From Gemmatimonadota bacterium (lineage in GTDB: Bacteria; Gemmatimonadota; Gemmatimonadetes; Longimicrobiales; Gaopeijiaceae), in contig JACQVF010000105.1 of NCBI GenBank assembly GCA_016209885.1, positions 1 through 64,000 of the forward strand: a stretch of 64,000 nucleotides of DNA, written 5' to 3'. This document shows, one piece after another, positions 1 through 64,000 of the stretch. Made by a program: the position numbers and the translations under genes. The notes under the pieces are model-generated. The model worked only from the letters and a program-made list of their open reading frames with translations. It had not been told where the DNA came from and ran no database searches. Position 1 is the first letter of the stretch; every line of letters begins with the position of its first letter.

Positions 1-27
1 CTTCCGTCTCGACACGATTCTGGGCGA

Positions 28-285
28 ATGGCCAACATCAAGAGTGCCAAGAAACGGATCCGCACCAGCGAGATCCGCGCGTCGCGCAACAAGGCGCAGC
101 GCTCCCGTCTGAAGACGCTGGTCAAGCGGGTGCGCCAAGCCACCGAACCACAGGCGGCGCTGGCGGAATTCCGGGCGGCCGTCTCCTTCATCGATCGGGC
201 GGCCCGCACTCGTATCATCCACCCGAACCGGGCTGCGCGCCTGAAGGGCCAGCTCGCGCGTCACCTGCAGCGGGTGAGCGGGTGA
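28..285 (+). CDS. rpsT: 30S ribosomal protein S20
   Basis: Small-subunit ribosomal protein of 85 residues, the normal S20 length. It binds 16S rRNA and helps early 30S assembly. The N-terminus MANIKSAKKRIR and the basic helical body are typical of S20. It starts at ATG after a weak GGGCGA. It is the only plus-strand gene in the first 18 kb and converges on pyrC. Its last codons (AGC GGG TGA) run into a tandem 8-bp repeat, so the stop codon is part of the repeat. Confidence 0.97.
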   Translation: MANIKSAKKRIRTSEIRASRNKAQRSRLKTLVKRVRQATEPQAALAEFRAAVSFIDRAARTRIIHPNRAARLKGQLARHLQRVSG

Positions 286-297
286 GCGGGTGAGCGG
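270..297. repeat. Tandem 8-bp repeat over the rpsT stop codon
   Basis: The unit GCGGGTGA is repeated about three and a half times and includes the rpsT stop. Degenerate copies of the same motif occur just past the pyrC stop (about 396-413, opposite orientation) and just past the stop of the glycosidase-like gene (about 3637-3670). No U-run follows, so it is not a classic intrinsic terminator. Confidence 0.75.
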
Positions 298-409
298 GCC
301 GACGGCCGTCCCGGGAGCAATCGGGTTGCGGTTGGCCGCGAGGCCGGTATTGCCTCCGCTGACAGACCCATTCGCACGCCAGCCGCCTTGCCATTCGCCC
401 GCTGACCCG

Positions 410-1720
410 CTAACGTGCTACCTCTCCAGCGTGCGTCGGCCCGTCGCGCCATACAACCTTTCCGCGGACGAGCGTGAGCTTTGTCCGTCCGGTGACACGC
501 CATCCGGTGAAGGGCGAGTTCCGGCTCTTGGATCGGAATCGGGTGGGGTCCACGATCCACTCCTCGTCCGGGTCAAACACGGTGACGTCGGCCACGGAGC
601 CGGGCCGCAGCGTGCCACCGGGGAGTGAGAACGCGCGGGCAGGTCCGCAGCTCATGCGCTCGATCAGGGGCGCCAGGCCGATGATCCCGGGTCTGACCAG
701 TTCCGTGAGCAGGAGTGCCAGCGCGGTTTCCAGCCCCACGATGCCGAAGGGCGCGTCGTCGAACGCCTGCTCTTTCTCGTCGTAGTGGTGCGGGGCGTGG
801 TCCGTGGCCACGCAGTCGATGGTACCGTCGGCCAGCCCTTCCCGGAGAGCCTGCACGTCCGCCTGCGTCCGCAGCGGCGGCTTCATCTTCGCGTCCGTGC
901 GGTAGCCGTCCACGGCGTCCTCCGTGAGGATCACGTGGTGGGGCGTGGCCTCGGCGGTGACGCGGAGCCCCCGCGCCTTCGCCAGCCGGATGGCTTCCAC
1001 GCCCAGCGCAGTGGAGACATGCTGGATGTGGATCTGCCCGCCGGTGAGCTCGGCCAGAAGCAAGTCGCGGACGACCATCACGTTCTCGGCTGCGGCCGGG
1101 ATACCGCGCAGCCCCAGGCGCGCCGCGACGATCCCCTCGTTCATCACGCCGCCGCGGGAGAGGGCGAGGTCCTCGGGGTGGTCCGCGACGGGGATGCCGA
1201 ACGTCTGCGCATACTCCAGGGCGATGCGCATGAGCCCCGAGTCCATGACCGGGTTCCCGTCGTCCGTGATGGCAACGGCGCCAGCCTGCACGAGTTCGCC
1301 CACGGGCGTGAGCCGCTCGCCTTTCTGGCCCACGGAGATGGCGCCCACCGGGTAGACCCGGGCGCCGCCCGCACGGGCACCCTCCGCCAGCACGAATCCG
1401 ACTCCCGCCGGATCGTCGATGGGCGGATCGGTATTCGGCATGGCGCAGATCGCCGTGAAGCCGCCGGCCGCCGCCGCGCGCGCGCCCGTGGCGATCGTCT
1501 CCCTGTGCTCGCCCCCGGGCTCCCGCAGGTGCACGTGTACGTCGATAAGGCCCGGGCTGACCGTGAGCCCACCCACGTCCTGGACCTCTGCCCCCTCGGG
1601 CGGCGAGAGCCCGGCGCCCAGGGCTGCTACGACGCCATCGGCCAGCAGCACATCGAGGACGGCGTCCAGCTCGCGGGACGGATCGATCACCCGGCCGCCC
1701 TGCAGCAGGATCGGCCTCAT
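410..1720 (-). CDS. pyrC: Dihydroorotase
   Basis: Catalyses reversible cyclisation of carbamoyl aspartate to dihydroorotate, the third step of de novo pyrimidine synthesis. The 436-residue product is a class I amidohydrolase. The zinc motif [10 protein letters not shown] lies at residues 60-69 (H62, H64), with PHHV and a late TDHAPHH motif carrying further metal and catalytic residues. The reading frame stays open far upstream, but the true start is the ATG at 1718-1720, which overlaps the pyrB stop by 4 bp. It is last in a pyrR-pyrB-pyrC operon, so it is probably translated by coupling. Confidence 0.96.
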
Positions 1721-2688
1721 GCCTCGTCCGCCCGCTTCGCGGCCTCCGCCTGCTCCGGCTGCCCTCCCGCCAGGAGATAGAGCACCGCCATCCGCACCGC
1801 CACCCCGTTCGTCACCTGCTGAAGGACCACCGAGTGGGGCCCATCCACCACATCGCTGTCGATTTCGACCCCGCGGTTCACCGGCCCGGGATGGAGGATC
1901 AGGAGCTCTTTGTCGAGCTCGCAGAGCCGCGCGCTGGTCACCCCGAACACGCGGTTGTACTCCCGAAGGCTCGGCACGTACCCGGTCTGCATGCGTTCGA
2001 GCTGGAGCCGCAGCACGTTGAGCACATCGGCCCACTCCATGGACTCCTCGATGTGCTTGAAAACGGTGACGCCCAGGCTCTCGATCCCCAGGGGTAGCAG
2101 GGTCTTCGGCCCACAAACGGCCACATTCGCCCCCAGCTTGAGCAGCCCCCAGATGTTCGAGCGGGCGACGCGCGAATGCAGGATGTCGCCCACGATGCAG
2201 ACGTTGAGCCCCTCGATCCGCCCCCGGTGGTCGCGGATCGTCAGGAGATCCAGGAGCGCCTGCGTCGGGTGCTCGTGCGCGCCGTCGCCCGCGTTGATGA
2301 CGTTCGAGCGGATCCGCTCGGCCAGGAACTGGGCCGCACCCGACGCCCAGTGCCGGATCACCACCATGTCGATCCGCATGGCCTCCAGGTTGCGCGCCGT
2401 GTCCACGAGCGTCTCGCCCTTGACTACGCTGGAGGCTGACGTCGCGATGTTCACCGTGTCGGCGGAGAGGCGCTTCTCGGCGAACTCGAAGGAGATGCGC
2501 GTCCGCGTGGACGGCTCGAAGAAGAGGTTGACGATCGTCTTGCCGCGGAGCACCGGCACCTTCTTGATTGGGCGCTCGCTGATCTCTTTGAATGGCTCGG
2601 CCGTGTCCAGGATGGCGCGGATCTGTGCGTCGGTCAGCCGCTCGAGCCCGACCAGGTCCTTCCCCAGGGCCAACGCCGCCCGGGTCAC
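1717..2688 (-). CDS. pyrB: Aspartate carbamoyltransferase catalytic subunit
   Basis: Condenses carbamoyl phosphate with aspartate, the committed step of UMP synthesis. The 323-residue protein has the carbamoyl-phosphate loop [13 protein letters not shown] (residues 57-68), the HPTQALLDL motif and a C-terminal aspartate domain ending in [10 protein letters not shown]. It overlaps pyrC and pyrR by 4 bp each. No pyrI regulatory subunit is adjacent, so control is more likely through pyrR than through allosteric PyrI. That last point is inference. Confidence 0.97.
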
Positions 2689-3245
2689 GCCGCCTCCCTG
2701 GGGACCGTGACGATATCCACGCCCAGCCGGTCGTCCAGCTCGGGGACCAGGACCTCCACGCTCTGGTCCGGCATGACCTCCACCTGCCGACCCACGATAT
2801 CCGGCTGGATCGGCAGCTCGCGCCCGCCCCGGTCCACGAGCACGCAGAGGTAGATCCGACCGGGGCGCCCGAAGTCCATGAGCTCATTGAGAGCCGCCCG
2901 CACGGTGCGGCCCGTGTAGAGCACGTCGTCCACGATGACCACCGCCTTGTCGTCGATGCCGCCCGGCGGCAGCTTGGTGGCGCCCACCACGGGACGCGGC
3001 CCGATGGTGCGGAGATCATCCCGATAGAGCGTGATGTCGAGGTAACCGCTGGGTACCCGCACGCCCTCCGCCTTCTCGATCTCGCGCCCGATCATCTCGG
3101 CAAGCTGGGTGCCGCGGCGCTCGACCCCCACCAGCACCAGGTAGTCCGTGCCGGCGTTCAGCTCGACGATCTCCCGGGCCATCCGCGCCACCGTGCGCAG
3201 GACGGCCCGCTCGTCCATGATGGGTATGCGGTCTGAATCGAGCAT
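2685..3245 (-). CDS. pyrR: Bifunctional PyrR regulator / uracil phosphoribosyltransferase
   Basis: In other bacteria PyrR senses UMP, binds pyr mRNA and controls attenuation or translation; it also has UPRTase activity. The 186-residue protein carries the PRPP-binding motif [13 protein letters not shown], near residues 100-113. It is first in the pyrR-pyrB-pyrC operon and starts at the ATG at 3243-3245. Upstream, after only about 15 bp, lies a 318-bp inverted-repeat element (3261-3578). I could not recognise a PyrR-binding loop or attenuator in the leader, so the mode of control here is open. Confidence 0.95.
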
Positions 3246-3260
3246 TGGGCGTGAGGTTTA

Positions 3261-3578
3261 CCAGGTCGCTGAAGAACTACAGCGGGTCGCGTTGCGAGCG
3301 CCGTGGGGGCAGCGGCAAGGCGGCGCGACGCGGGGTCCCCACGCAAACGCACGTTTGCGTGGGGAGAGGGCGCCGGCGATGCCAGCCTGCATCGTCAAGG
3401 AGCGCCAACGCAGCCCATGCCCCCACGCCGCCGCAACCCGAAGGGCGCTTGGGGGTTGCGCACCCGATCCTGCGTCGCTCGTCGTCGCCGATGGCTCCGA
3501 CATCGACTCCTCCTCGCTCCTGGTCTCCGGTGCGCCAGCCCCAAGCGCGCGACCCACTGTAGTTCTTGAGCGACCTGC
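3261..3578. mobile_element. MITE-like element, family A, full-length copy
   Basis: A non-coding stretch of 318 bp bounded by imperfect inverted repeats of about 31 bp (3261-3291 and 3548-3578, about three mismatches), with ends reading CAGGTCGCT. Inside is a perfect 13-bp hairpin (3337-3349 and 3352-3364, loop CA) around GTCCCCACGCAAACG. A shortened copy lies at about 36125-36246 and remnants lie at 7849-7985. No transposase gene is inside. It fills most of the 428-bp gap between pyrR and the next gene. The rest (3579-3673) holds only the degenerate GCGGGCGA repeats. Confidence 0.8.
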
Positions 3579-3673
3579 TAGGCCAACCCTAGGGCCGCGG
3601 AAGTTTGCCGGCAGGACGTCAAGTTTGTCAACGTCGGTGAGCGGGCGAGCGGGCCAGCGGGCACGCGGCTGCG

Positions 3674-4942
3674 TCAACGCCGCCGAGCGCCGAACGCATC
3701 GCGCGCGACTTCGAAGAGGTAGCGGCCCTCCGGGTTCCCGTCCCCGGGCCGCACGGCCCAGTCGTAGGAGAACAGGGCGATCCCGTTCGCCCCCAGGGCC
3801 CGCGCGATGTCGATCTTCTCCACCGTGCCCTCCACCGTGTTCTGATACGCACCGATCCCTGCCCAGACCTGGACCCGAGCGGCGGCCCGCACCGCGTCCG
3901 CGACCTGCCGCCGAAAAAGCTCGCTGTCCGGTGTGTAGGCCATGGGAACGACGACGTCCAGGATTCTCTGGCGCAGCCATTCCCGCCAGTCCTGGAAACG
4001 GCTGCGGTACGCGTCCTCCGCGTTCGCGAACACGGCGGCGGAGACGACCACGCGAGGCTTCCGCTTCTTGACCCCGTAGTAGATGCGCTCCACCAGCTCC
4101 GTGATCTCCTCGCGGCGGAACGCGTCCCAGAGCTCGGGCAGCCCGTCCGCATAGGCGAGCGGGTCTCGCGCGTACGCCTCCTCCAGCTCGGCCCGCCGCC
4201 CCGCCTCCAGGCGCGGCTCGACCCAACCGCGGAAGCGCTCGAGGGCAAAGCGCGAATAGTCGTAATCCCGCCCAGGGAGGCGGACGTAATCGAAGTGAAG
4301 GCCGTCCACGTCGTACCGCTCCAGGATGTCCATCCAGATCGAGTAGACGTGCTCCTTGACTTCCGGGTGCGACGGGATCGTATACAGCCCCTCTACGTGC
4401 TCACGGTTCCCCCGGGCGTAACGCACCAGGGCCTCGCGATAGCCGGGATCCTGCGGGTCCCGCCCGAAGAGCTCCCGGGCGAGCGGCCGCGGGACCGCAA
4501 GCAGATCCGGACGCGCGTGGTAGAGGTGGTTCGCGTCCGCCGGCAACCTGTCCAGGTCGGTGACCAGGTGCGTGTTGACCCAGGCGTGGATCCGCAGTCC
4601 GCGCGCGTGCGCCTCGCGGATCACGAGCGCGAGGGGATCGAAGTCGCGGATACGCCCTTGCAGTGCGTCCGGCGGCGGCTCCCAGCGGCTGCGGTAGTAA
4701 GCGTCGCCACGGCCGCGCACCTGGATCATCAGCGCATTGAACCCGGCCCCATCGGCGCGCCGGACCATGGCGCGCAGAGAATCCGCGTCCACGAGGGTCG
4801 TGCGCACCACCCAGAGCGCCCGCACTTCGGCGGACCGAGGCGGCGCGCCGGGCACGGCGGCCTCCGGCGGCGGCGCCACGCCGACCAGCCGGCAACCCGC
4901 GGCGAGCATCGCGGGCACCAGGGGAACGAGCCTCTGGATCAT
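3674..4942 (-). CDS. Glycosidase-like lipoprotein (GHL10/DUF187 type)
   Basis: Probable outer-envelope lipoprotein of 422 residues with a signal peptide ending in the lipobox LAAGC (Cys17). The body is a predicted TIM barrel of the GHL10/DUF187 group: RALWVVRTT near the start, then GFNALMIQVRGRGDAYY, IHAWVNTHL, YDVDGLHFDYVRLPG and VVPMAYTPD. Relatives act on, or are suspected to act on, peptidoglycan or other glycans; the substrate here is unknown. It lies 10 bp downstream of tadA and probably shares its transcript. Confidence 0.85.
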   Translation of the reverse strand: MIQRLVPLVPAMLAAGCRLVGVAPPPEAAVPGAPPRSAEVRALWVVRTTLVDADSLRAMVRRADGAGFNALMIQVRGRGDAYYRSRWEPPPDALQGRIRDFDPLALVIREAHARGLRIHAWVNTHLVTDLDRLPADANHLYHARPDLLAVPRPLARELFGRDPQDPGYREALVRYARGNREHVEGLYTIPSHPEVKEHVYSIWMDILERYDVDGLHFDYVRLPGRDYDYSRFALERFRGWVEPRLEAGRRAELEEAYARDPLAYADGLPELWDAFRREEITELVERIYYGVKKRKPRVVVSAAVFANAEDAYRSRFQDWREWLRQRILDVVVPMAYTPDSELFRRQVADAVRAAARVQVWAGIGAYQNTVEGTVEKIDIARALGANGIALFSYDWAVRPGDGNPEGRYLFEVARDAFGARRR

Positions 4943-4952
4943 TCGCGCCGGC

Positions 4953-5432
4953 TCACCGTCGCTCCTCGAAGAAGCGGCGCAGTAGCTCCGCGGCCTCGTC
5001 GGCTAGGACTCCCGTGGCAAGCTCCGCCCGGTGATTCAGCCTGGAATCCTGGACCAGGTTGCCCAGCGTACCGCACATTCCTGCCTTCGGGTCCGCGGCC
5101 CCGTAGACAAGTCGCGGAACCCGCGCCAGCACGATGGCGCCCGCACACAGGGCGCACGGCTCGATGGTGACGTAGAGCGTCGTATCGAGCAGGCGCCAGT
5201 CGCCCAGCCGCCGCGCCGCGCTACGGATCACCACCACCTCGGCGTGCGCCGTGGGATCGCACGCGGAAAGCGTCAGGTTGTGCCCCTCCGCCAGAAGCCG
5301 ACCTTCACGCACCATCACGGCGCCCACCGGGACCTCGCCGATCGCCGCCGCTGCGCGCGCCATCTCCAGGGCGCGCGCCATCCACCGCCGGTCGGCTTCC
5401 GCGGTCGGCGCCGAATAGTCGGAATTGGACAT
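4953..5432 (-). CDS. tadA: tRNA-specific adenosine deaminase
   Basis: Deaminates A34 to inosine in the tRNA-Arg(ACG) anticodon. The 159-residue protein has the zinc deaminase motifs HAEVV (catalytic Glu) and PCALCAGAI, and ends with the C-terminal helix typical of TadA. VPVGAVMV near residue 40 is also usual. It lies between the LexA-like gene and the glycosidase-like lipoprotein on the same strand. Related guanine or cytosine deaminases share the motifs, but the length and the NLTLS and FFEERR segments favour TadA. Confidence 0.93.
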   Translation of the reverse strand: MSNSDYSAPTAEADRRWMARALEMARAAAAIGEVPVGAVMVREGRLLAEGHNLTLSACDPTAHAEVVVIRSAARRLGDWRLLDTTLYVTIEPCALCAGAIVLARVPRLVYGAADPKAGMCGTLGNLVQDSRLNHRAELATGVLADEAAELLRRFFEERR

Positions 5433-5488
5433 TGAGGAAAGAGAGGCGGGAACGGCGGCTTCGCGCTCCGCAGTACCTCCGCGGGCGA

Positions 5489-6229
5489 TCAGTGCGCCGT
5501 GACCGCGGCGACCTCGGCCACCGCGGCGACTCCGCCGACCGCGGCGACCGCGGCGACCGCGGCGACCGCCGGCACCCGGTCCAGCCGACGAAACAGCGCC
5601 GTCACGCGGCCCAGCAGCACGAAGTCCGCGGCATCGTCCACGACCTGGGGGTGGTCTGCCGGGTGCAGGGTGTCCAGCACGATCCGGCCCTCGCGCCGGT
5701 AGAACCGTCCGACCACCGCGTCGCCGGTCACCCGGGCCGCGACCACGTCACCATCCTGGAGCTCCTTCATGAACGCGGGCTCTACCAGGATCAGGTCGCC
5801 GTCGCAGAAGCCCAGCGCCGTGAGCCCCTCGTCGCGCACACGCAGGAAAAAGGAGCCTGCGGAGCCCGCCAGCCGCCGGTCCACCGCAACCTTCATCTCC
5901 ACCTGCTCGCTCATCAGCCCGCGATTGCCATCCGGAAGGTCACGGTAGCACGGAACCGAGATGGCGTGGGTGCTGAGCTCCACGCCCAGGATTCGCACGC
6001 CGCGCGAACGCGAGGGATCCCGCTCCAGGTAACCCTTGTCCGCCAGCGACTGGAGATGCTCCGACACCGTCTTCGTGCTCTTGATCCCAAAGCGCTGAGC
6101 GATGTCCCGGATGGATGGCTGGTACGTGTTCGCCCGCAGGAACTCGACCATGTACTCGAGGATCTTCTGCTCGATCTCGGTGAGCGCGAGGGGCGACGTG
6201 GACTCTGTGCGCTGGGGAGCCGGGGTCAT
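5489..6229 (-). CDS. LexA-like repressor with inactive peptidase domain
   Basis: The 246-residue protein has a LexA-type winged helix at residues 15-80 (TEIEQKILEYMVEF, PSIRDIAQRFGI, KTVSEHLQSL) and an S24-like fold at about 90-215 (FFLRVRDEGL, CDGDLILVEP, DVVAARV). Against LexA, the nucleophile Ser is Gly135, the general-base Lys is Gly174, and no Ala-Gly cleavage site is visible around residues 94-104. It should therefore bind DNA but not self-cleave. The last 25 residues are an Ala/Val tail encoded by a 9-bp tandem repeat. I chose the ATG at 6227-6229; a GTG at 6263-6265 is possible but would leave a very short leader behind the predicted promoter. Confidence 0.88.
   Translation of the reverse strand: MTPAPQRTESTSPLALTEIEQKILEYMVEFLRANTYQPSIRDIAQRFGIKSTKTVSEHLQSLADKGYLERDPSRSRGVRILGVELSTHAISVPCYRDLPDGNRGLMSEQVEMKVAVDRRLAGSAGSFFLRVRDEGLTALGFCDGDLILVEPAFMKELQDGDVVAARVTGDAVVGRFYRREGRIVLDTLHPADHPQVVDDAADFVLLGRVTALFRRLDRVPAVAAVAAVAAVGGVAAVAEVAAVTAH
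5500..5576. repeat. Degenerate 9-bp tandem repeat encoding an Ala-Val tail
   Basis: Copies of a unit close to GCGACCGCG run through the 3' end of the LexA-like gene and encode repeated AAV triplets on the minus strand. The repeat length is a multiple of three, so copy-number change would lengthen or shorten the tail without a frameshift. Confidence 0.7.
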
Positions 6230-6282
6230 GTTCTCAAAGATAAAATGTTCCTGCCCGTGCTGCACAGATGCGCGGAAGCGCT

Positions 6283-6312
6283 ATCGTAATGCGGCGCATC
6301 GGCGGGTGTCAA
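6283..6312 (-). promoter_or_regulatory. Predicted sigma70-type promoter of the LexA-like gene
   Basis: On the minus strand there is a perfect -35 TTGACA (6307-6312), an 18-bp spacer and a -10-like TACGAT (6283-6288). It lies in the AT-richer gap between gltX and the LexA-like gene. Just upstream (about 6317-6334) is GTTATCTGTTCGATCAAC, with GTT/AAC dyads that could be an operator. That last idea is speculative. Confidence 0.5.
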
Positions 6313-6339
6313 GAAAGTTGATCGAACAGATAACAAAAT

Positions 6340-7809
6340 CTAGGGTTCTGGCGCGCTCGCACCCGCCGCGAAGCGGTCGCGGAGGTAGCAGACCGCATCG
6401 CGGATGCGGCCGAGCGCACGCTCGCGCCCCATCGCTACGAGCACATCGAAGATCCCTGGGCTCACGGCCTGCCCCGTAAGCGCCACACGCAGCGGATGGA
6501 TGAGCTTCCCCGCCGGAATGCCCAACTCCGCGGCGAACGCACGCAGCCGGTCCTCCAGCGGCGCCGCCTCCCACGGCGCGTCCGCAAGAAGCTCGGTGAG
6601 CCGCTCGAGACGCAGGGCCACCTGGGGGCCATCACGCCAGTGCCTGCCGACGGCCTCCTCTTCGTAGCGGATCACCCCCGCCACGTACGGGCGTACCCGC
6701 TCCGCCAGCTCCTCCAGGTCCCGCGCCCGCCCCTTAAGCAGGTCGATGAGCGCCAGATACCACTCGCGTCGCGCCTGGAGCTCCTCCGCGGAAGCCAGGC
6801 CGCGGGCCGCGAGGCGCGGCGCCACCAAGGGCTCCAGCAGCTGCGCGTCCGCCCGCGCCATGTGCTGTGCGTTCAGCCACTCGAGCTTCTTCAGATCGAA
6901 GACCGAGCTTTTCTTGAGCACCCGGTCGATCGAGAACTTCGTAATGAGCTCCGGCACGTCCATCACCTCCTCGTCCGTGCCCGGTGACCAACCCAGGAGC
7001 GCAAGGAAGTTGACCATCGCCCAGGGCAGGATCCCACGCGCCTCGTGGTCGGCGATGGACGTCGCACCGTGACGCTTCGAGAGCCGCCTGCCATCGGGAC
7101 CGAGGATCATTGGCACGTGCGCGAACTCCGGCAGCGGTCGGCCCAGGGTCCGGTACAGCAGGATCTGCTTCGGCGTGTTCGAGAGGTGGTCGTCCCCACG
7201 GATCACGTGCGTGACCCGCATCCAGCTGTCGTCCGACACCACGGCCAGGTTGTAGGTCGGGGTGCCGTCGCTCCGCAGGACGATGAAGTCATCGATCTCC
7301 GCGTTCACGAACCGCGTGGGCCCATGGACCAGATCGTTCCACTCCGTGACGCCCTCCGGCACCCGGAACCGGATCGCGCACCGCTCGCCCGCCGCCGCGC
7401 GCGCCGCCGACCGCTCCGGCGTCAGCTCCCGCAGACACCTCCGGTCGTAGCCATAGCGCTCCTTGCGCGCCTCCGCCTCCGCTCGTTTCGCCGCCAGCTC
7501 CTCCGGCGTGCAGAAGCAACGGTAGGCGGCCCCGCTCTCCAGGAGCTGACGGGCATCCGCCCGGTGCCGCTCGATCCCGTCCGCCTGGTGGTGCGGCCCC
7601 TCGTCCCAGTCGAGTCCCAGCCAGCGGAGCCCTTCCACGATAGCCCGGGTCATAGCCTCGCTGGACCGCTCTTTGTCCGTATCCTCGATCCGGAGAATGA
7701 AGACGCCCCGCTGCTTGCGGGCCAGAAGCCAGTTGAACAGCGCCGTGCGGGCGCCCCCCACGTGGAGGTAGCCCGTAGGCGACGGGGCGAAACGGACGCG
7801 AATCGCCAT
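6340..7809 (-). CDS. gltX: Glutamyl-tRNA synthetase
   Basis: Class I aminoacyl-tRNA synthetase of 489 residues, the usual length, charging tRNA-Glu in the cytoplasm. The HIGH-type motif is PSPTGYLHVGGA at residues 9-20. The KMSKS loop is the RLSKRHG variant typical of GluRS, and the C-terminal half is the helical anticodon-binding domain. The gene starts at ATG and lies upstream of the LexA-like gene on the same strand. Whether it is the discriminating or non-discriminating form cannot be told here. Confidence 0.97.
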   Translation of the reverse strand: MAIRVRFAPSPTGYLHVGGARTALFNWLLARKQRGVFILRIEDTDKERSSEAMTRAIVEGLRWLGLDWDEGPHHQADGIERHRADARQLLESGAAYRCFCTPEELAAKRAEAEARKERYGYDRRCLRELTPERSAARAAAGERCAIRFRVPEGVTEWNDLVHGPTRFVNAEIDDFIVLRSDGTPTYNLAVVSDDSWMRVTHVIRGDDHLSNTPKQILLYRTLGRPLPEFAHVPMILGPDGRRLSKRHGATSIADHEARGILPWAMVNFLALLGWSPGTDEEVMDVPELITKFSIDRVLKKSSVFDLKKLEWLNAQHMARADAQLLEPLVAPRLAARGLASAEELQARREWYLALIDLLKGRARDLEELAERVRPYVAGVIRYEEEAVGRHWRDGPQVALRLERLTELLADAPWEAAPLEDRLRAFAAELGIPAGKLIHPLRVALTGQAVSPGIFDVLVAMGRERALGRIRDAVCYLRDRFAAGASAPEP

Positions 7810-7848
7810 ATCGATCCCGGACGAACCGAACGGTGTCGCAGATCGTCT

Positions 7849-7985
7849 TGGCAGGTCGCGGCGGAACTACAGCGACCTGCCACTCCCGGCAGGTACAGAT
7901 AACCGCTCCGCGCGAGCGCTGTAAAGGGACCACACCCGCTCCATCTCCAGGGACCGTCCAGCAGCTCGCTGAAGAACTGCCGCGG
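7849..7985. repeat. Remnants of family A inverted-repeat element
   Basis: Between the RND permease stop and the gltX start lies a perfect 11-bp hairpin (7849-7859 with 7872-7882, arms reading GGCAGGTCGC / GCGACCTGCC) whose loop resembles the family A end. About 80 bp on is a second end-like block (7961-7985) close to the terminal repeat at 3261. The hairpin has no T-run. The block reads as decayed element ends, possibly now acting in the leader of gltX. Confidence 0.55.
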
Positions 7986-7990
7986 ACGCG

Positions 7991-10900
7991 TCAGGTCGGA
8001 GCGGCTGGGCGCGTCGAGGCGATCGTCGGGCCGCTGTTGGGGCTCGGGGCAGCCCGCACCGCCCCTCGTTCGAACACAAGATAGACTGCCGGCGTCGTCG
8101 TGAGCACGAAGGCGCTAGACGACAGCAGCCCGCCGATGAGAGCGTAGCCCAGCGCGTTCCAGAGGTTCGCATCGACCGACTCGCCGAAGAGGACCAGCGG
8201 GAGCAGCCCCAACACCGTGGTGGCGGTGGTCATGAGGATCGGCCGCACGCGCTCGACCGTCCCGCGCACGATCGCCTCGTGGAGCCCCAGTCCCGGCTGC
8301 CGGCGCAGCCGGTTGACGCGGTCCACGAGCAGAATCGCGTTGTTCACGACGATCCCGCCCATCATGACTACGCCGATGTACGCCTCGCGTGTGAAGGTCG
8401 CATCCGCATAGAAGAAGATCAGGAACACGCCGATGAGGGCCATAGGCACCGTGAGGAGCACGCACAGGGGCTGGCGGAGCGACTCGAAGAGCGCGGCATT
8501 GACCATGTAGACGAGCACGAGAGAGAGCGCGAGCACCCCGTAGATTTGCCGGCGCTCCTCGTCCGGCCACCGCCAGCGCTCGGCAGCCTTCACCGTGTAT
8601 CCCGGCGGCACCGCCGTGCTCTTGATGACCGCCTCGTGGACGAGGTCGCCCAGCTTCGCGGGCCCGCGGAATTCGTAGGCCACAGTGCGTTCGTACTGCT
8701 GGTCCTCGCGGCGGATGCGAGAGAGCACCTCCTGGGGCCGGATCGCCACCACGTCGTCCACGCGCACGGCGCTGCCCACGGGCGTGGGAATGAGGAGCTC
8801 CCGGAGTGCCTGAACGTCCATCTCGCGGTAGCCGGCGAGCTTGACCTCGAAGCGCACCTCGTCGTCGCCCAGACGAACCAGGTCCTGGTGCGTCTCGCCG
8901 GACAGGGCGAAGCTCAGCCGGTGCGTCAGGTCCGCCACGGTGAGATGGTGGCGGGCAAGCGCGTCGCGGTCGATCTCGACGACGTACTGGATCGCCCGGT
9001 CCCGCTCGTACCACAAGCCCGTGGCGTTCGTGTCCACATCGCGGATCCTGGAGAAGCGGGCCAGCCGGCGCCCGATGTCCTCGGCGATCGTGCGCACTTC
9101 CTCGTAGTTGTAGCCCAACACCTGAATCGCGTAGCTGGGCGGCGAACTGCCGCCACCGTAGAAGGATGGGCCGTGCCCATACACCTGCACCTCGCTGCCG
9201 CCGAACTGGTGGCTATAGGCGAGCATCTGCTCTTTGATTCCCGCGGGAATGAATGTGCGCTCGATGGAATCCGGGAACGTCACGCGGATGTGCGCGTACG
9301 TGCCCGTGACCCGGGTGACCACCCGCTCGATCTTCGCCATCGAGGCGAGCTTCGCCTCGAAATGGCGCGCAAGCTCGTCCGTGCGCTCGAACTCGGAGCC
9401 GCCAGGGAAGTTGATGCGGATGTCGATGTAGGTCTGCTCGTCCCACCACGCGCGCCAGAGCCTGCCTCGCGTCACGTAGCTGTCGAAGAGGTAGTACGAG
9501 CCGGCGAAGCAGGCAGCCGTGGCCACCATCGTGAGCCACGGGTGCCGGAGTGTGAAGCTCACGACGGCCGAATAGATCCGCGCGTAGACTGGCGGCCCGC
9601 TGGCGCCAGCCGAGGCCGCTGGGGCACCCCACGTCGTCCCCGGGGCGAGAACCCGTGCGGCGAGGGATGGGATGAACGTGAACGCCACGAACAGCGAGGC
9701 GAGCAGCGTGAGACCCACGACCATCGCCAACGGCGCGTAGTAGACGCGCAGCTCGCCCTGCAGGTAGACGAACGGGATGAGGACGATGAGCGTCGTCGCC
9801 GTCGCGGCCAGCACGGGCAGCACCACCTCCACAGCCCCGCTCTGCGCGGCGGCCGCGGGCGCGTCCCCTCGCTGCCAGCGCCGATAGATGTTCTCCAGCA
9901 CCACGATGGAGTTGTCCACGACGAGCCCGAAACCCGTGGCCAGGCCCATGAGCGTGAGCAGGTTCAGGGTGAAGCCGCCGAAGTAGATAAAGTTCAGGGC
10001 GATCAGCACGGAGAACACGATCGTGGCGAACACCAGGCCTGCGAAGCGGAACGACCGGAGGAACGCCAGCAGAACAAGAAAAATGGCGCCCGTGGAGACG
10101 AGTGCACGGCAGCCCAGGTCGGAGAACTGGCGGCGGATGAGCTGGCTCTCGTCGTGGTCGAGAATGAGGTGCATGCCCGCCGGCTTCCGCGCCGACAGCA
10201 CCGCCACCCGTTCCTTCACGCGGTCGGCCACTTCTACTGCGTTCGTGCCAATCTGGCGATGCACGCTGAACGACACAGCGGGCCGGCCGTCGATCCGGTA
10301 GTGTTGGATCGGATCCTCGTACGTGTCCCGCACCGTCGCGACGGCCTCGAGACGGATCAGCCGGCCGCCCGCCGAGGTGAGGACCGTGCGGCGGATATCG
10401 GCAAGGGAGGCGGTGCGGTTGCGGATCGTGATGATGCGCCGGAACGCGCCGCTTCGGACTGCCCCTGCCTCGCGGACGAGGTCGATGTCGCGAAGGCGCT
10501 CGTGGACAAGAGCGGCGCTCAGCCCCAGGGCGTCGATCCGCCGCTCGTCCAGCTCGATCTCGATGACGCGGCCGCGGCCGCCCTGCGCCCGCACCAGCGC
10601 GACGCCCTCCACCTCAGCAAGCTCCGGGCCGATAGCCTCGTCCACGTGGCCGCGCAGCGCCTCGACGGCGTAGGGGCCCGTGAGCGTGTACTCGAGGAAC
10701 GGCCGGTCCTGCTCGCGGAACTCCTCGGGCACGTAGCGCTCGATGGCAAGCAGCCGCGCCCCCGGGGGTAGCTCATCCTCGAGCGCGGCCAGCCGCTCGG
10801 ACAGCTCGAGCCGCACGAAGTCCATGTCCGTGCCGCGAGCGAACTCCGCATCGATGCGCGCGATTCCCGTGCCGTACTGCTGGTACGACTCGGAGCGCAC

Positions 10901-11131
10901 CTTCTCGACACCGCGCACCTGCTGGACCTCGGCCTCCACCGGCGAGGTGAGGAACGCCTCGACGGTCTCCGGCGACGCGCCATACCACTGCCCCCTCACG
11001 GTGAGCTTCGGGAGCTGCGTCTCCGGCAGCATCTCGATAGGGATGTGCCGCCAGGCGGCGACGCCGAGGAGCGCGACGGCCAGGTACGCCATCGCCACAG
11101 CGACGGGCCGGCGGATGCTGAGGCGAATCAT
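7991..11131 (-). CDS. RND efflux transporter permease (second of a pair)
   Basis: Inner-membrane proton-driven pump subunit of 1046 residues, normal for the AcrB/MdtC superfamily. It starts with the first membrane helix (PVAVAMAYLAVALLGVAAW), has large periplasmic loops in both halves, the TM4 motif GLVVDNSIVVLENIYRR and the symmetric GIVVNNAILLVDRV in the second half. TM4 has one Asp followed by Asn rather than the Asp-Asp of AcrB. It overlaps the preceding permease by 4 bp, which suggests co-assembly as in MdtBC. The substrate is unknown. Confidence 0.92.
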   Translation of the reverse strand: MIRLSIRRPVAVAMAYLAVALLGVAAWRHIPIEMLPETQLPKLTVRGQWYGASPETVEAFLTSPVEAEVQQVRGVEKVRSESYQQYGTGIARIDAEFARGTDMDFVRLELSERLAALEDELPPGARLLAIERYVPEEFREQDRPFLEYTLTGPYAVEALRGHVDEAIGPELAEVEGVALVRAQGGRGRVIEIELDERRIDALGLSAALVHERLRDIDLVREAGAVRSGAFRRIITIRNRTASLADIRRTVLTSAGGRLIRLEAVATVRDTYEDPIQHYRIDGRPAVSFSVHRQIGTNAVEVADRVKERVAVLSARKPAGMHLILDHDESQLIRRQFSDLGCRALVSTGAIFLVLLAFLRSFRFAGLVFATIVFSVLIALNFIYFGGFTLNLLTLMGLATGFGLVVDNSIVVLENIYRRWQRGDAPAAAAQSGAVEVVLPVLAATATTLIVLIPFVYLQGELRVYYAPLAMVVGLTLLASLFVAFTFIPSLAARVLAPGTTWGAPAASAGASGPPVYARIYSAVVSFTLRHPWLTMVATAACFAGSYYLFDSYVTRGRLWRAWWDEQTYIDIRINFPGGSEFERTDELARHFEAKLASMAKIERVVTRVTGTYAHIRVTFPDSIERTFIPAGIKEQMLAYSHQFGGSEVQVYGHGPSFYGGGSSPPSYAIQVLGYNYEEVRTIAEDIGRRLARFSRIRDVDTNATGLWYERDRAIQYVVEIDRDALARHHLTVADLTHRLSFALSGETHQDLVRLGDDEVRFEVKLAGYREMDVQALRELLIPTPVGSAVRVDDVVAIRPQEVLSRIRREDQQYERTVAYEFRGPAKLGDLVHEAVIKSTAVPPGYTVKAAERWRWPDEERRQIYGVLALSLVLVYMVNAALFESLRQPLCVLLTVPMALIGVFLIFFYADATFTREAYIGVVMMGGIVVNNAILLVDRVNRLRRQPGLGLHEAIVRGTVERVRPILMTTATTVLGLLPLVLFGESVDANLWNALGYALIGGLLSSSAFVLTTTPAVYLVFERGAVRAAPSPNSGPTIASTRPAAPT

Positions 11132-14100
11132 GGGCGGGAGAAGATCCGCCTCCGTGCGCTCTCGAGCAGATCGTAAACCACGGGCACGACGACGAGCGTG
11201 AGGCCCGTCGCGGCCGTGAGCCCGCCGATCACGGCGATCGCGAGCGGCGCCCTCAGCTCCGCTCCGGCCCCGATCCCGAGCCCCATGGGGAGCAACCCCA
11301 GCACCGTCGTGACCGTCGTCATGAGGATGGGCCGCAGGCGCACGCGGCCCGCCTCCAGGATCGCCTCCCGTGCGCTCATGCCCTGCTCGCGCATCTGATT
11401 GATGAAGTCCACCTTCACGATGGCGTCGTTCACCACGATCCCCACGAGGATCACGATCCCGATCAGGCTCATGCTGTTGAACCCCTGACCCGTAAGCGCA
11501 AGCGCCGTCACGGCGCCCACCAGGGCGAGCGGCACGGCCGTGAGGATCGTGAACGGGTGGACGAAGGACTCGAACTGCGCGGCCAGGATCATGTAGACCA
11601 GGGCGAGCGCGAGCCCAAAGGCGAACGCCAGGTCGCGGAACAAGCCGTGCATCTCCTCGTTTTCGCCGCCGACGTCGGCGCGGAGCCCGCGCGGCGGCGG
11701 CGCAGCGGCCAGCGCAGCTTCCACCGAGCGGATCGCGCCGCCGAGACCGCCGGACTCGACGTCCGCATAGACGAGCACGACACGCCCCTGATCCTCGCGC
11801 CGAATCTCCGCCGGCCCCATGCCGGGGCGCACGCGCATCAGCTCGCGCAGCGGCACGCCGCGGGTCCGCAGCTCGTGGAGCGTTTCGAGCGAGTAGCGGA
11901 GCTCGTCGGGCAACCGGACGATCACACCGATCGCGCGATCGAAGTCCACGAACTCCGTGGCGCGCCGCCCGCGCATGTACGCCTCAATGGTCTCCGCCAC
12001 CTCCTGCGGGTCGATCCCGTACGCCGCGGCGCGCTCCCGATCGATCTCCACCTGGATCTGCGGCTGCCTCCGCTCCTGCGCCACGCGCACGTTGCCGAGG
12101 GCGGGAAGAGCCGCGAGCCGCGCCCGTACCGATTCCGCGTACGCGAACGCCGCGTCCAGGTCCTCGCCCCGCACCCGCACGGCGATCTCCGCATCTGCAC
12201 CGCCGAGGATCCTGCCCAAGGCCGTGGCCTGCCCCGTCTCGAACGCGAGGGTCCCCGCCGGGTACAGGTCCGCAAGGCCCTGGACGCGCTCGAGCACATC
12301 GTCCGTCGCGACGCCGTCCTTCAGCCGCGCGTCGAGGATCGCCGTGTGGAGGCCCGTCTCCCACTCGTCCCACGCCACGGCGCGTGGGTCGCGGCCGATT
12401 CTCGAGAACACGGCCTCGACATCGGGATCCGTGAGTAGTGCGTCCTCGAGCCGCGCCGCTGCGCGCGCCGTGGCCTCGAGCACCGTGGCTGCCGGCAGAT
12501 CGAGCCGGATCCTGAACGCACCCTGATCGACCTCAGGCAGCAGGTCGCGCTCCAGCGCCACAGCCAGGGGAGCAGCCACCGCCAGCGCGACGCCGGCCAT
12601 GCCCACTACGCGCCCGCGATGCTCGAGCGCCCAGGCGAGCGTGCCGTGATACCACGCAGCGAAGGCGTCGAACCGGCGCTGGAAGGCGTCGAGTGCCGGT
12701 GCGAACCAGCGAGCCACGGCCCGGGGTGGTGACGGCGCTATCCCGGCGCCCGTGGCCCCGTCCGCCCGCTCGCGGCCCCACCGCGCCGCCATCGTCGGGA
12801 CCAGCGTGATCGCGACCACCAGGCTCGCCAGCAGCGAGAATGAGACCGCTAACGACAGGTCGGAGCACAGCTCACCGACCACACCCCGCACATAGATGAC
12901 GGGCACGAAGACCGCGATCGTCGTCAGCGTCGAAGCCGTGATCGCGCCCTGCACCTCCTCGGCCCCACTGGCCGCAGCGGGCGCACTGCGCACCCCGAGC
13001 TCACGGTGGCGGAAGATGCTCTCCAGGACGACGATCGAGTTGTCCACGAGCATCCCCACGCCGAGCGCCAGGCCGCCCAGGCTCATGAGGTTCAGCGAGG
13101 CCCCGACAGCCTCGAGGAGCGTGAGGGCCGCGAACACAGAGATGGGGATGGCCAGTGAAACGACCACCGGATAGCGGGGGTCGCGAAGGAACAGGAAGAG
13201 CACCAGGAACGCGAGCAGTCCCCCGAGCACCAGGGCCTGCTCCACGTTGCCGATCGCCTCGGCGACGAACGTGGCCTGGCTCGCCGCCACGTCGACGGCC
13301 GCTTCGGGGTACTGCTCCCGCAGCTCGTCGAGCACCCGCCGCACCGCGCGATCCACGGCGACCGTGTTCGCGCCCGCCTCCTTGAAGACCAGGAGGCCCA
13401 GCGCGTCGCGGCCGTTGTGGCGCGTGATCGCCTCCCGCTCGGCGAACCCGTCCTTGATCGTGGCGACGTCGCTGAGCCGCACAAGGCGGAACCCCGGCTC
13501 TCGGTCCGCCTGCATGGCACCGTCGCCGGCTGTCGCTCGGCCCTCGCGCGCCAGGCTTCCCGTGCTGCGCATCCGCTGCGTCCCCACCACCACCTCACCG
13601 ATCTCCGCCACCGTCTGGAACTCGCCAAGCGTACGCAGCGGATAGCGGTGGCGTCTCCGCAGGATCGTGCCGCCCGGCGCGCTGAAGTTCGCCCGGGCGA
13701 GGGCGGCGGCGATCTGTTCCATGGTGAGGTCGTAGGCCTCCACGAGCCGCGGACTCACCTCTACCCGGATCTCGCGCTCGAGGCCGCCACCCACGGCGGC
13801 CTCGGCGACCCCGTCGAGCTGCTCGAGGCGCCGCTTGAACACGGTCTCCACCAGCTCCTTCGTTCCCCAGAGGTCGCGCCCGCCCTCGATGCTGACGACC
13901 ATGATCGGCTCCGCCTCGGGGTCGACCTTGAGAATGCGTGGGCGCGCGGCGCTCTCCGGGAGCTCGTCCCGCAGATTGTCCAGCGCCTCCCGCACGTTCA
14001 CCGTGGCAAACTCCATGTCGGTGCCCCAGGCGAACCGCAACGTCACCAGGCTGAGGCCGTCGCGCGAGACGCTGGAGACCCGCTCGACGCGCGGGATCGC

Positions 14101-14316
14101 CGCGGCGACCGCCTCGACCCGCCCGGTGATCAGCCGCTCGACTTCCGAGGGGGCGACGTTCGTATAGCTCGTGTAGATGACCAGGCGCGGGAAGCTCACG
14201 TCCGGGAGGAGATCGATGGGGAGTCGCTGCAACGACATACCGCCGAGGAGCACGACGCCCAGCACGAGCATCGCTACGGCCACGGGACGGCGAACCGCTA
14301 CAGCGGGGATCGACAT
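11128..14316 (-). CDS. RND efflux transporter permease (first of a pair)
   Basis: An RND pump subunit of 1062 residues from the ATG at 14314-14316, chosen because the first membrane helix (VAVAMLVLGVVLLGG) begins within 15 residues. The frame stays open 51 codons further upstream, but that stretch is arginine-rich and not RND-like. TM4 carries GMLVDNSIVVLESIFRH and the second half carries VGIVVNDAIVKVDFI. Both resemble the CzcA/MdtB-like branch. It lies between the adaptor gene and the second permease. No outer-membrane channel gene is adjacent, so a TolC-like protein encoded elsewhere is likely needed. Confidence 0.9.
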   Translation of the reverse strand: MSIPAVAVRRPVAVAMLVLGVVLLGGMSLQRLPIDLLPDVSFPRLVIYTSYTNVAPSEVERLITGRVEAVAAAIPRVERVSSVSRDGLSLVTLRFAWGTDMEFATVNVREALDNLRDELPESAARPRILKVDPEAEPIMVVSIEGGRDLWGTKELVETVFKRRLEQLDGVAEAAVGGGLEREIRVEVSPRLVEAYDLTMEQIAAALARANFSAPGGTILRRRHRYPLRTLGEFQTVAEIGEVVVGTQRMRSTGSLAREGRATAGDGAMQADREPGFRLVRLSDVATIKDGFAEREAITRHNGRDALGLLVFKEAGANTVAVDRAVRRVLDELREQYPEAAVDVAASQATFVAEAIGNVEQALVLGGLLAFLVLFLFLRDPRYPVVVSLAIPISVFAALTLLEAVGASLNLMSLGGLALGVGMLVDNSIVVLESIFRHRELGVRSAPAAASGAEEVQGAITASTLTTIAVFVPVIYVRGVVGELCSDLSLAVSFSLLASLVVAITLVPTMAARWGRERADGATGAGIAPSPPRAVARWFAPALDAFQRRFDAFAAWYHGTLAWALEHRGRVVGMAGVALAVAAPLAVALERDLLPEVDQGAFRIRLDLPAATVLEATARAAARLEDALLTDPDVEAVFSRIGRDPRAVAWDEWETGLHTAILDARLKDGVATDDVLERVQGLADLYPAGTLAFETGQATALGRILGGADAEIAVRVRGEDLDAAFAYAESVRARLAALPALGNVRVAQERRQPQIQVEIDRERAAAYGIDPQEVAETIEAYMRGRRATEFVDFDRAIGVIVRLPDELRYSLETLHELRTRGVPLRELMRVRPGMGPAEIRREDQGRVVLVYADVESGGLGGAIRSVEAALAAAPPPRGLRADVGGENEEMHGLFRDLAFAFGLALALVYMILAAQFESFVHPFTILTAVPLALVGAVTALALTGQGFNSMSLIGIVILVGIVVNDAIVKVDFINQMREQGMSAREAILEAGRVRLRPILMTTVTTVLGLLPMGLGIGAGAELRAPLAIAVIGGLTAATGLTLVVVPVVYDLLESARRRIFSRP

Positions 14317-14398
14317 CTCGAGCGTCAGGTTGACGGCTCCGCGATGGCGCGGCTCCGCGCCAGGGTGCGCAGCGCGCGCGAAGCATCCGCGGTGCCGC

Positions 14399-15580
14399 TC
14401 AGCGCGGCCTCCCGCCCCGCCGCTGTGCGCTCTCGACCAGGCGCACAACCGCGTCGTGCACCAGCGCATAGTGTCCGTCCACCAACACCATCTCGCCGGG
14501 CGCGAGCATCTCCGTCTCTTCGCCCGGCACGATCTCGACCAGCGAATCGTTCTCGAGCCCGGTCGTTACGTAGCGCCATCTCGCGCGCCCCTGCCGCCCG
14601 GCGCCCTCGTAGACGAAGAGCATCGTCCTCCGGTCCCGCTCCAGGATGGCGACCCGTGGCACCAGGATGCGGTCCGGGAGGCGGCGTGCCTCGAGCGACA
14701 CCGCAGCGTACATGCCGGGCTTGATCCGCGCTGCCGGGTTCGGGAGAACGACAGTGACGCGGGCGGTGCGCGTCTGCGGATCGACCACCGGGGTGATCGT
14801 CTGGATGCGTCCAGCGAACGTCTCCCCCTGGAACGCCGCGAAGCTGACCGCCGCCCGCCGGCCCGGTGCCAGGTGCCCGATCTCGCCCTCCAGTACCTGG
14901 ACCTCAACCTTGATGGGATCCAGGTCCACGACGGTCGCCAGCTCCTCGCCGGCCCGAACGTACTGGCCTTCCACGACCCGGAGATTCGCCACCCGTCCCG
15001 CGAACGGGGCACGCACGTGGGTCCGCGCCAGGTTGAGCTCCGCCTCCCGTAGCGCGACCTCGGCCTGGTCGAGCCCGCTGCGCGAGCGCGCGAGACGAGC
15101 CCGCTGCTCCTGCAGCTCGCGATCCTCGATCTCGTCGTCGAAGAGCGTAAGCTCGAGGAAGCGAGCCTCGGCGCTGCGATGGTCGCTTCGCGCTCTCGCC
15201 ACCCCCAGCGCATACTCCGCCGTGTCGATGCGCAGAAGCGTCCCGCCCTCCCCCACGGCGTCGCTCTCCCGCACCGCCAGACTCATGACGCGTCCCGCCA
15301 TCGGGGCCGTCGCCGTCACGCGCCGCCACGCTTCCGCCTGTCCAGCGGCGGTCACGCTCAGGACGAGCGTGTCGCGCGTGACCCTTGCGCCCTCAACGGC
15401 AATCGCCACATCCGTGGCGAACTCCCGGGCAGCCGAGACGGGAGAGGCTTCGGGCGCATCCGGCAACGGACGAGAATCGCGCCCGCCCGAGGATCGCACG
15501 CGCATGTAGATGCCAACGGCGAGCGTCGCCACCAAAGTCACGGCCGTGGCGGACACGAGCAGGCGCGTCGTGGAGATCAT
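14399..15580 (-). CDS. RND periplasmic adaptor (membrane fusion protein)
   Basis: HlyD/AcrA-type adaptor of 393 residues linking the RND pump to an outer-membrane channel. It has an N-terminal membrane anchor (about residues 5-25, LLVSATAVTLVATLAVGIYM). A lipoyl-like half (MAGRVMSLAVRESDAVGEG), a coiled-coil hairpin (about 115-165), the second lipoyl half (THVRAPFAGRVANLRVVEGQ) and a beta-barrel domain (AAVSFAAFQGETFAGRI) follow in the usual order. The start is the ATG at 15578-15580. It is first in a three-gene minus-strand set with two permeases. Confidence 0.92.
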   Translation of the reverse strand: MISTTRLLVSATAVTLVATLAVGIYMRVRSSGGRDSRPLPDAPEASPVSAAREFATDVAIAVEGARVTRDTLVLSVTAAGQAEAWRRVTATAPMAGRVMSLAVRESDAVGEGGTLLRIDTAEYALGVARARSDHRSAEARFLELTLFDDEIEDRELQEQRARLARSRSGLDQAEVALREAELNLARTHVRAPFAGRVANLRVVEGQYVRAGEELATVVDLDPIKVEVQVLEGEIGHLAPGRRAAVSFAAFQGETFAGRIQTITPVVDPQTRTARVTVVLPNPAARIKPGMYAAVSLEARRLPDRILVPRVAILERDRRTMLFVYEGAGRQGRARWRYVTTGLENDSLVEIVPGEETEMLAPGEMVLVDGHYALVHDAVVRLVESAQRRGGRPR

Positions 15581-15804
15581 GATGCGCCGGGGGACGCGAG
15601 TCCTGGGAGGGCCGTCGAAGCTATACTCTTGCGGACGGTCGCACACAATGTCGGTTTGGGCGCACTGAGGGCGATCGCTTCAGCTCAGCGCCTGCTGACG
15701 GAGGAAGTGCCGACGCGGGGACGTAGCGTGCAGGCGGGGCGGGCTGGAACGCACACTCAGCCAGATCCGCGGCCCTCGGGCGTGCATGCACGCGGGAGGT
15801 GCTG

Positions 15805-16671
15805 TCACACGCCGAGCCGCTCCCTGGTTCTCCCGCCCCACTCACGCAGCGCAAGGAACTCGTCGGCCAGATCCTTACCGCTCAGGTAGCCGATCCCCGT
15901 GAGCTCGCCCACGCTCCGCGCCACAGCGAGATCGCCCCACCCTTCCAGCAGCGGATCCGGCGGCTCGCCCACCGCCTCCGCAGAGAGGTCCGCGAGCTCG
16001 AGGTTGAGGCGAAGCTGCTCGCGGCTCGACTCCAGCGTCCGCATGAGTTTTTCGTCCACGTCCAGCCGCTCAAGCGGTTTGCCGATCCAGTCGAGGACGT
16101 GCCGTTGTTCACGGATCAGCTTGCGCGCCGAGGCCGGGGTGACGATGCGGGGGATCCCGTCCGCGTCATCGCCGGCCAGGGCCAGGAAGTCGGCCACGAA
16201 CTTTGCCGGAACTCCGAGGACCTCCTCCACGTCGTCGAACCGCACCTTGCCGCGCCTCTTTCCTTCCATCCAGGTCGTCTTTGAGAGGAGCTGCATGAAG
16301 TCCTTGTCGTCGGAGCGAATCACGAGCTTCTCATCGCCCTCGAACCGGTGGACCAGCGCGGCGATGACCTCGTCGGCCTCCCACCCATCAGCCCGGTACT
16401 GCACGGCGCCGAGGGCAGCCAGCACCCGGATCATCGCGGCGAAGTCGGCGTGCCCTGCGTGGTCCCAGATCTCGGGACGGTTGCGGTAGGCCGGCCAGCG
16501 CTCGCGCTTGCGGAGGCGCTCCGCGTTCCAGCACAGTACGTAGGTGTCCCCCGCATCCACCAGGAGCGCGCGGAGCATGCGCGGGACCTGGAAGGTGAGC
16601 GGCCACTGGACCCGCCCCTCGAGGGCGTGCCAGGCCGCGTACGCGATCATCCCGGCGTCGATGAGCTGCAC
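15805..16671 (-). CDS. Stand-alone 5'-3' exonuclease / flap endonuclease-like protein
   Basis: The 288-residue product resembles the N-terminal 5'-nuclease domain of DNA polymerase I without the polymerase. Acidic residues fall at the expected places: D5 (QLIDAG), E98/D100 (WEADEVIAAL), D121-D124 (RSDDKDFMQLL) and D168/D169/D171 (AGDDADGIP, in the helix-hairpin-helix region). The GTG at 16669-16671 is preferred because it places IDAG at the extreme N-terminus, as in the family. The open frame runs about 42 codons further, but that part is not FEN-like. It probably acts on flaps or RNA primers. Confidence 0.85.
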   Translation of the reverse strand: MQLIDAGMIAYAAWHALEGRVQWPLTFQVPRMLRALLVDAGDTYVLCWNAERLRKRERWPAYRNRPEIWDHAGHADFAAMIRVLAALGAVQYRADGWEADEVIAALVHRFEGDEKLVIRSDDKDFMQLLSKTTWMEGKRRGKVRFDDVEEVLGVPAKFVADFLALAGDDADGIPRIVTPASARKLIREQRHVLDWIGKPLERLDVDEKLMRTLESSREQLRLNLELADLSAEAVGEPPDPLLEGWGDLAVARSVGELTGIGYLSGKDLADEFLALREWGGRTRERLGV

Positions 16672-16817
16672 GATCTCGCCCGCTCGCGCGCCAGTGTGCT
16701 GAACAGGAGCTCGCGCAGCGCTGGCGGAGCCGTGCACCGGCGCAACCGCTCGTAGTATTGCAGGAGCAGCCGGTCCTGGTGGAAGTAGTCCCGGCAACCC
16801 GGAACACGCGCTGACAC
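16647..16817 (-). CDS. Possible 56-residue ORF between ispG and the nuclease
   Basis: An ORF from GTG at 16815-16817, overlapping the start of the nuclease gene. The middle reads CRDYFHQDRLLLQYYERLRR and ALRELLFSTLARERAR, which looks like an amphipathic helical protein. Third codon positions are mostly G or C, as in real genes here, which is not so for the competing upstream extension of the nuclease frame. I recognise no family. It could be a small protein, the 3' remnant of a lost gene, or chance. Confidence 0.35.
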   Translation of the reverse strand: MSARVPGCRDYFHQDRLLLQYYERLRRCTAPPALRELLFSTLARERARSCSSSTPG

Positions 16818-16920
16818 CCGCCGCGATCCGATCGGCCGGAGTCCGCGGGCCGCTCGTGCCGTGTACGAGAGGAGAACGACTACGGAAACGCCAGGCGGAC
16901 CCGGCGGCGACGCGATGAGC

Positions 16921-18156
16921 TCAGCCGACCGGCTCTGCGGCGGACGCCCTGTAGCGGCTCGCCACGTACTCCTCGAGAATCGCCTTGAATTCCTCCACCA
17001 GCCCTTCGCCGCGGAGCGTCGTGTGGTGGCGACCGTCCACGTAGACCGGCGCCTTCGGCTCCTCGAACGTCCCGGGCAACGAGATGCCGATGTCGGCGTG
17101 CTTCGACTCGCCGGGGCCGTTTACGACACACCCCATGACCGCCACCGTGAGCTCCTCGACGCCCGGGTAGCGCTGCCGCCACACCGGCATCTGGCTCCGA
17201 ATGTAGGAGTGGATCTCGGCGGCCATCTGCTGGAAGAACGTGCTCGTGGTGCGGCCGCACCCGGGGCACGAGCTCACCTGCGGCTCGAAGCTCCGGATCC
17301 CCAGAGACTGGAGAATCTGCTGCGCGACGCGCACCTCCTCCGCGCGATCGCCGCCGGGCCGCGGCGTGAGCGAAACGCGGATCGTATCGCCGATCCCTTC
17401 GGACATGAGGATCGCGAGGCCGGCCGTAGTGGCAACGATGCCTTTCGTTTCCATCCCGGCCTCCGTGAGCCCGAGGTGCAGCGGATAGTCGCTCACCGGC
17501 GCGAGCTTGCGGTAGACCGCCACCAGGTCCGGCACGTGGGAGACCTTCGCGCTCAGGATCACATCGTCGTGGGGGAGCCCCGTTTCCTCGGCCAGCTCGG
17601 CAGAGCGCATCGCGCTCTCCACCATCGCCTCCATGAGCACGCCCCGGGCATCCAGCGGATCGGGACGCCGCGCGTTTCGATCCATGAGCTCCGTCAGGAG
17701 GCTCTGGTCCAGCGAGCCCCAGTTCACGCCGATGCGGACAGGCTTACCGTGGTCGATGGCCACCTCGATGATCGTCCGAAAGTTCTCGTCCCGGTGCCTG
17801 GTCCCTACGTTCCCCGGATTGATCCGGTACTTCGCGAGCGCCTGGGCGCACCCCGGGTAGCGGGTCAGCAGGATGTGGCCATTGTAGTGGAAGTCGCCGA
17901 TCACGGGCACACCGATGCCACGGTCGCGAAGCCCATCCACTATTCGCGGAACTGCTTCCGCCGCCTCCTCCGTGTTGACCGTCACGCGAACCAACTCGCT
18001 CCCCACCGATGCCAGGGCGCTGACCTGCTCGATCGTCGCCCCCACATCCGCGGTATCCGTGTTCGTCATGGATTGGATCACGACCGGGTGGCGCCCGCCG
18101 ACCTTGACGCCGCCCACGTCCACGACCACGGTCGCTCTACGTTGCCAGTCGCTCAT
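16921..18156 (-). CDS. ispG: 4-hydroxy-3-methylbut-2-enyl diphosphate synthase
   Basis: The [4Fe-4S] enzyme of the MEP isoprenoid pathway that reduces MEcPP to HMBPP. The 411-residue product has the N-terminal barrel ([13 protein letters not shown]) and the cluster ligands in SCPGCGRT and in [12 protein letters not shown]. The length matches the compact bacterial form without the plant insert. The start is ATG. No other MEP gene is nearby. It is divergent from the isochorismatase-like gene across a 334-bp gap. Confidence 0.97.
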
Positions 18157-18490
18157 CCAGACAGGCCGCCGTTTCCCGATGCTCTTTTCGATGCTACATC
18201 CGTTCAGGTACCGGGCCGCACGCCGCTACGCGCCTGAAACCCCCGAAATCTAGGTACAGCCCCGGAGGGACAAAAGGTCGGATCCCCGACGGTCCGGGCT
18301 GCGAGTGCGCCGCCCGGGAGGATCGGCCGTCCGCGTGCCATCATCCCGGCACTTTCCTCCAGGGTCGCGGAAGCACAACTTTCCCTGCCAGGAGGGCCGC
18401 GTGCCGCGCGGGTCGCGGGCCCGATCCGAGGGGGTCCGCGCTCCGCGGCCCTTCGTGCAGCCCTGGCTGTACCGAAGCAGGAGGAACGTC
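18157..18490. other. Divergent intergenic region between ispG and the isochorismatase-like gene
   Basis: A gap of 334 bp that must hold promoters for both divergent genes. It is very GC-rich with several short dyads (for instance CAGCC/GGCTG near 18460-18471), but I see no convincing -35/-10 pair, riboswitch or tRNA. A strong AGGAGG (18479-18484) precedes the plus-strand start. Confidence 0.5.
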
Positions 18491-19138
18491 ATGGCGAAGC
18501 AGGTCGCAGTCCCTGGCTACGAGATCCACGAGAGGGTCGCGGTGGACCCCGAGCGCACCGCGCTCCTCATCATCGACATGCAGCACGACTTCGTGGATCG
18601 GAACGGGGCGCTCCCGGTGCCCGGCGCGAAGGACACGGTTCCGGTCATCCGCCGCCTCATCGACTTCGCCCGCGCGAGCGGGATCCCGGTCTTCTACTCC
18701 CAGGATACCCATCGGCAGGGTGATCCCGAGTGGGAGATCTGGGGCAAGCACTGCGAGCGCGGAACGCACGGGTGGGAGATCGTCGAGGAGCTGGCGCCAC
18801 AGCCGGGCGACGTCGTCGTCGAAAAGGCCCGCTACGATGCGTTCTACGGGACAGCTCTGGACCACGAGCTGCGACTCCGCGGGATCGACACGCTCGTCAT
18901 CTGCGGCACCGTGGCGAGCATCTGCGTCCACTACACGGCGGCGAGCGCCGGGCTGCGCTGGTACCGGACGATCCATCCCGTGAACGCGCTCTCGGCCCTC
19001 GACCCGTTCGACATGGAGGCCGCGCTCCGCCAGTCAAGCTTCCTGTTCCGCACGGTGCTTGCGACGGCGGACGGCATCGTAGCGGAAGCCGCGGCGGCGC
19101 GAGAGAAGGCGTCACGCGTGCACGCGGTGTCGCGCTGA
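18491..19138 (+). CDS. Isochorismatase-family cysteine hydrolase
   Basis: The 215-residue protein has the catalytic triad pattern of the nicotinamidase/isochorismatase superfamily: D29 (LIIDMQHDF), K112 (VVEKARYDAFYGT) and C145 (GTVASICVHYTA). QDTHRQGD at 71-78 replaces the usual metal-binding DWHP-like segment. The ATG at 18491 follows AGGAGG at good spacing; upstream open frame is not coding. It could be a nicotinamidase, but the motif pattern does not settle the substrate. It heads a plus-strand trio with the DinB-like and membrane-protein genes. Confidence 0.88.
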   Translation: MAKQVAVPGYEIHERVAVDPERTALLIIDMQHDFVDRNGALPVPGAKDTVPVIRRLIDFARASGIPVFYSQDTHRQGDPEWEIWGKHCERGTHGWEIVEELAPQPGDVVVEKARYDAFYGTALDHELRLRGIDTLVICGTVASICVHYTAASAGLRWYRTIHPVNALSALDPFDMEAALRQSSFLFRTVLATADGIVAEAAAAREKASRVHAVSR

Positions 19139-19157
19139 GGCGAGGGCGGTTGCCAGC

Positions 19158-19664
19158 ATGGACAACACCCTGTTCCGCGCCATCGTCGACGCGGTCCACC
19201 GCCGCCTCGTGGAGGACTACCCCCAGCACATTCGCACCTGCCTCGACCGGCTCACGGACGAGCAGGTGTGGTGGCGGCCCCACGAGGAAGCCAACGCCAT
19301 CGGGAACCTGATCCTCCACCTCTGCGGCAACATCCGCCACTACGTCTGGCGAGGGGTTGGTGGCCTCGACTACGCCCGCGACCGGCCCGCCGAGTTCGCC
19401 GAGCGCGGACCCGTACCCCGGGAGGAGCTCCGGCGCCGCCTCGACGAGAGCATAGAGGGCGCGAGCCGCATCCTGCTGGGGCTCGGGCCCGACGACCTGA
19501 TCCGCTCGCCCCACGCAACTGAGTACCCATCGGTCCAGGAACTCTTGCAGCACGTGCTCACCCACTTCGGCTATCATACGGGACAGATCGTCTACGCAAC
19601 CAAGCTGCTCACGGGAACCGGCTTCGCACCGGAACTCACAAGGGTGGCCAGGCGGCCCCACTGA
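19158..19664 (+). CDS. DinB-family protein (DUF1572-like)
   Basis: A 168-residue four-helix-bundle protein of the DinB/YfiT superfamily. WWRPHEEANAIGNLILHLCGNI near residues 38-60 and HVLTHFGYHTGQIVY near 133-148 give the spaced histidines that bind a metal in this fold. Relatives include thiol S-transferases acting with bacillithiol or mycothiol; the cofactor here is unknown. It follows the cysteine hydrolase by 19 bp and probably shares its transcript. The start is ATG with GAGGG about 15 bp upstream. Confidence 0.85.
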   Translation: MDNTLFRAIVDAVHRRLVEDYPQHIRTCLDRLTDEQVWWRPHEEANAIGNLILHLCGNIRHYVWRGVGGLDYARDRPAEFAERGPVPREELRRRLDESIEGASRILLGLGPDDLIRSPHATEYPSVQELLQHVLTHFGYHTGQIVYATKLLTGTGFAPELTRVARRPH

Positions 19665-19680
19665 GCCGGAAGCCGACACC

Positions 19681-20139
19681 GTGCACTGGCGCTTCCTCGA
19701 GTCCCACGAGCCGTTCACCTTCTTCCTGAACTTCCGTCCCGACGCCTATTGCGAGGCGTTCACGTATGACGTGTGCGTCTGGGTGCCCGGCGGACGGCTC
19801 GACGTCTCCCAGACCGTAGCCCACCTCTTCATCGGCTTCGTCCTGCAGGTCGGATTCTCCGCCCTCGCGTACCGCCATCCCGAGAACTCCATGCTTCGAG
19901 GCCTGCAATGGGCCGCCGTCACCCTCCTGGCCCTCGTCAAAGAGCTCTACGACGGTTTCATCCCGCGGATGATCGGCCCCATCCCCATCGGCGGAAGCGG
20001 CTTCAGCGCCCTCGACATCGCCTTCACCGTCAGCGGGCAGGCCCTGGCACTCGCCACGGCCCTGGCCCTCGGCCACCCCGCCCGTGTCCCCACCACTACT
20101 CCGCGCGAGCCTGGGTCCGCAGCCGATCCCCGAATCTGA
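19681..20139 (+). CDS. Small integral membrane protein, function unknown
   Basis: The 152-residue protein starts at GTG. It has about three predicted membrane segments (near 46-64, 72-90 and 110-130) and a cytoplasmic tail rich in Pro and Thr. The loop EDY-like segment KELYDGFIPRMIGPIPIGG separates helices 2 and 3. I do not recognise the family; the pattern of a short helix pair with a DG-containing loop recalls small VanZ-like proteins, but weakly. It follows the DinB-like gene by 16 bp. Confidence 0.7.
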   Translation: MHWRFLESHEPFTFFLNFRPDAYCEAFTYDVCVWVPGGRLDVSQTVAHLFIGFVLQVGFSALAYRHPENSMLRGLQWAAVTLLALVKELYDGFIPRMIGPIPIGGSGFSALDIAFTVSGQALALATALALGHPARVPTTTPREPGSAADPRI

Positions 20140-20376
20140 CCTGGCTTGGCGCCAAGCACCGGAGCATGGACCGGCAGGGCCCGCTTGGATGCGCAGCTCG
20201 GAGACCAGATGGCTCCCCGGCCGAACGCGGCGCCAGAGGGCGCACCGGCAGGTCCGTGCTGAGCGCCGTGCACAAAGGCCGCGCGAGAAAGCCGTGCGGC
20301 GGCCGCCGGCAGATGCCGTCGACCGCCGCGTCACCTTCTGAGCCTCACGACTCTCGGGCGTCACCGATCTCGGAGG

Positions 20377-20460
20377 CGGAGGGGGTGGGACTCGAACCCA
20401 CAAGCCCTTGCGGGCAACCGCTTTCAAGGCGGTCTCCTTAGCCGATTCGGACACCCCTCC
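20377..20460 (-). tRNA. tRNA-Ser (anticodon UGA)
   Basis: The minus strand reads GGAGGGGTGTCCGAAT at the 5' end and CCCCTCC plus discriminator G at the 3' end, giving a perfect 7-bp acceptor stem. The anticodon loop CTTGAAA has TGA in the centre, pairing with UCA serine codons. A long variable arm lies between the anticodon arm and the GGTTCGAGTCC T arm, as expected for serine. Total length is 84 nt and CCA is not encoded. The flanking 20140-20376 gap holds no gene that I can support. Confidence 0.96.
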
Positions 20461-20581
20461 CGCTGTAAGTATCGCCGTGCGGCGCCACGGCTTCAATGGC
20501 AAGACCCGGTGCGATGGCAGGAACGACCAGGATCGCGCACTGCCGGTGGCGCACTCCCCGAAGCACCTCCGGACAATCCCG

Positions 20582-22273
20582 TCAGTGCCGGAAAAGCCGC
20601 CGGCCCGTAAAGACCATGGCGATCCCGTGCTCGTCCGCTGCCGCGATGACCTCGCGGTCGCGCACGGAGCCGCCCGGCTGGACGATGGCGGTGACGCCGG
20701 CGTCGGCGGCAGCCTCGACGCCGTCGCGGAACGGGAAGAAGGCATCGGACGCGAGGACCGTGCCGCCAACTTCAAGCCCGGCGTCTCGCGCCTTCATCAC
20801 GGCCAGGCGCGAGGAGTCCACACGGCTCATCTGGCCGGCGCCGATGCCGACCGTGGCGCCATCGCGGGCGAGCACGATGGCGTTCGACTTGACGCTGAAC
20901 ACGGTGGCCCAGGCGAAGCGCAGGTCATCCCATTCCCGCTGGTCCGGCGCCCGCTTCGTGACCACAGTCCACCCTGCTGCCTCCGGGACGCCGTAGAACG
21001 GCGGTAGCGGCGGGGTCTGCACCAGGGTCCCGCCGTACACGCCGCGGGCGCTCCACCCCCGTGGCGCCCGGCCGTGGAGCGCAAGAAACGCGGCGACCTG
21101 CGTGCGCTCCTCGTCCGCATCCTGCTCGCGCCACCAGGTCGCTGTGCGCTCGTCCTCGAAATGCACCTGTGGCCGCGCCGACTCGTCTCGGGGAAACGCC
21201 AGGAGTCGAAGGCTCTTCTTCTGCGCAAGCCGCGCCAGCGCTTCGTCCGCGAACGCCGGCGCGACCAGGCACTCCACGAACAGCTCGGCAATGGCCGCGG
21301 CGGCGACCCCATCCACGGCACGCGTCGTGGCGATCACGGAGCCGTAGGCGCTCACCGAGTCCGTGCGCAGCGCCCGGCGGAAGGCCTCCTCGACGCTGGC
21401 GCCGAGCGCGAGCCCGCAGGGCGTCGTGTGCTTGATGATGACCACCGCGGGCCGTCGGCAGAACGCGAAGGGCGCGAGGGCCAGGAGCGCGCCGTCCGTG
21501 TCCAGGATGTTGTTGTAGGATAGCTCCTTCCCGTGGAGCTGCGTGAGCGCCGGGATCCCGTGGCGTGGGAGTCCCGCGGGCGCGTAGAACCCTGCCTCCT
21601 GATCCGGGTTCTCGCCGTAGCGCAGGCCCTGGATTCGCTCCTGCGCTTCCACGACGACCGCGGGCAGCTCCTCGGTTCCGGTCGTCCCTTCGCCCTCGGC
21701 GCGCAGATGCGCGGCGATGGCGGCGTCATAGCCGCTGACGTGGCGGAAGACCTTCGCGGCGAGCCGCCGGCGCAGGGCGAGGCGGTCCGCCTCGCCGTCG
21801 AGTGCGCGGATCACCTGCGGATAGTCCGCAGGATCGACGAGCGCCCAGACGAAGCGGTGGTTCTTGGCCGCCGCGCGGAGCAGCGTGGGCCCGCCGATGT
21901 CGACCTGCTCCATCGCCTCATCTAGCTGCACGCCGCCCCGGGTCACCGTCTCCACGAAGGGGTAGAGATTCACCGCCACCAGGTCGATGGCCCGGTACCC
22001 GCGGGCGAGCAGAGCGTCCATGTCGCCCACGCGGTCACGGCGCGCCAGAAGCCCGGCATGGATCGCCGGGTGCAGCGTCTTCACCCGCCCTTCCATCATC
22101 TCGGGGTGGCCGGTCAGCTCGCTCACCTCGGTGACCGGCACCCCGGCCTGCTTCAGGGCGCGGGCGGTCCCGCCCGTAGAGACGATCTCCCAGTCCCGCG
22201 CTACCAGCGAGCGAGCGAACTCCACGAGTCCAGCCTTGGCGGACACGGAGAGCAACGCAGTGGACCGATTCAT
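20582..22273 (-). CDS. purH: Bifunctional AICAR transformylase / IMP cyclohydrolase
   Basis: Performs the last two steps of de novo IMP synthesis. The 563-residue product has the N-terminal IMP cyclohydrolase ([36 protein letters not shown]) and the C-terminal AICAR formyltransferase ([42 protein letters not shown]). The ATG at 22271-22273 is chosen; the open frame runs 28 codons further without family similarity. It lies 189 bp downstream of purN on the same strand. Confidence 0.97.
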
Positions 22274-22462
22274 GGGCTCATAGAGGCTCTGGCGGGAGAC
22301 GCCGGACAAGCTGGCCTCGGGAGATGGCCTGCACCGCACGACATCGGGCGCGCCCACGGTGCAACATCAGGGGATCGCAACCGCCGCGGAATGCCACGGG
22401 CCGCAAGCCTGTTGCGGTCCCAGCAGGCGATGCCAGCATACCCCGGACGCCGCCCACTCCGG

Positions 22463-23161
22463 TCATGGCAGTTGCAGCGCCGCGCGAATCTGCCGGCGAA
22501 CCTTTGCGGCGTCGGCGCCCGTGGTCGTGAACGCCACGCCGGGCGCTCGGAACGGCTCCACCGCGCGGCCTTCCGCGACGGCGCGGGCGAGCGCCTCCAC
22601 GGCGGCCGGGTAGATCTCGTGTTCGACGGTGAGCACGCGGGCGGCCAGGCTCTCTGGAGTATCATCGGGCCATACGGGGACCGGCCACTGGGCGACGATG
22701 GAGCCGCGGTCGTACTCCTCGTCCACGATGTGCACGGTGGCGCCCGAAACGCGGGCGCCGGCGGCAAGCACGGCCTCGTGGACGCGGCAGCCGTACATCC
22801 CCTTGCCTCCGAATCCCGGCAGCAGCGCCGGGTGCACGTTGACGATGCGACCTCTGTACGCAGCCACCACCTCGGCGGGCACGAGCCTGAGGTATCCGGC
22901 CAGCGCCACCAGGTGGACGGCGGCGCCGCGCAGTACCTCGAGCGTTTCCGCCGCCACCTCGCCCATGGAGCGCCCCGAGACCGGGATCACCCGCGTAGGG
23001 ATACCGGCCTGGGCGGCGCGCTGCAGAGCGCCGGCCTCCGGATTGTCACTGACGGCCACCGCGACGGTGCCCACCCGTCGCCCCCCGCCACGAAAATGGT
23101 CGATGAGCGCCTGCAGGTTGGTGCCGCGCCCGGAGGCGAGGACCGCGATCCGCACACTCAT
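22463..23161 (-). CDS. purN: Phosphoribosylglycinamide formyltransferase
   Basis: Transfers the formyl group of 10-formyl-THF to GAR in purine synthesis. The 232-residue protein has IAVLASGRGTNLQAL at the N-terminus, IVNVHPALLPGF with the catalytic His, and GATVHIVDEEYDRGSIVAQ with the catalytic Asp. The C-terminal 30 residues extend slightly beyond the E. coli enzyme. It starts at ATG and precedes purH. The 189-bp gap between them holds imperfect dyads around 22375-22420 but no clear terminator. Confidence 0.96.
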   Translation of the reverse strand: MSVRIAVLASGRGTNLQALIDHFRGGGRRVGTVAVAVSDNPEAGALQRAAQAGIPTRVIPVSGRSMGEVAAETLEVLRGAAVHLVALAGYLRLVPAEVVAAYRGRIVNVHPALLPGFGGKGMYGCRVHEAVLAAGARVSGATVHIVDEEYDRGSIVAQWPVPVWPDDTPESLAARVLTVEHEIYPAAVEALARAVAEGRAVEPFRAPGVAFTTTGADAAKVRRQIRAALQLP

Positions 23162-23265
23162 GCGTGCGCCTTCCTGTCCGTCCCGTCAGCCATGGCCACG
23201 CTCCGTCCCGCGCTCCACCGGGGCGCCGGACGGCTCCGGCGCGCCGGAAAGCGAGAGGCGGACGC

Positions 23266-23919
23266 TCACGCCAGCTCTCCGCCATAGTGAGGGATGAGGA
23301 ACGGGTTGCCCACGCGCTCCCGGCACACCGTGGTCTCGGGGCCGTGCCCCGGAAAGAGCCGCGTATCGTCCGGGAGCGTGAGGACCTGCTCGCGGATGGA
23401 GCGCATGAGCCGGCGGTAATCGCCGCCCGGCAGGTCGGTGCGGCCGATAGAGCCCGCGAACACCACGTCTGCCACAAAGGCGAGTCGGCACTCTGGTGCG
23501 TGGAAGATGACATGGCCGGGGGAGTGGCCGGGAGCGTGGCGCACCTCCAGCGCGCAGCCGCCGAACTCGATACGATCACCGTGGGCGAGCGCGCGGTCGG
23601 GCGCGGGCGGCGCCTCGATGGTTACGCCGAACGTGGCCGCCTGATCCGCGGCCCGGTCATAGAGAGGCCGATCCGCCGGGTGGAGCGCCACGGGCGCGCG
23701 GGTGTGCCGCGCCAGGAGCGAAATTCCTTCCACGTGGTCGAGGTGTGCGTGGGTGATCAGGATGGCGTGGACGCGGAGCCGCTCGTGCTCGATCTGCCGG
23801 ACGACCTCCGCAGCGGCAGCGCCCGGGTCGATGACCACCGCGTCGGGGGAGCCGCCACAAACCGCAAGATACGTGTTCTCGCCGAAGCCGGGGCCGGTGA
23901 AGGTGTGAACCTCGATCAC
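23266..23919 (-). CDS. MBL-fold hydrolase (glyoxalase II-like)
   Basis: The 217-residue metallo-beta-lactamase-fold protein has the zinc motif THAHLDHVEG (about residues 56-65), HAPGHSPGHVIF, and the downstream Asp/His in FVADVVFAGSIGRTDL and FPGHGPET. The size and GRTDLPGGDY motif fit the YcbL-like subgroup of hydroxyacylglutathione hydrolase relatives rather than full-length GloB, which has an extra helical domain. The substrate is unknown. It lies between nadA and purN on the same strand. Confidence 0.9.
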   Translation of the reverse strand: MIEVHTFTGPGFGENTYLAVCGGSPDAVVIDPGAAAAEVVRQIEHERLRVHAILITHAHLDHVEGISLLARHTRAPVALHPADRPLYDRAADQAATFGVTIEAPPAPDRALAHGDRIEFGGCALEVRHAPGHSPGHVIFHAPECRLAFVADVVFAGSIGRTDLPGGDYRRLMRSIREQVLTLPDDTRLFPGHGPETTVCRERVGNPFLIPHYGGELA

Positions 23920-23967
23920 CGCCGCAGCCCCACCGTCATCCCAGCCTTTCCGCCGCCTCGGCAGCGG

Positions 23968-25080
23968 CTACGCGCACCCGCATCCACGGGGCCGCGCGCC
24001 GGCCAGATCCATCTCCTCTTCGGCCTTCGTGGGCACACGCCAGCCGCCGGAAAGCTCGAGCATCCGGCGCAGCGCCCGCTCCGCCCGCCGGCGCACGTCC
24101 TCGTCCAGGACGATCTCGTGCTCCACGTGGTCGAGGCACCACGTCAGCTTGGCCAGCGTATTGAGCTTCATGTTTCCACAGATCGCGGCGCCGGAGAGCG
24201 GGATGAGCGTCTTCTGCGGGAAGCGCTGGCGCAGGCGGTCCACGAGTCCGCGCTCCGTGCCGATGATGAGCGCGTCGTGCTTCTCGGTCAGCTCCACCAT
24301 CTGGGAGGTGGACGCCACGTAGTCCGCCCGCTCCAGCAGGTCCTTCCGGGCTTCGGGATGGATGACCACCTTCGCGTGGGGGTAAGCGCGCTTCGCCTTC
24401 TCCAGCTCGTCGAGCACGAGGTCATCGTGGACGTAACAGTAGCCTTCCCAGGCGATGATGTTGTCGCGCCCGGTCCTCTCCTGGACGTAGCGGGCCAGAT
24501 TCTTGTCCGGAACGAAGATGATGGGTCGCTCGCGGGGGATCGACTCCACGACCCGGACAGCGTTCGAGCTCGTGCAGCAGATATCCGACTCCGCCTTCAC
24601 CTCGGCGCTTGAGTTTACGTACGCGACTACGGCGGCATCCGGGTAGTCCGCCTTGAGCCGCCGCAGCGCCTGTGCGGTCACGAAGTCGGCCATGGGGCAG
24701 CCGGCGTGCAGGTCCGGCATGAGCACGGTCTTCTGCGGCGCGAGGATCTTCGCGGTCTCTGCCATGAAATGGACGCCGCAAAACACGATCACGTCGGCGT
24801 CCGTCGCCGCGGCCTGCTGGGATAGGCCGAGGGAGTCGCCGACGTAATCACTCAGGTCCTGGATCTCGACCCGCTGGTAGTTGTGCCCGAGAAGTACGGC
24901 ATGGAGCTGCTTCTTACGCCTCACGATGCGACGGCGAAGCTCCGCGGCCGGCAGCGCTGCGTAGTCGAGGGTAGACGGCAGCGCATTGGTCGCGGGCCGC
25001 GGCCCCCTCCAGGCGGCTCGCGCAGGGGGTCGGGCAACCACTGTCGCGGGCCCCGAGCCCCGGTTCCTGGTACGAATCAT
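23968..25080 (-). CDS. nadA: Quinolinate synthase
   Basis: The [4Fe-4S] enzyme that condenses iminoaspartate with DHAP in NAD synthesis. The 370-residue protein has HNYQRVEIQDLSDYVGDSL, FCGVHFMAETAKI (first cluster Cys), CCTSSNAVRVVE (second region), and GNMKLNTLAKL near the third. It ends GCGCA, a Cys-rich tail not needed for catalysis. I chose the ATG at 25078-25080; a GTG 9 bp upstream is equally open. nadB and nadC are not in the window. Confidence 0.96.
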   Translation of the reverse strand: MIRTRNRGSGPATVVARPPARAAWRGPRPATNALPSTLDYAALPAAELRRRIVRRKKQLHAVLLGHNYQRVEIQDLSDYVGDSLGLSQQAAATDADVIVFCGVHFMAETAKILAPQKTVLMPDLHAGCPMADFVTAQALRRLKADYPDAAVVAYVNSSAEVKAESDICCTSSNAVRVVESIPRERPIIFVPDKNLARYVQERTGRDNIIAWEGYCYVHDDLVLDELEKAKRAYPHAKVVIHPEARKDLLERADYVASTSQMVELTEKHDALIIGTERGLVDRLRQRFPQKTLIPLSGAAICGNMKLNTLAKLTWCLDHVEHEIVLDEDVRRRAERALRRMLELSGGWRVPTKAEEEMDLAGARPRGCGCA

Positions 25081-25157
25081 CGTCGTCACTGGATGGACAA
25101 AGCAAAGCCCGCGAGATCAGCGTTCCCGCGGGCCCCGTCCGCTCAAGCCTGCGGGCC

Positions 25158-25484
25158 CTATACCGTGAAGGAGCTGCCGCAGCCGCACCCGCCCGTGGCG
25201 TTTGGGTTCTTGAACGTGAACCCGGACCCCATCATGGTGGTGACGTAGTCGATCTGGACACCCTCCAGGTATTGGGCGCTGAACGGGTCCACGAACAGGC
25301 GCAGCCCATCCATCTGGATGACCTCGTCATCCTGTTCCGGCGTGTCCTCGATGTTGAGACCGTACTGGAAGCCGGAGCACCCGCCCGGGAGCACGGCGAC
25401 TCTGAGACCCGCTCCCTCCATGGCGCCTTGCTCCACCAGGAACTTCTGCACAGTCTCGACCGCGATCGGCGTCAGAGTGATCAT
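25158..25484 (-). CDS. HesB/IscA-family iron-sulfur assembly protein
   Basis: A 108-residue A-type carrier that helps load Fe-S clusters onto targets. It has the three conserved cysteines in LPGGCSGFQYG (near residue 36) and GGCGCGSSF near the C-terminus. It lies 77 bp upstream of nadA, which needs a [4Fe-4S] cluster, and several other Fe-S enzymes are encoded in the window (ispG, possibly the DinG-type helicase). Whether it corresponds to IscA, ErpA or SufA cannot be told without isc/suf context. Confidence 0.93.
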   Translation of the reverse strand: MITLTPIAVETVQKFLVEQGAMEGAGLRVAVLPGGCSGFQYGLNIEDTPEQDDEVIQMDGLRLFVDPFSAQYLEGVQIDYVTTMMGSGFTFKNPNATGGCGCGSSFTV

Positions 25485-25772
25485 TGCTGCGGCTTCTCCT
25501 GGCGTTTCTTGATCATCCTTTCCCGGCGGGATGAACTACCCCCCGGGACCAACCGAAGTTTCCCCCCCGACTTCCGTCCTGAGAGCCGGATCCGGAACTG
25601 CTAGCCTAAGCTAACGGGCGACGCCACGCGGGGTCAAGCCGCCGGGGGCCGTCGGCGCCGTCGGCCGTCGACGCCTTCGGGCGTCCGGCTTCCCCGAGGC
25701 CTCGGCGCACCCTTCCACAGCATTCCCAGGGACTTGCGGGCGCTGGCCAGGCCTGCCAGCGGATCCCGAATA

Positions 25773-26372
25773 TCACCGCGCACCTCGGAGTCGCTCGAGG
25801 ATCAAGCGGGCGGCGTCGGCCAGGTCATCGGCCACCTCCACGGCCGGGGGGACAACGGCCGCCTCCTCCGCGCCGAAACCGGTCCGCACGAGGATTCCCG
25901 TCCCCCCGAGCTCGAGCGCCGGGATCACGTCCTTGACCCGGTCCCCCACGTAGAACGATGCCGCCAGGTCCAGCTCGAGTTCCTGGGCCGCGCGGTGAAA
26001 CAGGCCCGTCGCAGGCTTGCGGCACTCGCAGGGGCCTGTGAAGTCCGGGTGGTGTGGGCAGTGGTAGGTGCCGTCCGGGAGTGCACCCCCGGCGGCCAGG
26101 ATCCGGTCCAGCCGCGCGGCCACGGCCCGGTAATCCTCTTCCCGGTAATAGCCGCGCGCGATTCCCGACTGGTTCGTCACCACCACCAGGGCGAGCCCCG
26201 CCTCTCGCAGCGCCCGGAGCGCCTCCAGAGCCCCCCGTACCAGGCTGACTCGCTCCGGGTCGGCCAGGTACTCCCGCTCCTCGATGATGGTGCCGTCCCG
26301 ATCGAGGAAGACGCCCCGGCGGGCCGTACGTCGCCCGGCGGCGTCGCGATCGCGGAGCCGGTTGCCTGCCAA
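25773..26372 (-). CDS. gmhB: D-glycero-D-manno-heptose 1,7-bisphosphate phosphatase
   Basis: HAD phosphatase in ADP-heptose synthesis for the lipopolysaccharide inner core. The 199-residue protein has the nucleophile motif VFLDRDGTIIEE (residues 21-32), VVVTNQSGIARG, the zinc-binding segment CPHHPDFTGPCECRKP, and GDRVKDV. A histidinol-phosphate phosphatase is the alternative, but the zinc loop fits GmhB. The start is TTG at 26370-26372; no ATG or GTG exists before the motif. It lies 18 bp after selA in the same operon. Confidence 0.92.
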   Translation of the reverse strand: MAGNRLRDRDAAGRRTARRGVFLDRDGTIIEEREYLADPERVSLVRGALEALRALREAGLALVVVTNQSGIARGYYREEDYRAVAARLDRILAAGGALPDGTYHCPHHPDFTGPCECRKPATGLFHRAAQELELDLAASFYVGDRVKDVIPALELGGTGILVRTGFGAEEAAVVPPAVEVADDLADAARLILERLRGAR

Positions 26373-26390
26373 TCAGTCCACCCTCCGGCC

Positions 26391-27785
26391 TCAAGCGCGA
26401 GCTGCGGCGAGGACCTCGGTGAGGCGCCGCACGAGCTCGGTCTCCTCGTTCTTGCCCACGGTCCGCGGGTCGATGACCACGGCTTCGTCCTGGATGCGGG
26501 CGATCACCGGTGGCTCGCCTTCCCGGAGTTGGGCCAGGACCTGGTCCGGCGGCCGTTCAGGAGAGCGGAGCACCACTAGCGTCGTGGGCAGCGCCACCTC
26601 CGGAAACGCGCCACCGCCCACGGCGGAGCTGCCGGGCCAGAGTTCGCAGGTCATGCCCGCGGCCCCGAGCTTCTGCGCGAGGCTGCGAGCCCGGTTCTCG
26701 AGCTCGGACGGCGTGGCTGCGAGCATGCGTAGCCCCGGAATCTCCCGGACGGCGCTGTCGCGGTCGCGGTAGAGACGCAGCGTCGCCTCGAGGGCCGCCA
26801 GGATCAGCTTGTCCACGCGCAGGGCCCGGCACAGAGGGTTCCCTCGCATCCGCGCAACCACGTCGCGCGTTCCCAGCACGATCCCCGCTTGTGGGCCGCC
26901 CAGGAGTTTGTCGCCGCTCATCGTCACCACGTGCGCGCCGGCCTCCAGGGATGTCCGGGGCTGCGGCTCGTCCGGGAGTCCCAGGAGCGCAGGATCCAGG
27001 AGCAGCCCCGAGCCGAGGTCGTGGACCAGGGCGACCCCGTGACGAGAGGCAAGCTCCGCCAACTCGGCGACGGAGGCTTCCTCGGTGAAGCCCGTGATGC
27101 GGAAGTTCGAGCGGTGGACCTTGAGGATGCCGGCGATCCCTTGTCCGAGCGCCCGCTCGTAGTCGTCCGCCCTCGTGCGGTTCGTGGTCCCGACCTCCAC
27201 CAGGCGGGCGCCGCTTCGCTCCAGGATCTCCGGAATGCGGAAGCCGCCGCCGATCTCCACAAGCTCGCCCCGGGACACGAGGACGCCCGCACCCTCCGCC
27301 AGAGTGTTAAGGGCAAGAACGACGGCAGCAGCGTTGTTGTTGACCACCACGGCATCTTCCGCGCCCGTCATCTCACGCAGGAGCTCGACGCAGTGGATAT
27401 AGCGGGATCCGCGGCTCCCCGCCGCGAGGTCATACTCCAGGTTCGAGTAGCCGCGGGCGATCGCCGTGAGGGCTTCCACCGCGCCATCGCCCAGGGGCGC
27501 CCTTCCCAGGTTGGTGTGCAGGACCACGCCCGTGGCGTTGATGACGCGGCGAAGAGAGGGCACATCGGCGGCTGCGAGGCGCGTCGCCACAGCGTCCGCG
27601 TACCGCTCCGGACCCTCAGGCCCGCCCAGCACACTGCCGTCCGCGGCGGACTCCCGCACCTCCACCAGCACGTCCCGCAGTGCAGCGACCACACGTCCCC
27701 GTGGGTAGCGACCCAAGAGCAGCGCGAAGGGACGCGAAGCGAGGAGCGTGTCCACGCCGGGGATCTCACGTCGAGGGTCGGTCAT
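26391..27785 (-). CDS. selA: L-seryl-tRNA(Sec) selenium transferase
   Basis: PLP enzyme that converts Ser-tRNA(Sec) to Sec-tRNA(Sec) using selenophosphate. The 464-residue product has the full family length: RRVINATGVVLHTNLGRAPL near residues 79-98, NNNAAAVVLAL, and the PLP lysine in VVTMSGDKLLGGPQAG. It overlaps the preceding lipoprotein gene by 4 bp and precedes gmhB. selB, selD and tRNA-Sec are not in the window. Its presence implies that some UGA codons in this genome may encode Sec. Confidence 0.95.
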   Translation of the reverse strand: MTDPRREIPGVDTLLASRPFALLLGRYPRGRVVAALRDVLVEVRESAADGSVLGGPEGPERYADAVATRLAAADVPSLRRVINATGVVLHTNLGRAPLGDGAVEALTAIARGYSNLEYDLAAGSRGSRYIHCVELLREMTGAEDAVVVNNNAAAVVLALNTLAEGAGVLVSRGELVEIGGGFRIPEILERSGARLVEVGTTNRTRADDYERALGQGIAGILKVHRSNFRITGFTEEASVAELAELASRHGVALVHDLGSGLLLDPALLGLPDEPQPRTSLEAGAHVVTMSGDKLLGGPQAGIVLGTRDVVARMRGNPLCRALRVDKLILAALEATLRLYRDRDSAVREIPGLRMLAATPSELENRARSLAQKLGAAGMTCELWPGSSAVGGGAFPEVALPTTLVVLRSPERPPDQVLAQLREGEPPVIARIQDEAVVIDPRTVGKNEETELVRRLTEVLAAARA

Positions 27786-29188
27786 GGCAGCCGGGAGTCG
27801 CGCTTCCGCGCCGGCTCTGCCGCGTACCGCCGTGGCGCCACGCTCGCCCGCGGCAACTTCACCGCGTCGAGCCGAGCGCCCATGGCACGCGGCGGGAGGG
27901 TCGCCGTATCCGGCGGCTTCCGCGCGTCCGGCGCTACCCTCGCGCTGTCGCGCGGCGCCGCCACGCTGTCCGCCCGCGCCGGCCGCGGCACTTCCACGGC
28001 AGCACGTCCGCCCCCGCCGGGCACGCCGTTGAGATTCCGGAGTCCGGAAATCTCCACCTGATACGTTGCACCGACGCGGAGCGCCGAATCGAGGAGCGCC
28101 ACGATCTCTCGCGCCGGAAGCGGCGCGGCGGCCTTGCCGCCACCAGCAGTGTCCGCGGCCTGCTGCACCGCAGGTCCGGCTTCCTCGCGCCGGGGCGCCG
28201 CGCGTCCCGGCTGCGGCCGCTCGGACTCCGCCGCCGGCCGTGGCGTCGTGTCCAGGGCCGCAGGCGCGGACGTGTCGGCCCGAGCGCGCGTCGCGGCTCT
28301 GGCCCGGCGCATGGCCTCGAACCGGTGCGCGTGCAGGATCTCCCGCACCTGCGGTGCGGATCCACCATCGAGCGCGGCCAGTCGCACGGTGACGTCGCGG
28401 AGCGAGTCGTCCGGGGCGATGTAGTCGTCGAACAGCAGGCGCAGCGTCACCGAGTCGCTGATCTCGAGCCGGGCAAGCACGGCCGGCGTGCTGTCCGCCT
28501 CGAGAAGCGCTAGAGCCACGAGCACCGTGTCCGTGGGTCCGATGCGCGCGAGCGCTGTATCACGTGCCTCGAACGCGTCGAGCTCGCCGTTCCGGTTCCG
28601 GTCCTGATAGGCCGCCACCCGGTAGTCACCGGGCGGCAGGAACCGCAGGGCGAAGATCCCGGCCGTGTCGCTCCGCGCGGTGTACACCGTGCCGCCCGCG
28701 GACGCTGCGGCGTCCACCGTGACGTCCGCCGCCGCCCGCCCGGTGACCCGTTCCGCCACGTACCCCGCGAGTGCCGCGGGCGAGACTTGGGCGCCCGTCG
28801 AGAAGACAAGCTCGAACGGCTCGGCGAGCGCATTGCCGAACATGTCCTGAATGCGAGGGAGCAGGGTTACCCGGTAGACGAGGCCGTCGCGGAAGCCGCC
28901 CGCCAGCTCCACCTCCAGGCTCGCCCGCCCATGCTGCACGCGCACCGCACCGGTGCGAGGGGAGACAACCACGGCATCCTCCAGCCCACCGCCCGCCGCT
29001 CGCTCGCTGATGCGCTCGTTGAAGCGAATAACCACCGGCCGGTGGAAGCCCGGAACTACACTGAAGGTATCCGGCTCCGTAGCGACGACGCGCGGCGGCA
29101 TGCGGTCCTCGGGGCCCCCGGGCGGAATGCCTGGGCGCGCACACCCCAGGGCGAGGAGCAACCCCGTGAGGGGGAGACGACGCCTCAA
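27782..29188 (-). CDS. Lipoprotein with N-terminal bacterial Ig-like domain
   Basis: Predicted lipoprotein of 468 residues: short signal (RRRLPLTGLLLALGC, lipobox LALGC). Then comes a Big_5/SbsA-type Ig-like domain at about 35-130 (PPRVVATEPDTFSVVPGFHRPVVIRF, split wording of the family pattern), a carboxypeptidase-regulatory-like beta segment (FLPPGDYRVAAYQDRNRNGELD), and a long Ala/Pro/Arg-rich tail. The start is TTG at 29186-29188, overlapping the valS stop; AGG lies about 8 bp before it. The frame stays open far into valS but that part is not coding. It is probably cell-surface or periplasmic. Confidence 0.8.
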   Translation of the reverse strand: MRRRLPLTGLLLALGCARPGIPPGGPEDRMPPRVVATEPDTFSVVPGFHRPVVIRFNERISERAAGGGLEDAVVVSPRTGAVRVQHGRASLEVELAGGFRDGLVYRVTLLPRIQDMFGNALAEPFELVFSTGAQVSPAALAGYVAERVTGRAAADVTVDAAASAGGTVYTARSDTAGIFALRFLPPGDYRVAAYQDRNRNGELDAFEARDTALARIGPTDTVLVALALLEADSTPAVLARLEISDSVTLRLLFDDYIAPDDSLRDVTVRLAALDGGSAPQVREILHAHRFEAMRRARAATRARADTSAPAALDTTPRPAAESERPQPGRAAPRREEAGPAVQQAADTAGGGKAAAPLPAREIVALLDSALRVGATYQVEISGLRNLNGVPGGGGRAAVEVPRPARADSVAAPRDSARVAPDARKPPDTATLPPRAMGARLDAVKLPRASVAPRRYAAEPARKRDSRLP

Positions 29189-31965
29189 GTCGCCTCGAGC
29201 GTTGCGAGCTTCTCCAGCAGCTTGTGCCGCTGCTCGCGGGCGCCCTTCGCCTTCTCTCGTTCGCGCTCGACCACCTCGACGGGCGCCCGCGCCACGAACT
29301 CGGGGTTCGCGAGCTGCGCCTCGCTCCGGGCGAGTTGCTCCTCGAGACGCACGATCTCGCCGCGCAACCGCTCGCGCTCGCGATCCAGATCGATCACACC
29401 TTCCAGCGGGATGAACAGCTCGACGCCGCCCGGGAGCACCGCGTGCGCACCGGCGCCGCCGCCCGCGCCGTCGAAGCTCACGGCGTCGATCCACGCAAGG
29501 CGCTCGAGCGCCCGGGCCTCGGCCCCGAGCGTCGCCTTGAGCTCCGGGGAAGCGCCCGAGACCTGAACGCGGACTCGCTGACCCTCCTTCACCCCGTACT
29601 CCTTGCGCAAGCTGCGCACCGTCCCGATGAGCTCCTGGACTGCCGCCATCCGCGCTTCCGCCTCCTCGTCCTCCAACGCCGGGACAGGCTCCGGCCACGG
29701 CGCGGTGACCAGCGACTCGGGACGCTCCTCGCCCTCTCGCCACGGGAGCCTCAGCCACAACGCCTCCGTGACGAACGGGATGAGCGGGTGCAGGAGCCGG
29801 CAGATCCCGTCGAGCACGGTCACGAGCGTCGTCCTGGCCGCCTCGCGGCTGCGCGCTGACACATCCAGAGCCTCACCCGCTTCGCCCTTGAGCCGCGGCT
29901 TCACCAACTCCAGGTACCAGTCCGCGAACTCGCCCCAGAAGAAGCGATACGCCGCGCCAGCGACCTCGTGAAGCCGGAACCCCTCCAGATGTGCCGTCAT
30001 CTCCCGGCTCGTGCGGGAGAGGCGCGAGAGGATCCAGCGGTCCGCCAGCTCCAGGGAGTCCGCGACCTGGCGAAGCGGGCGTACCGGCTCCGCGCCTACG
30101 TTCATCAGCGTGAATCGGCCGGCGTTCCAGACCTTGTTCGCGAAGTTGCGACCGGACACGAACGACGCCTCCAGATCGTTGGGATCCAGGTAGATATCCG
30201 TACCCACGGCGGCCGCAGAGAGGACGGTGAAGCGGAGCGCATCCGCGCCGAAGCGATCCACCACCTCGAGTGGGTCGATCCCGTTCCCCAGCGACTTGGA
30301 CATCTTACGGCCCAGCGTGTCGCGCACCGTGCCGTGGATGTAGACTTCGGTGAACGGCTCGCGGCCGAGGAACTCGTACCCCGCCATGATCATGCGCGCG
30401 ACCCAAAAGAAGAGGATTTCCGGCGCCGTGGACAGCGTGTGGGTTGGGTAAAACGCCTTGCGGTCCTCCGTCTCCTCCGGCCAGCCGAAGACGCTGAACG
30501 GCCAGAGCCAGGAGCTGAACCACGTGTCCAAGACGTCGGAGTCCTGCTCGATCTCAGCCGCGCCGCACCGGGGGCAGGCTGTAGGGTCCTCCCGCGCTAC
30601 GATGGGCTCCTGGGAGCACCCGCCCGCCCGGCAATACCACACGGGGATGCGGTGGCCCCACCACAACTGCCTGTAGATGCACAAGTCGCGGATGTTCTCG
30701 AGCCAGTTCTCGTAGACCCGCTTCCAGCGCTCGGGGGTGAAGGTGATGATCCCGTCCCGCGAGGCCCGCAGCGCCGGCTCCGCAAGCGGCTTCATCCGTA
30801 CGAACCACTGCTCGCTGATGCGCGGCTCGACGATCGTACCGCAGCGATAGCAGTGGGGCACCGCATGCCGGTGCGGCTCCTCGCCCACCACCAGTCCACC
30901 GTCGCGCAGTGCCGCGAGCACCGCCTGCCGCGCATCGAGCCGGTCGAGTCCCCGGAACCGTTCGGGCACGCTGTCGTTCGTCCGCGCTTCCGCCGTGAAG
31001 ATGTCGACGAAGGGGAGGTCGTGGCGGCGTGCCATCTCGAAATCGTTCGCGTCGTGTGCAGGCGTGACCTTCACCATCCCGCTCCCGAACGAGGGATCCA
31101 CGGCCTCATCCGCGATGATCGGGATTGTGCGCCCGGCAAGCGGAAGCTCGACGCTGCGCCCCACGAGCGTTCGGTGACGCGTGTCCTGCGGGTGCACCGC
31201 CACCGCCGTATCCCCGAGCATGGTTTCGGGGCGCGTGGTGGCCACGGTCAGCGCCCAGCGGCCGTCGGCCAGGCGCACGACGGCGACCGCGCCGTCCGCC
31301 GCCGCCCGCGCCGCCGCCTCCTGCGCCTCCCCGGACAGGGGGTACAGCAGGCGGTAGAGGCGCCCGTCCACCTCCTCGGACTCCGCCTCCTCGTTGGAGA
31401 GCGCCGTCAAACAACGGGGACACCAGTTGATGATATACTCGCCCCGGTAGACCAGCCCCTTCTCGTAGAGGCGCACGAAGACCTCGCGCACCGCACGGCT
31501 GAGCCCGGGATCCAGCGTGAAGCGGGTGCGACCCCAGTCGCAACTGCAGCCGATCGCCTTGAGCTGCTCCAGGATCGTCCCGCCCGTCTCGCGGACGAAC
31601 CGCCACACCTCGTCGACAAAGGCCTCGCGCCCGAGGTCGAAGCGGGTGAGCCCCCGCTCCGCGAGCCTCCGTTCCACCACGTTCTGGGTGGCGATCCCCG
31701 CGTGGTCGGTTCCCGGCACCCACAGCGACTCGCAGCCCTGCATGCGCCGCCAGCGGATGAGCACGTCCTGAATCGTGTTGTTGAGCCCGTGCCCCATGTG
31801 GAGCACATCGGTCACGTTTGGCGGCGGGATCACGATGACGTACGGCTCCCGCCGGCCCGCCAGCACGGAGCCCGAATCCGCGTGGAAGTAGCCGCGCTCG
31901 ACCCAGCGGGTGTAAAGCTCCTTCTCGATCCGCTGCGGTTCGAAACGAGGTGAAAGCTCGTCCAT
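29185..31965 (-). CDS. valS: Valyl-tRNA synthetase
   Basis: Class I synthetase of 926 residues charging tRNA-Val. The HIGH motif region is PPPNVTDVLHMGHGL and the KMSKS motif is GRKMSKSLGNG. The editing domain lies between them, and the C-terminal coiled coil (DLDRERERLRGEIVRLEEQ onward) is typical of ValRS. The ATG at 31963-31965 is chosen because MDELSPRFEPQRIEKELY matches the family start; the frame is open 29 codons further. It is followed by the Ig-like lipoprotein, selA and gmhB with overlapping ends. Confidence 0.97.
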   Translation of the reverse strand: MDELSPRFEPQRIEKELYTRWVERGYFHADSGSVLAGRREPYVIVIPPPNVTDVLHMGHGLNNTIQDVLIRWRRMQGCESLWVPGTDHAGIATQNVVERRLAERGLTRFDLGREAFVDEVWRFVRETGGTILEQLKAIGCSCDWGRTRFTLDPGLSRAVREVFVRLYEKGLVYRGEYIINWCPRCLTALSNEEAESEEVDGRLYRLLYPLSGEAQEAAARAAADGAVAVVRLADGRWALTVATTRPETMLGDTAVAVHPQDTRHRTLVGRSVELPLAGRTIPIIADEAVDPSFGSGMVKVTPAHDANDFEMARRHDLPFVDIFTAEARTNDSVPERFRGLDRLDARQAVLAALRDGGLVVGEEPHRHAVPHCYRCGTIVEPRISEQWFVRMKPLAEPALRASRDGIITFTPERWKRVYENWLENIRDLCIYRQLWWGHRIPVWYCRAGGCSQEPIVAREDPTACPRCGAAEIEQDSDVLDTWFSSWLWPFSVFGWPEETEDRKAFYPTHTLSTAPEILFFWVARMIMAGYEFLGREPFTEVYIHGTVRDTLGRKMSKSLGNGIDPLEVVDRFGADALRFTVLSAAAVGTDIYLDPNDLEASFVSGRNFANKVWNAGRFTLMNVGAEPVRPLRQVADSLELADRWILSRLSRTSREMTAHLEGFRLHEVAGAAYRFFWGEFADWYLELVKPRLKGEAGEALDVSARSREAARTTLVTVLDGICRLLHPLIPFVTEALWLRLPWREGEERPESLVTAPWPEPVPALEDEEAEARMAAVQELIGTVRSLRKEYGVKEGQRVRVQVSGASPELKATLGAEARALERLAWIDAVSFDGAGGGAGAHAVLPGGVELFIPLEGVIDLDRERERLRGEIVRLEEQLARSEAQLANPEFVARAPVEVVEREREKAKGAREQRHKLLEKLATLEAT

Positions 31966-32192
31966 CCGGATACAATGTGCGCGCCCACCCTGCGCGGGCG
32001 CGCTGGCAAGAGTCGAAGCCGTCGCCTCTGGCCCGGCCGGCAACGCCGGCACCAGGGCCCAGGGCTTACGTTATCCTGGTCATCCGGAAAGGTCAATTTC
32101 CACGCGGGGTTGGAGCGCTGCACACCCGCAAACACGGGCCTCACCCGCACGCCGATTCGCGCCCCACCTGCGGATCCGCCGCGGCCCCAGCG

Positions 32193-32951
32193 CTACTCGG
32201 CGACCGCCCGTCGAGCCCGCGTGCGCGGAGACGACGCGGAGGGCGTAGCGGCAAGAACGTCACGGCGCTCGCCGATCACCGCCTGAAGCACGTCGTCGGA
32301 AAGGCTGAGAAAGGATCGCGCGATCGCTGGCGCGAAGTGGGAGCCAATCTCCACCTCGATCTCGCCGAGCGCGTACTCGTGGTTCCGCGCTTCGCGGTAG
32401 GCCCGCGATGACGTCATGGCGTCATACGCATCGCAGACGGCGAGGATCTGGGCCACGATCGGGATACGCTCGTGGGAGAGCCCTTCGATGTAGCCGCCCC
32501 CGTCCCAGTGCTCGTGGTGGTACCGGCACGCGGGCGCGAGGTGCCGCAAGCTCGGGATGCCCTCGAGGATCCGTGCCCCCGTCTCCACGTGGCGCTGTAC
32601 CTGGCGGAACTCGATCTGGCTGAGCGGCCCGCGCTTCGTCAGGATACGGCGCGGCACGCTCACCTTGCCAATGTCGTGCAGGTGGCCCGCGGCCCTCACA
32701 TCACGCTGCAGTCGCTCGGGGAGCGAGAGGGCGGCGGCCACCGGCCCCGCCAGCGCCGCCACCCGGCGCGAGTGGCCCCCCGTGTACGGATCCTTCTGGT
32801 CGATGAGCGCGCCGAAGATCTCCAGGAGCTGATCACCGGATAGCGGCGAGACATCCTCGGGCAGCACCGCGTTGATGGCGCACGCACGCTCCTGCAGGAA
32901 CACCGCCTGGCTGTACGCCTTCAGCCTGCCCGCGTCCATGAGGGCCAGCAA
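32193..32951 (-). CDS. HD-GYP domain phosphodiesterase-like protein
   Basis: The protein of about 252 residues has an HD-GYP domain: GGHSRRVAALAG, HLHDIGKVSVP, HHEHWDGGGY and CDAYDAMTSSRAYR. Members hydrolyse cyclic di-GMP or related dinucleotides with a two- or three-metal centre. The metal-binding residues are present, but the signature GYP reads GYI here. No receiver or sensor domain is attached; about 40 helical residues precede the domain. The start is TTG at 32949-32951 or ATG at 32937-32939. It is in the same frame as the upstream TonB-like gene, separated by one TGA. Confidence 0.85.
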   Translation of the reverse strand: MLALMDAGRLKAYSQAVFLQERACAINAVLPEDVSPLSGDQLLEIFGALIDQKDPYTGGHSRRVAALAGPVAAALSLPERLQRDVRAAGHLHDIGKVSVPRRILTKRGPLSQIEFRQVQRHVETGARILEGIPSLRHLAPACRYHHEHWDGGGYIEGLSHERIPIVAQILAVCDAYDAMTSSRAYREARNHEYALGEIEVEIGSHFAPAIARSFLSLSDDVLQAVIGERRDVLAATPSASSPRTRARRAVAE

Positions 32952-32972
32952 GTGGGGAGAACTGGCCAGGCG

Positions 32973-33803
32973 TCACGGCGGTGGCTGCCGCGCACCGGTC
33001 GTGTCGGCCTGCTCCCGTTCGGCCCGCTCCCGGTCCTTGCGCTCGCGGATCGCTTTGGCACGCTCCTTCCACACTTCCTGAGCTTGGGCGGCCGCGGCTC
33101 CGCGTTCGAGGTCGGATGCATCCCGCATTCGCGCCTCCGCCTCCTGGCGTTTTCCGGGAGGCGCCACGAACCCGACAGGGAGCGGCAGCGTGATCTTGCC
33201 CAGGTGGATCTGCCCGGGAGAGACGCCCCACCGGTTCCCGTCCTTGTCCGTGATGGTCCAATCGGTCGCGCGAGCAACCGCGTCCGCCTCGGCAGCCAAA
33301 GAGTCGTTGATCGCCTCGAGCGTCACATAGAGGCGGATTCTCATCCGCTCTTCAGGCGTCAAACGAGTGAGCGCCTCGTCTGGTGGCCGCCACAGCCGGG
33401 GATCACCGAGTCTCGGTCGGAGCCGTTCGGCAGCCGTCGGTGCCCGCCCCCCTGCCGCTGGCCCTGGCCGGTCGGCAGCCGCAGGACCCGGCTGCGCGGG
33501 GACTGGCCGCTCGGCCTCGGGGCGCCTCCGTTCAGGCGTTGGCGCCACCTCTTCCGGCGCGCCGGACGGCTCCCGCAGCACGACAACCTGGATCCCCGCA
33601 GGCCGCCGCTCCACGCCCCTTTCGATCACGCCGACGGCGGGCCGGAGCGAACGCATGACGACCGGATAGAGGACAACGGCGAGGGCGTGGACCACGAGGG
33701 AAACGCTGAAGCCGAAGAGGTAGGGGCGACGCCCCGGAGTGCGGCGCGCCGGGCGCTGGAGCTGCCGTGGCGCTCCCGATGGGATGGCCGATCTCGGCGT
33801 CAT
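32973..33803 (-). CDS. TonB-like single-pass envelope protein, function unknown
   Basis: The 276-residue protein has a cytoplasmic N-terminus, one membrane helix (about residues 29-50, FGFSVSLVVHALAVVLYPVV), a Pro/Ala/Arg-rich periplasmic stretch (about 75-130), a small folded part around RIRLYVTLEAINDSLAAEADAV (split family-less segment) and a charged helical C-terminus. The layout recalls TonB or TolA, but I see no TonB C-terminal motif. It lies between the aminotransferase and HD-GYP genes. The start is ATG; the aminotransferase stop is 110 bp upstream. Confidence 0.72.
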   Translation of the reverse strand: MTPRSAIPSGAPRQLQRPARRTPGRRPYLFGFSVSLVVHALAVVLYPVVMRSLRPAVGVIERGVERRPAGIQVVVLREPSGAPEEVAPTPERRRPEAERPVPAQPGPAAADRPGPAAGGRAPTAAERLRPRLGDPRLWRPPDEALTRLTPEERMRIRLYVTLEAINDSLAAEADAVARATDWTITDKDGNRWGVSPGQIHLGKITLPLPVGFVAPPGKRQEAEARMRDASDLERGAAAAQAQEVWKERAKAIRERKDRERAEREQADTTGARQPPP

Positions 33804-33913
33804 TGCCTGTTGTAAACTCGGCCACCCACGCGGTTCCGGAGGGCGCCGCTGCTCCCCAGCCCCGCTCGCCGCGCCGCCTTTCTGCGTCGGGGGCGGTGCC
33901 GGCGCGCCTGACT

Positions 33914-35080
33914 TCAGCGGCGCAGCCGGCCCAGCCGTGCAGCCGCCTCGCGGAGGCGTTCGGGCGGCACGGTCAGCGCCACCCGAAAGTACCCCTCGCC
34001 GCCACTACCCAGAGCCACGCCCGGAAGGACGATCACGCCCTGCTCCTCGAGCGCCCGTCGTGCGAAGGCGCTCGACGGCTCGCCGCCCGGCACCGGGATC
34101 CAGAGGTACAGCGTCGCCGAAGGCCGCTCGACCGCAAAGCCCGCGGCACGGAACGCATCCACGGCGGTGTCCCGGCGCTGCCGGAACCGCTCCACATTCG
34201 CCGGCACCCAGGCGTCGTAGCACTGGAGCGCCGCCGCGCCCGCCGCCTGCACGGCCAGAAACACACCGGTGTCCACGAACGTCTTCACCTTCGCGAGCGC
34301 AGCGATGAGTTCCGCGCTCCCCGCGGCCCACCCGATCCGCCATCCGGTCATGTTGTAGGTCTTCGACAGCGAGTGGAACTCGATGGCCAGATCACGCGCG
34401 CCCGCGATCTCGAGCACGCTCGGAGGACGATAGCCGTCGAAGGCAATCTCGCTGTACGCATGATCGTAAGCGAGAACCGCATCGTGGCGGCCGCAGAACT
34501 CGACGGCCGCCTCCAGATATTCGTGCGGCGCTGAGGCCGCTGTCGGATTGTTCGGGTAGTTGAGGTACACGATCTTCAGCCGCTCGCGCACCTCCCCCGG
34601 AATCCCGTCAAAGGGCACAAGAAAGCTGTGCTCCCGGCGCAGTGGCACGAGGTGCGCGCGACCGCCGGAAAGGATCGTGCCGCCGACGTACGCCTGGTAG
34701 CCCGGGTCCGGCACGACGGCCCAGTCACCTGGTGCGAGGACGGCGAGCGCCAGGTGCGCGATGCCCTCTTTGGAACCGAGAAGCGGCAGGACCTCGCGGT
34801 ATGGATCGAGCTCGACGCCGAAGCGCCGCTTCATCCACGACGTCACGGCCTCGCGAAACGCGGGGAGCCCGAGCTGGAACGGATAGCGCGACATCGCCGG
34901 ATCCGCGGTGGCGGCGCGCAAAGCCTCCACAGCGGCGGGCGGCGGAGCAAGGTCCGCATCGCCGGCGCCCAGGTCGATGACATTGACTCCCTCCGCCTCG
35001 AGTCGCCGCCGCAGCTCCGGGACGCCGGCGAGCGGATAACCCGGAAGCTCGGCGAAGCGCGGGGCGAACCTACGCGCCAC
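33914..35080 (-). CDS. PLP aminotransferase, class I/II (LL-diaminopimelate aminotransferase-like)
   Basis: Fold-type I aminotransferase of about 388 residues. The PLP lysine is in HSLSKTYNMTGWRIGWAAG; NYPNNPT, YDHAYSEIAFDG and the C-terminal FRVALTVP region are standard. It resembles DapL and the related N-succinyl-DAP aminotransferases, which would link it to lysA in the same window, but substrate is not proven by sequence. The start is unclear. GTG at 35078-35080 follows GGAGG very closely; TTG at 35102-35104 would overlap the upstream gene by 35 bp. Confidence 0.85.
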   Translation of the reverse strand: MARRFAPRFAELPGYPLAGVPELRRRLEAEGVNVIDLGAGDADLAPPPAAVEALRAATADPAMSRYPFQLGLPAFREAVTSWMKRRFGVELDPYREVLPLLGSKEGIAHLALAVLAPGDWAVVPDPGYQAYVGGTILSGGRAHLVPLRREHSFLVPFDGIPGEVRERLKIVYLNYPNNPTAASAPHEYLEAAVEFCGRHDAVLAYDHAYSEIAFDGYRPPSVLEIAGARDLAIEFHSLSKTYNMTGWRIGWAAGSAELIAALAKVKTFVDTGVFLAVQAAGAAALQCYDAWVPANVERFRQRRDTAVDAFRAAGFAVERPSATLYLWIPVPGGEPSSAFARRALEEQGVIVLPGVALGSGGEGYFRVALTVPPERLREAAARLGRLRR

Positions 35081-35708
35081 GGGCCTCCGCGCCTTCAGCG
35101 ACAACGGGATTGCGAAGCGTGGAGAGGCCGACCAGCTCCACCTCTACCACGTCACCGGGCTGAATCGGTGCAATGCCCTCAGGCGTCCCCGTCGCCAGGA
35201 TGTCACCTGGCTCCAGCGTCATGATTCCCGAAACGTAGGCAAGGAGGAACGGGATGCCGAAGACGAGCTCGGTGGCGGAACCCCGCTGGCGCTCGGCGCC
35301 GTTCACACGGGTGATCACTGCGAGCGTTCTGGGATCCAGGCCCGCGGCATCCACCGGTGCGCCCACGGGACAGAAGGTGTCGAAGCCCTTCGCCCGCGTC
35401 CACTGGTCATCCTTCCTCTGCAGATCGCGGGCCGTTACGTCATTGAGAGGTACGTACGCGGCCACGTAGGCCAACGCCTCCGCCTCGCCCACGCGGCGGG
35501 CACGGCGGCCGATCACCACACCGATCTCACCCTCAAAATCCACGCGGCCAACGCCTTGGGGCACGACGATGGCGTCGCCGTCCCCGACCAGCGCCGAAGG
35601 AGGCTTGAGGAAGATGAGCGGCTCGGCCGGAACCTCGTTGCCGAGCTCTGCAGCGTGCCCGCGATAGTTGCGGCCGATGCAGACGATCTTGCTGGCCCGG
35701 CGAGTCAT
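35070..35708 (-). CDS. Fumarylacetoacetate hydrolase family protein
   Basis: The 212-residue protein is a compact FAH-fold enzyme: IVCIGRNYRGHAAELGNEVP, FLKPPSALVGDGDAI, the acidic metal site VDFEGEIGVVIG, then LNDVTARDLQ, and PGDILATGTPEGIAPIQPGD. Family members include acylpyruvases, oxaloacetate decarboxylases and 2-hydroxyhepta-diene-dioate isomerases; the short single-domain form fits acylpyruvase/oxaloacetate-decarboxylase relatives. The ATG overlaps the stop of the preceding small membrane gene by 4 bp. Confidence 0.92.
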   Translation of the reverse strand: MTRRASKIVCIGRNYRGHAAELGNEVPAEPLIFLKPPSALVGDGDAIVVPQGVGRVDFEGEIGVVIGRRARRVGEAEALAYVAAYVPLNDVTARDLQRKDDQWTRAKGFDTFCPVGAPVDAAGLDPRTLAVITRVNGAERQRGSATELVFGIPFLLAYVSGIMTLEPGDILATGTPEGIAPIQPGDVVEVELVGLSTLRNPVVAEGAEARGA

Positions 35709-35911
35709 GTCGTGCGCGTGTGGATCCACGTGCCGATGAGAGCACTCAGCCCGGCGATGGCGAGAAGCGAGCCGATCACGCCCCACCAGAAGCCGATGTC
35801 CGCTTGCCCTGCATTCCAGCCGTCCAGCGACGTACGGAACGCGAACGACGCGACACCGAAGTAGAAGATGCCGATCAGTGCGCCAACCACCCGCTTCAGG
35901 TTTCGCGCCAC
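35705..35911 (-). CDS. Small two-helix membrane protein
   Basis: The 68-residue protein has two predicted membrane helices (about residues 7-21, VVGALIGIFYFGVASFAF, and 39-61, FWWGVIGSLLAIAGLSALIGTW). The GTG at 35909-35911 is chosen because GGAGG lies four bases upstream; the longer open frame before it is not coding-like. The family is unknown. It overlaps the FAH gene by 4 bp and may head the long operon that runs to gmhB. Confidence 0.75.
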   Translation of the reverse strand: MARNLKRVVGALIGIFYFGVASFAFRTSLDGWNAGQADIGFWWGVIGSLLAIAGLSALIGTWIHTRTT

Positions 35912-36124
35912 TCGCCCTCCAGTTCCCCCATGTCTCCTGTTCTTGGCCCGGCGGCACGACGGCGACCGGTGGAGGAGACCATGGCATGCAAGCCGATCGC
36001 CGCCATCCGGCTTGCCAACGCCGTCCCGTCCGGCGGCCGCAGCTTTCCCCCGCTCGCCCCGTCGCACTCGCCCGCCGGCAGCCCGCATGCCACAGCGCCG
36101 CACGGAATCTAGTCCGCGAAGGAC

Positions 36125-36246
36125 GACGGACAAGTGGCTTCAACGAGCGCCAGGTGCGCCGGGTGCGCACACCGCCCACCCCCGCAACCCGAAGGCGCCT
36201 GGGGGGCGCGTGCGACCGACTGTAGCTCTTCAGCGACCTGGTAGGT
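36125..36246. mobile_element. Truncated copy of the family A inverted-repeat element
   Basis: This matches one end of the element at 3261-3578. The terminal repeat TGTAGCTCTTCAGCGACCTG is at 36222-36241, and inward lie the shared segments CGCAACCCGAAGG and AACGAGCGCCAGG, with the middle deleted. The last codons and TGA stop of the adjacent helicase gene (36230-36241) lie inside the terminal repeat. The rest of the gap (35912-36124) shows nothing that I can support. Confidence 0.65.
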
Positions 36247-38785
36247 AGAACGTCCGGAGTGCCTCGCGGATCCTGGCCCATGGCGCGCGCACGAGCGGCG
36301 CCTCGGGAAGCGAGTCGAGGAAGACGCGACCGTAGCGGCGGCGAAGGATCCGGTCGTCCAGGAGTACCACGGCGCCGCGGTCAGCGGCGGAGCGAACGAG
36401 CCGCCCGAAGCCCTGCTTCAGGCGAATGGCCGCCAGGGGAACCACGTAGCTCCAGAACGCGCTGCGACCCTTCGCCTCGATGGCCTGGACTCTCGCTTCG
36501 ACGACCGGCTCGGTCGGCACCCGGAAGGGGAGCTTCTGCAGGATCAGCGCGCGGAGCGGATACCCCGGCACGTCCACGCCCTCCCAGAAAGACGTGGTCC
36601 CTAAGAGTACGCCGCACCCCGCGCGCGTGAACTGGTCCACCAGGCGCACGCGGGGGCCGGTCCCCTGCACGAAGAGCGGCCAGTGCCGGCTCGCGCCGCA
36701 CGCCTCGAGAAGCTCCGCGACGCGGCGCAACGCGCGATGCGATGTAAAGAGCACAAACACGCCACCGCCGGTTACTTCCGCCACGTCCGCCACGGCGTTC
36801 GCCGTAGCCTGGTCGAATGGCTCGGTGGGGCCGCGCGCCGCCGGGAAATCGGTGGGCACGCACAGCCGCGTCTGGCTTGCCCAGTCGAAGGGCGAGGGAA
36901 AGAGCGCCTCTTCGACCCGCAACTCGGCGTCAACGAGTCCAAGGCGCTCCTTGAGGAAGTGGAAACTCTTGCGGACGGTGAGGGTCGCGGACGTCAGGAC
37001 GGCGGTATTAACCCGCTCGAAGAATGACTCCCGAAGGATCGGACCCACCTCCACCGGCGCCGCCGCGATCGCCAGGTTCTCCCTTCGCCCCGACGGCCCG
37101 GGGCGTCGCTCGATCCACCGGACGTAGGCGGCCGCATCGTCTCCGGGTGTGAGCACCAGGCGCAGGGCACCGAGTGCTGCGGCCAGCCGGTTCTCCAGGC
37201 TCCGCAGGTCGAGCACCCGCCCCTCAAGTTCGCCATACCACTCCTCGTCCAGTTCGATGCGGGTCCGCAGCTCGGCGAGCTCGTTACGGACCGCGGCCAG
37301 CCCTGCGACGATGGCGGTCAACGGGCCCAGGAGCCGCTCGGCGCCCGGAAGCGAACACAGCTCGGGTGCCTCGAGGCGCAGGACCTCCTGTCCGGCGGCG
37401 GTGAGGAGCGCGTCCAGCACCTCGAAGAACGGCGGCACCTGGGCGCGCGCCCGCTCCGCCGCTGGCCGCACCCGGGTCTCGATCCGATCGAGCAGCTCGC
37501 CCTGCACCGGTCCGCGCCGCCCGGCGCGCAGTCGCTCGTGGATCGCGCTGAGCACACCCCGCCCCTCCCGGTCGACCCGCCCCAGAACACGGTGGAGTCC
37601 GAGACGCGTGACCTCGACGCCGAAATGCGTTGTGGCGGCGTCTTCCAGGTTATGCGCCTCATCCAGGACAACCTGGCGGTAGCCGGGGAGCACGCCGGGA
37701 CCGTCGAAGCTGGCCGCCGTCCGCCGGAGCGCGAGGTCGGCGAACAGCAGGTGGTGATTCACGATCAGGACCGCGGCCGCCGCCGCCTCGCGGCGCGCAC
37801 GCTGGTAGAAGCACTCCTGAAAGTGGGGGCAGCGGGCCCGCAAGCACACGTCTGTGTCGCTCTCCACCTCCTGCCACACCTCGGGCGTAGGTTGGAACGG
37901 GAGATCGCTGAGGGAGCCGTCCTCCGTCATGCGCAGCCACTCCAGGAGCGCCCTGAGCTCGGCGCCCCGGGCGTCGTCGAAGAGGAGCTCTGACCCCTCA
38001 GCCGCAAGCCGGGCCCGGCGAATCGACACGTAGTTGCCCCTCCCCTTCACCAACGCCCACTGAAACGGCTGACCCAAGAGATCGCGCACCAGCGGTAGAT
38101 CCTTGGCGGCAAGCTGCTCCTGGAGATTGATCGTGTTCGTTGAGATGATGGTGCGCTCACCGTTCTTGAGCGCCCACGCCACGCTGGGGAGCAGATAGGC
38201 CAGCGACTTGCCCGTGCCCGTGCCGGCCTCCGCAATGCCGACGCCTCCTGCGTTGTAGCGCTCGGCGACGAAGCGGAGCAGCCGCCGCTGTGCGGGCCGA
38301 TCCTCGTAGCGCGGATGGATAGCCTCCAGCGCTCCGCCCGGCGCCACGAACGCCTCGAGGGCATCCACGTCGAGCCGCTCGACCTGACGCGGCGCCGGCG
38401 GCTCGACCACGACGTATAGCTCCGTGGCCGCATTGTCCACGATGGCCGTGCCGATCCCGCGCTCGTAGAGACGATACGCGACCTCGAGATCGGCATTCGA
38501 CGGCTGAAGCCCGCCCAGCGGGTGGTTGTGCATCATGAGGCAGCCCTCGGGCGCGTCCCGCGCTGCGGCGAGCACGGCCTCGCGATTGCCTCGCGCCACC
38601 GCGCGGGGATCCACGACCTCGCGGTCCGGCGTCACCGTGGCCAGGAAGCAGACCTCACGGCCGCGTGCCCGCTCGATCTCCGCGCGGATCCGCGCCGCGG
38701 CCTCTGTGGTGAGACGGAGCCCGGAAGCCGAATTCGACTCCGGGCCCCCGCGGAGCCCGCGCCCGCTGGTCCCACCCGCGCTCAT
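36230..38785 (-). CDS. JAMM/MPN domain fused to DinG/XPD-type helicase
   Basis: The 851-residue protein joins two domains. Residues about 25-130 form a RadC-like JAMM domain (HNHPLGGLQPSNADL: H86, H88, S96, D99; candidate E44). The rest is an SF2 DinG helicase: Walker A EAGTGTGKS at 186-194, DEAH at 375-378, and late helicase motifs (GTTSFWEGVDVPG, KQGFGRLVRS). Three Fe-S cysteines, C314, C319 and C325, have DinG spacing, but the first ligand in KGRGNYVS is Ser254. Expected role: ATP-dependent 5'-3' unwinding of D- or R-loops. The start ATG overlaps the upstream stop by 4 bp; the stop codon lies in a repeat element. Confidence 0.9.
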   Translation of the reverse strand: MSAGGTSGRGLRGGPESNSASGLRLTTEAAARIRAEIERARGREVCFLATVTPDREVVDPRAVARGNREAVLAAARDAPEGCLMMHNHPLGGLQPSNADLEVAYRLYERGIGTAIVDNAATELYVVVEPPAPRQVERLDVDALEAFVAPGGALEAIHPRYEDRPAQRRLLRFVAERYNAGGVGIAEAGTGTGKSLAYLLPSVAWALKNGERTIISTNTINLQEQLAAKDLPLVRDLLGQPFQWALVKGRGNYVSIRRARLAAEGSELLFDDARGAELRALLEWLRMTEDGSLSDLPFQPTPEVWQEVESDTDVCLRARCPHFQECFYQRARREAAAAAVLIVNHHLLFADLALRRTAASFDGPGVLPGYRQVVLDEAHNLEDAATTHFGVEVTRLGLHRVLGRVDREGRGVLSAIHERLRAGRRGPVQGELLDRIETRVRPAAERARAQVPPFFEVLDALLTAAGQEVLRLEAPELCSLPGAERLLGPLTAIVAGLAAVRNELAELRTRIELDEEWYGELEGRVLDLRSLENRLAAALGALRLVLTPGDDAAAYVRWIERRPGPSGRRENLAIAAAPVEVGPILRESFFERVNTAVLTSATLTVRKSFHFLKERLGLVDAELRVEEALFPSPFDWASQTRLCVPTDFPAARGPTEPFDQATANAVADVAEVTGGGVFVLFTSHRALRRVAELLEACGASRHWPLFVQGTGPRVRLVDQFTRAGCGVLLGTTSFWEGVDVPGYPLRALILQKLPFRVPTEPVVEARVQAIEAKGRSAFWSYVVPLAAIRLKQGFGRLVRSAADRGAVVLLDDRILRRRYGRVFLDSLPEAPLVRAPWARIREALRTFYLPGR

Positions 38786-40140
38786 GTCTTCAGCTTCTTT
38801 TTCTTCGCGGCCGGAAACAGGACGTTGTTCAGAATGAGGCGGTAGCCCGGCGAGTTCGGGTGAAGATCCAGGTCCGTCGGCGGATCGCCGATCTTGTGCT
38901 CCGGGTCCTCGGGATCGTGGCCAGCGAAGAAGGTGAACGTTCCGGCACCCAGCGTCCCGTGGATGTACTTCACCCAGGGGGCGCCTTTCTCCTCCGCGAG
39001 CACGAGCACCCCCGGCTTCAGCCGGTCGCGACGGAATGACGTGGTGAGCCCGTAGAAATCGTCGATCAGGGATTCGTGGCTCTGAGTCAGCATCGCCGGC
39101 ACCGGATCGAACTTCGCGCTGAATGCGAAGAGCGTGAACGCCCCGAGCGGCTGCCGCCACGGCGTGTTCACCTGGTGCCCGTCGATGTCACTGAACGCGC
39201 TGATGGCCGGGTTCGTCTCTACCACCGCAGCGCGAAACGCAAGCGTACGGCTCCAATCCATCTTCTCCGACGCCTGCGGGTCGGGCGGCGTTCCGTCGGA
39301 GAACGGCGCGGCGATGTCGACGGATGCGGCCCCCAGCTCGAGGTCCAGCGTCTCGGTGGCCGAGCACATCGCGAAGAGGAAACCGCCACCCTCCACGTAC
39401 TCGCGGATCCGCTGGGCAACCGCTCTCTTGAGGGCCGGCACGTTCTCAAAGCCCAGCGCCCGCGCCATCTCCGTATTGCGCGCGACCTCCTCCTCGAGCC
39501 AGTCCGCACCGGCGTAGCTGATGTAGAACTTCGAGTACTGGCCGGTGAAGTCCTCGTGGTGGAGATGCAGCCACTCGAAGCGCTTGAGATCGTTCGTGAG
39601 CACTTCCCGGTCCCACACCTTCTCGTAGGGGATCCCCGCGTACGTGAGCGCCAGCGTGACCGCATCATCCCACGGCGTGGTGTTCGGCGGTGAGTAAACC
39701 GCCACCCGCGGAGCCTTCTCCAACGGGACCGCCTCCATGTTTGCGTCCGCGATCAGCGCACGCATCGCCGCGATATCGGCGCCGCTGATCGACTCGATGG
39801 TGACGCCGCGCAGGGCCGCCTCGGTGCGGATCGCCGGCTCGTCCGGAAGAAGGAAGGACCCGCTCCGGTAGTTCAGTAGCCACTCCGCCCGCGCGCCGCG
39901 CTGGAGGGCCCAGTATGCGAGCCCGTACGCCTTCAGGTGGTTCGTCTGCGTACGGTCCATGACCACCAGGAGCCCCTGAGCGCACGCGGAGCGCGGCGAT
40001 ACGGCGAGAATCAGGGCCAGCAAGGACGGCACGACCAGCCCGCGCCGCGCGTCCCACCCCCCGGCGCTTCGCTGACCGCCCTGCGGACGCTCCGGCCGTC
40101 CAGCTCGATTCACAGGGCCGCCATCCGTCACAGGCTCCAT
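38782..40140 (-). CDS. Secreted class-I-amidotransferase-like protein
   Basis: The 452-residue product has a long charged N-terminus and an export signal (about residues 34-54, VVPSLLALILAVSPRSACAQ). The mature part begins GLLVVMDRTQTNHLKAYGLAYW and has a flavodoxin/GATase-like pattern: RVAVYSPPNTTPWDDAV, IREYVEGGGFLFAMCSATE, TLGAGTFTFFAGHDPED. The Cys in AMCSATE sits where an amidotransferase nucleophile might. Similar proteins are sometimes labelled asparagine synthetase B, for which I see no support here. It lies between the TPR gene and the helicase. The start may be internal to the 33-residue N-terminal extension. Confidence 0.72.
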   Translation of the reverse strand: MEPVTDGGPVNRAGRPERPQGGQRSAGGWDARRGLVVPSLLALILAVSPRSACAQGLLVVMDRTQTNHLKAYGLAYWALQRGARAEWLLNYRSGSFLLPDEPAIRTEAALRGVTIESISGADIAAMRALIADANMEAVPLEKAPRVAVYSPPNTTPWDDAVTLALTYAGIPYEKVWDREVLTNDLKRFEWLHLHHEDFTGQYSKFYISYAGADWLEEEVARNTEMARALGFENVPALKRAVAQRIREYVEGGGFLFAMCSATETLDLELGAASVDIAAPFSDGTPPDPQASEKMDWSRTLAFRAAVVETNPAISAFSDIDGHQVNTPWRQPLGAFTLFAFSAKFDPVPAMLTQSHESLIDDFYGLTTSFRRDRLKPGVLVLAEEKGAPWVKYIHGTLGAGTFTFFAGHDPEDPEHKIGDPPTDLDLHPNSPGYRLILNNVLFPAAKKKKLKT

Positions 40141-40147
40141 CCTCTCG

Positions 40148-41983
40148 TCACGACCGGGGAATTCGCCCCCTGAGCCGCTCGAGCTCCCGGCGCGCCTGAG
40201 GAACCACGGCGCTCTGCGGCTGTGTGAGGATGATCCGCTCCAGGAGCTGGATGGCCTCCGTCAACCCGCCGGGTTGCGTGGCCAGGGCCTGGGCCGCCTC
40301 GAGCATCGCTTCCGGGGCCTCCGGCGCCTCCGCGTGCTCGCGCGCGATCCTGCGGCGCAGCTCGAGGGCACGGTCGCCCCGTCCCGCATCCTCGGCAAAC
40401 TGGGCGGCCAGCGCCAACAGCGCCGGTCGGTCGCCCGGCGCCGCGCGGGAGGCCGTTTCAGTCAGCCGCTCCTCGGCGTCGCGGGCTCGGCCCTGGCGAG
40501 CGAGCACCGCGGCCTCCGCCACCGCGCGCCCCGTAGGCGGATCCACGTTGCCGAGGAGTCGGGCCACGGCGATGGCGCTCGTGGCCTGCCCCGGCGGCAG
40601 CCCCTGAGCCGCCTGCAGAAGCTGGGCCCGCCCGCCGGCGAGGTCGCCGATGGCCAGGTGCAGGAACGCACGCTCCCGTGCGCTCCATGGGCCCTCCAAC
40701 CCGGCTAGGATCTCGCGGGCGCGCTCCACCTCCCCGCGTGCTACGAGCCAGCCGGCGATGTCCGCGGCCAGGCGATCCAGCTCCGGGGCCTCCGGGAACT
40801 CACCACGCAGCGTGCCCAGGTCCCGGCCCATCGCTTCGAGATCCTCCTGCCCCAGATCCAGCCGTACGATCGCCACCAGCGCCCGGCGCCGCTCCCCCGA
40901 ACCGCGCTCGGATGTTCCGGCGACCCGGCGATAGGCCTCCACGGCGATCTCCCTGTCGCCCGCGGCCTCGGCCATGGTGGCGATCCGCTGATCGAGCGCC
41001 AGGCGCTCCCCAGCGTGCTGCGCCCCCACACGGAGCTGCGCGTAGGCCCACAGCGCAGCCTGGACCGCGCCTGACTCCTCGGCACGCCGCGCCAGATCCG
41101 CAAAGAAGCCGTAGCGCGCGCGGCCCTCCAGCTCGGTTGCCAGGGCCTCCGCCACCTGGATCGCCCGCGCATTCTGTGCCGTCTCGACGGCGATCTGCGC
41201 CGCCGCGCGGCGGCGCGCCAGCGTCGTCGGCTCGGCCACGAGCGCATCTACGAGCCGGCCGGCCAGCTCGCGATGCTCCTGGCGCAACCCTGCCAGCGAC
41301 CGAAGGACAGACGAGACGTCCCGAGCCTCCTCGCCGAGCGCACGGCTCCATTCCGCGACGCCGCGCTCCGTCTCGTTCGCCCGGATGCGCAGCTCGCCGA
41401 GCTCCACGGCGAGGGCGGTGCTGTCACCCACGGCCGCGCGTCCCCGCTCCAGCACCTGCAGCGCAGTGCGGGCGCCGCCCCGCCGCCCGTAGACGCGGGC
41501 GATCTCGCGGTACGGCTCCTCCGACCTCGGGTCCGCGCGCATCCACACCTCCGCCGCTTCCGTCATCCCGCCCACACTGTCCACCTCCGTCATGATCCGA
41601 AGTTTGAGGAGATGGCCGACGGCGGAGCGCGGCTCCTCGGAAAGAAGCACATCCACAGCCGCCAGTATGCCCCGCAGGTCGCCTCGCGCGCGCAGCACCC
41701 GCTCCAGCGCCAGGATGCCGGCGGGCGAAGCCGGCCGTCGCTCCAGGAGCAGGCGCAGCACGCGCTCCGCTCCCGGGAGGTCGCCCGCCGCCTCCCGCGC
41801 GGACGCCGCCCGCAGCAGCTCCAGCTCCACGTCCGTCACGTCGCGGATGCCGGGCCTCTGCGCCGCGAGGGGCGATGTCGCCAGCGCCGTGGCGGCTAGG
41901 GCCGCGGCGAGAATCCGCGCCGGGCGCGCCGGGAACGCCGCGGGCCCGGCGCACCGGCGCCGGCGTGCAAGGCAGGACATCAT
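40148..41983 (-). CDS. Exported TPR-repeat protein
   Basis: The 611-residue protein has a signal peptide (cleavage near SPLAAQ, about residue 42) followed by helical TPR-like repeats over most of the length, for example AGDLPGAERVLRLLLERRPASP, TEAAEVWMRADPRSEEPYRE and GGLTEAIQLLERIILTQPQS. TPR arrays usually scaffold protein complexes, here probably in the periplasm. The start overlaps the coiled-coil gene stop by 4 bp. It probably works with its operon neighbours at the envelope; the precise role is unknown. Confidence 0.85.
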   Translation of the reverse strand: MMSCLARRRRCAGPAAFPARPARILAAALAATALATSPLAAQRPGIRDVTDVELELLRAASAREAAGDLPGAERVLRLLLERRPASPAGILALERVLRARGDLRGILAAVDVLLSEEPRSAVGHLLKLRIMTEVDSVGGMTEAAEVWMRADPRSEEPYREIARVYGRRGGARTALQVLERGRAAVGDSTALAVELGELRIRANETERGVAEWSRALGEEARDVSSVLRSLAGLRQEHRELAGRLVDALVAEPTTLARRRAAAQIAVETAQNARAIQVAEALATELEGRARYGFFADLARRAEESGAVQAALWAYAQLRVGAQHAGERLALDQRIATMAEAAGDREIAVEAYRRVAGTSERGSGERRRALVAIVRLDLGQEDLEAMGRDLGTLRGEFPEAPELDRLAADIAGWLVARGEVERAREILAGLEGPWSARERAFLHLAIGDLAGGRAQLLQAAQGLPPGQATSAIAVARLLGNVDPPTGRAVAEAAVLARQGRARDAEERLTETASRAAPGDRPALLALAAQFAEDAGRGDRALELRRRIAREHAEAPEAPEAMLEAAQALATQPGGLTEAIQLLERIILTQPQSAVVPQARRELERLRGRIPRS

Positions 41984-44900
41984 CGCTCTGAGGGGGGCTG
42001 CCGGTTGAGGCGTTCGAAATATTCGAGCACCATTTGCCGATGGGCCGGCGTAAGGCGAAGGAGCTCCACGGGGTCAGGCACGGCGTAGCGAACGGTGCCC
42101 AGCGCGCTCTTCTCCACCGGCGGCGGCCGTCGTGGATCGTAGGGCCCCGGTCGCTGCGCCTCGCGCTCCTCCGACCACTCGTCCCTCTCGAGCGTGCGTC
42201 CGGCGTCGAGCAATCGGTGGAACAGCTGGCCCTGCCGTTCCACGGTCTCGCGGTCCAGATCTCCGCGTCGCAGCCGCTGCGCGAGCTCCTCCGCTTCCTG
42301 GGCCATACCCCCAAGGTTGCCCAGCACCTGCTCCGCCGTTTCGGGGCGCTCCGCCAGCTGGGCCAGCTCCTGGCCGATCGCCCGCTGCAACGCCGCAAGT
42401 TGCTCGAGCTGCTGGGCCAGTGCTTCTGCTCCGAGCTGGAGCGGCGCCAGCACACCGGACTGGCGGTAGAGCGCGCCCTGCTGACCTGCCAGCTCCGCGA
42501 GCTGTTCCAGCGCCTCCTCGACCCCCGTGCCCCCTTGGGACTGACCCACCTGGGATCCGTTCGCCAGAGCCCGCAGCGCCACCTCGTTCAGCGCAGCAAG
42601 CGCTGCCTCCGCTTCGGCGCGCGGAACACGGACCGGTCCGGCATCACCCGTCATGGCGGCGAGCGCGTCCTCCAGCGCATCCATCGCCCGGCCAAGAGAT
42701 GCACCCAACGAGCGGTCGATCATGGCCGACGTGCGGGACGCGCGCGCGAGGTTCTCCGCCATCTGCTTCACTCCCTGGAGAACCGCGGCTTCGGTGCCGC
42801 GCACGTCCTCGAGCTGCGACCGCTCGCCCGACGACATGGACTGCATCATGGAGGCCTGAGTGCGCGCCAGCGCAAGTGCGTCGCTGGCGGCGCGGTCCAA
42901 CGCGGTCTGCACCGCCTGCCGCCAGCCGGCCGTCAGATCCGAGCGCGCCTGCTCCAGCGTCCCTGCCGCCTGCCGCATGAGGCTTCCTGCCTCCCGCGCG
43001 CCTGCCTCCGCGCGCTGCGCGTCTCCGCCGCGGGCGCCCTCCGCAGACGCACTCATCGCCTCCCGCGCCTGCTCCGCGAGTTCGCCCGCACGTTCTGCCG
43101 CCGGGCGCTCCGACTGCTCCCCCGCCTGCGCCAGCCGCTCGCTCAGCTCGCGCAGTTCCTCCCGCAGCGCCTCCGCCCGATTCTCCAAGGCGCGCTGCTG
43201 CTCCGCCCGCCGGGCCAGGTCCCGCTCCCCGGCCATCTCTTCCGCCAGCGCCTCCTCCTGCCGCGCCAGCTCCGCCGCCTCTTGAGACGTGGCCCGGAAC
43301 TGCTGCTCGAGCGCGGCACGGCGGAACAGCTCGAGCGCCTCCTCCACCCGGCTGCGCAACGCGTCCTGCTCTCGCGCCAGCGCCTCCAGCGCCGAGCGCA
43401 CGCGCTCGGGATCGAGGTCCGCCAGCGCGTCCGCTACATCCTGTAGCTTCCGGCGCAGCTCGGGGGTCACCACCTCCTCCGCGAGCTTCTGGAGCTCGGA
43501 GAGACGGGCCCGGAGCTCCGGGTCCGTGAGCCCGGCCTCCTCCAGCGCCTGCGCGAGCTCGGCGGCCCCGGCACGGATCGAGTCAAGCTGGGCCAGCAGC
43601 TCCTTCTGTTCCTGGATGGCCCGGCGCACGTCCTCGGACTGCCGGTAGTCCAGCCCCGAAGGCCTCTCTTCGCTGCCCGATCGGGTCCCGGCACCCGGAC
43701 GTGCCGCCGCGTTCGCCCTCGTGGCCGAACCGCGCGCCAGCGCGCTCGTCGCCCGCTGCGCCTGCTCGGCACGCCGGGCCGCGGCCGCCATCTCGTTCGC
43801 GAGGTCGTCCACCGCGCGGCGAGCCTCCCAGCTCAGCTCCGTCAGGTCCGGCAAGCGCAACGCGAATTCCGGCGTGCGCGCGCTCTTCCCTTCCGGCCCG
43901 CTCTCCGCGACCCGGGCGTAATACCGAACCGTGTCGCCCGGCAGCAGCCGCCGGCCGTTCACGTCCAGCACCGGACTCAGCGCCACGGCGGCCGCCCCGT
44001 CCGCCGCGTACTTCTCGACTACGGGCTCACCCCGGTCACCGAACGAGGACACCCGGTAGCTCACGAGCTCCACGCGCTCGAGGCCATAGTCGTCCCGCGC
44101 CCGGATCACCAGCGGCTGCCGGAGCGAGAGCGGCATGACGGTATCGCGGCCGGGAAAGAGTAGCGCGATCTCCGGCGCGGCGTCGCCGGCGATCCGGATC
44201 TGCAACGGGGGGATCGGCGCACCCGGCACCGCGCCGGCTGCGTCCGCGAGCCGCCACTCGTATCGCCCACTCGTCACCGGTGTCCATGCGCCGCGGAAGC
44301 GGGAACCCTCCGCTGCAAACGCAGCCGCGACGGTGCCGCGCGGACCCACCAGCGCGGCGGTGGACACCATGCGGCTCGCGCGTCCGTCAATGCGCAGGCG
44401 CGTGCCCGCCGGGATCTCCAGGAGCGGGATCTCGCCCGCGAACGACTCGGAGGGCCTTCCGCTGTACTGCGGATAAAGGACCTCGACCGTCAGCTCGGCC
44501 AAGAACAGCGGGTCCACGGGCCGAATCCGGAAGATCCGCGTAAACGCGCCGTCCGGCGCGTGCGCCCCGTATTCGATGGCCGCAGTGACGGAGTCGAACG
44601 TGAAGTGCGCGCGGTCACCCACCACGTGCAACGCCCGAACCCGTGCCACCTCGCCCGCCGCCTGCCAGCGGAGCGTGACGCGCTCCCGTCCGGGCGCACG
44701 CACCGTGATCTCCACCCTCGCGCCCCGAGGCACCTCCGCGTCACCGGGCTCGACCTCGAGGGCCGCATAGGCCGGTGCGGAGAAGGCTCGCAGCGGTGCG
44801 AGGAGTCCGCCCCACGCGGTCCGCGCCCGCTGCGGCGCCGTGATCGCCGCCACCGCGACCAGAACGGCGAGCGCCCCGAACGCGGCGGCACCCAGCCGCT

Positions 44901-45363
44901 CCCAGCGCAACAGCACCCGGCCCAGATCCCCGGCCAATACGCCGGTGGCCGTCACGCCGATGCGCGCGGATACCTCGCGCTCCGCCGCCCGCGCGAGCCC
45001 CGGTGAGATGCCGCGCGGCGTCGCGCGCGCCAGCTCGACCGCGCCCAAGAAGGCGCCGTCCGCGAGCCCCGCGGACCGCTCGACCGCCGCAGTCACGCGT
45101 GGCTCCGCCAACCGCGCTGTCCAGACGTGCCACAGGGTCGCGAGCCCCGTCGCCCCCAGCGCCACGACCACCACATCCAGCAACAGCGGCGCGGCTGTCC
45201 CGCTACCCCACCCGTCCCCACCCGCGATGAGCCAGCCGCCGAGCAGGAAGAGCGTGAGCGCGGCCCCAGCCCACAGGGTCAACGCGGACAGTGCGCGCAC
45301 GGCCAGGTACCGCCGCACACGCCCCAAGACGACGTCGGGCCCCGGAAGTGCGGCCACGCTCAC
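41980..45363 (-). CDS. DUF4175-like membrane-anchored coiled-coil protein
   Basis: The 1127-residue protein has two N-terminal membrane helices (about 20-45 and 61-82), a third near 155-180, and Ig/beta-rich extracytoplasmic segments (about 200-500). Roughly 500 residues of Glu/Ala/Arg-rich coiled coil follow (about 540-1040). The layout is that of the DUF4175 proteins found with DUF4159, DUF58 and MoxR genes in Bacteroidota and relatives. Codon bias in the coiled-coil part is strongly GC-rich but the frame is continuous. It overlaps both neighbours by 4 bp. Confidence 0.82.
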   Translation of the reverse strand: MSVAALPGPDVVLGRVRRYLAVRALSALTLWAGAALTLFLLGGWLIAGGDGWGSGTAAPLLLDVVVVALGATGLATLWHVWTARLAEPRVTAAVERSAGLADGAFLGAVELARATPRGISPGLARAAEREVSARIGVTATGVLAGDLGRVLLRWERLGAAAFGALAVLVAVAAITAPQRARTAWGGLLAPLRAFSAPAYAALEVEPGDAEVPRGARVEITVRAPGRERVTLRWQAAGEVARVRALHVVGDRAHFTFDSVTAAIEYGAHAPDGAFTRIFRIRPVDPLFLAELTVEVLYPQYSGRPSESFAGEIPLLEIPAGTRLRIDGRASRMVSTAALVGPRGTVAAAFAAEGSRFRGAWTPVTSGRYEWRLADAAGAVPGAPIPPLQIRIAGDAAPEIALLFPGRDTVMPLSLRQPLVIRARDDYGLERVELVSYRVSSFGDRGEPVVEKYAADGAAAVALSPVLDVNGRRLLPGDTVRYYARVAESGPEGKSARTPEFALRLPDLTELSWEARRAVDDLANEMAAAARRAEQAQRATSALARGSATRANAAARPGAGTRSGSEERPSGLDYRQSEDVRRAIQEQKELLAQLDSIRAGAAELAQALEEAGLTDPELRARLSELQKLAEEVVTPELRRKLQDVADALADLDPERVRSALEALAREQDALRSRVEEALELFRRAALEQQFRATSQEAAELARQEEALAEEMAGERDLARRAEQQRALENRAEALREELRELSERLAQAGEQSERPAAERAGELAEQAREAMSASAEGARGGDAQRAEAGAREAGSLMRQAAGTLEQARSDLTAGWRQAVQTALDRAASDALALARTQASMMQSMSSGERSQLEDVRGTEAAVLQGVKQMAENLARASRTSAMIDRSLGASLGRAMDALEDALAAMTGDAGPVRVPRAEAEAALAALNEVALRALANGSQVGQSQGGTGVEEALEQLAELAGQQGALYRQSGVLAPLQLGAEALAQQLEQLAALQRAIGQELAQLAERPETAEQVLGNLGGMAQEAEELAQRLRRGDLDRETVERQGQLFHRLLDAGRTLERDEWSEEREAQRPGPYDPRRPPPVEKSALGTVRYAVPDPVELLRLTPAHRQMVLEYFERLNRQPPSER

Positions 45364-46046
45364 GGGGCCACCTGCGCAAGGGCATACACAAAGAGGTTGA
45401 TCCCCATTCGAATCGCCTGCTCGCGAATGTGCGGCGGATCCCCGTGCACCTCCGGATCCTCCCAGCCATCGCCCAGATCCGACTCGTAGCTGTAAAAGAG
45501 GATCATGCGACCGGAATGGAAAACCGCGAACCCCTGAGGCGGCTTCCCGTCGTGTTCGTGGATCTTCGGGAGTCCGTCCGCGAACGGATAAAAGACTCTG
45601 TAGACGGCGTGATCCGCGGGCAACTCCACCAGCTCCTTGTCCGGAAAGAGGAGCCGCACCTCACGCCGGAGGCTCTCGTTCATCCCGTAGTTATCGTCCG
45701 CGTGCAGGAACCCGCCGCCCAGGAGGTACTCGCGCAGCGCCCGCCGCTCCTCCGGCGTGAAGCTCACGTTCCCGTGCCCCGTCATGTAGATGTAGGGATA
45801 ATCCCGGAGCGCCGGGTCCAGCGGCGTCACCACGGCCTCAGCCCGCGCGACCGCTAGCCCGGTGCGCTCCGCGATCGCCGCGAGCAAGTTCGGTAGCGAA
45901 GAAGGATTCGCGTACCAGTCGCCGCCGCCGCCGTAGTGCAGCCGCCCGATCGTGAGGAGCGTATCCTCCGGCGGAACAGGCGGCGGCATCGAGCCGGCCG
46001 CCAGCGGCGCGGCTACCAGCACCAGGGAGATGAGCGCACACGGCAT
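45360..46046 (-). CDS. DUF4159 domain protein
   Basis: Exported protein of 228 residues with a signal peptide (MPCALISLVLVAAPLAAG) and a DUF4159 body: YPYIYMTGHGNVSFTPEER, LREYLLGGGFLHADDNYG, ELPADHAVYRVFYPF. The fold is GATase-like and probably binds other envelope proteins; no catalytic role is known to me. The ATG at 46044-46046 lies 4 bp from an inverted-repeat element (46051-46255), so its ribosome-binding region and any promoter must come from the element. The frame also runs open through the element, but that part is repeat DNA. Confidence 0.88.
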   Translation of the reverse strand: MPCALISLVLVAAPLAAGSMPPPVPPEDTLLTIGRLHYGGGGDWYANPSSLPNLLAAIAERTGLAVARAEAVVTPLDPALRDYPYIYMTGHGNVSFTPEERRALREYLLGGGFLHADDNYGMNESLRREVRLLFPDKELVELPADHAVYRVFYPFADGLPKIHEHDGKPPQGFAVFHSGRMILFYSYESDLGDGWEDPEVHGDPPHIREQAIRMGINLFVYALAQVAP

Positions 46047-46050
46047 CGTG

Positions 46051-46255
46051 CTAGTGTCCCGTCCCCGAAATTCCTTGGCATTCGACCGCCGCTGCATTCC
46101 GCATCGCTCGGTTGCTCCCCCTCGAAATAGCGGTGCTATTCCTTCGTCGCCCTCACCCCACGCAACCTTCGTTGCGTGGGGACCCCGGTCGCGCCTTGCG
46201 CTGCGGGCGCATCGGCGCCCTCGGCGCACAAGGAACTTCTGGGACGGGACACTAG
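46051..46255. mobile_element. MITE-like element, family B, copy 1
   Basis: A 205-bp element with 27-bp terminal inverted repeats (46051-46077 and 46229-46255, two mismatches) beginning CTAGTGTCCCGTCCC. A perfect 11-bp hairpin (46156-46166 with 46171-46181) carries the GTCCCCACGCAAC core. No coding capacity for a transposase. The outer CTAG could be a target duplication, or TA as in IS630-derived elements. It supplies the rsmI stop codon at one end and the upstream region of the DUF4159 gene at the other. Confidence 0.85.
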
Positions 46256-47100
46256 ACCGGCCTATCCTCCGGGAGTGAATGAACGAGCTCGTACGCCCGG
46301 TTCCGAGGAATCCCCAGCCTGCGCGTGAGCTCGCGCGCGACCGCACTGGGCCGCTTCCCTTGCGCGAGCAGCACGCGGGCGAGGGCACACCCCGCATCCT
46401 GGTCGGCGGCATCCGGCTCGCGTTCTGCCGCCGTGCCCTCCACGACCACGGTCACCTCCCCGCGCGGCGCCACCTCCTCGTAGTAGCGGCGCGCCCCGTC
46501 CAAGGTTCCGCGAAAGAACTCTTCATGCACCTTCGTGAGCTCCCGGGCCACGGCCACGCACCGCTCGCCGCCGCACCGCTCGGCCAAATCTTCAAGCAGC
46601 GCCAGCAGCCGGTCCGGTGCCTCGAAGAGTACCGCAGTCTCTGAGGTCGTGGCGACTGCATCCAGCAGCCGGGCACGGGCTGCGCCGCCTCGCGGTAGGA
46701 ACCCCAGAAAGCTGAACCGCCCGAACGGCAGGCCGGAGGCGACCAGGGCCGCGAGCACCGCCGATGCCCCGGGGATCGGCGCCACGCGGTGGCCCGCGCT
46801 CAATGCGGCGGCCACGATGCGCGCCCCCGGGTCCGAGACCAGCGGCGTTCCCGCATCCGACACGAGCGCCACGTCCAGCCCCTCTCCCAGCCAGCGGCTC
46901 ACCAACTGGGCGCGCCTCGCTTCGTTGTGCGCGTGCGCCGAAGTGACCGGCGTCCCGATGCCATAATGGCGCAGCAGGAGCCGCGTGCGGCGCGTGTCCT
47001 CCGCCACGACGCGGCCCACGCCGCGAAGCACCTCCACGGCGCGATACGTGATGTCCCCGAGGTTGCCGATCGGCGTGCTCACCAGATAGAGCGTCGCCAT
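46252..47100 (-). CDS. rsmI: 16S rRNA (cytidine-1402-2'-O)-methyltransferase
   Basis: SAM-dependent methyltransferase of the tetrapyrrole-methylase fold that modifies C1402 of 16S rRNA. The 282-residue protein has LYLVSTPIGNLGDITYRA, VVAEDTRRTRLLLRHYGI, ALVSDAGTPLVSDPG, PIPGASAVLAALVASGLP and the C-terminal helical part. The UAG stop (46252-46254) lies inside the terminal repeat of the adjacent element. The C-terminus RAYELVHSLPEDRPV still looks near complete. It lies 43 bp after the unknown gene at 47144. Confidence 0.95.
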   Translation of the reverse strand: MATLYLVSTPIGNLGDITYRAVEVLRGVGRVVAEDTRRTRLLLRHYGIGTPVTSAHAHNEARRAQLVSRWLGEGLDVALVSDAGTPLVSDPGARIVAAALSAGHRVAPIPGASAVLAALVASGLPFGRFSFLGFLPRGGAARARLLDAVATTSETAVLFEAPDRLLALLEDLAERCGGERCVAVARELTKVHEEFFRGTLDGARRYYEEVAPRGEVTVVVEGTAAEREPDAADQDAGCALARVLLAQGKRPSAVARELTRRLGIPRNRAYELVHSLPEDRPV

Positions 47101-47143
47101 GAGCGAAGCGCCGCGCCGCGCCAGGGACCCCGTTGCCCGGAGA

Positions 47144-48115
47144 TCAGACGGAGAGCGGCCAGGGGAGCCGACTCAGGAACCCCTGCTGATTCAGGGCGAG
47201 ACGTGCCGGCGCGGTGGCCGCATCCGCGACCTCTGCGGGTGAGAGGAGCCCATGGCGCTCCGCCCGGCGCAGCGCGCGCAGGAACCAATCCGCCACACCC
47301 GCGGTCAGCACGGGGGCCGTGGCGACCGGCTCGCCCACGATCCGGTCTCCCTCGAACCCCAGCCCACCCAGACACGCGTGCTGGGCGGCGGCCTCGGCGA
47401 GAGCCGTCACCACCGCCTCGCGTGCCCGCTCCACGCCGATCTCCGCTCCCAGCAGCGCCAACGTTTGCTCCAGGAGTCCCCCGTACAGCCGCACGAGCGC
47501 GGGACCCGCCTGGGCGGGAAGCTCGCTCACCGGGGCGTAGGCGCGCACTCCGCACCGCCGCCAACCTTCGGCGTTCAGCAGCGACTTGAGAAAGTCGCCC
47601 CTGGAGAGACCCGGCGGCAGCCCCGCCAGGTACGCTTCCGCAACCTCGCCCCCCCTGAGCACCAGGTAATGAAGAGCCGCGGGCGCCTCCAGCTCGAGCA
47701 CACCGTCAAGCTGGAGCTGCCGCACCTGGAAGAAGAAATCGACGGGATCCGCGGTATTCAGCGCTGCGCCCGCGTCCAGCAACGCCCCCGTCGACGCGTA
47801 CATCGCCCGGAGCTGGCTCTCCGGCATCCCGTAGTAGAAGATGTGGCCGTGGTCGTCGCCCCGCTCCACCACCCGCACCACCTCGCCGATGGGCACCAGG
47901 GCAGCCCGCTTGCCCACCTCGCGCCGCGCCGCGCTCACCCCCTCGCCGTCGCGCATGAAGATCCAGTAATGGATCTGCCCCAGGACCACGCCCACCAGAC
48001 CGTCCACGCGCGCGCGGCGGTCCCACATGGCGTCGTTCAGGATGTTCGGGAGGTTCACGTAGCGGAGCTTCGTCTTCTCAAGGTAGACGCGCTCCCTCGC
48101 CAGATCGAGGCTCAT
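47144..48115 (-). CDS. Conserved-looking protein of unknown function
   Basis: The 323-residue soluble protein starts at ATG 48113-48115 (MSLDLARERVYLEKTKLRY). The first 110 residues are beta-rich (GLVGVVLGQIHYWIFMRDGEGV, GDDHGHIFYYGMPESQLRAMY) with a possible effector domain. The rest is helical (LEAPAALHYLVLRGGEVAEAY, VERAREAVVTALAEAAAQH), with the spaced leucines and DUF4388-like feel of bacterial regulatory scaffolds. I do not recognise a catalytic motif. It precedes rsmI. The upstream open frame is arginine-rich and not coding-like. Confidence 0.75.
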   Translation of the reverse strand: MSLDLARERVYLEKTKLRYVNLPNILNDAMWDRRARVDGLVGVVLGQIHYWIFMRDGEGVSAARREVGKRAALVPIGEVVRVVERGDDHGHIFYYGMPESQLRAMYASTGALLDAGAALNTADPVDFFFQVRQLQLDGVLELEAPAALHYLVLRGGEVAEAYLAGLPPGLSRGDFLKSLLNAEGWRRCGVRAYAPVSELPAQAGPALVRLYGGLLEQTLALLGAEIGVERAREAVVTALAEAAAQHACLGGLGFEGDRIVGEPVATAPVLTAGVADWFLRALRRAERHGLLSPAEVADAATAPARLALNQQGFLSRLPWPLSV

Positions 48116-48398
48116 GGAATCGTTCGCTCCCGCCCCGGCCCGCGGGGACCGGCCGGAGGCTGCGGAGAAGACGCGCAGGCCGCCACGAGTCGACCGTAAG
48201 ACCGTAACGGCTACGCTGGATGCGACGAGGGCGCAAGCCCGCGCTGCCGACACAAAGCGCTGCCGAGCCCCGTATGCTCGGAAGCTCGCCATACCCGACC
48301 TGCGCCCGCGGCGCAGTAGCGCGAGCGCGCCGACCGCGCTCCGCCCCTGCAACCGTCCGGCCTCGAGAGGACTCGAGGGTCCGCCCCGGCGGTGACGG
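48116..48398. other. Intergenic region with no recognised feature
   Basis: A gap of 283 bp between trxA and the unknown gene on the same strand. It is uniformly GC-rich. I see no element end, hairpin with T-run or promoter that I can support. Confidence 0.4.
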
Positions 48399-48746
48399 CT
48401 AGACCTCCTCCCCGAGATGCTCCAGGATCTTCCGCTCCAGATACCCCTTGGGGACGGCGCCGATCACCGTGTCCACGTGCTCGCCGTCCTTGAAGAACAG
48501 GATGCTGGGAATCGATCGGATGCTGAACCGGCTCGATACCTTGGGATTGTCATCTACGTCCAGCTTCGCCACCCGGACGCCGCGGTCGTGATATTCGCCC
48601 GCGAGCTGCTCCACGATGGGCGACACGATCCGACACGGACCGCACCACTCGGCCCAGAAATCCACGATGACGAGGCCCCTCGACCCTCGAACCTCCACAT
48701 CGAAATCCTCATCCGTCACCGCCGTCACCTTCCCGTTCTCCATCAT
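48399..48746 (-). CDS. trxA: Thioredoxin
   Basis: Cytoplasmic disulfide reductase of 115 residues. The active site is DFWAEWCGPCR; the cis-Pro loop is RSIPSILFFKDGE. Of the three possible starts (GTG 48752, ATG 48746, ATG 48743), ATG 48746 has AAGGAG at a spacing of seven. It is divergent from the epimerase gene over about 115 bp. Confidence 0.95.
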   Translation of the reverse strand: MMENGKVTAVTDEDFDVEVRGSRGLVIVDFWAEWCGPCRIVSPIVEQLAGEYHDRGVRVAKLDVDDNPKVSSRFSIRSIPSILFFKDGEHVDTVIGAVPKGYLERKILEHLGEEV

Positions 48747-48861
48747 CTCCACGCTCCTTGTTCCAGCCGAACGTTCATGTTACGATCGCCGCCGAACCGT
48801 CGGCGCCGCCGCACTTCCCACGTGGCAACCCGCGTGCCACCACCCCAAAAGGATGAGACCC

Positions 48862-49251
48862 ATGAGCGGACTGCCCGTGGATCACGTGGCCGTCGCGGTG
48901 CCGTCGCTCCGCGACGTCATCCCCTTATTCGAACGGCTGACAGGCCATTCGAGTTCCGAGATCGAGACGCTCGCGGACCAGGGGGTCAACGTGGCGTTCG
49001 TCGGGCCGCTCGAGCTCCTGGAGCCGAGCCACCCGGACGGACCCGTCGTCCGCTTCCTCCAACGCCGTGGTCCTGGCCTACACCACATCGCCTTCCGTGT
49101 GCCCGATGTGGCGGCAGCCCTCCGCAGCCTGGAGGACGCGGGCTTCCAGCCCATCGACCGGGAACCCCGTCGGGGCGCCCGCGGGCACCGGGTTGCCTTC
49201 CTCCACCCCCGCCACACCGCCGGCGTACTCCTGGAATTGGTCGAGGCGTAG
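48862..49251 (+). CDS. mce: Methylmalonyl-CoA epimerase (glyoxalase-fold)
   Basis: The 129-residue VOC-fold protein has VDHVAVAVPSLRDVIPLFE at the N-terminus and GLHHIAFRVPDVAAALRSL in the second half, with a terminal Glu in LLELVEA. The paired His and Glu metal ligands match methylmalonyl-CoA epimerase, which interconverts the (S) and (R) forms in propionate metabolism. Other VOC enzymes share the fold. The ATG at 48862 has AGGATGAG upstream; an in-frame ATG at 48853 is less well placed. Confidence 0.88.
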   Translation: MSGLPVDHVAVAVPSLRDVIPLFERLTGHSSSEIETLADQGVNVAFVGPLELLEPSHPDGPVVRFLQRRGPGLHHIAFRVPDVAAALRSLEDAGFQPIDREPRRGARGHRVAFLHPRHTAGVLLELVEA

Positions 49252-49277
49252 GGACGCTTCGGACAGACCGGTTACCC

Positions 49278-49817
49278 TCACGGAACCCGCGGGTTCAGGA
49301 TCCGCTCGACGTCGACCAGCTCGACGAGCCAGGCGCCTTTGCGGGTGCGCACCACGGTGAACGGGATCGAAGCCTCTCGCGCGCCCATGCGCACGCGCAC
49401 CATAACCTCGACCGCCTCGCTCGTGCGGCCGGGCACGCCCAGTTCGCTCTCCACGCTGTAGTCATCATGGCGCAGGATGTTCGCCAGCAGGTCCATCCGC
49501 TTCTCCACCTCATCCCGCGGGTAGAGCTCCAGGATGGCGCCCTCGCGAGTGCCGAACAGGCGTGCCATGACCTCGAGGGCGCCCCTCATGCCCTCGGGAC
49601 TTGCGCCCCGCCTGCTCCGCAACTGCGCGGCGGCGTTCGCCGCATGCAGGAATCGCTCGACCACGAGCGCCGGGGCAACCTCGCCGGCTCCGGCGCGCTC
49701 GCCTCCGGAGCTCGCCGTGCGGCTCACGCAGGCGGCGACTGCCGTGATGGAAAGCAGGATCGCTAATGTCCCGTCCCGGACATTCCTTGGCGTTCGCTTC
49801 GCCGCTGCATCGCGCAT
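49278..49817 (-). CDS. Lipoprotein whose start lies inside an inverted-repeat element
   Basis: The 179-residue product from ATG 49815-49817 has a signal peptide of lipoprotein type (RDGTLAILLSITAVAAC, lipobox AVAAC). The mature body resembles NTF2-like or DUF4878-type lipoproteins (VVERFLHAANAAAQLR, SIPFTVVRTRKGAWLVELVDV). The first 15 or so codons, the start and a GAGGAGGAG about 12 bp upstream all lie in element copy 2 (49763-49970). No ATG, GTG or TTG exists between the element edge and the signal peptide. The native start was probably replaced when the element inserted. Function unknown. Confidence 0.7.
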   Translation of the reverse strand: MRDAAAKRTPRNVRDGTLAILLSITAVAACVSRTASSGGERAGAGEVAPALVVERFLHAANAAAQLRSRRGASPEGMRGALEVMARLFGTREGAILELYPRDEVEKRMDLLANILRHDDYSVESELGVPGRTSEAVEVMVRVRMGAREASIPFTVVRTRKGAWLVELVDVERILNPRVP

Positions 49818-49970
49818 CGCTCTGCGTTGCTCCTCCTCGAAATAGCGCTGCTGCTCCTTCGTCGTCCTCACCCCACGCAACATTCGTTGCGTGGGGACCC
49901 GGGTGGCGCCTTGCGCTGCGGGCGCATCGGCGCCGTCGCTGCACAAGAAACTTCTGGGACGGGACACGAG
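49763..49970. mobile_element. MITE-like element, family B, copy 2
   Basis: A 208-bp element in the same orientation as copy 1 and closely similar along its length (about 85-90% by eye). The ends are at 49763-49789 and 49944-49970, with the GTGTCCCGTCCC-type repeat. A perfect 11-bp hairpin (49871-49881 with 49886-49896) carries the same core. The CTAG seen at both ends of copy 1 is CTAA at one end and CGAG at the other here, so any target duplication has decayed. Confidence 0.85.
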
Positions 49971-50086
49971 GAGCGGCTTCATGATGCCCCGGGCTCGGGA
50001 CTCGACAACCCGCCCGAACGCCCCATGCGGGAGCCGAGCCGGCGGGTGGGACCGGCATTCGACGTTAGACCCGCCCGGCCACCCGG

Positions 50087-52711
<2,625 letters not shown>

Positions 52712-53237
52712 CTCCGTCCTCTACATCCCCTGGGTCGCTGTTGCTCTGGCCCGCGCTTCCGGCGAACCGCTTCCCGCCCCACTTTTCGGTGCCCCGTCGC
52801 TACCTCGCCTTCCTATGCCAAAACGGCAGCACCCTCGCTGCCGGGGCGGTGGTGCGGGTGCCAACCCGGCGAGCGGGCGGGCACCGCAACTGATCGTGGC
52901 ACTGATGCATCAAGAATCGCGCCATGCGTCGGGTGCCTGGACTGGCTGGCAGTGGGGTCGTGCGTTCTTGACAACGCGGGAGGCGGCTTGCAACGTACCG
53001 GCCGATCGCCAGCCACCCTTGAGCAGCGGAGTAACGATGCTCTCCGTCTCCGAGCCGACGGGGAAGAGGTTGCTTCGGGACGCATACGAGACACTCCCCG
53101 GCGGTCGGCATCCCGCGCACATCGGGCCGGGCACGGTCATCTTCGGAGGACTGTGCTACCTCCTTTGGGGAGCCGTCAACTGCAAGCTGGCGCCCGGCAG
53201 AGGTGTGACGCTGGCGCTCCGGTGCGGCCGGTGCGGG
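52712..53237. other. Divergent region between clpB and the plus-strand lipoprotein gene
   Basis: A gap of 526 bp. On the plus strand a TTGACA lies at 52968-52973 with only a weak -10 (AACGTA, 52992-52997). From ATG 53037 an open frame runs into the lipoprotein gene at 53238 in frame, so a longer protein is possible, but the first 67 codons are not signal-like. A GGCAGC/GCTGCC dyad lies at 52832-52850. No heat-shock promoter pattern was recognised for clpB. Confidence 0.45.
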
Positions 53238-53705
53238 ATGACGGGCCGGCGGGGCACGGCACTTGCACCGCCAGCGGGCAGTGCGCTCCTTGTCCTTGCG
53301 CTCGCGATGGTCGGGCACGGCTGCGCCCGGGTTAGCCGGACGGAGGCCGAGGCCGGGATCATTCCGGCCGACCGCTTCATCGCCGCGTACGTCGACCTCC
53401 GCCTGGCGGCGCTCAAGAGCCCCGGCGGCGAGGTCGAGGCGGCGGAGCGGAAGCGGGTTCTGGCCCGGCACGGCATCGAGTCCGACGACCTGCTTCGCTT
53501 CGTGGAACGCCACGGCCGGGACGCCGAGTTCATGTCGGCGGTGTGGGACACGATCGAGCAGCGGGTCGAGGGGCACCGTCTCCCAACGGACAGCGTCCAG
53601 GAGCCGCGGCACAGCCCGGTGGGGTGGCGGGGTGGCGGATCGCGCCACATAGATACTTCGAGGCCGCTACCACGAGCGTCCACGGAGCGTGTTATCATGG
53701 GGTAG
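53238..53705 (+). CDS. Small lipoprotein (DUF4296-like)
   Basis: The 155-residue product from ATG 53238 has a lipoprotein signal (GSALLVLALAMVGHGC). A helical region follows: DRFIAAYVDLRLAALKSPGG, KRVLARHGIESDDLLRFVE and MSAVWDTIEQRV. This spacing recalls the DUF4296 family of small lipoproteins. The last 35 residues (after about 120) are low-complexity Arg/Pro/Ser and may not be conserved. An in-frame ATG at 53037 would give a 223-residue form. It overlaps the next gene. Confidence 0.65.
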   Translation: MTGRRGTALAPPAGSALLVLALAMVGHGCARVSRTEAEAGIIPADRFIAAYVDLRLAALKSPGGEVEAAERKRVLARHGIESDDLLRFVERHGRDAEFMSAVWDTIEQRVEGHRLPTDSVQEPRHSPVGWRGGGSRHIDTSRPLPRASTERVIMG

Positions 53706-54166
53706 ATCACCGCTTTGCGCGCCTGCTCGGCTCCGCAGTCGTCGTCGGCGCGGCGGTCGCCGCCGCCTGCATCGGTGAGCGCGAGCGCCCACTCCCCTTC
53801 GGCCCGGAGCTCGCGGCACGCCTCACGGCGACCGTTCTCGCGCCCAGGACGGGCGAAGGTCCGCTCCTGGCCGGCCGCGACGTTACCGTGCGCGTCCACG
53901 GCTCGGAGCCTGGCGGCCAGCTCCGGGGCGTCGGCGTCGTGGTCCGCCGCTCGTTCGCCAACGAGATCCTTGCCGAGGGCAACAGTTTCTTCACACGGAC
54001 CGCAGACACGACCCTCATATTCCGGGTGCGCATCCCGGAGGTAGAGCAGAACACGCAGGTGGACATCGTGGGGATCGCGTTCGGGCCCGCGAACCTCCGG
54101 CGCGAGTCCGCACCTTCGATCTTCATGGTTCTCAGATGCACGCCCGGTGCCGTCTGGTGCGGGTGA
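53624..54166 (+). CDS. Predicted lipoprotein with uncertain start
   Basis: The mature part is clear: a hydrophobic signal (FARLLGSAVVVGAAVAAAC, lipobox AAAC), then a beta-rich body of about 130 residues (LLAGRDVTVRVHGSEPGGQL, TTLIFRVRIPEVEQNTQVDI, split from one sheet-like region) ending near a Cys pair (LRCTPGAVWCG). The start is not. Between about 53627 and the signal there is no ATG, GTG or TTG in frame. The nearest is GTG at 53624, which gives an unusually long n-region. It overlaps the preceding gene. Translational coupling from that gene or a CTG start are possible. Confidence 0.55.
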   Translation: MAGWRIAPHRYFEAATTSVHGACYHGVDHRFARLLGSAVVVGAAVAAACIGERERPLPFGPELAARLTATVLAPRTGEGPLLAGRDVTVRVHGSEPGGQLRGVGVVVRRSFANEILAEGNSFFTRTADTTLIFRVRIPEVEQNTQVDIVGIAFGPANLRRESAPSIFMVLRCTPGAVWCG

Positions 54167-54235
54167 ACGGACTGCAGCGCACAAGCGCACGATGGAGGCC
54201 GCCGCGCACGGGGTCGCCCGAACCTCTGGGGCCCC

Positions 54236-54240
54236 GGAGG
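54236..54240 (+). promoter_or_regulatory. Ribosome-binding site pointing to a CTG start
   Basis: GGAGG followed by six bases (TGAACC) and then CTG at 54247. No ATG, GTG or TTG follows at usable distance. The in-frame TGA at 54241-54243 closes the frame just upstream, so CTG 54247 is the only start that this site can serve. Confidence 0.6.
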
Positions 54241-54246
54241 TGAACC

Positions 54247-54984
54247 CTGCAGCTCATCGATAGGCTCGTATCCCAGGGGCGCTGGCTCTTCCGCTGCAGG
54301 AGCTACGGGCCGCTCGCCCTCATTCCGTTCCTCATCGTGGCGCTGGACGAAGCCGCGGGACTTCGAAGCGCGGTGGGGCCGCAGGCGCACGGGGTTTGGC
54401 AGGCCGGCTGCATCGCGCTCTCGTTCGTCGGGGTCATCATCCGCTGCGTGACGGTGGGCTACGTGGCGCCGGGCACATCGGGACGTAGCACACAGGAGAT
54501 GCAGGCGAGCGCGCTGAACGAGACTGGGATGTACTCCATCGTGCGCCACCCGCTTTACCTGGGGAACTTCCTGGCGATGTTGGGGCTCACGCTGGCCCTG
54601 TGCGTGTGGTGGCTCGTCCTCCTCTATGGACTCGCCTTCCTTCTCTACTACGAGCGGATCATGCTCGCCGAGGAAGTGTTTCTGCGCGACCGGTTCGGCG
54701 AGCGCTACCAGACGTGGGCCGCGCACACGCCCGCGTTCATCCCGCGCCTGGGTCTGGGAGGCTGGCGGGCTCCGGAAGGGCGGTTCTCTTTGAAACGCGT
54801 GCTGCGACGAGAAAACTCGGGTCTCTTCGCCCTCCTCGTCGCATTCGCGTTCGTGGAGGCCGCGATGCGCCTGGCCGCCGGGAGACGGCCCGTCCTCCCG
54901 GGCGTCTGGTGGACTGCGCTGGTTCTGGGAGTAGCCGCGTACACCACGCTGCTCATCCTGAAGCGCAGGACGTGGCTCCTTTAG
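54247..54984 (+). CDS. Isoprenylcysteine methyltransferase-like membrane protein
   Basis: From CTG 54247 the product is 245 residues with about five membrane helices: YGPLALIPFLIVAL, AGCIALSFVGVIIRCVTVGY, FLAMLGLTLALCVWWLVLLYGL, and two near the C-terminus. The ICMT/PEMT signature is present: SIVRHPLYLGNFLAML and the later LLYYERIMLAEEVFLRDRFG with the paired Glu. It is a SAM-dependent methyltransferase of unknown substrate. The GTG at 54337 would remove the first membrane helix, so the longer form from CTG is preferred. Confidence 0.8.
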   Translation: MQLIDRLVSQGRWLFRCRSYGPLALIPFLIVALDEAAGLRSAVGPQAHGVWQAGCIALSFVGVIIRCVTVGYVAPGTSGRSTQEMQASALNETGMYSIVRHPLYLGNFLAMLGLTLALCVWWLVLLYGLAFLLYYERIMLAEEVFLRDRFGERYQTWAAHTPAFIPRLGLGGWRAPEGRFSLKRVLRRENSGLFALLVAFAFVEAAMRLAAGRRPVLPGVWWTALVLGVAAYTTLLILKRRTWLL

Positions 54985-54994
54985 CGAGTAGAAG

Positions 54995-55384
54995 ATGCCC
55001 GAGTTCATCCGCACGTTTTCCCGGTCCCCGTGGGAAGATCAGGTGGGCTACTGCCGCGCGGTGCGCGCCGGGAGCCACATCTACGTGACCGGCACCGCGC
55101 CGGTGGCGCCGGACGGATCCACCTGGGCTGCGGGTGACGCCTACGCCCAGGCCCGCCGTTGCTTCGAGATCATCGAGCGGGCCCTGGCCGATCTCGGCGC
55201 CGGGTTGGCCTGCGTCGTGCGCACCCGCATGTTCGTCACGGACATCAGCCGCTGGGAAGACTTCGGTCGTGCCCATCGCGAGTTCTTCGGCGCCCACCCG
55301 CCCGCCACCACGATGGTGGAGGTATCGCGCCTCATTCGTCCCGACATGCTCATCGAGGTCGAGGCGGATGCGGTGTGTCCGTGA
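54995..55384 (+). CDS. RidA-family protein
   Basis: The 129-residue protein of the RidA/YjgF/UK114 family starts at ATG ten bases after the methyltransferase. It has GTAPVAPDGSTWAAGDAYAQ, VVRTRMFVTDISRWEDFG and PATTMVEVSRLIRPDMLIEV, where the Arg of VVRTRMFVTD and the Glu of MLIEVEA are the usual imine-pocket residues. Members hydrolyse reactive enamine/imine intermediates of PLP enzymes, but subfamilies differ in activity. Confidence 0.92.
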   Translation: MPEFIRTFSRSPWEDQVGYCRAVRAGSHIYVTGTAPVAPDGSTWAAGDAYAQARRCFEIIERALADLGAGLACVVRTRMFVTDISRWEDFGRAHREFFGAHPPATTMVEVSRLIRPDMLIEVEADAVCP

Positions 55385-55421
55385 CGCGTGCCTCTATCCC
55401 GGGAAGCCGGGTAACTTCGGC

Positions 55422-56747
55422 CTAGCGCGCCGCGTCCCGCGCTGGAAACGTAGCCTGCCCCGCGATCCCGCCGCCCGCGACGGCCTCTCCGCCGGCCACC
55501 AGCGCGCGCCGGAACAGCACGGGGCCGATCGTCTCGTTGACGGCAATGAGGGCGAGGAGCAGAGTGCGCAGGTTGCGGCCCGGCTCACCGTACGCCTCCG
55601 CCACGATGGTCGCGAGGCCGATGGCGACGCCCGCCTGGGAGACCAGCCCCATCCATACGTACCGCCGCTCCACGTCGCCCACGTCGGCCCACCACGCCCC
55701 GACGCGCATCCCTGCCCAGATCGCTCCTGCGCGCACGAGCCCGATGGGAAGCACGAGCGGGAGCAAGGGAGCGACGCTGCCCAGCTCGATCCCGGCTCCT
55801 GACAGCGCGAAGAAGACCACAAAGACGGGCACTGCGGAACGCCCCATGGCCTGCCGAAACGTCTCGCCGCGCGACGAGACGTTCTCCGTGACAAAGCCCG
55901 CGGTGAGGAACATGAGCAGCAGCTCGACGCGCGCGATTCTGGCGATCTCGATGCCGAAAAAGGCGATCAGCACCGCGAACAGCACGAGCTCCCGGCCGAC
56001 AAAGCGGAGGTAGAGCGCAACCCCGCTGCCCAGGAGCGTCCCCACGACGAGCGCGCCCCCGATCTCCCACACGGCCATGCCCACGGTCAGGCCGGGAGCG
56101 ACGCCCGCGGGCGGCGCGAGCGCACGCGCCACAGCCAGCGCCGTGCTGAACAGGAGGAATACTGCCACGTCGGCGATCAGCACGATACCGAGCGTGGTCC
56201 GCGCTACGGGCCCACGGGCTCCGGTCTCGGTGAGCAGGGCCATGGTCACGGCCGGCGAATGAACGATGGCGATGGCGGCGAAAAGCATCGCGAACGCCAG
56301 CACCTCGGCCTCTGAAGCACCCCGCAGGAACGGGACGAAGTCGCCGAACCCATAGAGGAGCGCGAAGAGGGCAAGAAACGCCGCCACCAGCTCGGACGTC
56401 ATCATCTTCAAGAGGGTCACGCCGTGATCCCGGACCTCCTCCCAGCGCAGCTCCGCTCCCGCCAGGAACGCGATGAGCGCGATGGCGAGATGGCTCACCG
56501 GCGCGAGCTGCCGGACGCCCATCTCCGTGACCGTACCGAGCCCCGAGGGCCCAAACAGGACGCCGGCTGCGACGTAGCCCACGATCTTCGGCAGCCGCGC
56601 CGCCGTCGCCATCTCCGCGACCGTGTACGCCGCCAGGATCAGGAACCCGAAGGCGAGGAGCGCCTGGGAACCCTGGCGCTCGGTCCCCAGCGGCAGGACG
56701 AGCTGCATCCCGCCGAAAAGCAGGGCGAGGATCAGCGCGCGGCGCAC
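55422..56747 (-). CDS. CPA2-type cation:proton antiporter
   Basis: Inner-membrane antiporter of 441 residues with about twelve hydrophobic segments and a Na+/H+ exchanger (KefB-like) pattern: LPKIVGYVAAGVLFGPSGLG, AGAELRWEE, AAIAIVHSPAVTMALLTETG. The usual ion-binding Asp pair is not in the standard SDP/ND form; HSPAV replaces the TSPAV/SSSTAV step. No TrkA-N domain is attached. The start is GTG directly after the stop of the upstream partner gene (abutting, no gap). Confidence 0.88.
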   Translation of the reverse strand: MRRALILALLFGGMQLVLPLGTERQGSQALLAFGFLILAAYTVAEMATAARLPKIVGYVAAGVLFGPSGLGTVTEMGVRQLAPVSHLAIALIAFLAGAELRWEEVRDHGVTLLKMMTSELVAAFLALFALLYGFGDFVPFLRGASEAEVLAFAMLFAAIAIVHSPAVTMALLTETGARGPVARTTLGIVLIADVAVFLLFSTALAVARALAPPAGVAPGLTVGMAVWEIGGALVVGTLLGSGVALYLRFVGRELVLFAVLIAFFGIEIARIARVELLLMFLTAGFVTENVSSRGETFRQAMGRSAVPVFVVFFALSGAGIELGSVAPLLPLVLPIGLVRAGAIWAGMRVGAWWADVGDVERRYVWMGLVSQAGVAIGLATIVAEAYGEPGRNLRTLLLALIAVNETIGPVLFRRALVAGGEAVAGGGIAGQATFPARDAAR

Positions 56748-57998
56748 CTAGCGGCGCCTCTCCCCCGGGGTGTCTCTTCCGGGCTGCGCCCCCACGCGGC
56801 GGCCGACCCGCCGGAACGGCCGCACCACCGACTCCACCAGCCGCGCGGATAGCAGGTCCGTGAGCAGCACGGATGCGACGGCGGCCGTGAACACAATGTT
56901 CGCGAACGGCCCCTCGCCCCAGATCCGGTAGCTCAACGCGATGGCCAGCGCGAGCGCACCCTGGCCGAGAAGCCCTCGTCCCCAGCCGCGGCCCAGCCGC
57001 GGGAGAATGCCGCCGAACCAGGCCGCGAGCCACGAGGCGGCGAGCTTCGCCGCTACCCGCGCTCCCAGGAAGAGCACCACAGGCAGCAGCCAGCCGGGCT
57101 CGCCCGGTTGCCAGGCTGCGCCCGCGAAGATCAGAAGGACGAAGTACAACGGCCGCTCCACCCTCGTGAGCGCCCTCCGGATCTCATCCCGCGTGCGTGA
57201 AGTGTTGACGAGGATGACCCCGATGAGCATTGCAGTCAGCAGCGGCGACAGGTCCAGGTGTGCCGCAGCGCCGCTCGCCAGGATCGTCGCGCCCGCGAGC
57301 GCGATGAACAGCCGGTCCGGCTTCGTCTCGTCGCCCAGGAAGAGATGGAAGAGCGCGCCACCCACGATACCGATCCCCACTGCGATCACGGCCCATTCCG
57401 TGGCGGTGGGCGGCCGCAACGCCCCCCCTGGCGCTGGGTGCTCCACGCTGAAGAGCAGGCCGACCGCCACGATCGCCACGAACGCGTCCACGGCTGTCGC
57501 CACCTCGAGCTGCCGCAGCACCGGCGCGGCGCGGCCCGCGCCGGGCGCCACCAGAGCGATCCCCGACGGCGAGGACACGACGGCGACGGCGCCCAGGGCC
57601 ACGGCCGCGAATACAGCATCGTTGATCCCAACGGACAAGAGCCACACCAGAATGGCGCCCATGCCGGTCGCCACGAGCACCAGGGAGGCGAGCGCCTCGA
57701 GAAACGCCACGCGGTAGAAAGCCCCGGGGAGGCGCATGAGCCCGGGCAGGTAGAACTGCGCTCCGATCACGACGCCGATCCAGCCGAGCGCCAGCGTCAT
57801 CAGGGGGGCGAACGCTTCCACGACGCCTGGCCGGATGAGCCCGGAGACTTGAGGGCCCAGGAGTATACCCAGGAGCAGGTACTCGGCCCCGGGTACGATG
57901 AGGAACCGGCGGGCGAGCCACTCGAACGCCACGTGAGCCGCGAGATAGGCCCCGGCGACGACCAGGACGAGAACCAGCGCTGCGCTCACCGACAGCAC
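56748..57998 (-). CDS. CPA2-like cation:proton antiporter, first of a tandem pair
   Basis: Membrane protein of 416 residues with a similar exchanger layout: AEYLLLGILLGPQVSGLI, LGWIGVVIGAQFYLPG, VAVVSSPSGIALVAPGAG and late DLSPLLTAMLIGVILVN. It differs enough from its neighbour that the two could form a hetero-oligomer or exchange different ions. The tail after about 385 is basic (RVGRRVGAQPGRDTPGERRR). The start is ATG; its stop directly abuts the partner start. Confidence 0.85.
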   Translation of the reverse strand: MLSVSAALVLVLVVAGAYLAAHVAFEWLARRFLIVPGAEYLLLGILLGPQVSGLIRPGVVEAFAPLMTLALGWIGVVIGAQFYLPGLMRLPGAFYRVAFLEALASLVLVATGMGAILVWLLSVGINDAVFAAVALGAVAVVSSPSGIALVAPGAGRAAPVLRQLEVATAVDAFVAIVAVGLLFSVEHPAPGGALRPPTATEWAVIAVGIGIVGGALFHLFLGDETKPDRLFIALAGATILASGAAAHLDLSPLLTAMLIGVILVNTSRTRDEIRRALTRVERPLYFVLLIFAGAAWQPGEPGWLLPVVLFLGARVAAKLAASWLAAWFGGILPRLGRGWGRGLLGQGALALAIALSYRIWGEGPFANIVFTAAVASVLLTDLLSARLVESVVRPFRRVGRRVGAQPGRDTPGERRR

Positions 57999-58306
57999 CC
58001 TCCTGGATCGGCGCGCCGGCCCCTGCGTGACGGCGGCAGAGCCGCCACGGCCAGCGCTCTCGGGGAGCGTCCGCGAGCCAACTTCACACGGAAGGCCTGG
58101 GAAAGGCTTCGAAGCAGCCCCAGCCTGCGCCCTCCGCTCTCGAGGCCCCGCAGGGGGTGCTCCGCCAAGGCTCCGAGAACGGTCTCGCGAATAGCATCCT
58201 CGCCGCGAACCCAGCCCGATGTTCCGCGACGACAGCGCTGTCCGCCAACGTCCTTCCGCAGGAGCCGGAAGGAGGATCCCCTGCGGGGCCTATCCCCCCT
58301 TCCCCC
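57999..58306. other. Gap between guaA and the antiporter pair
   Basis: A region of 308 bp on a run of minus-strand genes. It holds a 7-bp-stem hairpin (58252-58258 with 58266-58272, CCTTCCG/CGGAAGG), downstream of guaA in transcription, with no U-run. I see no gene and no clear promoter for the antiporters. Confidence 0.4.
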
Positions 58307-59848
58307 TTACTCCCACTCGATCGTCGCTGGCGGCTTCGAGCTCACGTCGTAGCAGACCCGGTTCACACCGGCCACCTCGTTGATGATCCGCGTCGAGACG
58401 CGGGCCAGCACGTCGTAGGGGAGGGGGTACCAATCGGCGGTCATGCCGTCCCTGGAGGTCACCGCCCGCAGCGCGATCACGTGCTCGTACGTGCGCGCAT
58501 CGCCCATGACGCCCACGGAGCGTACGGGGAGCAGCACGGCGAACGCCTGCCAGATGTCGTCATAGAGCGCGGCGGCGCGGATCTCCTCGAGGAAGATGGC
58601 GTCGGCCTCCCGAAGGATCGCCAGCCGCTCCGGCGTCACCTCGCCCAGGATCCGCACCGCAAGGCCCGGCCCTGGGAATGGATGGCGCGCCACGAAGTCC
58701 TCCGGCAGCCCGAGCTCGCGCCCCACCTGCCGCACCTCGTCCTTGAACAGCTCCTTAAGCGGCTCGATGAGCTCGAAGCGCATATCCACGGGGAGCCCGC
58801 CCACGTTGTGATGCGTCTTGATGGTGGCGGACGGCCCGCGCACGGACAGCGACTCGATGACATCCGGGTAGAGTGTTCCCTGGACCAGGAAACCCGCGCC
58901 ACGCGCGTGCTCCTCGGACGCCCGCTCGAACACCCGGATGAAGCGCTCGCCGATGATCCGCCGCTTCTGCTCCGGATCCTCCACGCCCCGCAGCGCGCCG
59001 AGAAACTCGTCGCAGGCGTCCGCTACGACGAGCCGGATTCCCAGGTGCTTGCGGAACGTGCGCTCGACGCTTTCCCGCTCGCCCCGCCGGAGCAGTCCCG
59101 TATCCACGAAGATGCAGGTCAGCCGCTCACCGATGGCCCGGTGCACGAGCGTAGCCGCGACGGCGGAATCCACGCCGCCGGACAACCCGCAGATCGCTGT
59201 ACCGCCGCCAACCTGCTCGGCCACCGCGCGGACCGTCTCCTCGATGAACGTGCCCGCCGTCCAGGTGGGCTGACAGCCGCAGATCCGGAAGAGGAAGTTC
59301 GAGAGGATCTCATCGCCCCGGGGCGTGTGCGCCACCTCCGGATGAAACTGCACGCCGAAAATCGGACGCTCCTCGCCGCAGAACGCCGCCACAGGGAGCG
59401 TTTGCGTCGAGGCGAGAGTACGAAAACCCGGCGGCGGCTCGTCCACGTGGTCGCCATGGCTGCACCAGACCGGCACGGGTTCCCCGGGGTCAAACCCCTC
59501 GAAGAGCGCATTTGGCTCCCGGATCGTCAGTTCTGCGCGCCCGTACTCCCGTCGACCGCCCCGCACCTCGCCGCCCTCCAAACGGGCGATGAGCTGCATC
59601 CCGTAGCAGATCCCCAGGATCGGGATCCCCAGGCGGAACAGCTCCCGGTCCGCCGTTGGCACGTCGCGGTCGTAGACGGAGGCCGGGCCGCCCGAGAGGA
59701 TGATCCCCTTCGGCTCCCAGTCGCGCACCCAGTCCAGGGAGCGTGTAGGGGGGTGGATCTCGCAGTATACCCGCTCCTCGCGCACGCGCCGCGCGATGAG
59801 CTGAGTGTACTGCGACCCGTAGTCGAGAATCAGGACCCTGTCATGCAC
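58307..59848 (-). CDS. guaA: GMP synthase (glutamine-hydrolysing)
   Basis: Aminates XMP to GMP. The 513-residue protein has the class I glutamine amidotransferase half ([11 protein letters not shown] with the nucleophile Cys, [10 protein letters not shown] with the His), then the ATP pyrophosphatase P-loop [14 protein letters not shown] and the C-terminal dimerisation domain ending in KPPATIEWE. The length is normal. The start is ATG. It is a single-gene unit with gaps on both sides (308 bp and 217 bp). Confidence 0.98.
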
Positions 59849-60065
59849 CCCGACTCACTCCTCCGCTGGGGATCTGCTGGAGCCCACGACGACCGCCAGC
59901 CCGCACGCCGCCCACCCAAAGGCCCTGCAGGAGGCCTCCTCTCGACCCCGAGAGCGTCCCGCAAACCGCCCCCTTGGCGCGAGCCGACCGGATGTCCCGC
60001 GCCACCGCTTCCGGCCGCGAACGTCGTTCCGCCGGAGCCGGCAGGCGCAGCCCCCTGCGCAGGGC

Positions 60066-61325
60066 CTACACCCACAGATCCACCTCGCCGCGCACGAGGT
60101 CGTCCAGCGTCTCGCGGCGCCGCACGACGCAGGCCCGCGCGTCCTCCACCAGCACCTCCGCCGGCCGCAGCCGTCCGTTGTAGTTCATCGTCATGGTAAA
60201 GCCGTACGCGCCCGCCTGGCGCACGGCGAGCAACTCGCCGGGCTGCGGGACCGGCAGCGGGCGATCGAGGGCCAGGAAGTCGCCCGTCTCGCAGACGGGT
60301 CCCACCACATCCACGGTCTCAACGGAACGATCGCGCTGTTCCATCACCAGCTCGATCTCGTGATAGCCCCCGTAGTGGCTCGGCCTGAGCAGCTCGCTCA
60401 TCCCGGCGTCGGTGACCACGAATGTCTTGCGGTCCGTGCGCTTCACGTAGAGGACGCGGGTAATGAGCATGCCCGCCTCGCCGACGAGGTAACGCCCCGG
60501 CTCAACGACCAGCTTGAGCCCCGTCCCTGCCACCCGCGGCGCCACCGCCTGCGCCAGCGACACCAGGTCCATGGCCTCGCCGCCGCCGTAGCGGATCGCG
60601 AAGCCGCCGCCCATATCCACGTATTCGAGCTCGATCCCTGACCCGCGGAGCTCGCCGACCAGCTCCAGCACCCGGCTCACCGCGCGCGCATACGGCTCCG
60701 GGTCCGCGATCTGCGACCCGATGTGCACGTCGATCCCGGCGGCGCGGAGCCCGACCACGCCTCGCGCCCACCGGTAGAGCTCCAGCGTCTCCCCCACGGG
60801 GATCCCGAACTTCGTCTCCAGATGGCCCGTGCGGGTGTAGGCGTGAGGCGTGGGAGAGACGATATCCGGATTCACGCGCAGGGCGAAGCACGCCTCGACG
60901 CCGAGTGCTGCCGCGACCCGCGAGAGCGCGTCGAGTTCACCCGCGCTCTCCACGTTGAAGCTGTAGATGCCGGCCTCGAGGGCGGCCCGCATCTCGGCCT
61001 CTGTCTTCCCGACTCCGGCGAACACGATCTTCCGGGGCTCGATCCCGGCGAGCAACGCCCGGTGGAGCTCGCCGCGGCTCACGATATCGGCACCGGAGCC
61101 CAAAGCAGCGAGACGCCGCAGAACCGCCAGGTTCGCGTTCGCTTTCACCGAGTACGCGACGAGACGGTCCACGCTCGCGAACGCGCGCTCGAAGGCGAGG
61201 TAGCGCTCGTCGATGGCAGGGCCGTTGTAGACATAGAGGGGCGTGCCGAAACGATCGGCCAGCTCCCGAAGCGTCAGCCCGCCGCAGCACAGTTCCCCGG
61301 CCACTCGGGGGAAGGGCTCCGTCAC
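60066..61325 (-). CDS. lysA: Diaminopimelate decarboxylase
   Basis: PLP enzyme making lysine from meso-diaminopimelate. The 419-residue protein has the PLP lysine in LVAYSVKANANLAVL, the CNVES-like FNVESAGELD, GIDVHIGSQI, VDMGGGFAIRYGGGE, VVEPGRYLVGEAGML and the C-terminal GPVCETGDFL. The GTG at 61323-61325 is chosen because GGAGG lies six bases upstream; the open frame runs further but is arginine-rich. It lies 70 bp after the proS stop. The aminotransferase at 33914 may feed the same pathway. Confidence 0.96.
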   Translation of the reverse strand: MTEPFPRVAGELCCGGLTLRELADRFGTPLYVYNGPAIDERYLAFERAFASVDRLVAYSVKANANLAVLRRLAALGSGADIVSRGELHRALLAGIEPRKIVFAGVGKTEAEMRAALEAGIYSFNVESAGELDALSRVAAALGVEACFALRVNPDIVSPTPHAYTRTGHLETKFGIPVGETLELYRWARGVVGLRAAGIDVHIGSQIADPEPYARAVSRVLELVGELRGSGIELEYVDMGGGFAIRYGGGEAMDLVSLAQAVAPRVAGTGLKLVVEPGRYLVGEAGMLITRVLYVKRTDRKTFVVTDAGMSELLRPSHYGGYHEIELVMEQRDRSVETVDVVGPVCETGDFLALDRPLPVPQPGELLAVRQAGAYGFTMTMNYNGRLRPAEVLVEDARACVVRRRETLDDLVRGEVDLWV

Positions 61326-61395
61326 CCGCGTCCTCCGGCCCACGCGGCCGACCGCCGTCGCCGGGCGCAACCCGCCGCCCCGCACGCCACCGGGC

Positions 61396-62877
61396 TCAGT
61401 ACGCCTTCGCCCACACGACCTCGGTCGCAGCGGGCTCACCGCAGACCACGCACGCCTGCGGCGCGTCCTTCGAGCGGAACTCGATATCCGGGATTACGCG
61501 GATGGTAGCCTTCGTCTCTTCCTTCGCCTTGAGCTCGCACTCCGTGGAGCCGCACCATCCCGTGTAGACGAAGCCGCCGGGACCGTCGACGATTTCGTGG
61601 AAGCGGGCGAGGTCGCGAACGCCGCGGTGAGAGTTCTCCTCCCGGCGCCGCAACGCCGCAGCGAGGAGCGCGCGCTGGAGCGCCGCCAGGCGGTCCGGAA
61701 TCTGCTGGACGGCAACCACCTCCTTCAAGGATTCCTTCCGGGGCGCGCCGCCCATCGTGACGCGAGGCACCAGGACCACCTGCTGCTTCGCCAGGTCCTT
61801 AGGGCCGATCTCGACGCGCAGCGGCACGCCCTTCGCCTCCCACTCGTAGAACTTCGCCCCCGGGGAAAGGTGCTCGCGGTCGTCCACCTTCACCCGCGCC
61901 TTCCGCCGCAGCGCGCGCGCCACCTCGTGCGTCTTGTCCAACACCGCCGCCTTCTGCCCCTCGTCGCGCCAGATGGGGACGATGACCACCTGCACGGGCG
62001 CGAGCAGCGGCGGCACCACGATCCCGGCGTCGTCGCCGTGCGCCATCACCATGGCGCCCACGAGCCGCGTGGACACGCCCCACGACGTATTCCATGCGTA
62101 CTCCTCGCGGCCCTCCTGGCTCTGGAACTTCAGGTCGAACTGACGGGAGAAGTTCTGTCCGAGGTTGTGGGACGTCCCCGCCTGGAGCGCGCGGTTGTCC
62201 TGGACGAGCGCCTCGCAGGCATACGTTCGCACCGCCCCCGCGAACCGCTCCGACTCGGTCTTGAGCCCGGTCAATGGCGGGATCGCAAGCCACTCCTCCA
62301 TGAACCTCCGATACACGCCGAGCATCCGGCGCGTCTCCTCCTGCGCCTCCTCCTCCGTGGCGTGCGCCGTGTGCCCTTCCTGCCACAGGAACTCGGCCGT
62401 GCGCAGGAAGAGGCGGGTGCGTAGCTCCCAGCGGACCACGTTCGCCCATTGGTTGATGAGGAGCGGCAGATCGCGGTAGCTCTGCACCCACCGGGCGAAC
62501 ATGGCGTAGATGACCGTCTCCGACGTTGGCCGCACGACCAGCGGCTCCTCGAGCTTCTTTCCGCCCGCGTGCGTCACCACGGCCAGCTCCGGCGCGAAGC
62601 CCTCGATGTGCTCCTTCTCCCGCTCGATGAAACTCATGGGAATGAACAGCGGGAAATACGCGTTCTGGTGCCCCGTGTCCTTGAACATGCGGTCAAGGGC
62701 CTGCTGCATGTGCTCCCAGATCGCGTAGCCCCACGGACGGATGACCATGCTCCCGCGAACCGGCGAGTAGTCCGCCAGCTCCGCACGCAACACCACCTCG
62801 TTGTACCACGCGCTGAAATCCTGAGCGCGCGGCGTCAACGCTTTCTCTGCGCTCGCTCGAGCGGTCCCTTCACTCAT
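61396..62877 (-). CDS. proS: Prolyl-tRNA synthetase (short, archaeal/eukaryotic type)
   Basis: Class II synthetase of 493 residues. It belongs to the compact type without the bacterial editing insertion: DFSAWYNEVVLRAELADYSP, GSMVIRPWGYAIWE, RPTSETVIYAMFARWVQSYRDLPLLIN. The C-terminal zinc domain has paired cysteines in GWCGSTECELKA and ACVVCGEPA. It overlaps the small membrane gene upstream by 4 bp. Without INS editing it may rely on a trans-editing protein to remove Ala-tRNA(Pro). Confidence 0.97.
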   Translation of the reverse strand: MSEGTARASAEKALTPRAQDFSAWYNEVVLRAELADYSPVRGSMVIRPWGYAIWEHMQQALDRMFKDTGHQNAYFPLFIPMSFIEREKEHIEGFAPELAVVTHAGGKKLEEPLVVRPTSETVIYAMFARWVQSYRDLPLLINQWANVVRWELRTRLFLRTAEFLWQEGHTAHATEEEAQEETRRMLGVYRRFMEEWLAIPPLTGLKTESERFAGAVRTYACEALVQDNRALQAGTSHNLGQNFSRQFDLKFQSQEGREEYAWNTSWGVSTRLVGAMVMAHGDDAGIVVPPLLAPVQVVIVPIWRDEGQKAAVLDKTHEVARALRRKARVKVDDREHLSPGAKFYEWEAKGVPLRVEIGPKDLAKQQVVLVPRVTMGGAPRKESLKEVVAVQQIPDRLAALQRALLAAALRRREENSHRGVRDLARFHEIVDGPGGFVYTGWCGSTECELKAKEETKATIRVIPDIEFRSKDAPQACVVCGEPAATEVVWAKAY

Positions 62878-63170
62878 TCGTGTTCTTGCCTGTCCGTTGC
62901 CGAATCACCGGCGCCGCGTCGTCCCTCCCTCCATTCCGCGTGCACAACCGCCACGGTCGGGCCCAGGAAGAAGAGCACCGAGAGCGTGACCCACGCGGCG
63001 CCGAAGGAGACCTGCACGACGCGGGTGAGCAGGAAGGCCGCGAGCCAACCTCCGCCCGCCGCCAGCGCCGCGGCCGCCAGCACCAGCCCGACGGAGATGA
63101 GCCCCAGCCGGCGGATCGCCCTCCGGGCCACGCGCGACGCCGCCTCCGCCTCCGCCTCCCTGTCTACCAC
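62874..63170 (-). CDS. Small membrane protein
   Basis: The 98-residue protein has two hydrophobic helices (about 25-45, GLISVGLVLAAAALAAGGGW, and 52-76) and a charged C-terminus. The start is GTG 63168-63170, overlapping the end of the lipoprotein gene upstream by a few bases. The stop overlaps proS by 4 bp. The family is unknown. Tight packing between hisS and proS suggests a shared transcript. Confidence 0.65.
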   Translation of the reverse strand: MVDREAEAEAASRVARRAIRRLGLISVGLVLAAAALAAGGGWLAAFLLTRVVQVSFGAAWVTLSVLFFLGPTVAVVHAEWREGRRGAGDSATDRQEHE

Positions 63171-63751
63171 ACGGGCTGCACCCCGAAGTAGGTATACACC
63201 CGATGGATCCCCGTCCTGGAAAGCGCGCTCGCGTCCGCCCAGCCGTCGGGCGGCAACCACTCGCCCCAGCCCACCGGGACCAGCTCCGCCTCGCGGGAGG
63301 ACCGGGACACCGGCTTGTAGGCGATGGCGCGCGCCACCACCACCGTCGTGTCCGCCTGGCCGCGCTGCGTTAGCACGTTCACGAGCATCTGCCGCACCTG
63401 CTCCTCACCGGCATCCTCCGGCACCAGGATATGCAGCGTGAGCCGACCCGGCGCGAAGGTTGCCGGCTCCTCGTTGAAGATCTGGTACGAGATCGGCCGC
63501 GCCTCGCCTACCGCGCCGGCACCCGCCGCCGCGCCCTCACGGATCGTCCCGAGCTCGGCGCGATCGCGCCGGTCCGGCTCGCAGCCCGCGACGACGGCCA
63601 GAGCGAGCAGCACGCCGACCTCGGACCGCGCCGCCCCGGGCCGCAGGGTCCAGCGCCGCGCGATGCGGTGCCCCGCGACGCAGCCCCTGGCGCGCACCCT
63701 CCGCCCCTCCGGCGCCGCTCGCCTCCCCCCTCGCCTCGCCCCTCGCCTCAC
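63164..63751 (-). CDS. Predicted lipoprotein between hisS and the small membrane gene
   Basis: The frame gives 195 residues with a lipoprotein signal (VGVLLALAVVAGC) and a mature body of about 135 residues (ISYQIFNEEPATFAPGRLTL, HILVPEDAGEEQVRQMLVNV, GIHRVYTYFGVQPVW). The GTG at 63749-63751 overlaps the hisS stop by 4 bp but leaves an arginine-rich n-region of about 45 residues, too long for a normal signal. A start nearer the signal (a GTG in MLLAL context, or CTG) may be used. Confidence 0.6.
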   Translation of the reverse strand: MRRGARRGGRRAAPEGRRVRARGCVAGHRIARRWTLRPGAARSEVGVLLALAVVAGCEPDRRDRAELGTIREGAAAGAGAVGEARPISYQIFNEEPATFAPGRLTLHILVPEDAGEEQVRQMLVNVLTQRGQADTTVVVARAIAYKPVSRSSREAELVPVGWGEWLPPDGWADASALSRTGIHRVYTYFGVQPVW

Positions 63752-64000
63752 GACTGCAGTTCCTCCAGCGCAACGGTCCGCTCCTCCCCCGTCCTCATGT
63801 CGCGCAGCCGCGCCATGCCGGCCGAGACCTCGTCCGGCCCCAGGATGATGACCGCCCGTGCGCCGTCCGCGTTCGCGCTCGAGAACTGCTTCCTCACCGG
63901 CTGCTCCGTGAAGGCGTAGGTCACGGTGTGCCCGCGCTCGCGCAGGCGGTGCGCGAGGCGCAGGGCCAGCGGCCGCTGAACGCCGTCAATGACGACCATG
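63748..64000 (-). CDS. hisS: Histidyl-tRNA synthetase, C-terminal part (cut by window end)
   Basis: The 84 visible residues are the HisRS anticodon-binding domain: LALRLAHRLRERGHTVTYAF, TEQPVRKQFSSANADGARAV, VIILGPDEVSAGMARLRDM and a C-terminal TVALEELQS. The gene continues upstream beyond the right edge; the ATG at 63997-63999 is most likely internal. It precedes the lipoprotein, small membrane protein and proS on the same strand. Confidence 0.9.
   Translation of the reverse strand, partial: MVVIDGVQRPLALRLAHRLRERGHTVTYAFTEQPVRKQFSSANADGARAVIILGPDEVSAGMARLRDMRTGEERTVALEELQS

Follow-up and report, generated by a model that had tools for sequence, protein, structure and literature searches.

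Among published LexA proteins, the non-cleavable one that we came across belongs to a single cyanobacterium. In Synechocystis sp. PCC 6803, LexA carries Gly-Gly in place of Ala-Gly and Asp in place of Ser119 (PMC3091678). No products of cleavage were seen under salt stress, and modification is the presumed way in which this LexA is tuned (PMC7567884); according to the available parts of both reports, it represses other genes and is not an SOS repressor (PMC3091678, PMC7567884). A second LexA has been described in Leptospira interrogans, where LexA2, according to the accessible sections of the paper, has its own operator and binds its own promoter (PMC3789691). The Bacteroidetes S24 regulators, as far as the available text of their description goes, keep all key residues (PMC8565304). 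For the phylum Gemmatimonadota, a literature search combining LexA or SOS response with Gemmatimonad- returned no paper treating the LexA of the phylum by its title or the start of its abstract (subscription journals lay mostly outside the scope of the search), and the accessible portion of PMC3919608 mentions the phylum for polymerases only.

Here, we analyze a window of 64,000 nucleotides (the whole stretch of DNA under study) from a member of the Gemmatimonadota whose assembly comprises 4.15 Mb and is 93.6% complete, with 5.21% contamination. The window contains a LexA-type gene, lexA2. We think it probable that its product is a non-cleaving LexA paralog, a DNA-binding dimer insensitive to RecA, in a cell in which the SOS response is under an intact LexA (LexA1) on a different operator, and that it probably represses its own promoter.

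The window gene and its missing residues

The features of the locus are as follows.

5489..6229, minus strand: lexA2, a LexA-type repressor of 246 amino acids without self-cleavage apparatus (open frame and family profiles)
5999..6187, minus strand: LexA winged-helix DNA-binding domain, residues 15-77, strongly conserved (PF01726 match and conservation)
5603..5917, minus strand: S24/LexA C-terminal domain, residues 105-209, relaxed, dyad missing (PF00717 match and predicted fold)
5927..5932, minus strand: Asp100-Gly101 codons at the position of the Ala84-Gly85 scissile bond (alignment)
5825..5827, minus strand: Gly135 codon at the position of Ser119, the nucleophile (alignment)
5708..5710, minus strand: Gly174 codon at the position of Lys156, the base (alignment)
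6340..7809, minus strand: gltX, the conserved upstream neighbor, same direction as lexA2 (Pfam and synteny)
5501..5569, strand not given: 9-base tandem repeat, 7.7 copies, lengthening the C-terminal tail of the window LexA2
6275..6323, minus strand: lexA2-specific promoter block, TTTC TTGACA, an 18-base spacer and TACGAT; candidate self-regulation site

Farther out, Pfam matches mark dihydroorotase-like, aspartate/ornithine carbamoyltransferase and phosphoribosyltransferase genes on one side (410-3245) and an AcrB-family transporter on the other (7991-11131).

The window protein is a LexA by descent, matching the TIGR00498 lexA profile at 141.7 bits (cutoff, 110.95), PF01726 at 68.1 bits and PF00717 at 51.1 bits, and an S24 domain of 53 bits in a continuous open frame rules out a chance reading. 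Its ATG start at 6229 matches the start of the nearest relative (locus L003); a longer GTG start at 6265 is also present. The sequence match to LexA structures spans residues 16-216. A predicted model (mean pLDDT, 75.3; pTM, 0.58; built on an alignment of only 11 sequences) has LexA as its top matches in a structural search, and its C-terminal domain superposes on Pseudomonas LexA with a Z score of 15.2 and an rmsd of 2.5 Å over 122 residues. The full-length rmsd against LexA structures is high (6-11 Å), as expected if the two domains differ in placement. The 9-base repeat adds an Ala/Val-rich tail ahead of the C-terminal Thr-Ala-His; the lengthened tail is missing in 10 aligned relatives, and Thr-Ala-His also closes several relatives of family f1, with whose LexA2 proteins the window protein groups.

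An earlier note on this DNA had proposed that the LexA fold is intact and that both catalytic residues and the cleavage site are gone. The profile matches and the predicted fold bear out the former. As to the latter, Ser119 and Lys156 of Escherichia coli LexA correspond to Gly135 and Gly174 in every alignment made, so that the Ser-Lys dyad is missing, and the 84-85 scissile bond corresponds to Asp100-Gly101 rather than to Ala-Gly or Cys-Gly. The ungapped motifs read RVRDEGL in the window protein versus RVSGMSM in E. coli LexA, and DAVVGRF versus EVTVKRL; Lys156 in the last of these is what we take to be the native residue, the LexA chain used in the alignment being the K156A form. A check of the alignments with E. 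coli LexA for an alternative Ser or Lys, the result that would have told against the note, placed none at columns 119 and 156. Based on the missing residues, we infer that the window LexA2 cannot self-cleave. Could it still do so using other residues? We found no evidence supporting this idea and give it almost no credence, given that the window protein lacks Ser and Lys at these sites and that most f1 relatives carry Asp/Glu and His/Tyr there. Nor is the loss peculiar to the window gene, as the apparatus is absent in 37 of 37 f1-type orthologs read.

The note had also suspected a separate, true LexA elsewhere in the genome, and there is one. A PF00717 search of the genome found two places only: the window gene and, on contig 53, a gene for a complete LexA. 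This LexA1 has Ala-Ala-Gly, Gly-Asp-Ser-Met and Thr-Val-Lys-Lys in place, and its identity to LexA2 is low (34%). Contamination was considered as the origin of either gene and is unlikely: the LexA1 of this genome groups with f1 LexA1 (support, 93) and its LexA2 with f1 LexA2 (support, 99), and the synteny with gltX holds.

LexA2 across the phylum

A search of 395 Gemmatimonadota genomes with the window protein gave a LexA-type match in 381, with two matches in most genomes of families f1, f2, f3, f5 (part) and f9 and mostly one in those of f4, f6, f7, f8, f10 and f11. A LexA1 match at E <= 1e-5 was found in 53 of 53 selected genomes; G235 was matched only at its LexA2 place. We read 30 LexA1 loci and 114 LexA2 loci, the latter chosen from the matches rather than comprising all of them and including one genome twice (L004 and L023 are identical). 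L003 is the same as locus L261 of genome G401, and L261 stands outside the 114. LexA2 forms one clade separate from LexA1 (SH-aLRT, 99; 114 rows) in a quick tree that deserves moderate trust, and gltX lies directly upstream, in the same direction, at 105 of the 114 loci (116 were tested, including L083 and L104, which are not LexA2), one of the nine misses having only 256 bases of upstream DNA. Left out of the LexA2 counts were L083 (genome G276) and L104 (G091), which the tree places outside the LexA2 clade and which are not linked to gltX (L104 with only 518 upstream bases), and L105 (G357), whose C-terminal region is missing. At L083 (2989-3621) and L104 (2995-3717), the LexA-type genes have an intact apparatus and fall outside both the LexA1 and the LexA2 clades in the tree.

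Ala-Gly, Ser and Lys are kept in 30 of 30 LexA1 proteins. Among the LexA2 loci, 43 have kept the apparatus and 71 have lost it; the f1 loci being mostly best matches to the query, these proportions may not be representative of the phylum. By family, it is intact in 12/12 LexA2 proteins of f3 and 31/53 of f5 and lost in 30/30 of f1, 7/7 of f1-like database contigs, 7/7 of f2 and 5/5 of f9. With the tree built from the alignment without its four trait columns, parsimony requires at least seven changes (128 rows) or, in a reduced set of 91 rows, at least five, and six with the dyad alone scored; these change counts exclude long branches, L091 and L146 among them. A single-clade loss, with all lost rows forced together, was rejected (p-AU, 1.9e-26). 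Related bacteria of the phylum thus appear to have lost self-cutting in lexA2 several times. Intermediates exist: the dyad persists without Ala-Gly in L138 and L145, Ala-Gly is retained beside a changed dyad in L132 and L111, and L085 has kept Ser only.

What became of the C-terminal domain once its catalytic residues were gone? It is possible, if rather unlikely, that it is a sensor in which Cys94 or the former active site controls DNA binding in response to redox state, metal or a small molecule; this is the best of the rival explanations. Of 36 f1-type proteins, 35 carry a Cys at the column of E. coli residue 78, which is Cys94 in the window protein, and in most f1 orthologs the former active site is acidic with His or Tyr: position 119 is Asp in 17, Glu in 12 (29/36 together) and another residue in 7, and position 156 is His in 16, Tyr in 10, Phe in 3 (29/36 together) and another residue in 7. 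However, the window protein, alone among the 36, has Gly at both sites; the same Cys occurs in some f3 proteins with an intact apparatus; and the C-terminal domain is relaxed rather than tightly conserved.

The contrast between the two domains is marked. Mean pairwise identities of the N- and C-terminal domains in LexA2 proteins that have lost the apparatus are 0.84 and 0.44 in f1, 0.80 and 0.42 in f9, and 0.87 and 0.38 in f2, versus 0.72 and 0.62 in LexA1 and 0.78 and 0.63 in f5 LexA2 among the intact proteins. In the closest pair, the window protein and L003, the dN/dS ratio is 0.04 for the N-terminal domain (dN, 0.038; dS, 0.89) and 0.38 for the C-terminal domain (dN, 0.333; dS, 0.88). Is lexA2 then a decaying, functionless gene, a pseudogene in the making? 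A relaxed C-terminal domain and a tail lengthened by a repeat would fit, as would an f5 subgroup in which lexA2 abuts gltX and has lost its own promoter space. Yet the dN/dS of about 0.04 in the DNA-binding domain, the 84% identity of the N-terminal domain across f1, the conserved promoter and the still-open frame make this very improbable for the window gene. Given a conserved DNA-binding domain beside a relaxed C-terminal one in f1, f2 and f9, lexA2 most likely encodes a damage-blind repressor and is not a decaying pseudogene. Of the two roles that the earlier note had offered, a stable repressor or a sensor with another trigger, the former is favored, given how strongly the DNA-binding domain is conserved.

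The f5 lineage that has lost the apparatus may be on another path. Its DNA-binding domain is less conserved (0.65), and in several of its genera lexA2 starts 11-66 bases past gltX, with little space for a promoter of its own; decay is possible there. At L080, L082, L084, L086, L087, L094, L097 and L103, all of f5, the lost LexA2 begins 11-21 bases after gltX, with no promoter room.

Operators, promoters and the proposed role of LexA2

Upstream of lexA1, a motif search found the direct repeat TTCGG-N6-TTCGG at 27 of 27 nonredundant loci. With at least 9 of its 10 letters, the repeat stands before 30 of 30 lexA1 genes (versus 1.2% of shuffles), and with one variable letter before recA in 18 of 19 genomes, this one included (versus 9 of 380 shuffles), recA having been located in 19 of the 20 genomes searched; the shuffles used as controls for lexA1, recA and lexA2 keep base composition only and are thus a mild control. 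The loci concerned are those of contig 53 of this genome, G000 (L001 and L043), L044-L072 and L208-L226. This genome has 16 such sites versus 1 for a reversed control, and they adjoin lexA1 (two sites), an ImuB-like gene (two sites), gyrA, a sigma-70 gene and a DUF5131 gene; some fall inside genes and may be due to chance. The LexA1 repeat occurs in 3 of 114 lexA2 promoters, about the chance rate, and in none of 30 f1 lexA2 promoters or 7 f1-like loci, so that the window gene does not share the operator expected of the SOS master repressor. Based on these sites, with the repeat at lexA1 and recA and absent at f1 lexA2, LexA1 is likely the SOS repressor.

The recognition region of LexA2 (IKSTKTVSEHL, versus SLATVHEHL in LexA1) is common, with small changes, to intact and lost LexA2. 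Could the two proteins nevertheless pair, with LexA2 as the non-cleavable partner in a heterodimer that dampens SOS induction? Two LexA-type proteins are present in one cell, and LexA2 retains the C-terminal strand FVLLGRVTALFRR in both sequence and model. We consider a heterodimer improbable all the same, as the two proteins differ in recognition helices and operators and their identity is low.

Where might LexA2 itself bind? The earlier note had suggested motif discovery upstream of the orthologs, and this yielded a palindrome in intact f5 and, in f1, a promoter block but no defined LexA2 site. The palindrome, near TGTACG-N4-CGTACA, was found in intact f5 lexA2 promoters (log-likelihood ratio, 63 versus 24-27 in shuffles) and is a candidate operator of intact f5 LexA2; GTACG-N4-CGTAC, with no more than one of its 10 letters changed, is present in 8 of 31 of these promoters, versus 1.1% of shuffles. 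As a regulon marker, GTACG-N4-CGTAC was discarded as unspecific genome-wide, its counts in 14 genomes often being no higher than those of the control. A genome-wide search for TGTACG-N4-CGTACA had matches in 9 of 36 genomes, with no clear shared gene except in two g62 genomes, where it precedes the same TolB-like-looking gene (the name being our own reading of the sequence). A motif from f3 was rejected as an operator; it is the promoter -35 element, which is partly true of f1 also.

The f1 lexA2 promoter is very conserved (TTTC TTGACA, 18 bases, TAGGAT AGC), with no clear palindrome in most genomes. Across 58 f1 genomes, a profile of it had one match each in 28 at E <= 8.3e-6, 28 of 28 beside lexA2; two further matches at lexA2 follow (E = 0.017 and 0.020), and the remainder do not rise above chance, with E = 0.0203 for the strongest match elsewhere; in 13 of the 58 genomes there was no match at E <= 1. 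An exact search for CACATTAGGATAGC hit 21 of 96 genomes once each, always at lexA2 (16 at known lexA2 positions and 5 by tblastn). With profile matches beside lexA2 alone, the block belongs to lexA2 alone in these f1 genomes, which suggests either self-regulation or a dedicated strong promoter. Motif, exact and profile searches of the genomes found no targets besides lexA2 itself.

In total, these observations favor a model in which LexA2, a dimeric repressor, would bind DNA through its LexA winged helix and, being unable to cut itself, would not respond to RecA filaments. Intact LexA1 would run the ordinary SOS response on its different operator, and LexA2 would probably repress its own promoter and perhaps a few other genes. 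The level of LexA2 would be held by its own promoter, and either that level or some signal not involving self-cleavage would determine how active the protein is. To generalize, we would put at roughly even the chances that the gltX-linked second LexA repeatedly gave up self-cleavage with its DNA-binding domain under strong selection, leaving a damage-blind repressor that may control little beyond itself.

Comparison with known systems

The combination of an intact LexA1 with a repeatedly decaying paralog and its intermediates makes the order in which such a switch decays testable, and the loss series also lets the control of an uncuttable LexA be tested. TTCGG-N6-TTCGG is a candidate SOS box for the phylum; none was found in the literature searched.

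Canonical LexA, whether of E. coli or the LexA1 of this genome, has its domain order and fold in common with the window LexA2, whereas the scissile bond and the Ser-Lys dyad are missing in LexA2 and the lexA2 promoter lacks the LexA1 repeat. Leptospira LexA2 is likewise the second LexA of its cell; going by the accessible sections of its description, however, it keeps Ser and Lys, has a Cys-Gly bond, is depleted after UV and belongs to a prophage-like region (PMC3789691). IrvR of Streptococcus mutans is also a LexA-like regulator outside the rule of RecA but, according to the section headings of its report, is still self-cleaving (PMC7101444).

The LexA of Synechocystis, as it appears in the available parts of the reports, is a close counterpart. 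Like that protein, the window LexA2 lacks the scissile bond and the nucleophile, and it would presumably also be a repressor; the Asp that Synechocystis LexA has at 119 is the commonest state in f1 LexA2 (17/36). In Synechocystis, however, it is the strain's own LexA that is described, whereas here the protein is a paralog accompanying an intact LexA; both of its dyad positions are changed, and the loss is repeated within one phylum. A non-cleavable LexA is already published for Synechocystis; what is new is its occurrence as a paralog beside a normal LexA and its repeated loss of self-cleavage.

Follow-up and report, generated by a model that had tools for sequence, protein, structure and literature searches.

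A probable IS630-derived MITE at the CTAG of the rsmI stop codon in a Gemmatimonadota genome

Between rsmI and a DUF4159 gene of the Gemmatimonadota bacterium GCA_016209885.1 lies a repeat of 205 bp, non-coding and without a transposase, which is very probably a non-autonomous MITE of the IS630 family that was moved in trans into the CTAG at the end of rsmI, with CTAG being rebuilt on both sides. In our best judgement the insertion was a tolerated event that gave an abutting gene pair a structured spacer, and its effect on DUF4159 expression would presumably be neutral or mild. The element family is already known, and the placement can be explained by the IS630 transposition rule. The stretch of DNA analysed, referred to as the window, is 64,000 nucleotides long and corresponds to positions 1-64,000 of contig JACQVF010000105.1. 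A preliminary description of this DNA had proposed that a non-coding mobile element separates the two genes and that the ends of its inverted repeat coincide with gene ends. Both observations hold, as the repeat is inverted, multicopy and devoid of a transposase, the rsmI TAG is part of the right arm and the DUF4159 ATG is found 4 bases past the left arm. The features are listed in Table 1.

Table 1. Coordinates of the element and of neighbouring features in the window
Feature	Position	Strand	Remarks
MITE, IS630 family (very probable), counted with flanking CTAG bases	46051..46255	no strand	inverted repeat, multicopy, ends of complete IS630 elements
Transposed DNA proper	46054-46252		
Left arm of the terminal inverted repeat, including flanking CTA	46051..46077	+	CTAGTGTCCCGTCCCCGAAATTCCTTG
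Right arm of the terminal inverted repeat, including flanking CTA	46229..46255	-	minus-strand sequence CTAGTGTCCCGTCCCAGAAGTTCCTTG
TA target duplication, left copy	46052..46053		both junctions read CTAG, as they do in most copies
TA target duplication, right copy	46253..46254		first two bases of the rsmI stop codon; its third base, G, is element base 46252
Nested hairpin module of about 42 nt	46146..46187		core CACCCCACGCAACCTTCGTTGCGTGGGG at 46154-46181; borders approximate
17-codon open frame	46051..46104	-	MRNAAAVECQGISGTGH and stop; outward end of the element; ends 4 nt upstream of the DUF4159 ATG
rsmI, 16S rRNA (cytidine(1402)-2'-O)-methyltransferase, TIGR00096	46252..47100	-	stop TAG 46254-46252 inside the right arm
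DUF4159 gene, PF13709	45360..46046	-	ATG at 46046, 4 nt beyond the left arm
Second element copy	49763..49970	+	88% identical; not at a gene stop; one of the five further copies

The two terminal arms, of 27 nt each, are 93% complementary and enclose 151 nt. Folded as single-stranded DNA, the element gave a z of -9.8 against shuffled sequence, and none of the shuffles folded as well. It is short, non-coding and multicopy, has terminal inverted repeats whose ends are those of autonomous IS630 elements, and is flanked by a TA target duplication, all of which characterize IS630-derived MITEs. IS630 itself reportedly prefers the TA within 5'-CTAG-3', according to the title of a 1991 paper by Tenzen and Ohtsubo that is listed in PMC2170065.

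The search for other copies with the same ends that the preliminary description had suggested returned five near-full-length copies in the same genome, 88-94% identical to the window element, as well as many partial ones; for this genome the analysis drew on searches and on the stretches surrounding copies. The element is not a chance structure, since it occurs in multiple copies in the genome, including one more in the window. A point against the proposed origin is that several of the older copies no longer have CTAG at one of their ends. An exact 18-mer of the right terminal repeat was found in 102 other stretches among 84,980 genomes searched, and the record titles for this 18-base end pattern include Gemmatimonadota, Acidobacteriota, Deltaproteobacteria, Eisenbacteria, Aquisalimonas, Cyanobium and others. 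Within the same order, 9 of 154 genomes contain the exact element end. Copies from other genera have a 163-bp backbone in common with the window element, and the 42 extra nucleotides of the latter correspond to the nested hairpin module. This module is without counterpart in the 163-bp relatives and is found inside other repeat families of the genome. Delimited by CACCCCACGCAAC and GTTGCGTGGGG, it occurs in the window at 46146-46187, 49861-49903 and about 3322-3375; elements of several distinct MITE families contain it, and it is also seen by itself, which would suit an independently mobile module.

Complete elements with the same ends encode a transposase. In Azohydromonas australica (locus L168) these ends enclose 1165 bp bearing a 363-amino-acid transposase that matches IS630 (NF033545, 257 bits for a cut-off of 100; PF13358). 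A second complete element of 1165 bp is present in an Acidiferrales MAG (L159), and a third, of 1175 bp, in a genome of the same family, G030 (L332), which also carries MITE-type copies. All three combine the left end of the window element with an IS630 transposase. The transposases of L168 and L159 end in ISGTGH, followed by a stop codon made by the junction TAG, and the window element has kept the codons GISGTGH and stop at its left end, read outward. Since the transposase stop arises where element and target meet, the reading frame is closed only with the help of the insertion site; the genes concerned lie at L168:2020-3111 and L159:6444-7608. Against the proposed origin, no complete transposase with the ends of the window element was found in the own assembly, which is 93.6% complete. 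IS630 transposase is represented in this assembly (G000) by just two pieces, L136 (G000:C44) and L137 (G000:C36), one of which has a CTAG-type end of a different sequence (CTAGTGTACTGACGC); the transposase of the window family is therefore missing or unassembled. The window element was presumably mobilised in trans. The region G000:C53:60152-62069, considered as a 1.9-kb parent on the basis of paired end matches, turned out to be an RNase E/G-like gene with a different element on each side, and is not a transposon.

Members of the IS630 family use TA as their target and duplicate it upon insertion (PMC2170065). Among the element ends from other genomes, 92 of 105 read CTAG. The deviations seen at the junctions of complete pairs (GTAG/CTAG, TTAG/CTAG and CTAG/CTAT) are changes of the outer base, and therefore fit a duplication of TA with G and C being internal to the element, rather than a 4-bp duplication. 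Because the element starts with G and ends with C, and TA is duplicated, CTAG is rebuilt at both junctions. An empty site is available for a sister copy in genome G081 (L252): the corresponding sequence of its relative G080 is 92% identical, gap-free across the join and contains a single CTAG, and the gene beside the insertion ends at the same CTAG with the element (G081) and without it (G080). For the copies L250 and L265, the sequences compared as candidate empty sites come from relatives of only about 70-72% identity and carry no information about the join. The L250 copy (G078:C4:64361) is a sister MITE lying between an outer-membrane-protein-like gene, which ends at CTAG, and the ATG of the next gene, an arrangement identical to that of rsmI and DUF4159.

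At the rsmI locus itself, comparison with other genera indicates that the gene pair is ancestral and that the element is the newcomer, since rsmI is directly followed by DUF4159 in 20 of 29 rsmI loci of other genera, several of them with overlapping or nearly overlapping ends. In-silico removal of the element together with one TA left the last residues of rsmI and its TAG unchanged, with the DUF4159 ATG 4 bases further on. As the genus is represented by a single genome in the collection, we infer that the empty site reads GGTCTAGCACGATG, with 4 bp between the rsmI stop and the DUF4159 start. The rsmI stop was almost certainly regenerated by the insertion rather than newly supplied, the TAG having been present beforehand, because its TA is the duplicated target and the terminal base of the element replaces an identical target base. 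The earlier proposal that the element supplies this stop is thus not sustained, its TA being duplicated target sequence and the empty L252 site of G080 having the same CTAG stop. The kind of counter-evidence that the preliminary description had named, a relative with the same bases and no element, is thus seen at the L252 locus and bears on rsmI by analogy. The other counter-evidence it had named, an absence of further copies in the genome, is contradicted by the copies found.

According to the IS630 transposition rule, an IS630-type transposase acting in trans would insert copies at CTAG and duplicate the central TA. The target would have been the CTAG made by the end of rsmI itself (GTC TAG), and the insertion would have produced the arrangement C-TA-[G...C]-TA-G, in which CTAG is restored at each end. 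In such a scenario rsmI would retain its TAG, the DUF4159 ATG would still lie 4 bp from a CTAG, and the abutting gene pair would be split by a structured spacer of roughly 200 bp. The insertion would have been tolerated because both reading frames are unchanged.

The same position can be read in regulatory terms, the element acting as a co-opted unit that provides rsmI with its stop and DUF4159 with a promoter or a ribosome-binding site, thereby uncoupling DUF4159 from rsmI. Its position between the two genes agrees with such a role, and the 5' leader of DUF4159 now consists of element sequence. The 17-codon frame, which has a GAGGGGGAG stretch 10 nt upstream and ends 4 nt before the ATG, makes translational coupling through the element conceivable, its translation being a conjecture. 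The final codons of this frame correspond to the C-terminal end of IS630 transposases from elements that share these ends. Against a regulatory role, the frame is not a conserved feature, because it is shifted in copy C35. Moreover, the rsmI stop was regenerated, other copies of the element lie in unrelated contexts, many of them not before a gene, and neither a sigma-70-like promoter nor an intrinsic terminator was found in the element (0 terminator-like sites, searched as a GC stem followed by a T run). We consider such co-option improbable. With respect to the signals that the preliminary description had placed in the element, the promoter part found no counterpart, and the ribosome-binding site persists as a weak sequence possibility.

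The strong folding, in a genome that also carries REP-like short palindromes, might point to a REP/BIME-type palindrome or an RNA regulatory element instead of an IS-derived MITE. REP and BIME sequences are, however, short palindromes that lack both the terminal repeats of insertion sequences and a duplicated target, whereas the window element has terminal repeats in common with complete IS630 elements, a TA duplication, full-length copies at unrelated sites and, for the sister copy, an empty site. It has the features neither of a Rho-independent terminator nor of a known structured RNA, with no Rfam match at E<=1. Such an origin is therefore highly improbable, and the IS630-derived MITE is by far the preferred reading.

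How general the coincidence with stop codons is was evaluated by counting insertions, on simple gene calls and a small sample. Insertions lie at gene stops for 13 of 31 complete pairs in other genomes and for about 14 of 31 in the own genome, the latter by a hand tally over three element families; the corresponding background of CTAG sites at gene stops is 19/138 and 14/59. Pooled, a gene stop is the location of 27 of 62 insertions and of 33 of 197 other CTAG sites (p = 5e-5). When only CTAG outside coding sequence is considered, no significant excess remains (27/55 against 33/93, p = 0.12). CTAG is rare, with 19 occurrences in the window versus 176 expected from base composition and 46 from a Markov model. 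The targeting of CTAG and selection against insertion in genes thus largely explain the coincidence: MITEs come to lie exactly at stop codons because CTAG is rare, a good share of the non-genic sites are stops, and insertion rebuilds them. That the elements of this clade are, beyond CTAG targeting, retained at or directed to stop codons, through selection for 3' hairpins or target choice, would agree with the pooled excess and the similar shares elsewhere and here, but the comparison with non-coding CTAG and the small sample of simple gene calls speak against it, and we regard it as rather unlikely.

On a more tentative note, for a CTAG-targeting IS630 clade and its MITEs in several phyla, stop codons might constitute a safe landing site at which MITEs pile up as 3' hairpin spacers able to alter operon coupling. 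If so, the terminal G would let the TA duplication rebuild CTAG, so that the TAG stop survives on either strand. We found no literature on stop-codon regeneration by IS630 elements or MITEs, and a 2024 review of prokaryotic MITEs contains neither 'stop codon' nor 'IS630' nor 'CTAG'. Apart from this conjecture, a known transposition rule accounts for a striking coincidence of gene boundaries and offers a simple, testable reason for the placement of such MITEs at stop codons in many bacteria; annotators should seek further evidence before calling such ends evolved regulatory parts.

The terminal repeats, the TA duplication and the CTAG target are those of the IS630 family (Tc1/mariner superfamily), whose complete elements with these ends encode an IS630 transposase, whereas the window element has only 205 bp and no transposase. 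Among known MITEs, the 107-bp RUP of Streptococcus pneumoniae, thought to be moved by IS630-Spn1, is likewise a non-coding IS630-type MITE with a TA target and repeats in common with an IS630 element; it differs in sequence and host, and the passages on RUP in this source do not mention placement at stop codons (PMC2229807). MITEPsy1 of Pseudomonas syringae is also a small MITE with a CTAG target, being 100 bp long and inserting after CTAG or YTAA, but a 4-nt duplication is reported for it and it is a relative of the IS5-family ISPsy2, not of IS630 (PMC3189936). Correia elements, or NEMIS, resemble the window element as MITEs near genes that form long RNA hairpins; the relevant passages of the sources describe promoter and RNase III roles for them (PMC2229807, PMC4853749), in contrast to the window element, in which no promoter was found.

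At least two more repeat families of the own genome have CTAG at their ends; they begin with CTAGTGCTCCCGGCCGG and CTAGTACTCGTGAACAG, and several of their copies likewise lie at stop codons. The second family (CTAGTGCTCCCGGCCGGAAATACGGT..., 168-184 bp) is represented by L061:2888-3071 (G000:C53:61887-62070), L020, L112 and L114; its copies are nearly identical, hence recent, and are found at a number of contig ends as well as at the stop codons of an RNase E/G-like gene and of other genes. A third family, with ends CTAGTACTCGTGAACAGAAATACGGTG, is also found at a stop codon (L123, G000:C48:30816-30984). In addition, a REP-like short palindrome (TAGCAGGTCGCTGAAG / TAGCAGGTCGCTGAAGAACTACAGCGACCTGCTA) is present at loci L271-L299, for example at G000:C71:10475. 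Its 14-nt core occurs in 29 exact copies, and in 95 with up to one mismatch, compared with 9 for a reversed control. Some of these palindromes adjoin MITE copies, and some have a stop TAG at their start.

Follow-up and report, generated by a model that had tools for sequence, protein, structure and literature searches.

Bacterial MITEs, among them the Correia elements, Chunjie and the QMITEs of Coxiella, are reviewed in PMC10969869. The element described here resembles them in being short and non-coding, with terminal inverted repeats, a short target duplication, a strong hairpin and tens of copies that are mostly intergenic. It departs from them in that its cognate transposase was not found (few families were tried and the assembly is incomplete), in that different genera share its inner core but not its terminal arms, which covary, and in that its CTAG target often lies on TAG stop codons.

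The Rickettsia palindromic elements (RPEs; Ogata 2000, 2002), in the account of them given in PMC10969869, occur in frame within coding genes, nearly half of the first-reported copies doing so. The likeness to these is one of function, a palindromic mobile element that sits in a coding gene without breaking its frame and may be translated, but in-frame insertion recurs in the Rickettsia account, whereas we found one clear case among 54 copies, in a different phylum. QMITE insertions in Coxiella extend host proteins or supply their stop codons (PMC5896051); the shared feature is MITE sequence that lengthens a host protein or provides its stop codon. The Coxiella cases described in that source concern 3' ends, mid-ORF positions and stops; in contrast, the present insertion divides a signal peptide and brings a potential new start.

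We matched the element at 49763-49970 to no named family, and the resemblances above appear to be functional. It is a MITE-like insertion in frame, of a known kind but in an apparently undescribed family, no description of this Gemmatimonadetes element family having been found in the literature searched. What is new is the family itself and a signal peptide split, and possibly re-started, by a mobile element. An earlier sequence-only reading of the window (the whole 64,000-nucleotide stretch of DNA analysed) had proposed that the element provides the start codon and N-terminus of a lipoprotein; its observations were confirmed in part and its interpretation is partly supported, as set out below.

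Structure and Distribution of the Element

Perfect 11-bp inverted ends (TGTCCCGTCCC...GGGACGGGACA) bound a palindromic element of 200 bp at 49767-49966, assigned to the plus strand by the orientation of GTTGCTCCTCCTCGAAATAGC. Many family copies have CTAG on both sides. In the alignment the target copies of the present element are each one base off, CTAA on the left (49763-49766) and CGAG on the plus strand, or CTCG on the minus strand, on the right (49967-49970). Joining its flanks over one CTAG restores the length found in orthologs. The element thus combines terminal inverted repeats, a short target-site duplication, a length of 200 bp and multiple copies with the lack of a transposase gene, all MITE characters, and as single-stranded DNA it folds much better than shuffled sequence (z = -5.5).

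BLAST gave about 30 matches in the element's own genome, many of them partial or related, including five further near-full copies with 87-89% identity to the 49763-49970 copy, copy 1 being one of the five. These matches bore out the claim that 49763-49970 is a second copy of an element seen elsewhere in the window (copy 1, 46051-46255, plus strand), and in the same orientation. Private differences number 14 (7%) in the 49763-49970 copy versus 5-7 in each of the remaining near-full copies. In relatives from the same family and order the inner core recurs, joined to different terminal arms; 54 two-ended copies were counted in the sampled genomes, and the repeat family is shared among Gemmatimonadetes.

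The arms vary among copies yet are complementary within each (L027, L056-L063, L167-L173, L174-L185 and others), the inner core being conserved. Over 32 copies, the two arms of one copy match on average at 11.06 of 12 inner-arm positions, a value that none of 5000 shuffles reached, compared with 7.79 for arms of different copies, and G013 alone gives 11.0 within and 8.96 between. This covariation could be explained by different transposases serving the different arm types, or else by selection or copying that acts through the hairpin. An inner hairpin, CCCCACGCAACATTCGTTGCGTGGGG (49863-49901 in the window, and in G000 copies C83, C59, C54 and C109), also occurs within other repeats of the own genome, and the 165-bp copies in relatives lack it; apparently it is an independent module that entered the element core.

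No pair of element ends about 1-2 kb apart was present in the own genome, the assembly of which is incomplete. PF13751 and PF05598 were absent from the same incomplete assembly, these being among the few transposase families tried, and PF01797 gave one match there, weak and partial. As candidate parents, PF13751 (own genome), PF05598 (29 relatives) and PF01797 (12 genomes) were rejected, since they are missing from most element-rich genomes. With no parent transposase found, we call the element MITE-like and go no further. Rfam gave no credible match across 45900-50100.

The Interrupted Lipoprotein Gene

On the minus strand, the lipoprotein gene body (49278-49762) comprises an h-region, the lipobox AVAAC and a mature domain, and is conserved downstream of clpB (50087-52711, minus strand). 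Pfam returned no match to it. Gene-body matches were obtained in 50 of the 59 genomes searched, and clpB precedes the gene at 24 of 25 fetched loci, the own genome being included in both counts. A search of genome contigs with the single protein gave no match; one with the ortholog alignment matched seven Gemmatimonadetes/Longimicrobiales MAGs.

The element separates this body from its native 5' end, ATG AAG CCG CTC (MKPL; 49971-49982, minus strand), identified from the joined flanks and from orthologs; the clpB stop codon lies 104 bp before this ATG. Joined over one CTAG, the flanks read ATG AAG CCG CTC CTA GCG ATC CTG..., giving a protein that starts MKPLLAILLSITAVAAC or, at greater length, MKPLLAILLSITAVAACVSRT. 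Element-free orthologs in the same place after clpB start MAPLLATGLLALATTAC and MKPFLAVLVPVLMLAAC, and in both the lipobox Cys is residue 17. The joined site agrees in start, length and position after clpB with G057 (MAPLLATGLLALATTACVTRT) and G051 (MKPFLAVLVPVLMLAAC), and the DNA at the joint is CCGCTCCTGGC in G057 versus CCGCTCCTAGC in the joined site. The Cys is invariant in the ancestral form and six aligned orthologs, and is reached by residue 17-24 in the orthologs examined.

The joined flanks and the orthologs, with their 17 residues to the Cys, establish that the element split an existing signal peptide. The CTAG target occupies codons 5-6 (CTA GCG), codon 5 (CTA) lying inside it, so that a pre-existing lipoprotein signal peptide was interrupted at codon 5 in a gene that already had a start. 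Both edges match one ortholog, which argues against misassembly. Comparison with an element-free ortholog had been suggested as a check on the element-borne start; when run, it places the ancestral start elsewhere, at ATG 49982, just outside the element and beyond its other edge. With an empty site and orthologs at hand, the locus is a clean before-and-after case of a mobile element that entered a secreted protein at its most position-sensitive part, with the gene apparently surviving.

Two In-Frame Starts after the Insertion

Within the element, on the minus strand, the Shine-Dalgarno (SD)-like sequence GAGGAGGAG (49838-49830) stands 12 nt before an ATG (49817-49815) in the lipoprotein frame. 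The frame from this ATG reads MRDAAAKRTPRNVRDGTLAILLSITAVAAC and then runs on into the lipoprotein, with the lipobox Cys at residue 30. The purine-rich sequence, the ATG and the basic n-region all come from the element, as the sequence-only reading had it, and we likewise saw no in-frame ATG, GTG or TTG from the element edge up to the signal peptide. GAGGAGGAG and the ATG belong to the family consensus and are nothing peculiar to this copy; by our own estimate, chance alone would put the element ATG in frame with a gene about one time in three or four.

Upstream, the lipoprotein frame also stays open across the entire element and beyond its far edge, as far as the native ATG 49982 (MKPLL...). 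The distance from the native ATG to the ATC codon was 18 nt before the insertion and is now 222 nt, a net gain of 204 nt or 68 codons with no stop, and because the frame was left open two starts compete. The proposal that the element supplies the start therefore holds in that ATG 49817 is a plausible working start, and fails in that it is not the sole one, the native ATG lying in the same open frame.

Several features distinguish the two starts. Best-match SD energy with the anti-SD is -11.1 kcal/mol for the element ATG and -5.0 kcal/mol for the native ATG, compared with +1.0 to -6.6 kcal/mol for eleven other starts in the window, and the SD region is unpaired at 0.57 for the element start versus 0.26 for the native one. 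The 12-nt spacing of the element SD is longer than usual, and the stop-free element frame would let ribosomes from the native ATG pass through. The Cys falls at residue 85 from the native ATG, and in its present form the protein has a short lipoprotein signal with a lipobox only from the element ATG. On these features, ATG 49817 is likely to be favoured over the native ATG as the main start.

The gene body has kept all 28 of the 28 positions conserved among 31 orthologs. Its codon-position GC is normal (0.73/0.50/0.87) and it contains no stop or frameshift. By its conserved residues the gene looks alive, and the intact body, despite 14 private differences in the element, suggests that the insertion is not very recent and that the gene has not decayed. 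The gene has probably been useful ever since the insertion. No second genome of the same genus turned up among the relatives searched.

The reading we hold somewhat better than even is that a MITE-like element entered the CTAG in codons 5-6 of a gene beginning MKPLLAILLSITAVAAC, and that translation and export would have persisted, mainly via ATG 49817 with its strong element SD. The new signal peptide would then consist of a basic, element-derived n-region before the h-region and lipobox that the gene already had. Some product probably still comes from the native ATG, and in it a 68-residue insert before the h-region would be expected to make export poor. Whether the element both broke and repaired the signal peptide, the SD, ATG and basic stretch that it carries starting the protein and keeping up its export, is a question we would answer either way with equal readiness. 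If such start-site capture occurred, these parts of a mobile DNA now begin a protein and keep it exported. The two-start situation at this gene amounts to a simple prediction.

Alternatively, ATG 49982 may still be the main start, with the element translated through in the manner of the RPEs to give a 68-residue insertion followed by an internal signal or signal-anchor. The net insertion of exactly 3 x 68 nt, open all the way, speaks for this, as does the CAG that this copy has in the lipoprotein frame where copy 1 has TAG. The native start has, however, a weak SD and a paired start region, and the signal peptide would begin some 70 residues into the protein, far from its place in the orthologs. 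Moreover, the native frame is open from edge to edge in two other near-full copies as well (C35 and C11), which makes the open frame in part a family trait. We consider translation from the native ATG as the main route unlikely, if a real contender.

A still less probable explanation is that the insertion damaged the gene, which is now becoming a pseudogene with accidentally open frames. Harm is to be expected when an insertion hits a signal peptide, and the chance of an in-frame join estimated above is not small. Against decay stand the fully retained conserved residues, the normal codon-position GC and the lack of any stop or frameshift, although the element copy has itself diverged privately by 7%.

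CTAG Targets and Stop Codons

The sequence-only reading had suggested a survey of all copies for a bias to lie just upstream of start codons in one orientation. We surveyed the stretches around copies in G000, G013, G018, G020 and others, with the flanks joined over CTAG and genes called by a simple codon-score script, so that single assignments may err. Start codons within 30 bp number 7 on the side faced by the SD and ATG and 3 on the opposite side (p = 0.34); within 100 bp the figures are 16 and 8 (p = 0.15). Neither orientation bias is significant, an outcome that the sequence-only reading had itself named as refuting its wider idea. The strong positional signal lies instead at TAG stops and is equal in both orientations: in 24 of the 54 two-ended copies, 12 in each orientation, the last three bases of the CTAG target are the in-frame stop codon of an adjacent gene, compared with 12 of 110 other CTAGs (Fisher p = 4e-6). 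This excess may come partly from the removal of gene-breaking insertions. An element family that seemingly sits beside gene starts is really marking CTAG targets, which are rare here and often coincide with TAG stops. IS870 and similar insertion sequences also use CTAG targets that overlap TAG stops; unlike IS870, the present system yielded no transposase or related IS, and IS870 is a lead only.

Copy 1 belongs to the stop-codon class. The alignment of copies shows its equivalent ATG meeting an in-frame TAG at the element edge, as had been reported, and the TAG stop (46254-46252) of the upstream tetrapyrrole-methylase gene lies within its target CTAG. The start of a DUF4159 gene (ATG 46046, minus strand) lies 4 bp past its other edge. 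Copy 1 simply landed on the tetrapyrrole-methylase stop codon and does not represent, as had been supposed, a second mode of joining one 5' module to genes. A dedicated 5' module of start, SD and n-region, spread by joining genes at their starts, is a very improbable role for the element and is largely refuted by the survey: 7 of the 10 starts within 30 bp do lie on the side faced by its SD and ATG, but the orientation bias is not significant at either distance, the targets fall on TAG stops equally in both orientations, a TAG closes the ATG frame of copy 1, and a clear ortholog-supported fusion is seen in 1 of 54 copies.

Examples of stop-codon targets are 46252-46255 in the window, L028 2625 and L042 1922. 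The own genome has 70% G+C, and CTAG occurs 19 times in the window (1-64000) versus about 177 expected from base composition, making it roughly nine-fold rarer. A second short palindrome, CAGGTCGCTGAAGAGCTACAGCGACCTG, whole or in part, abuts several copies with CTAG beside it, in the right flanks of C96 (L031), C11 (L030), C47 (L042) and C45 (L044), and is possibly another CTAG-targeting mini-element.
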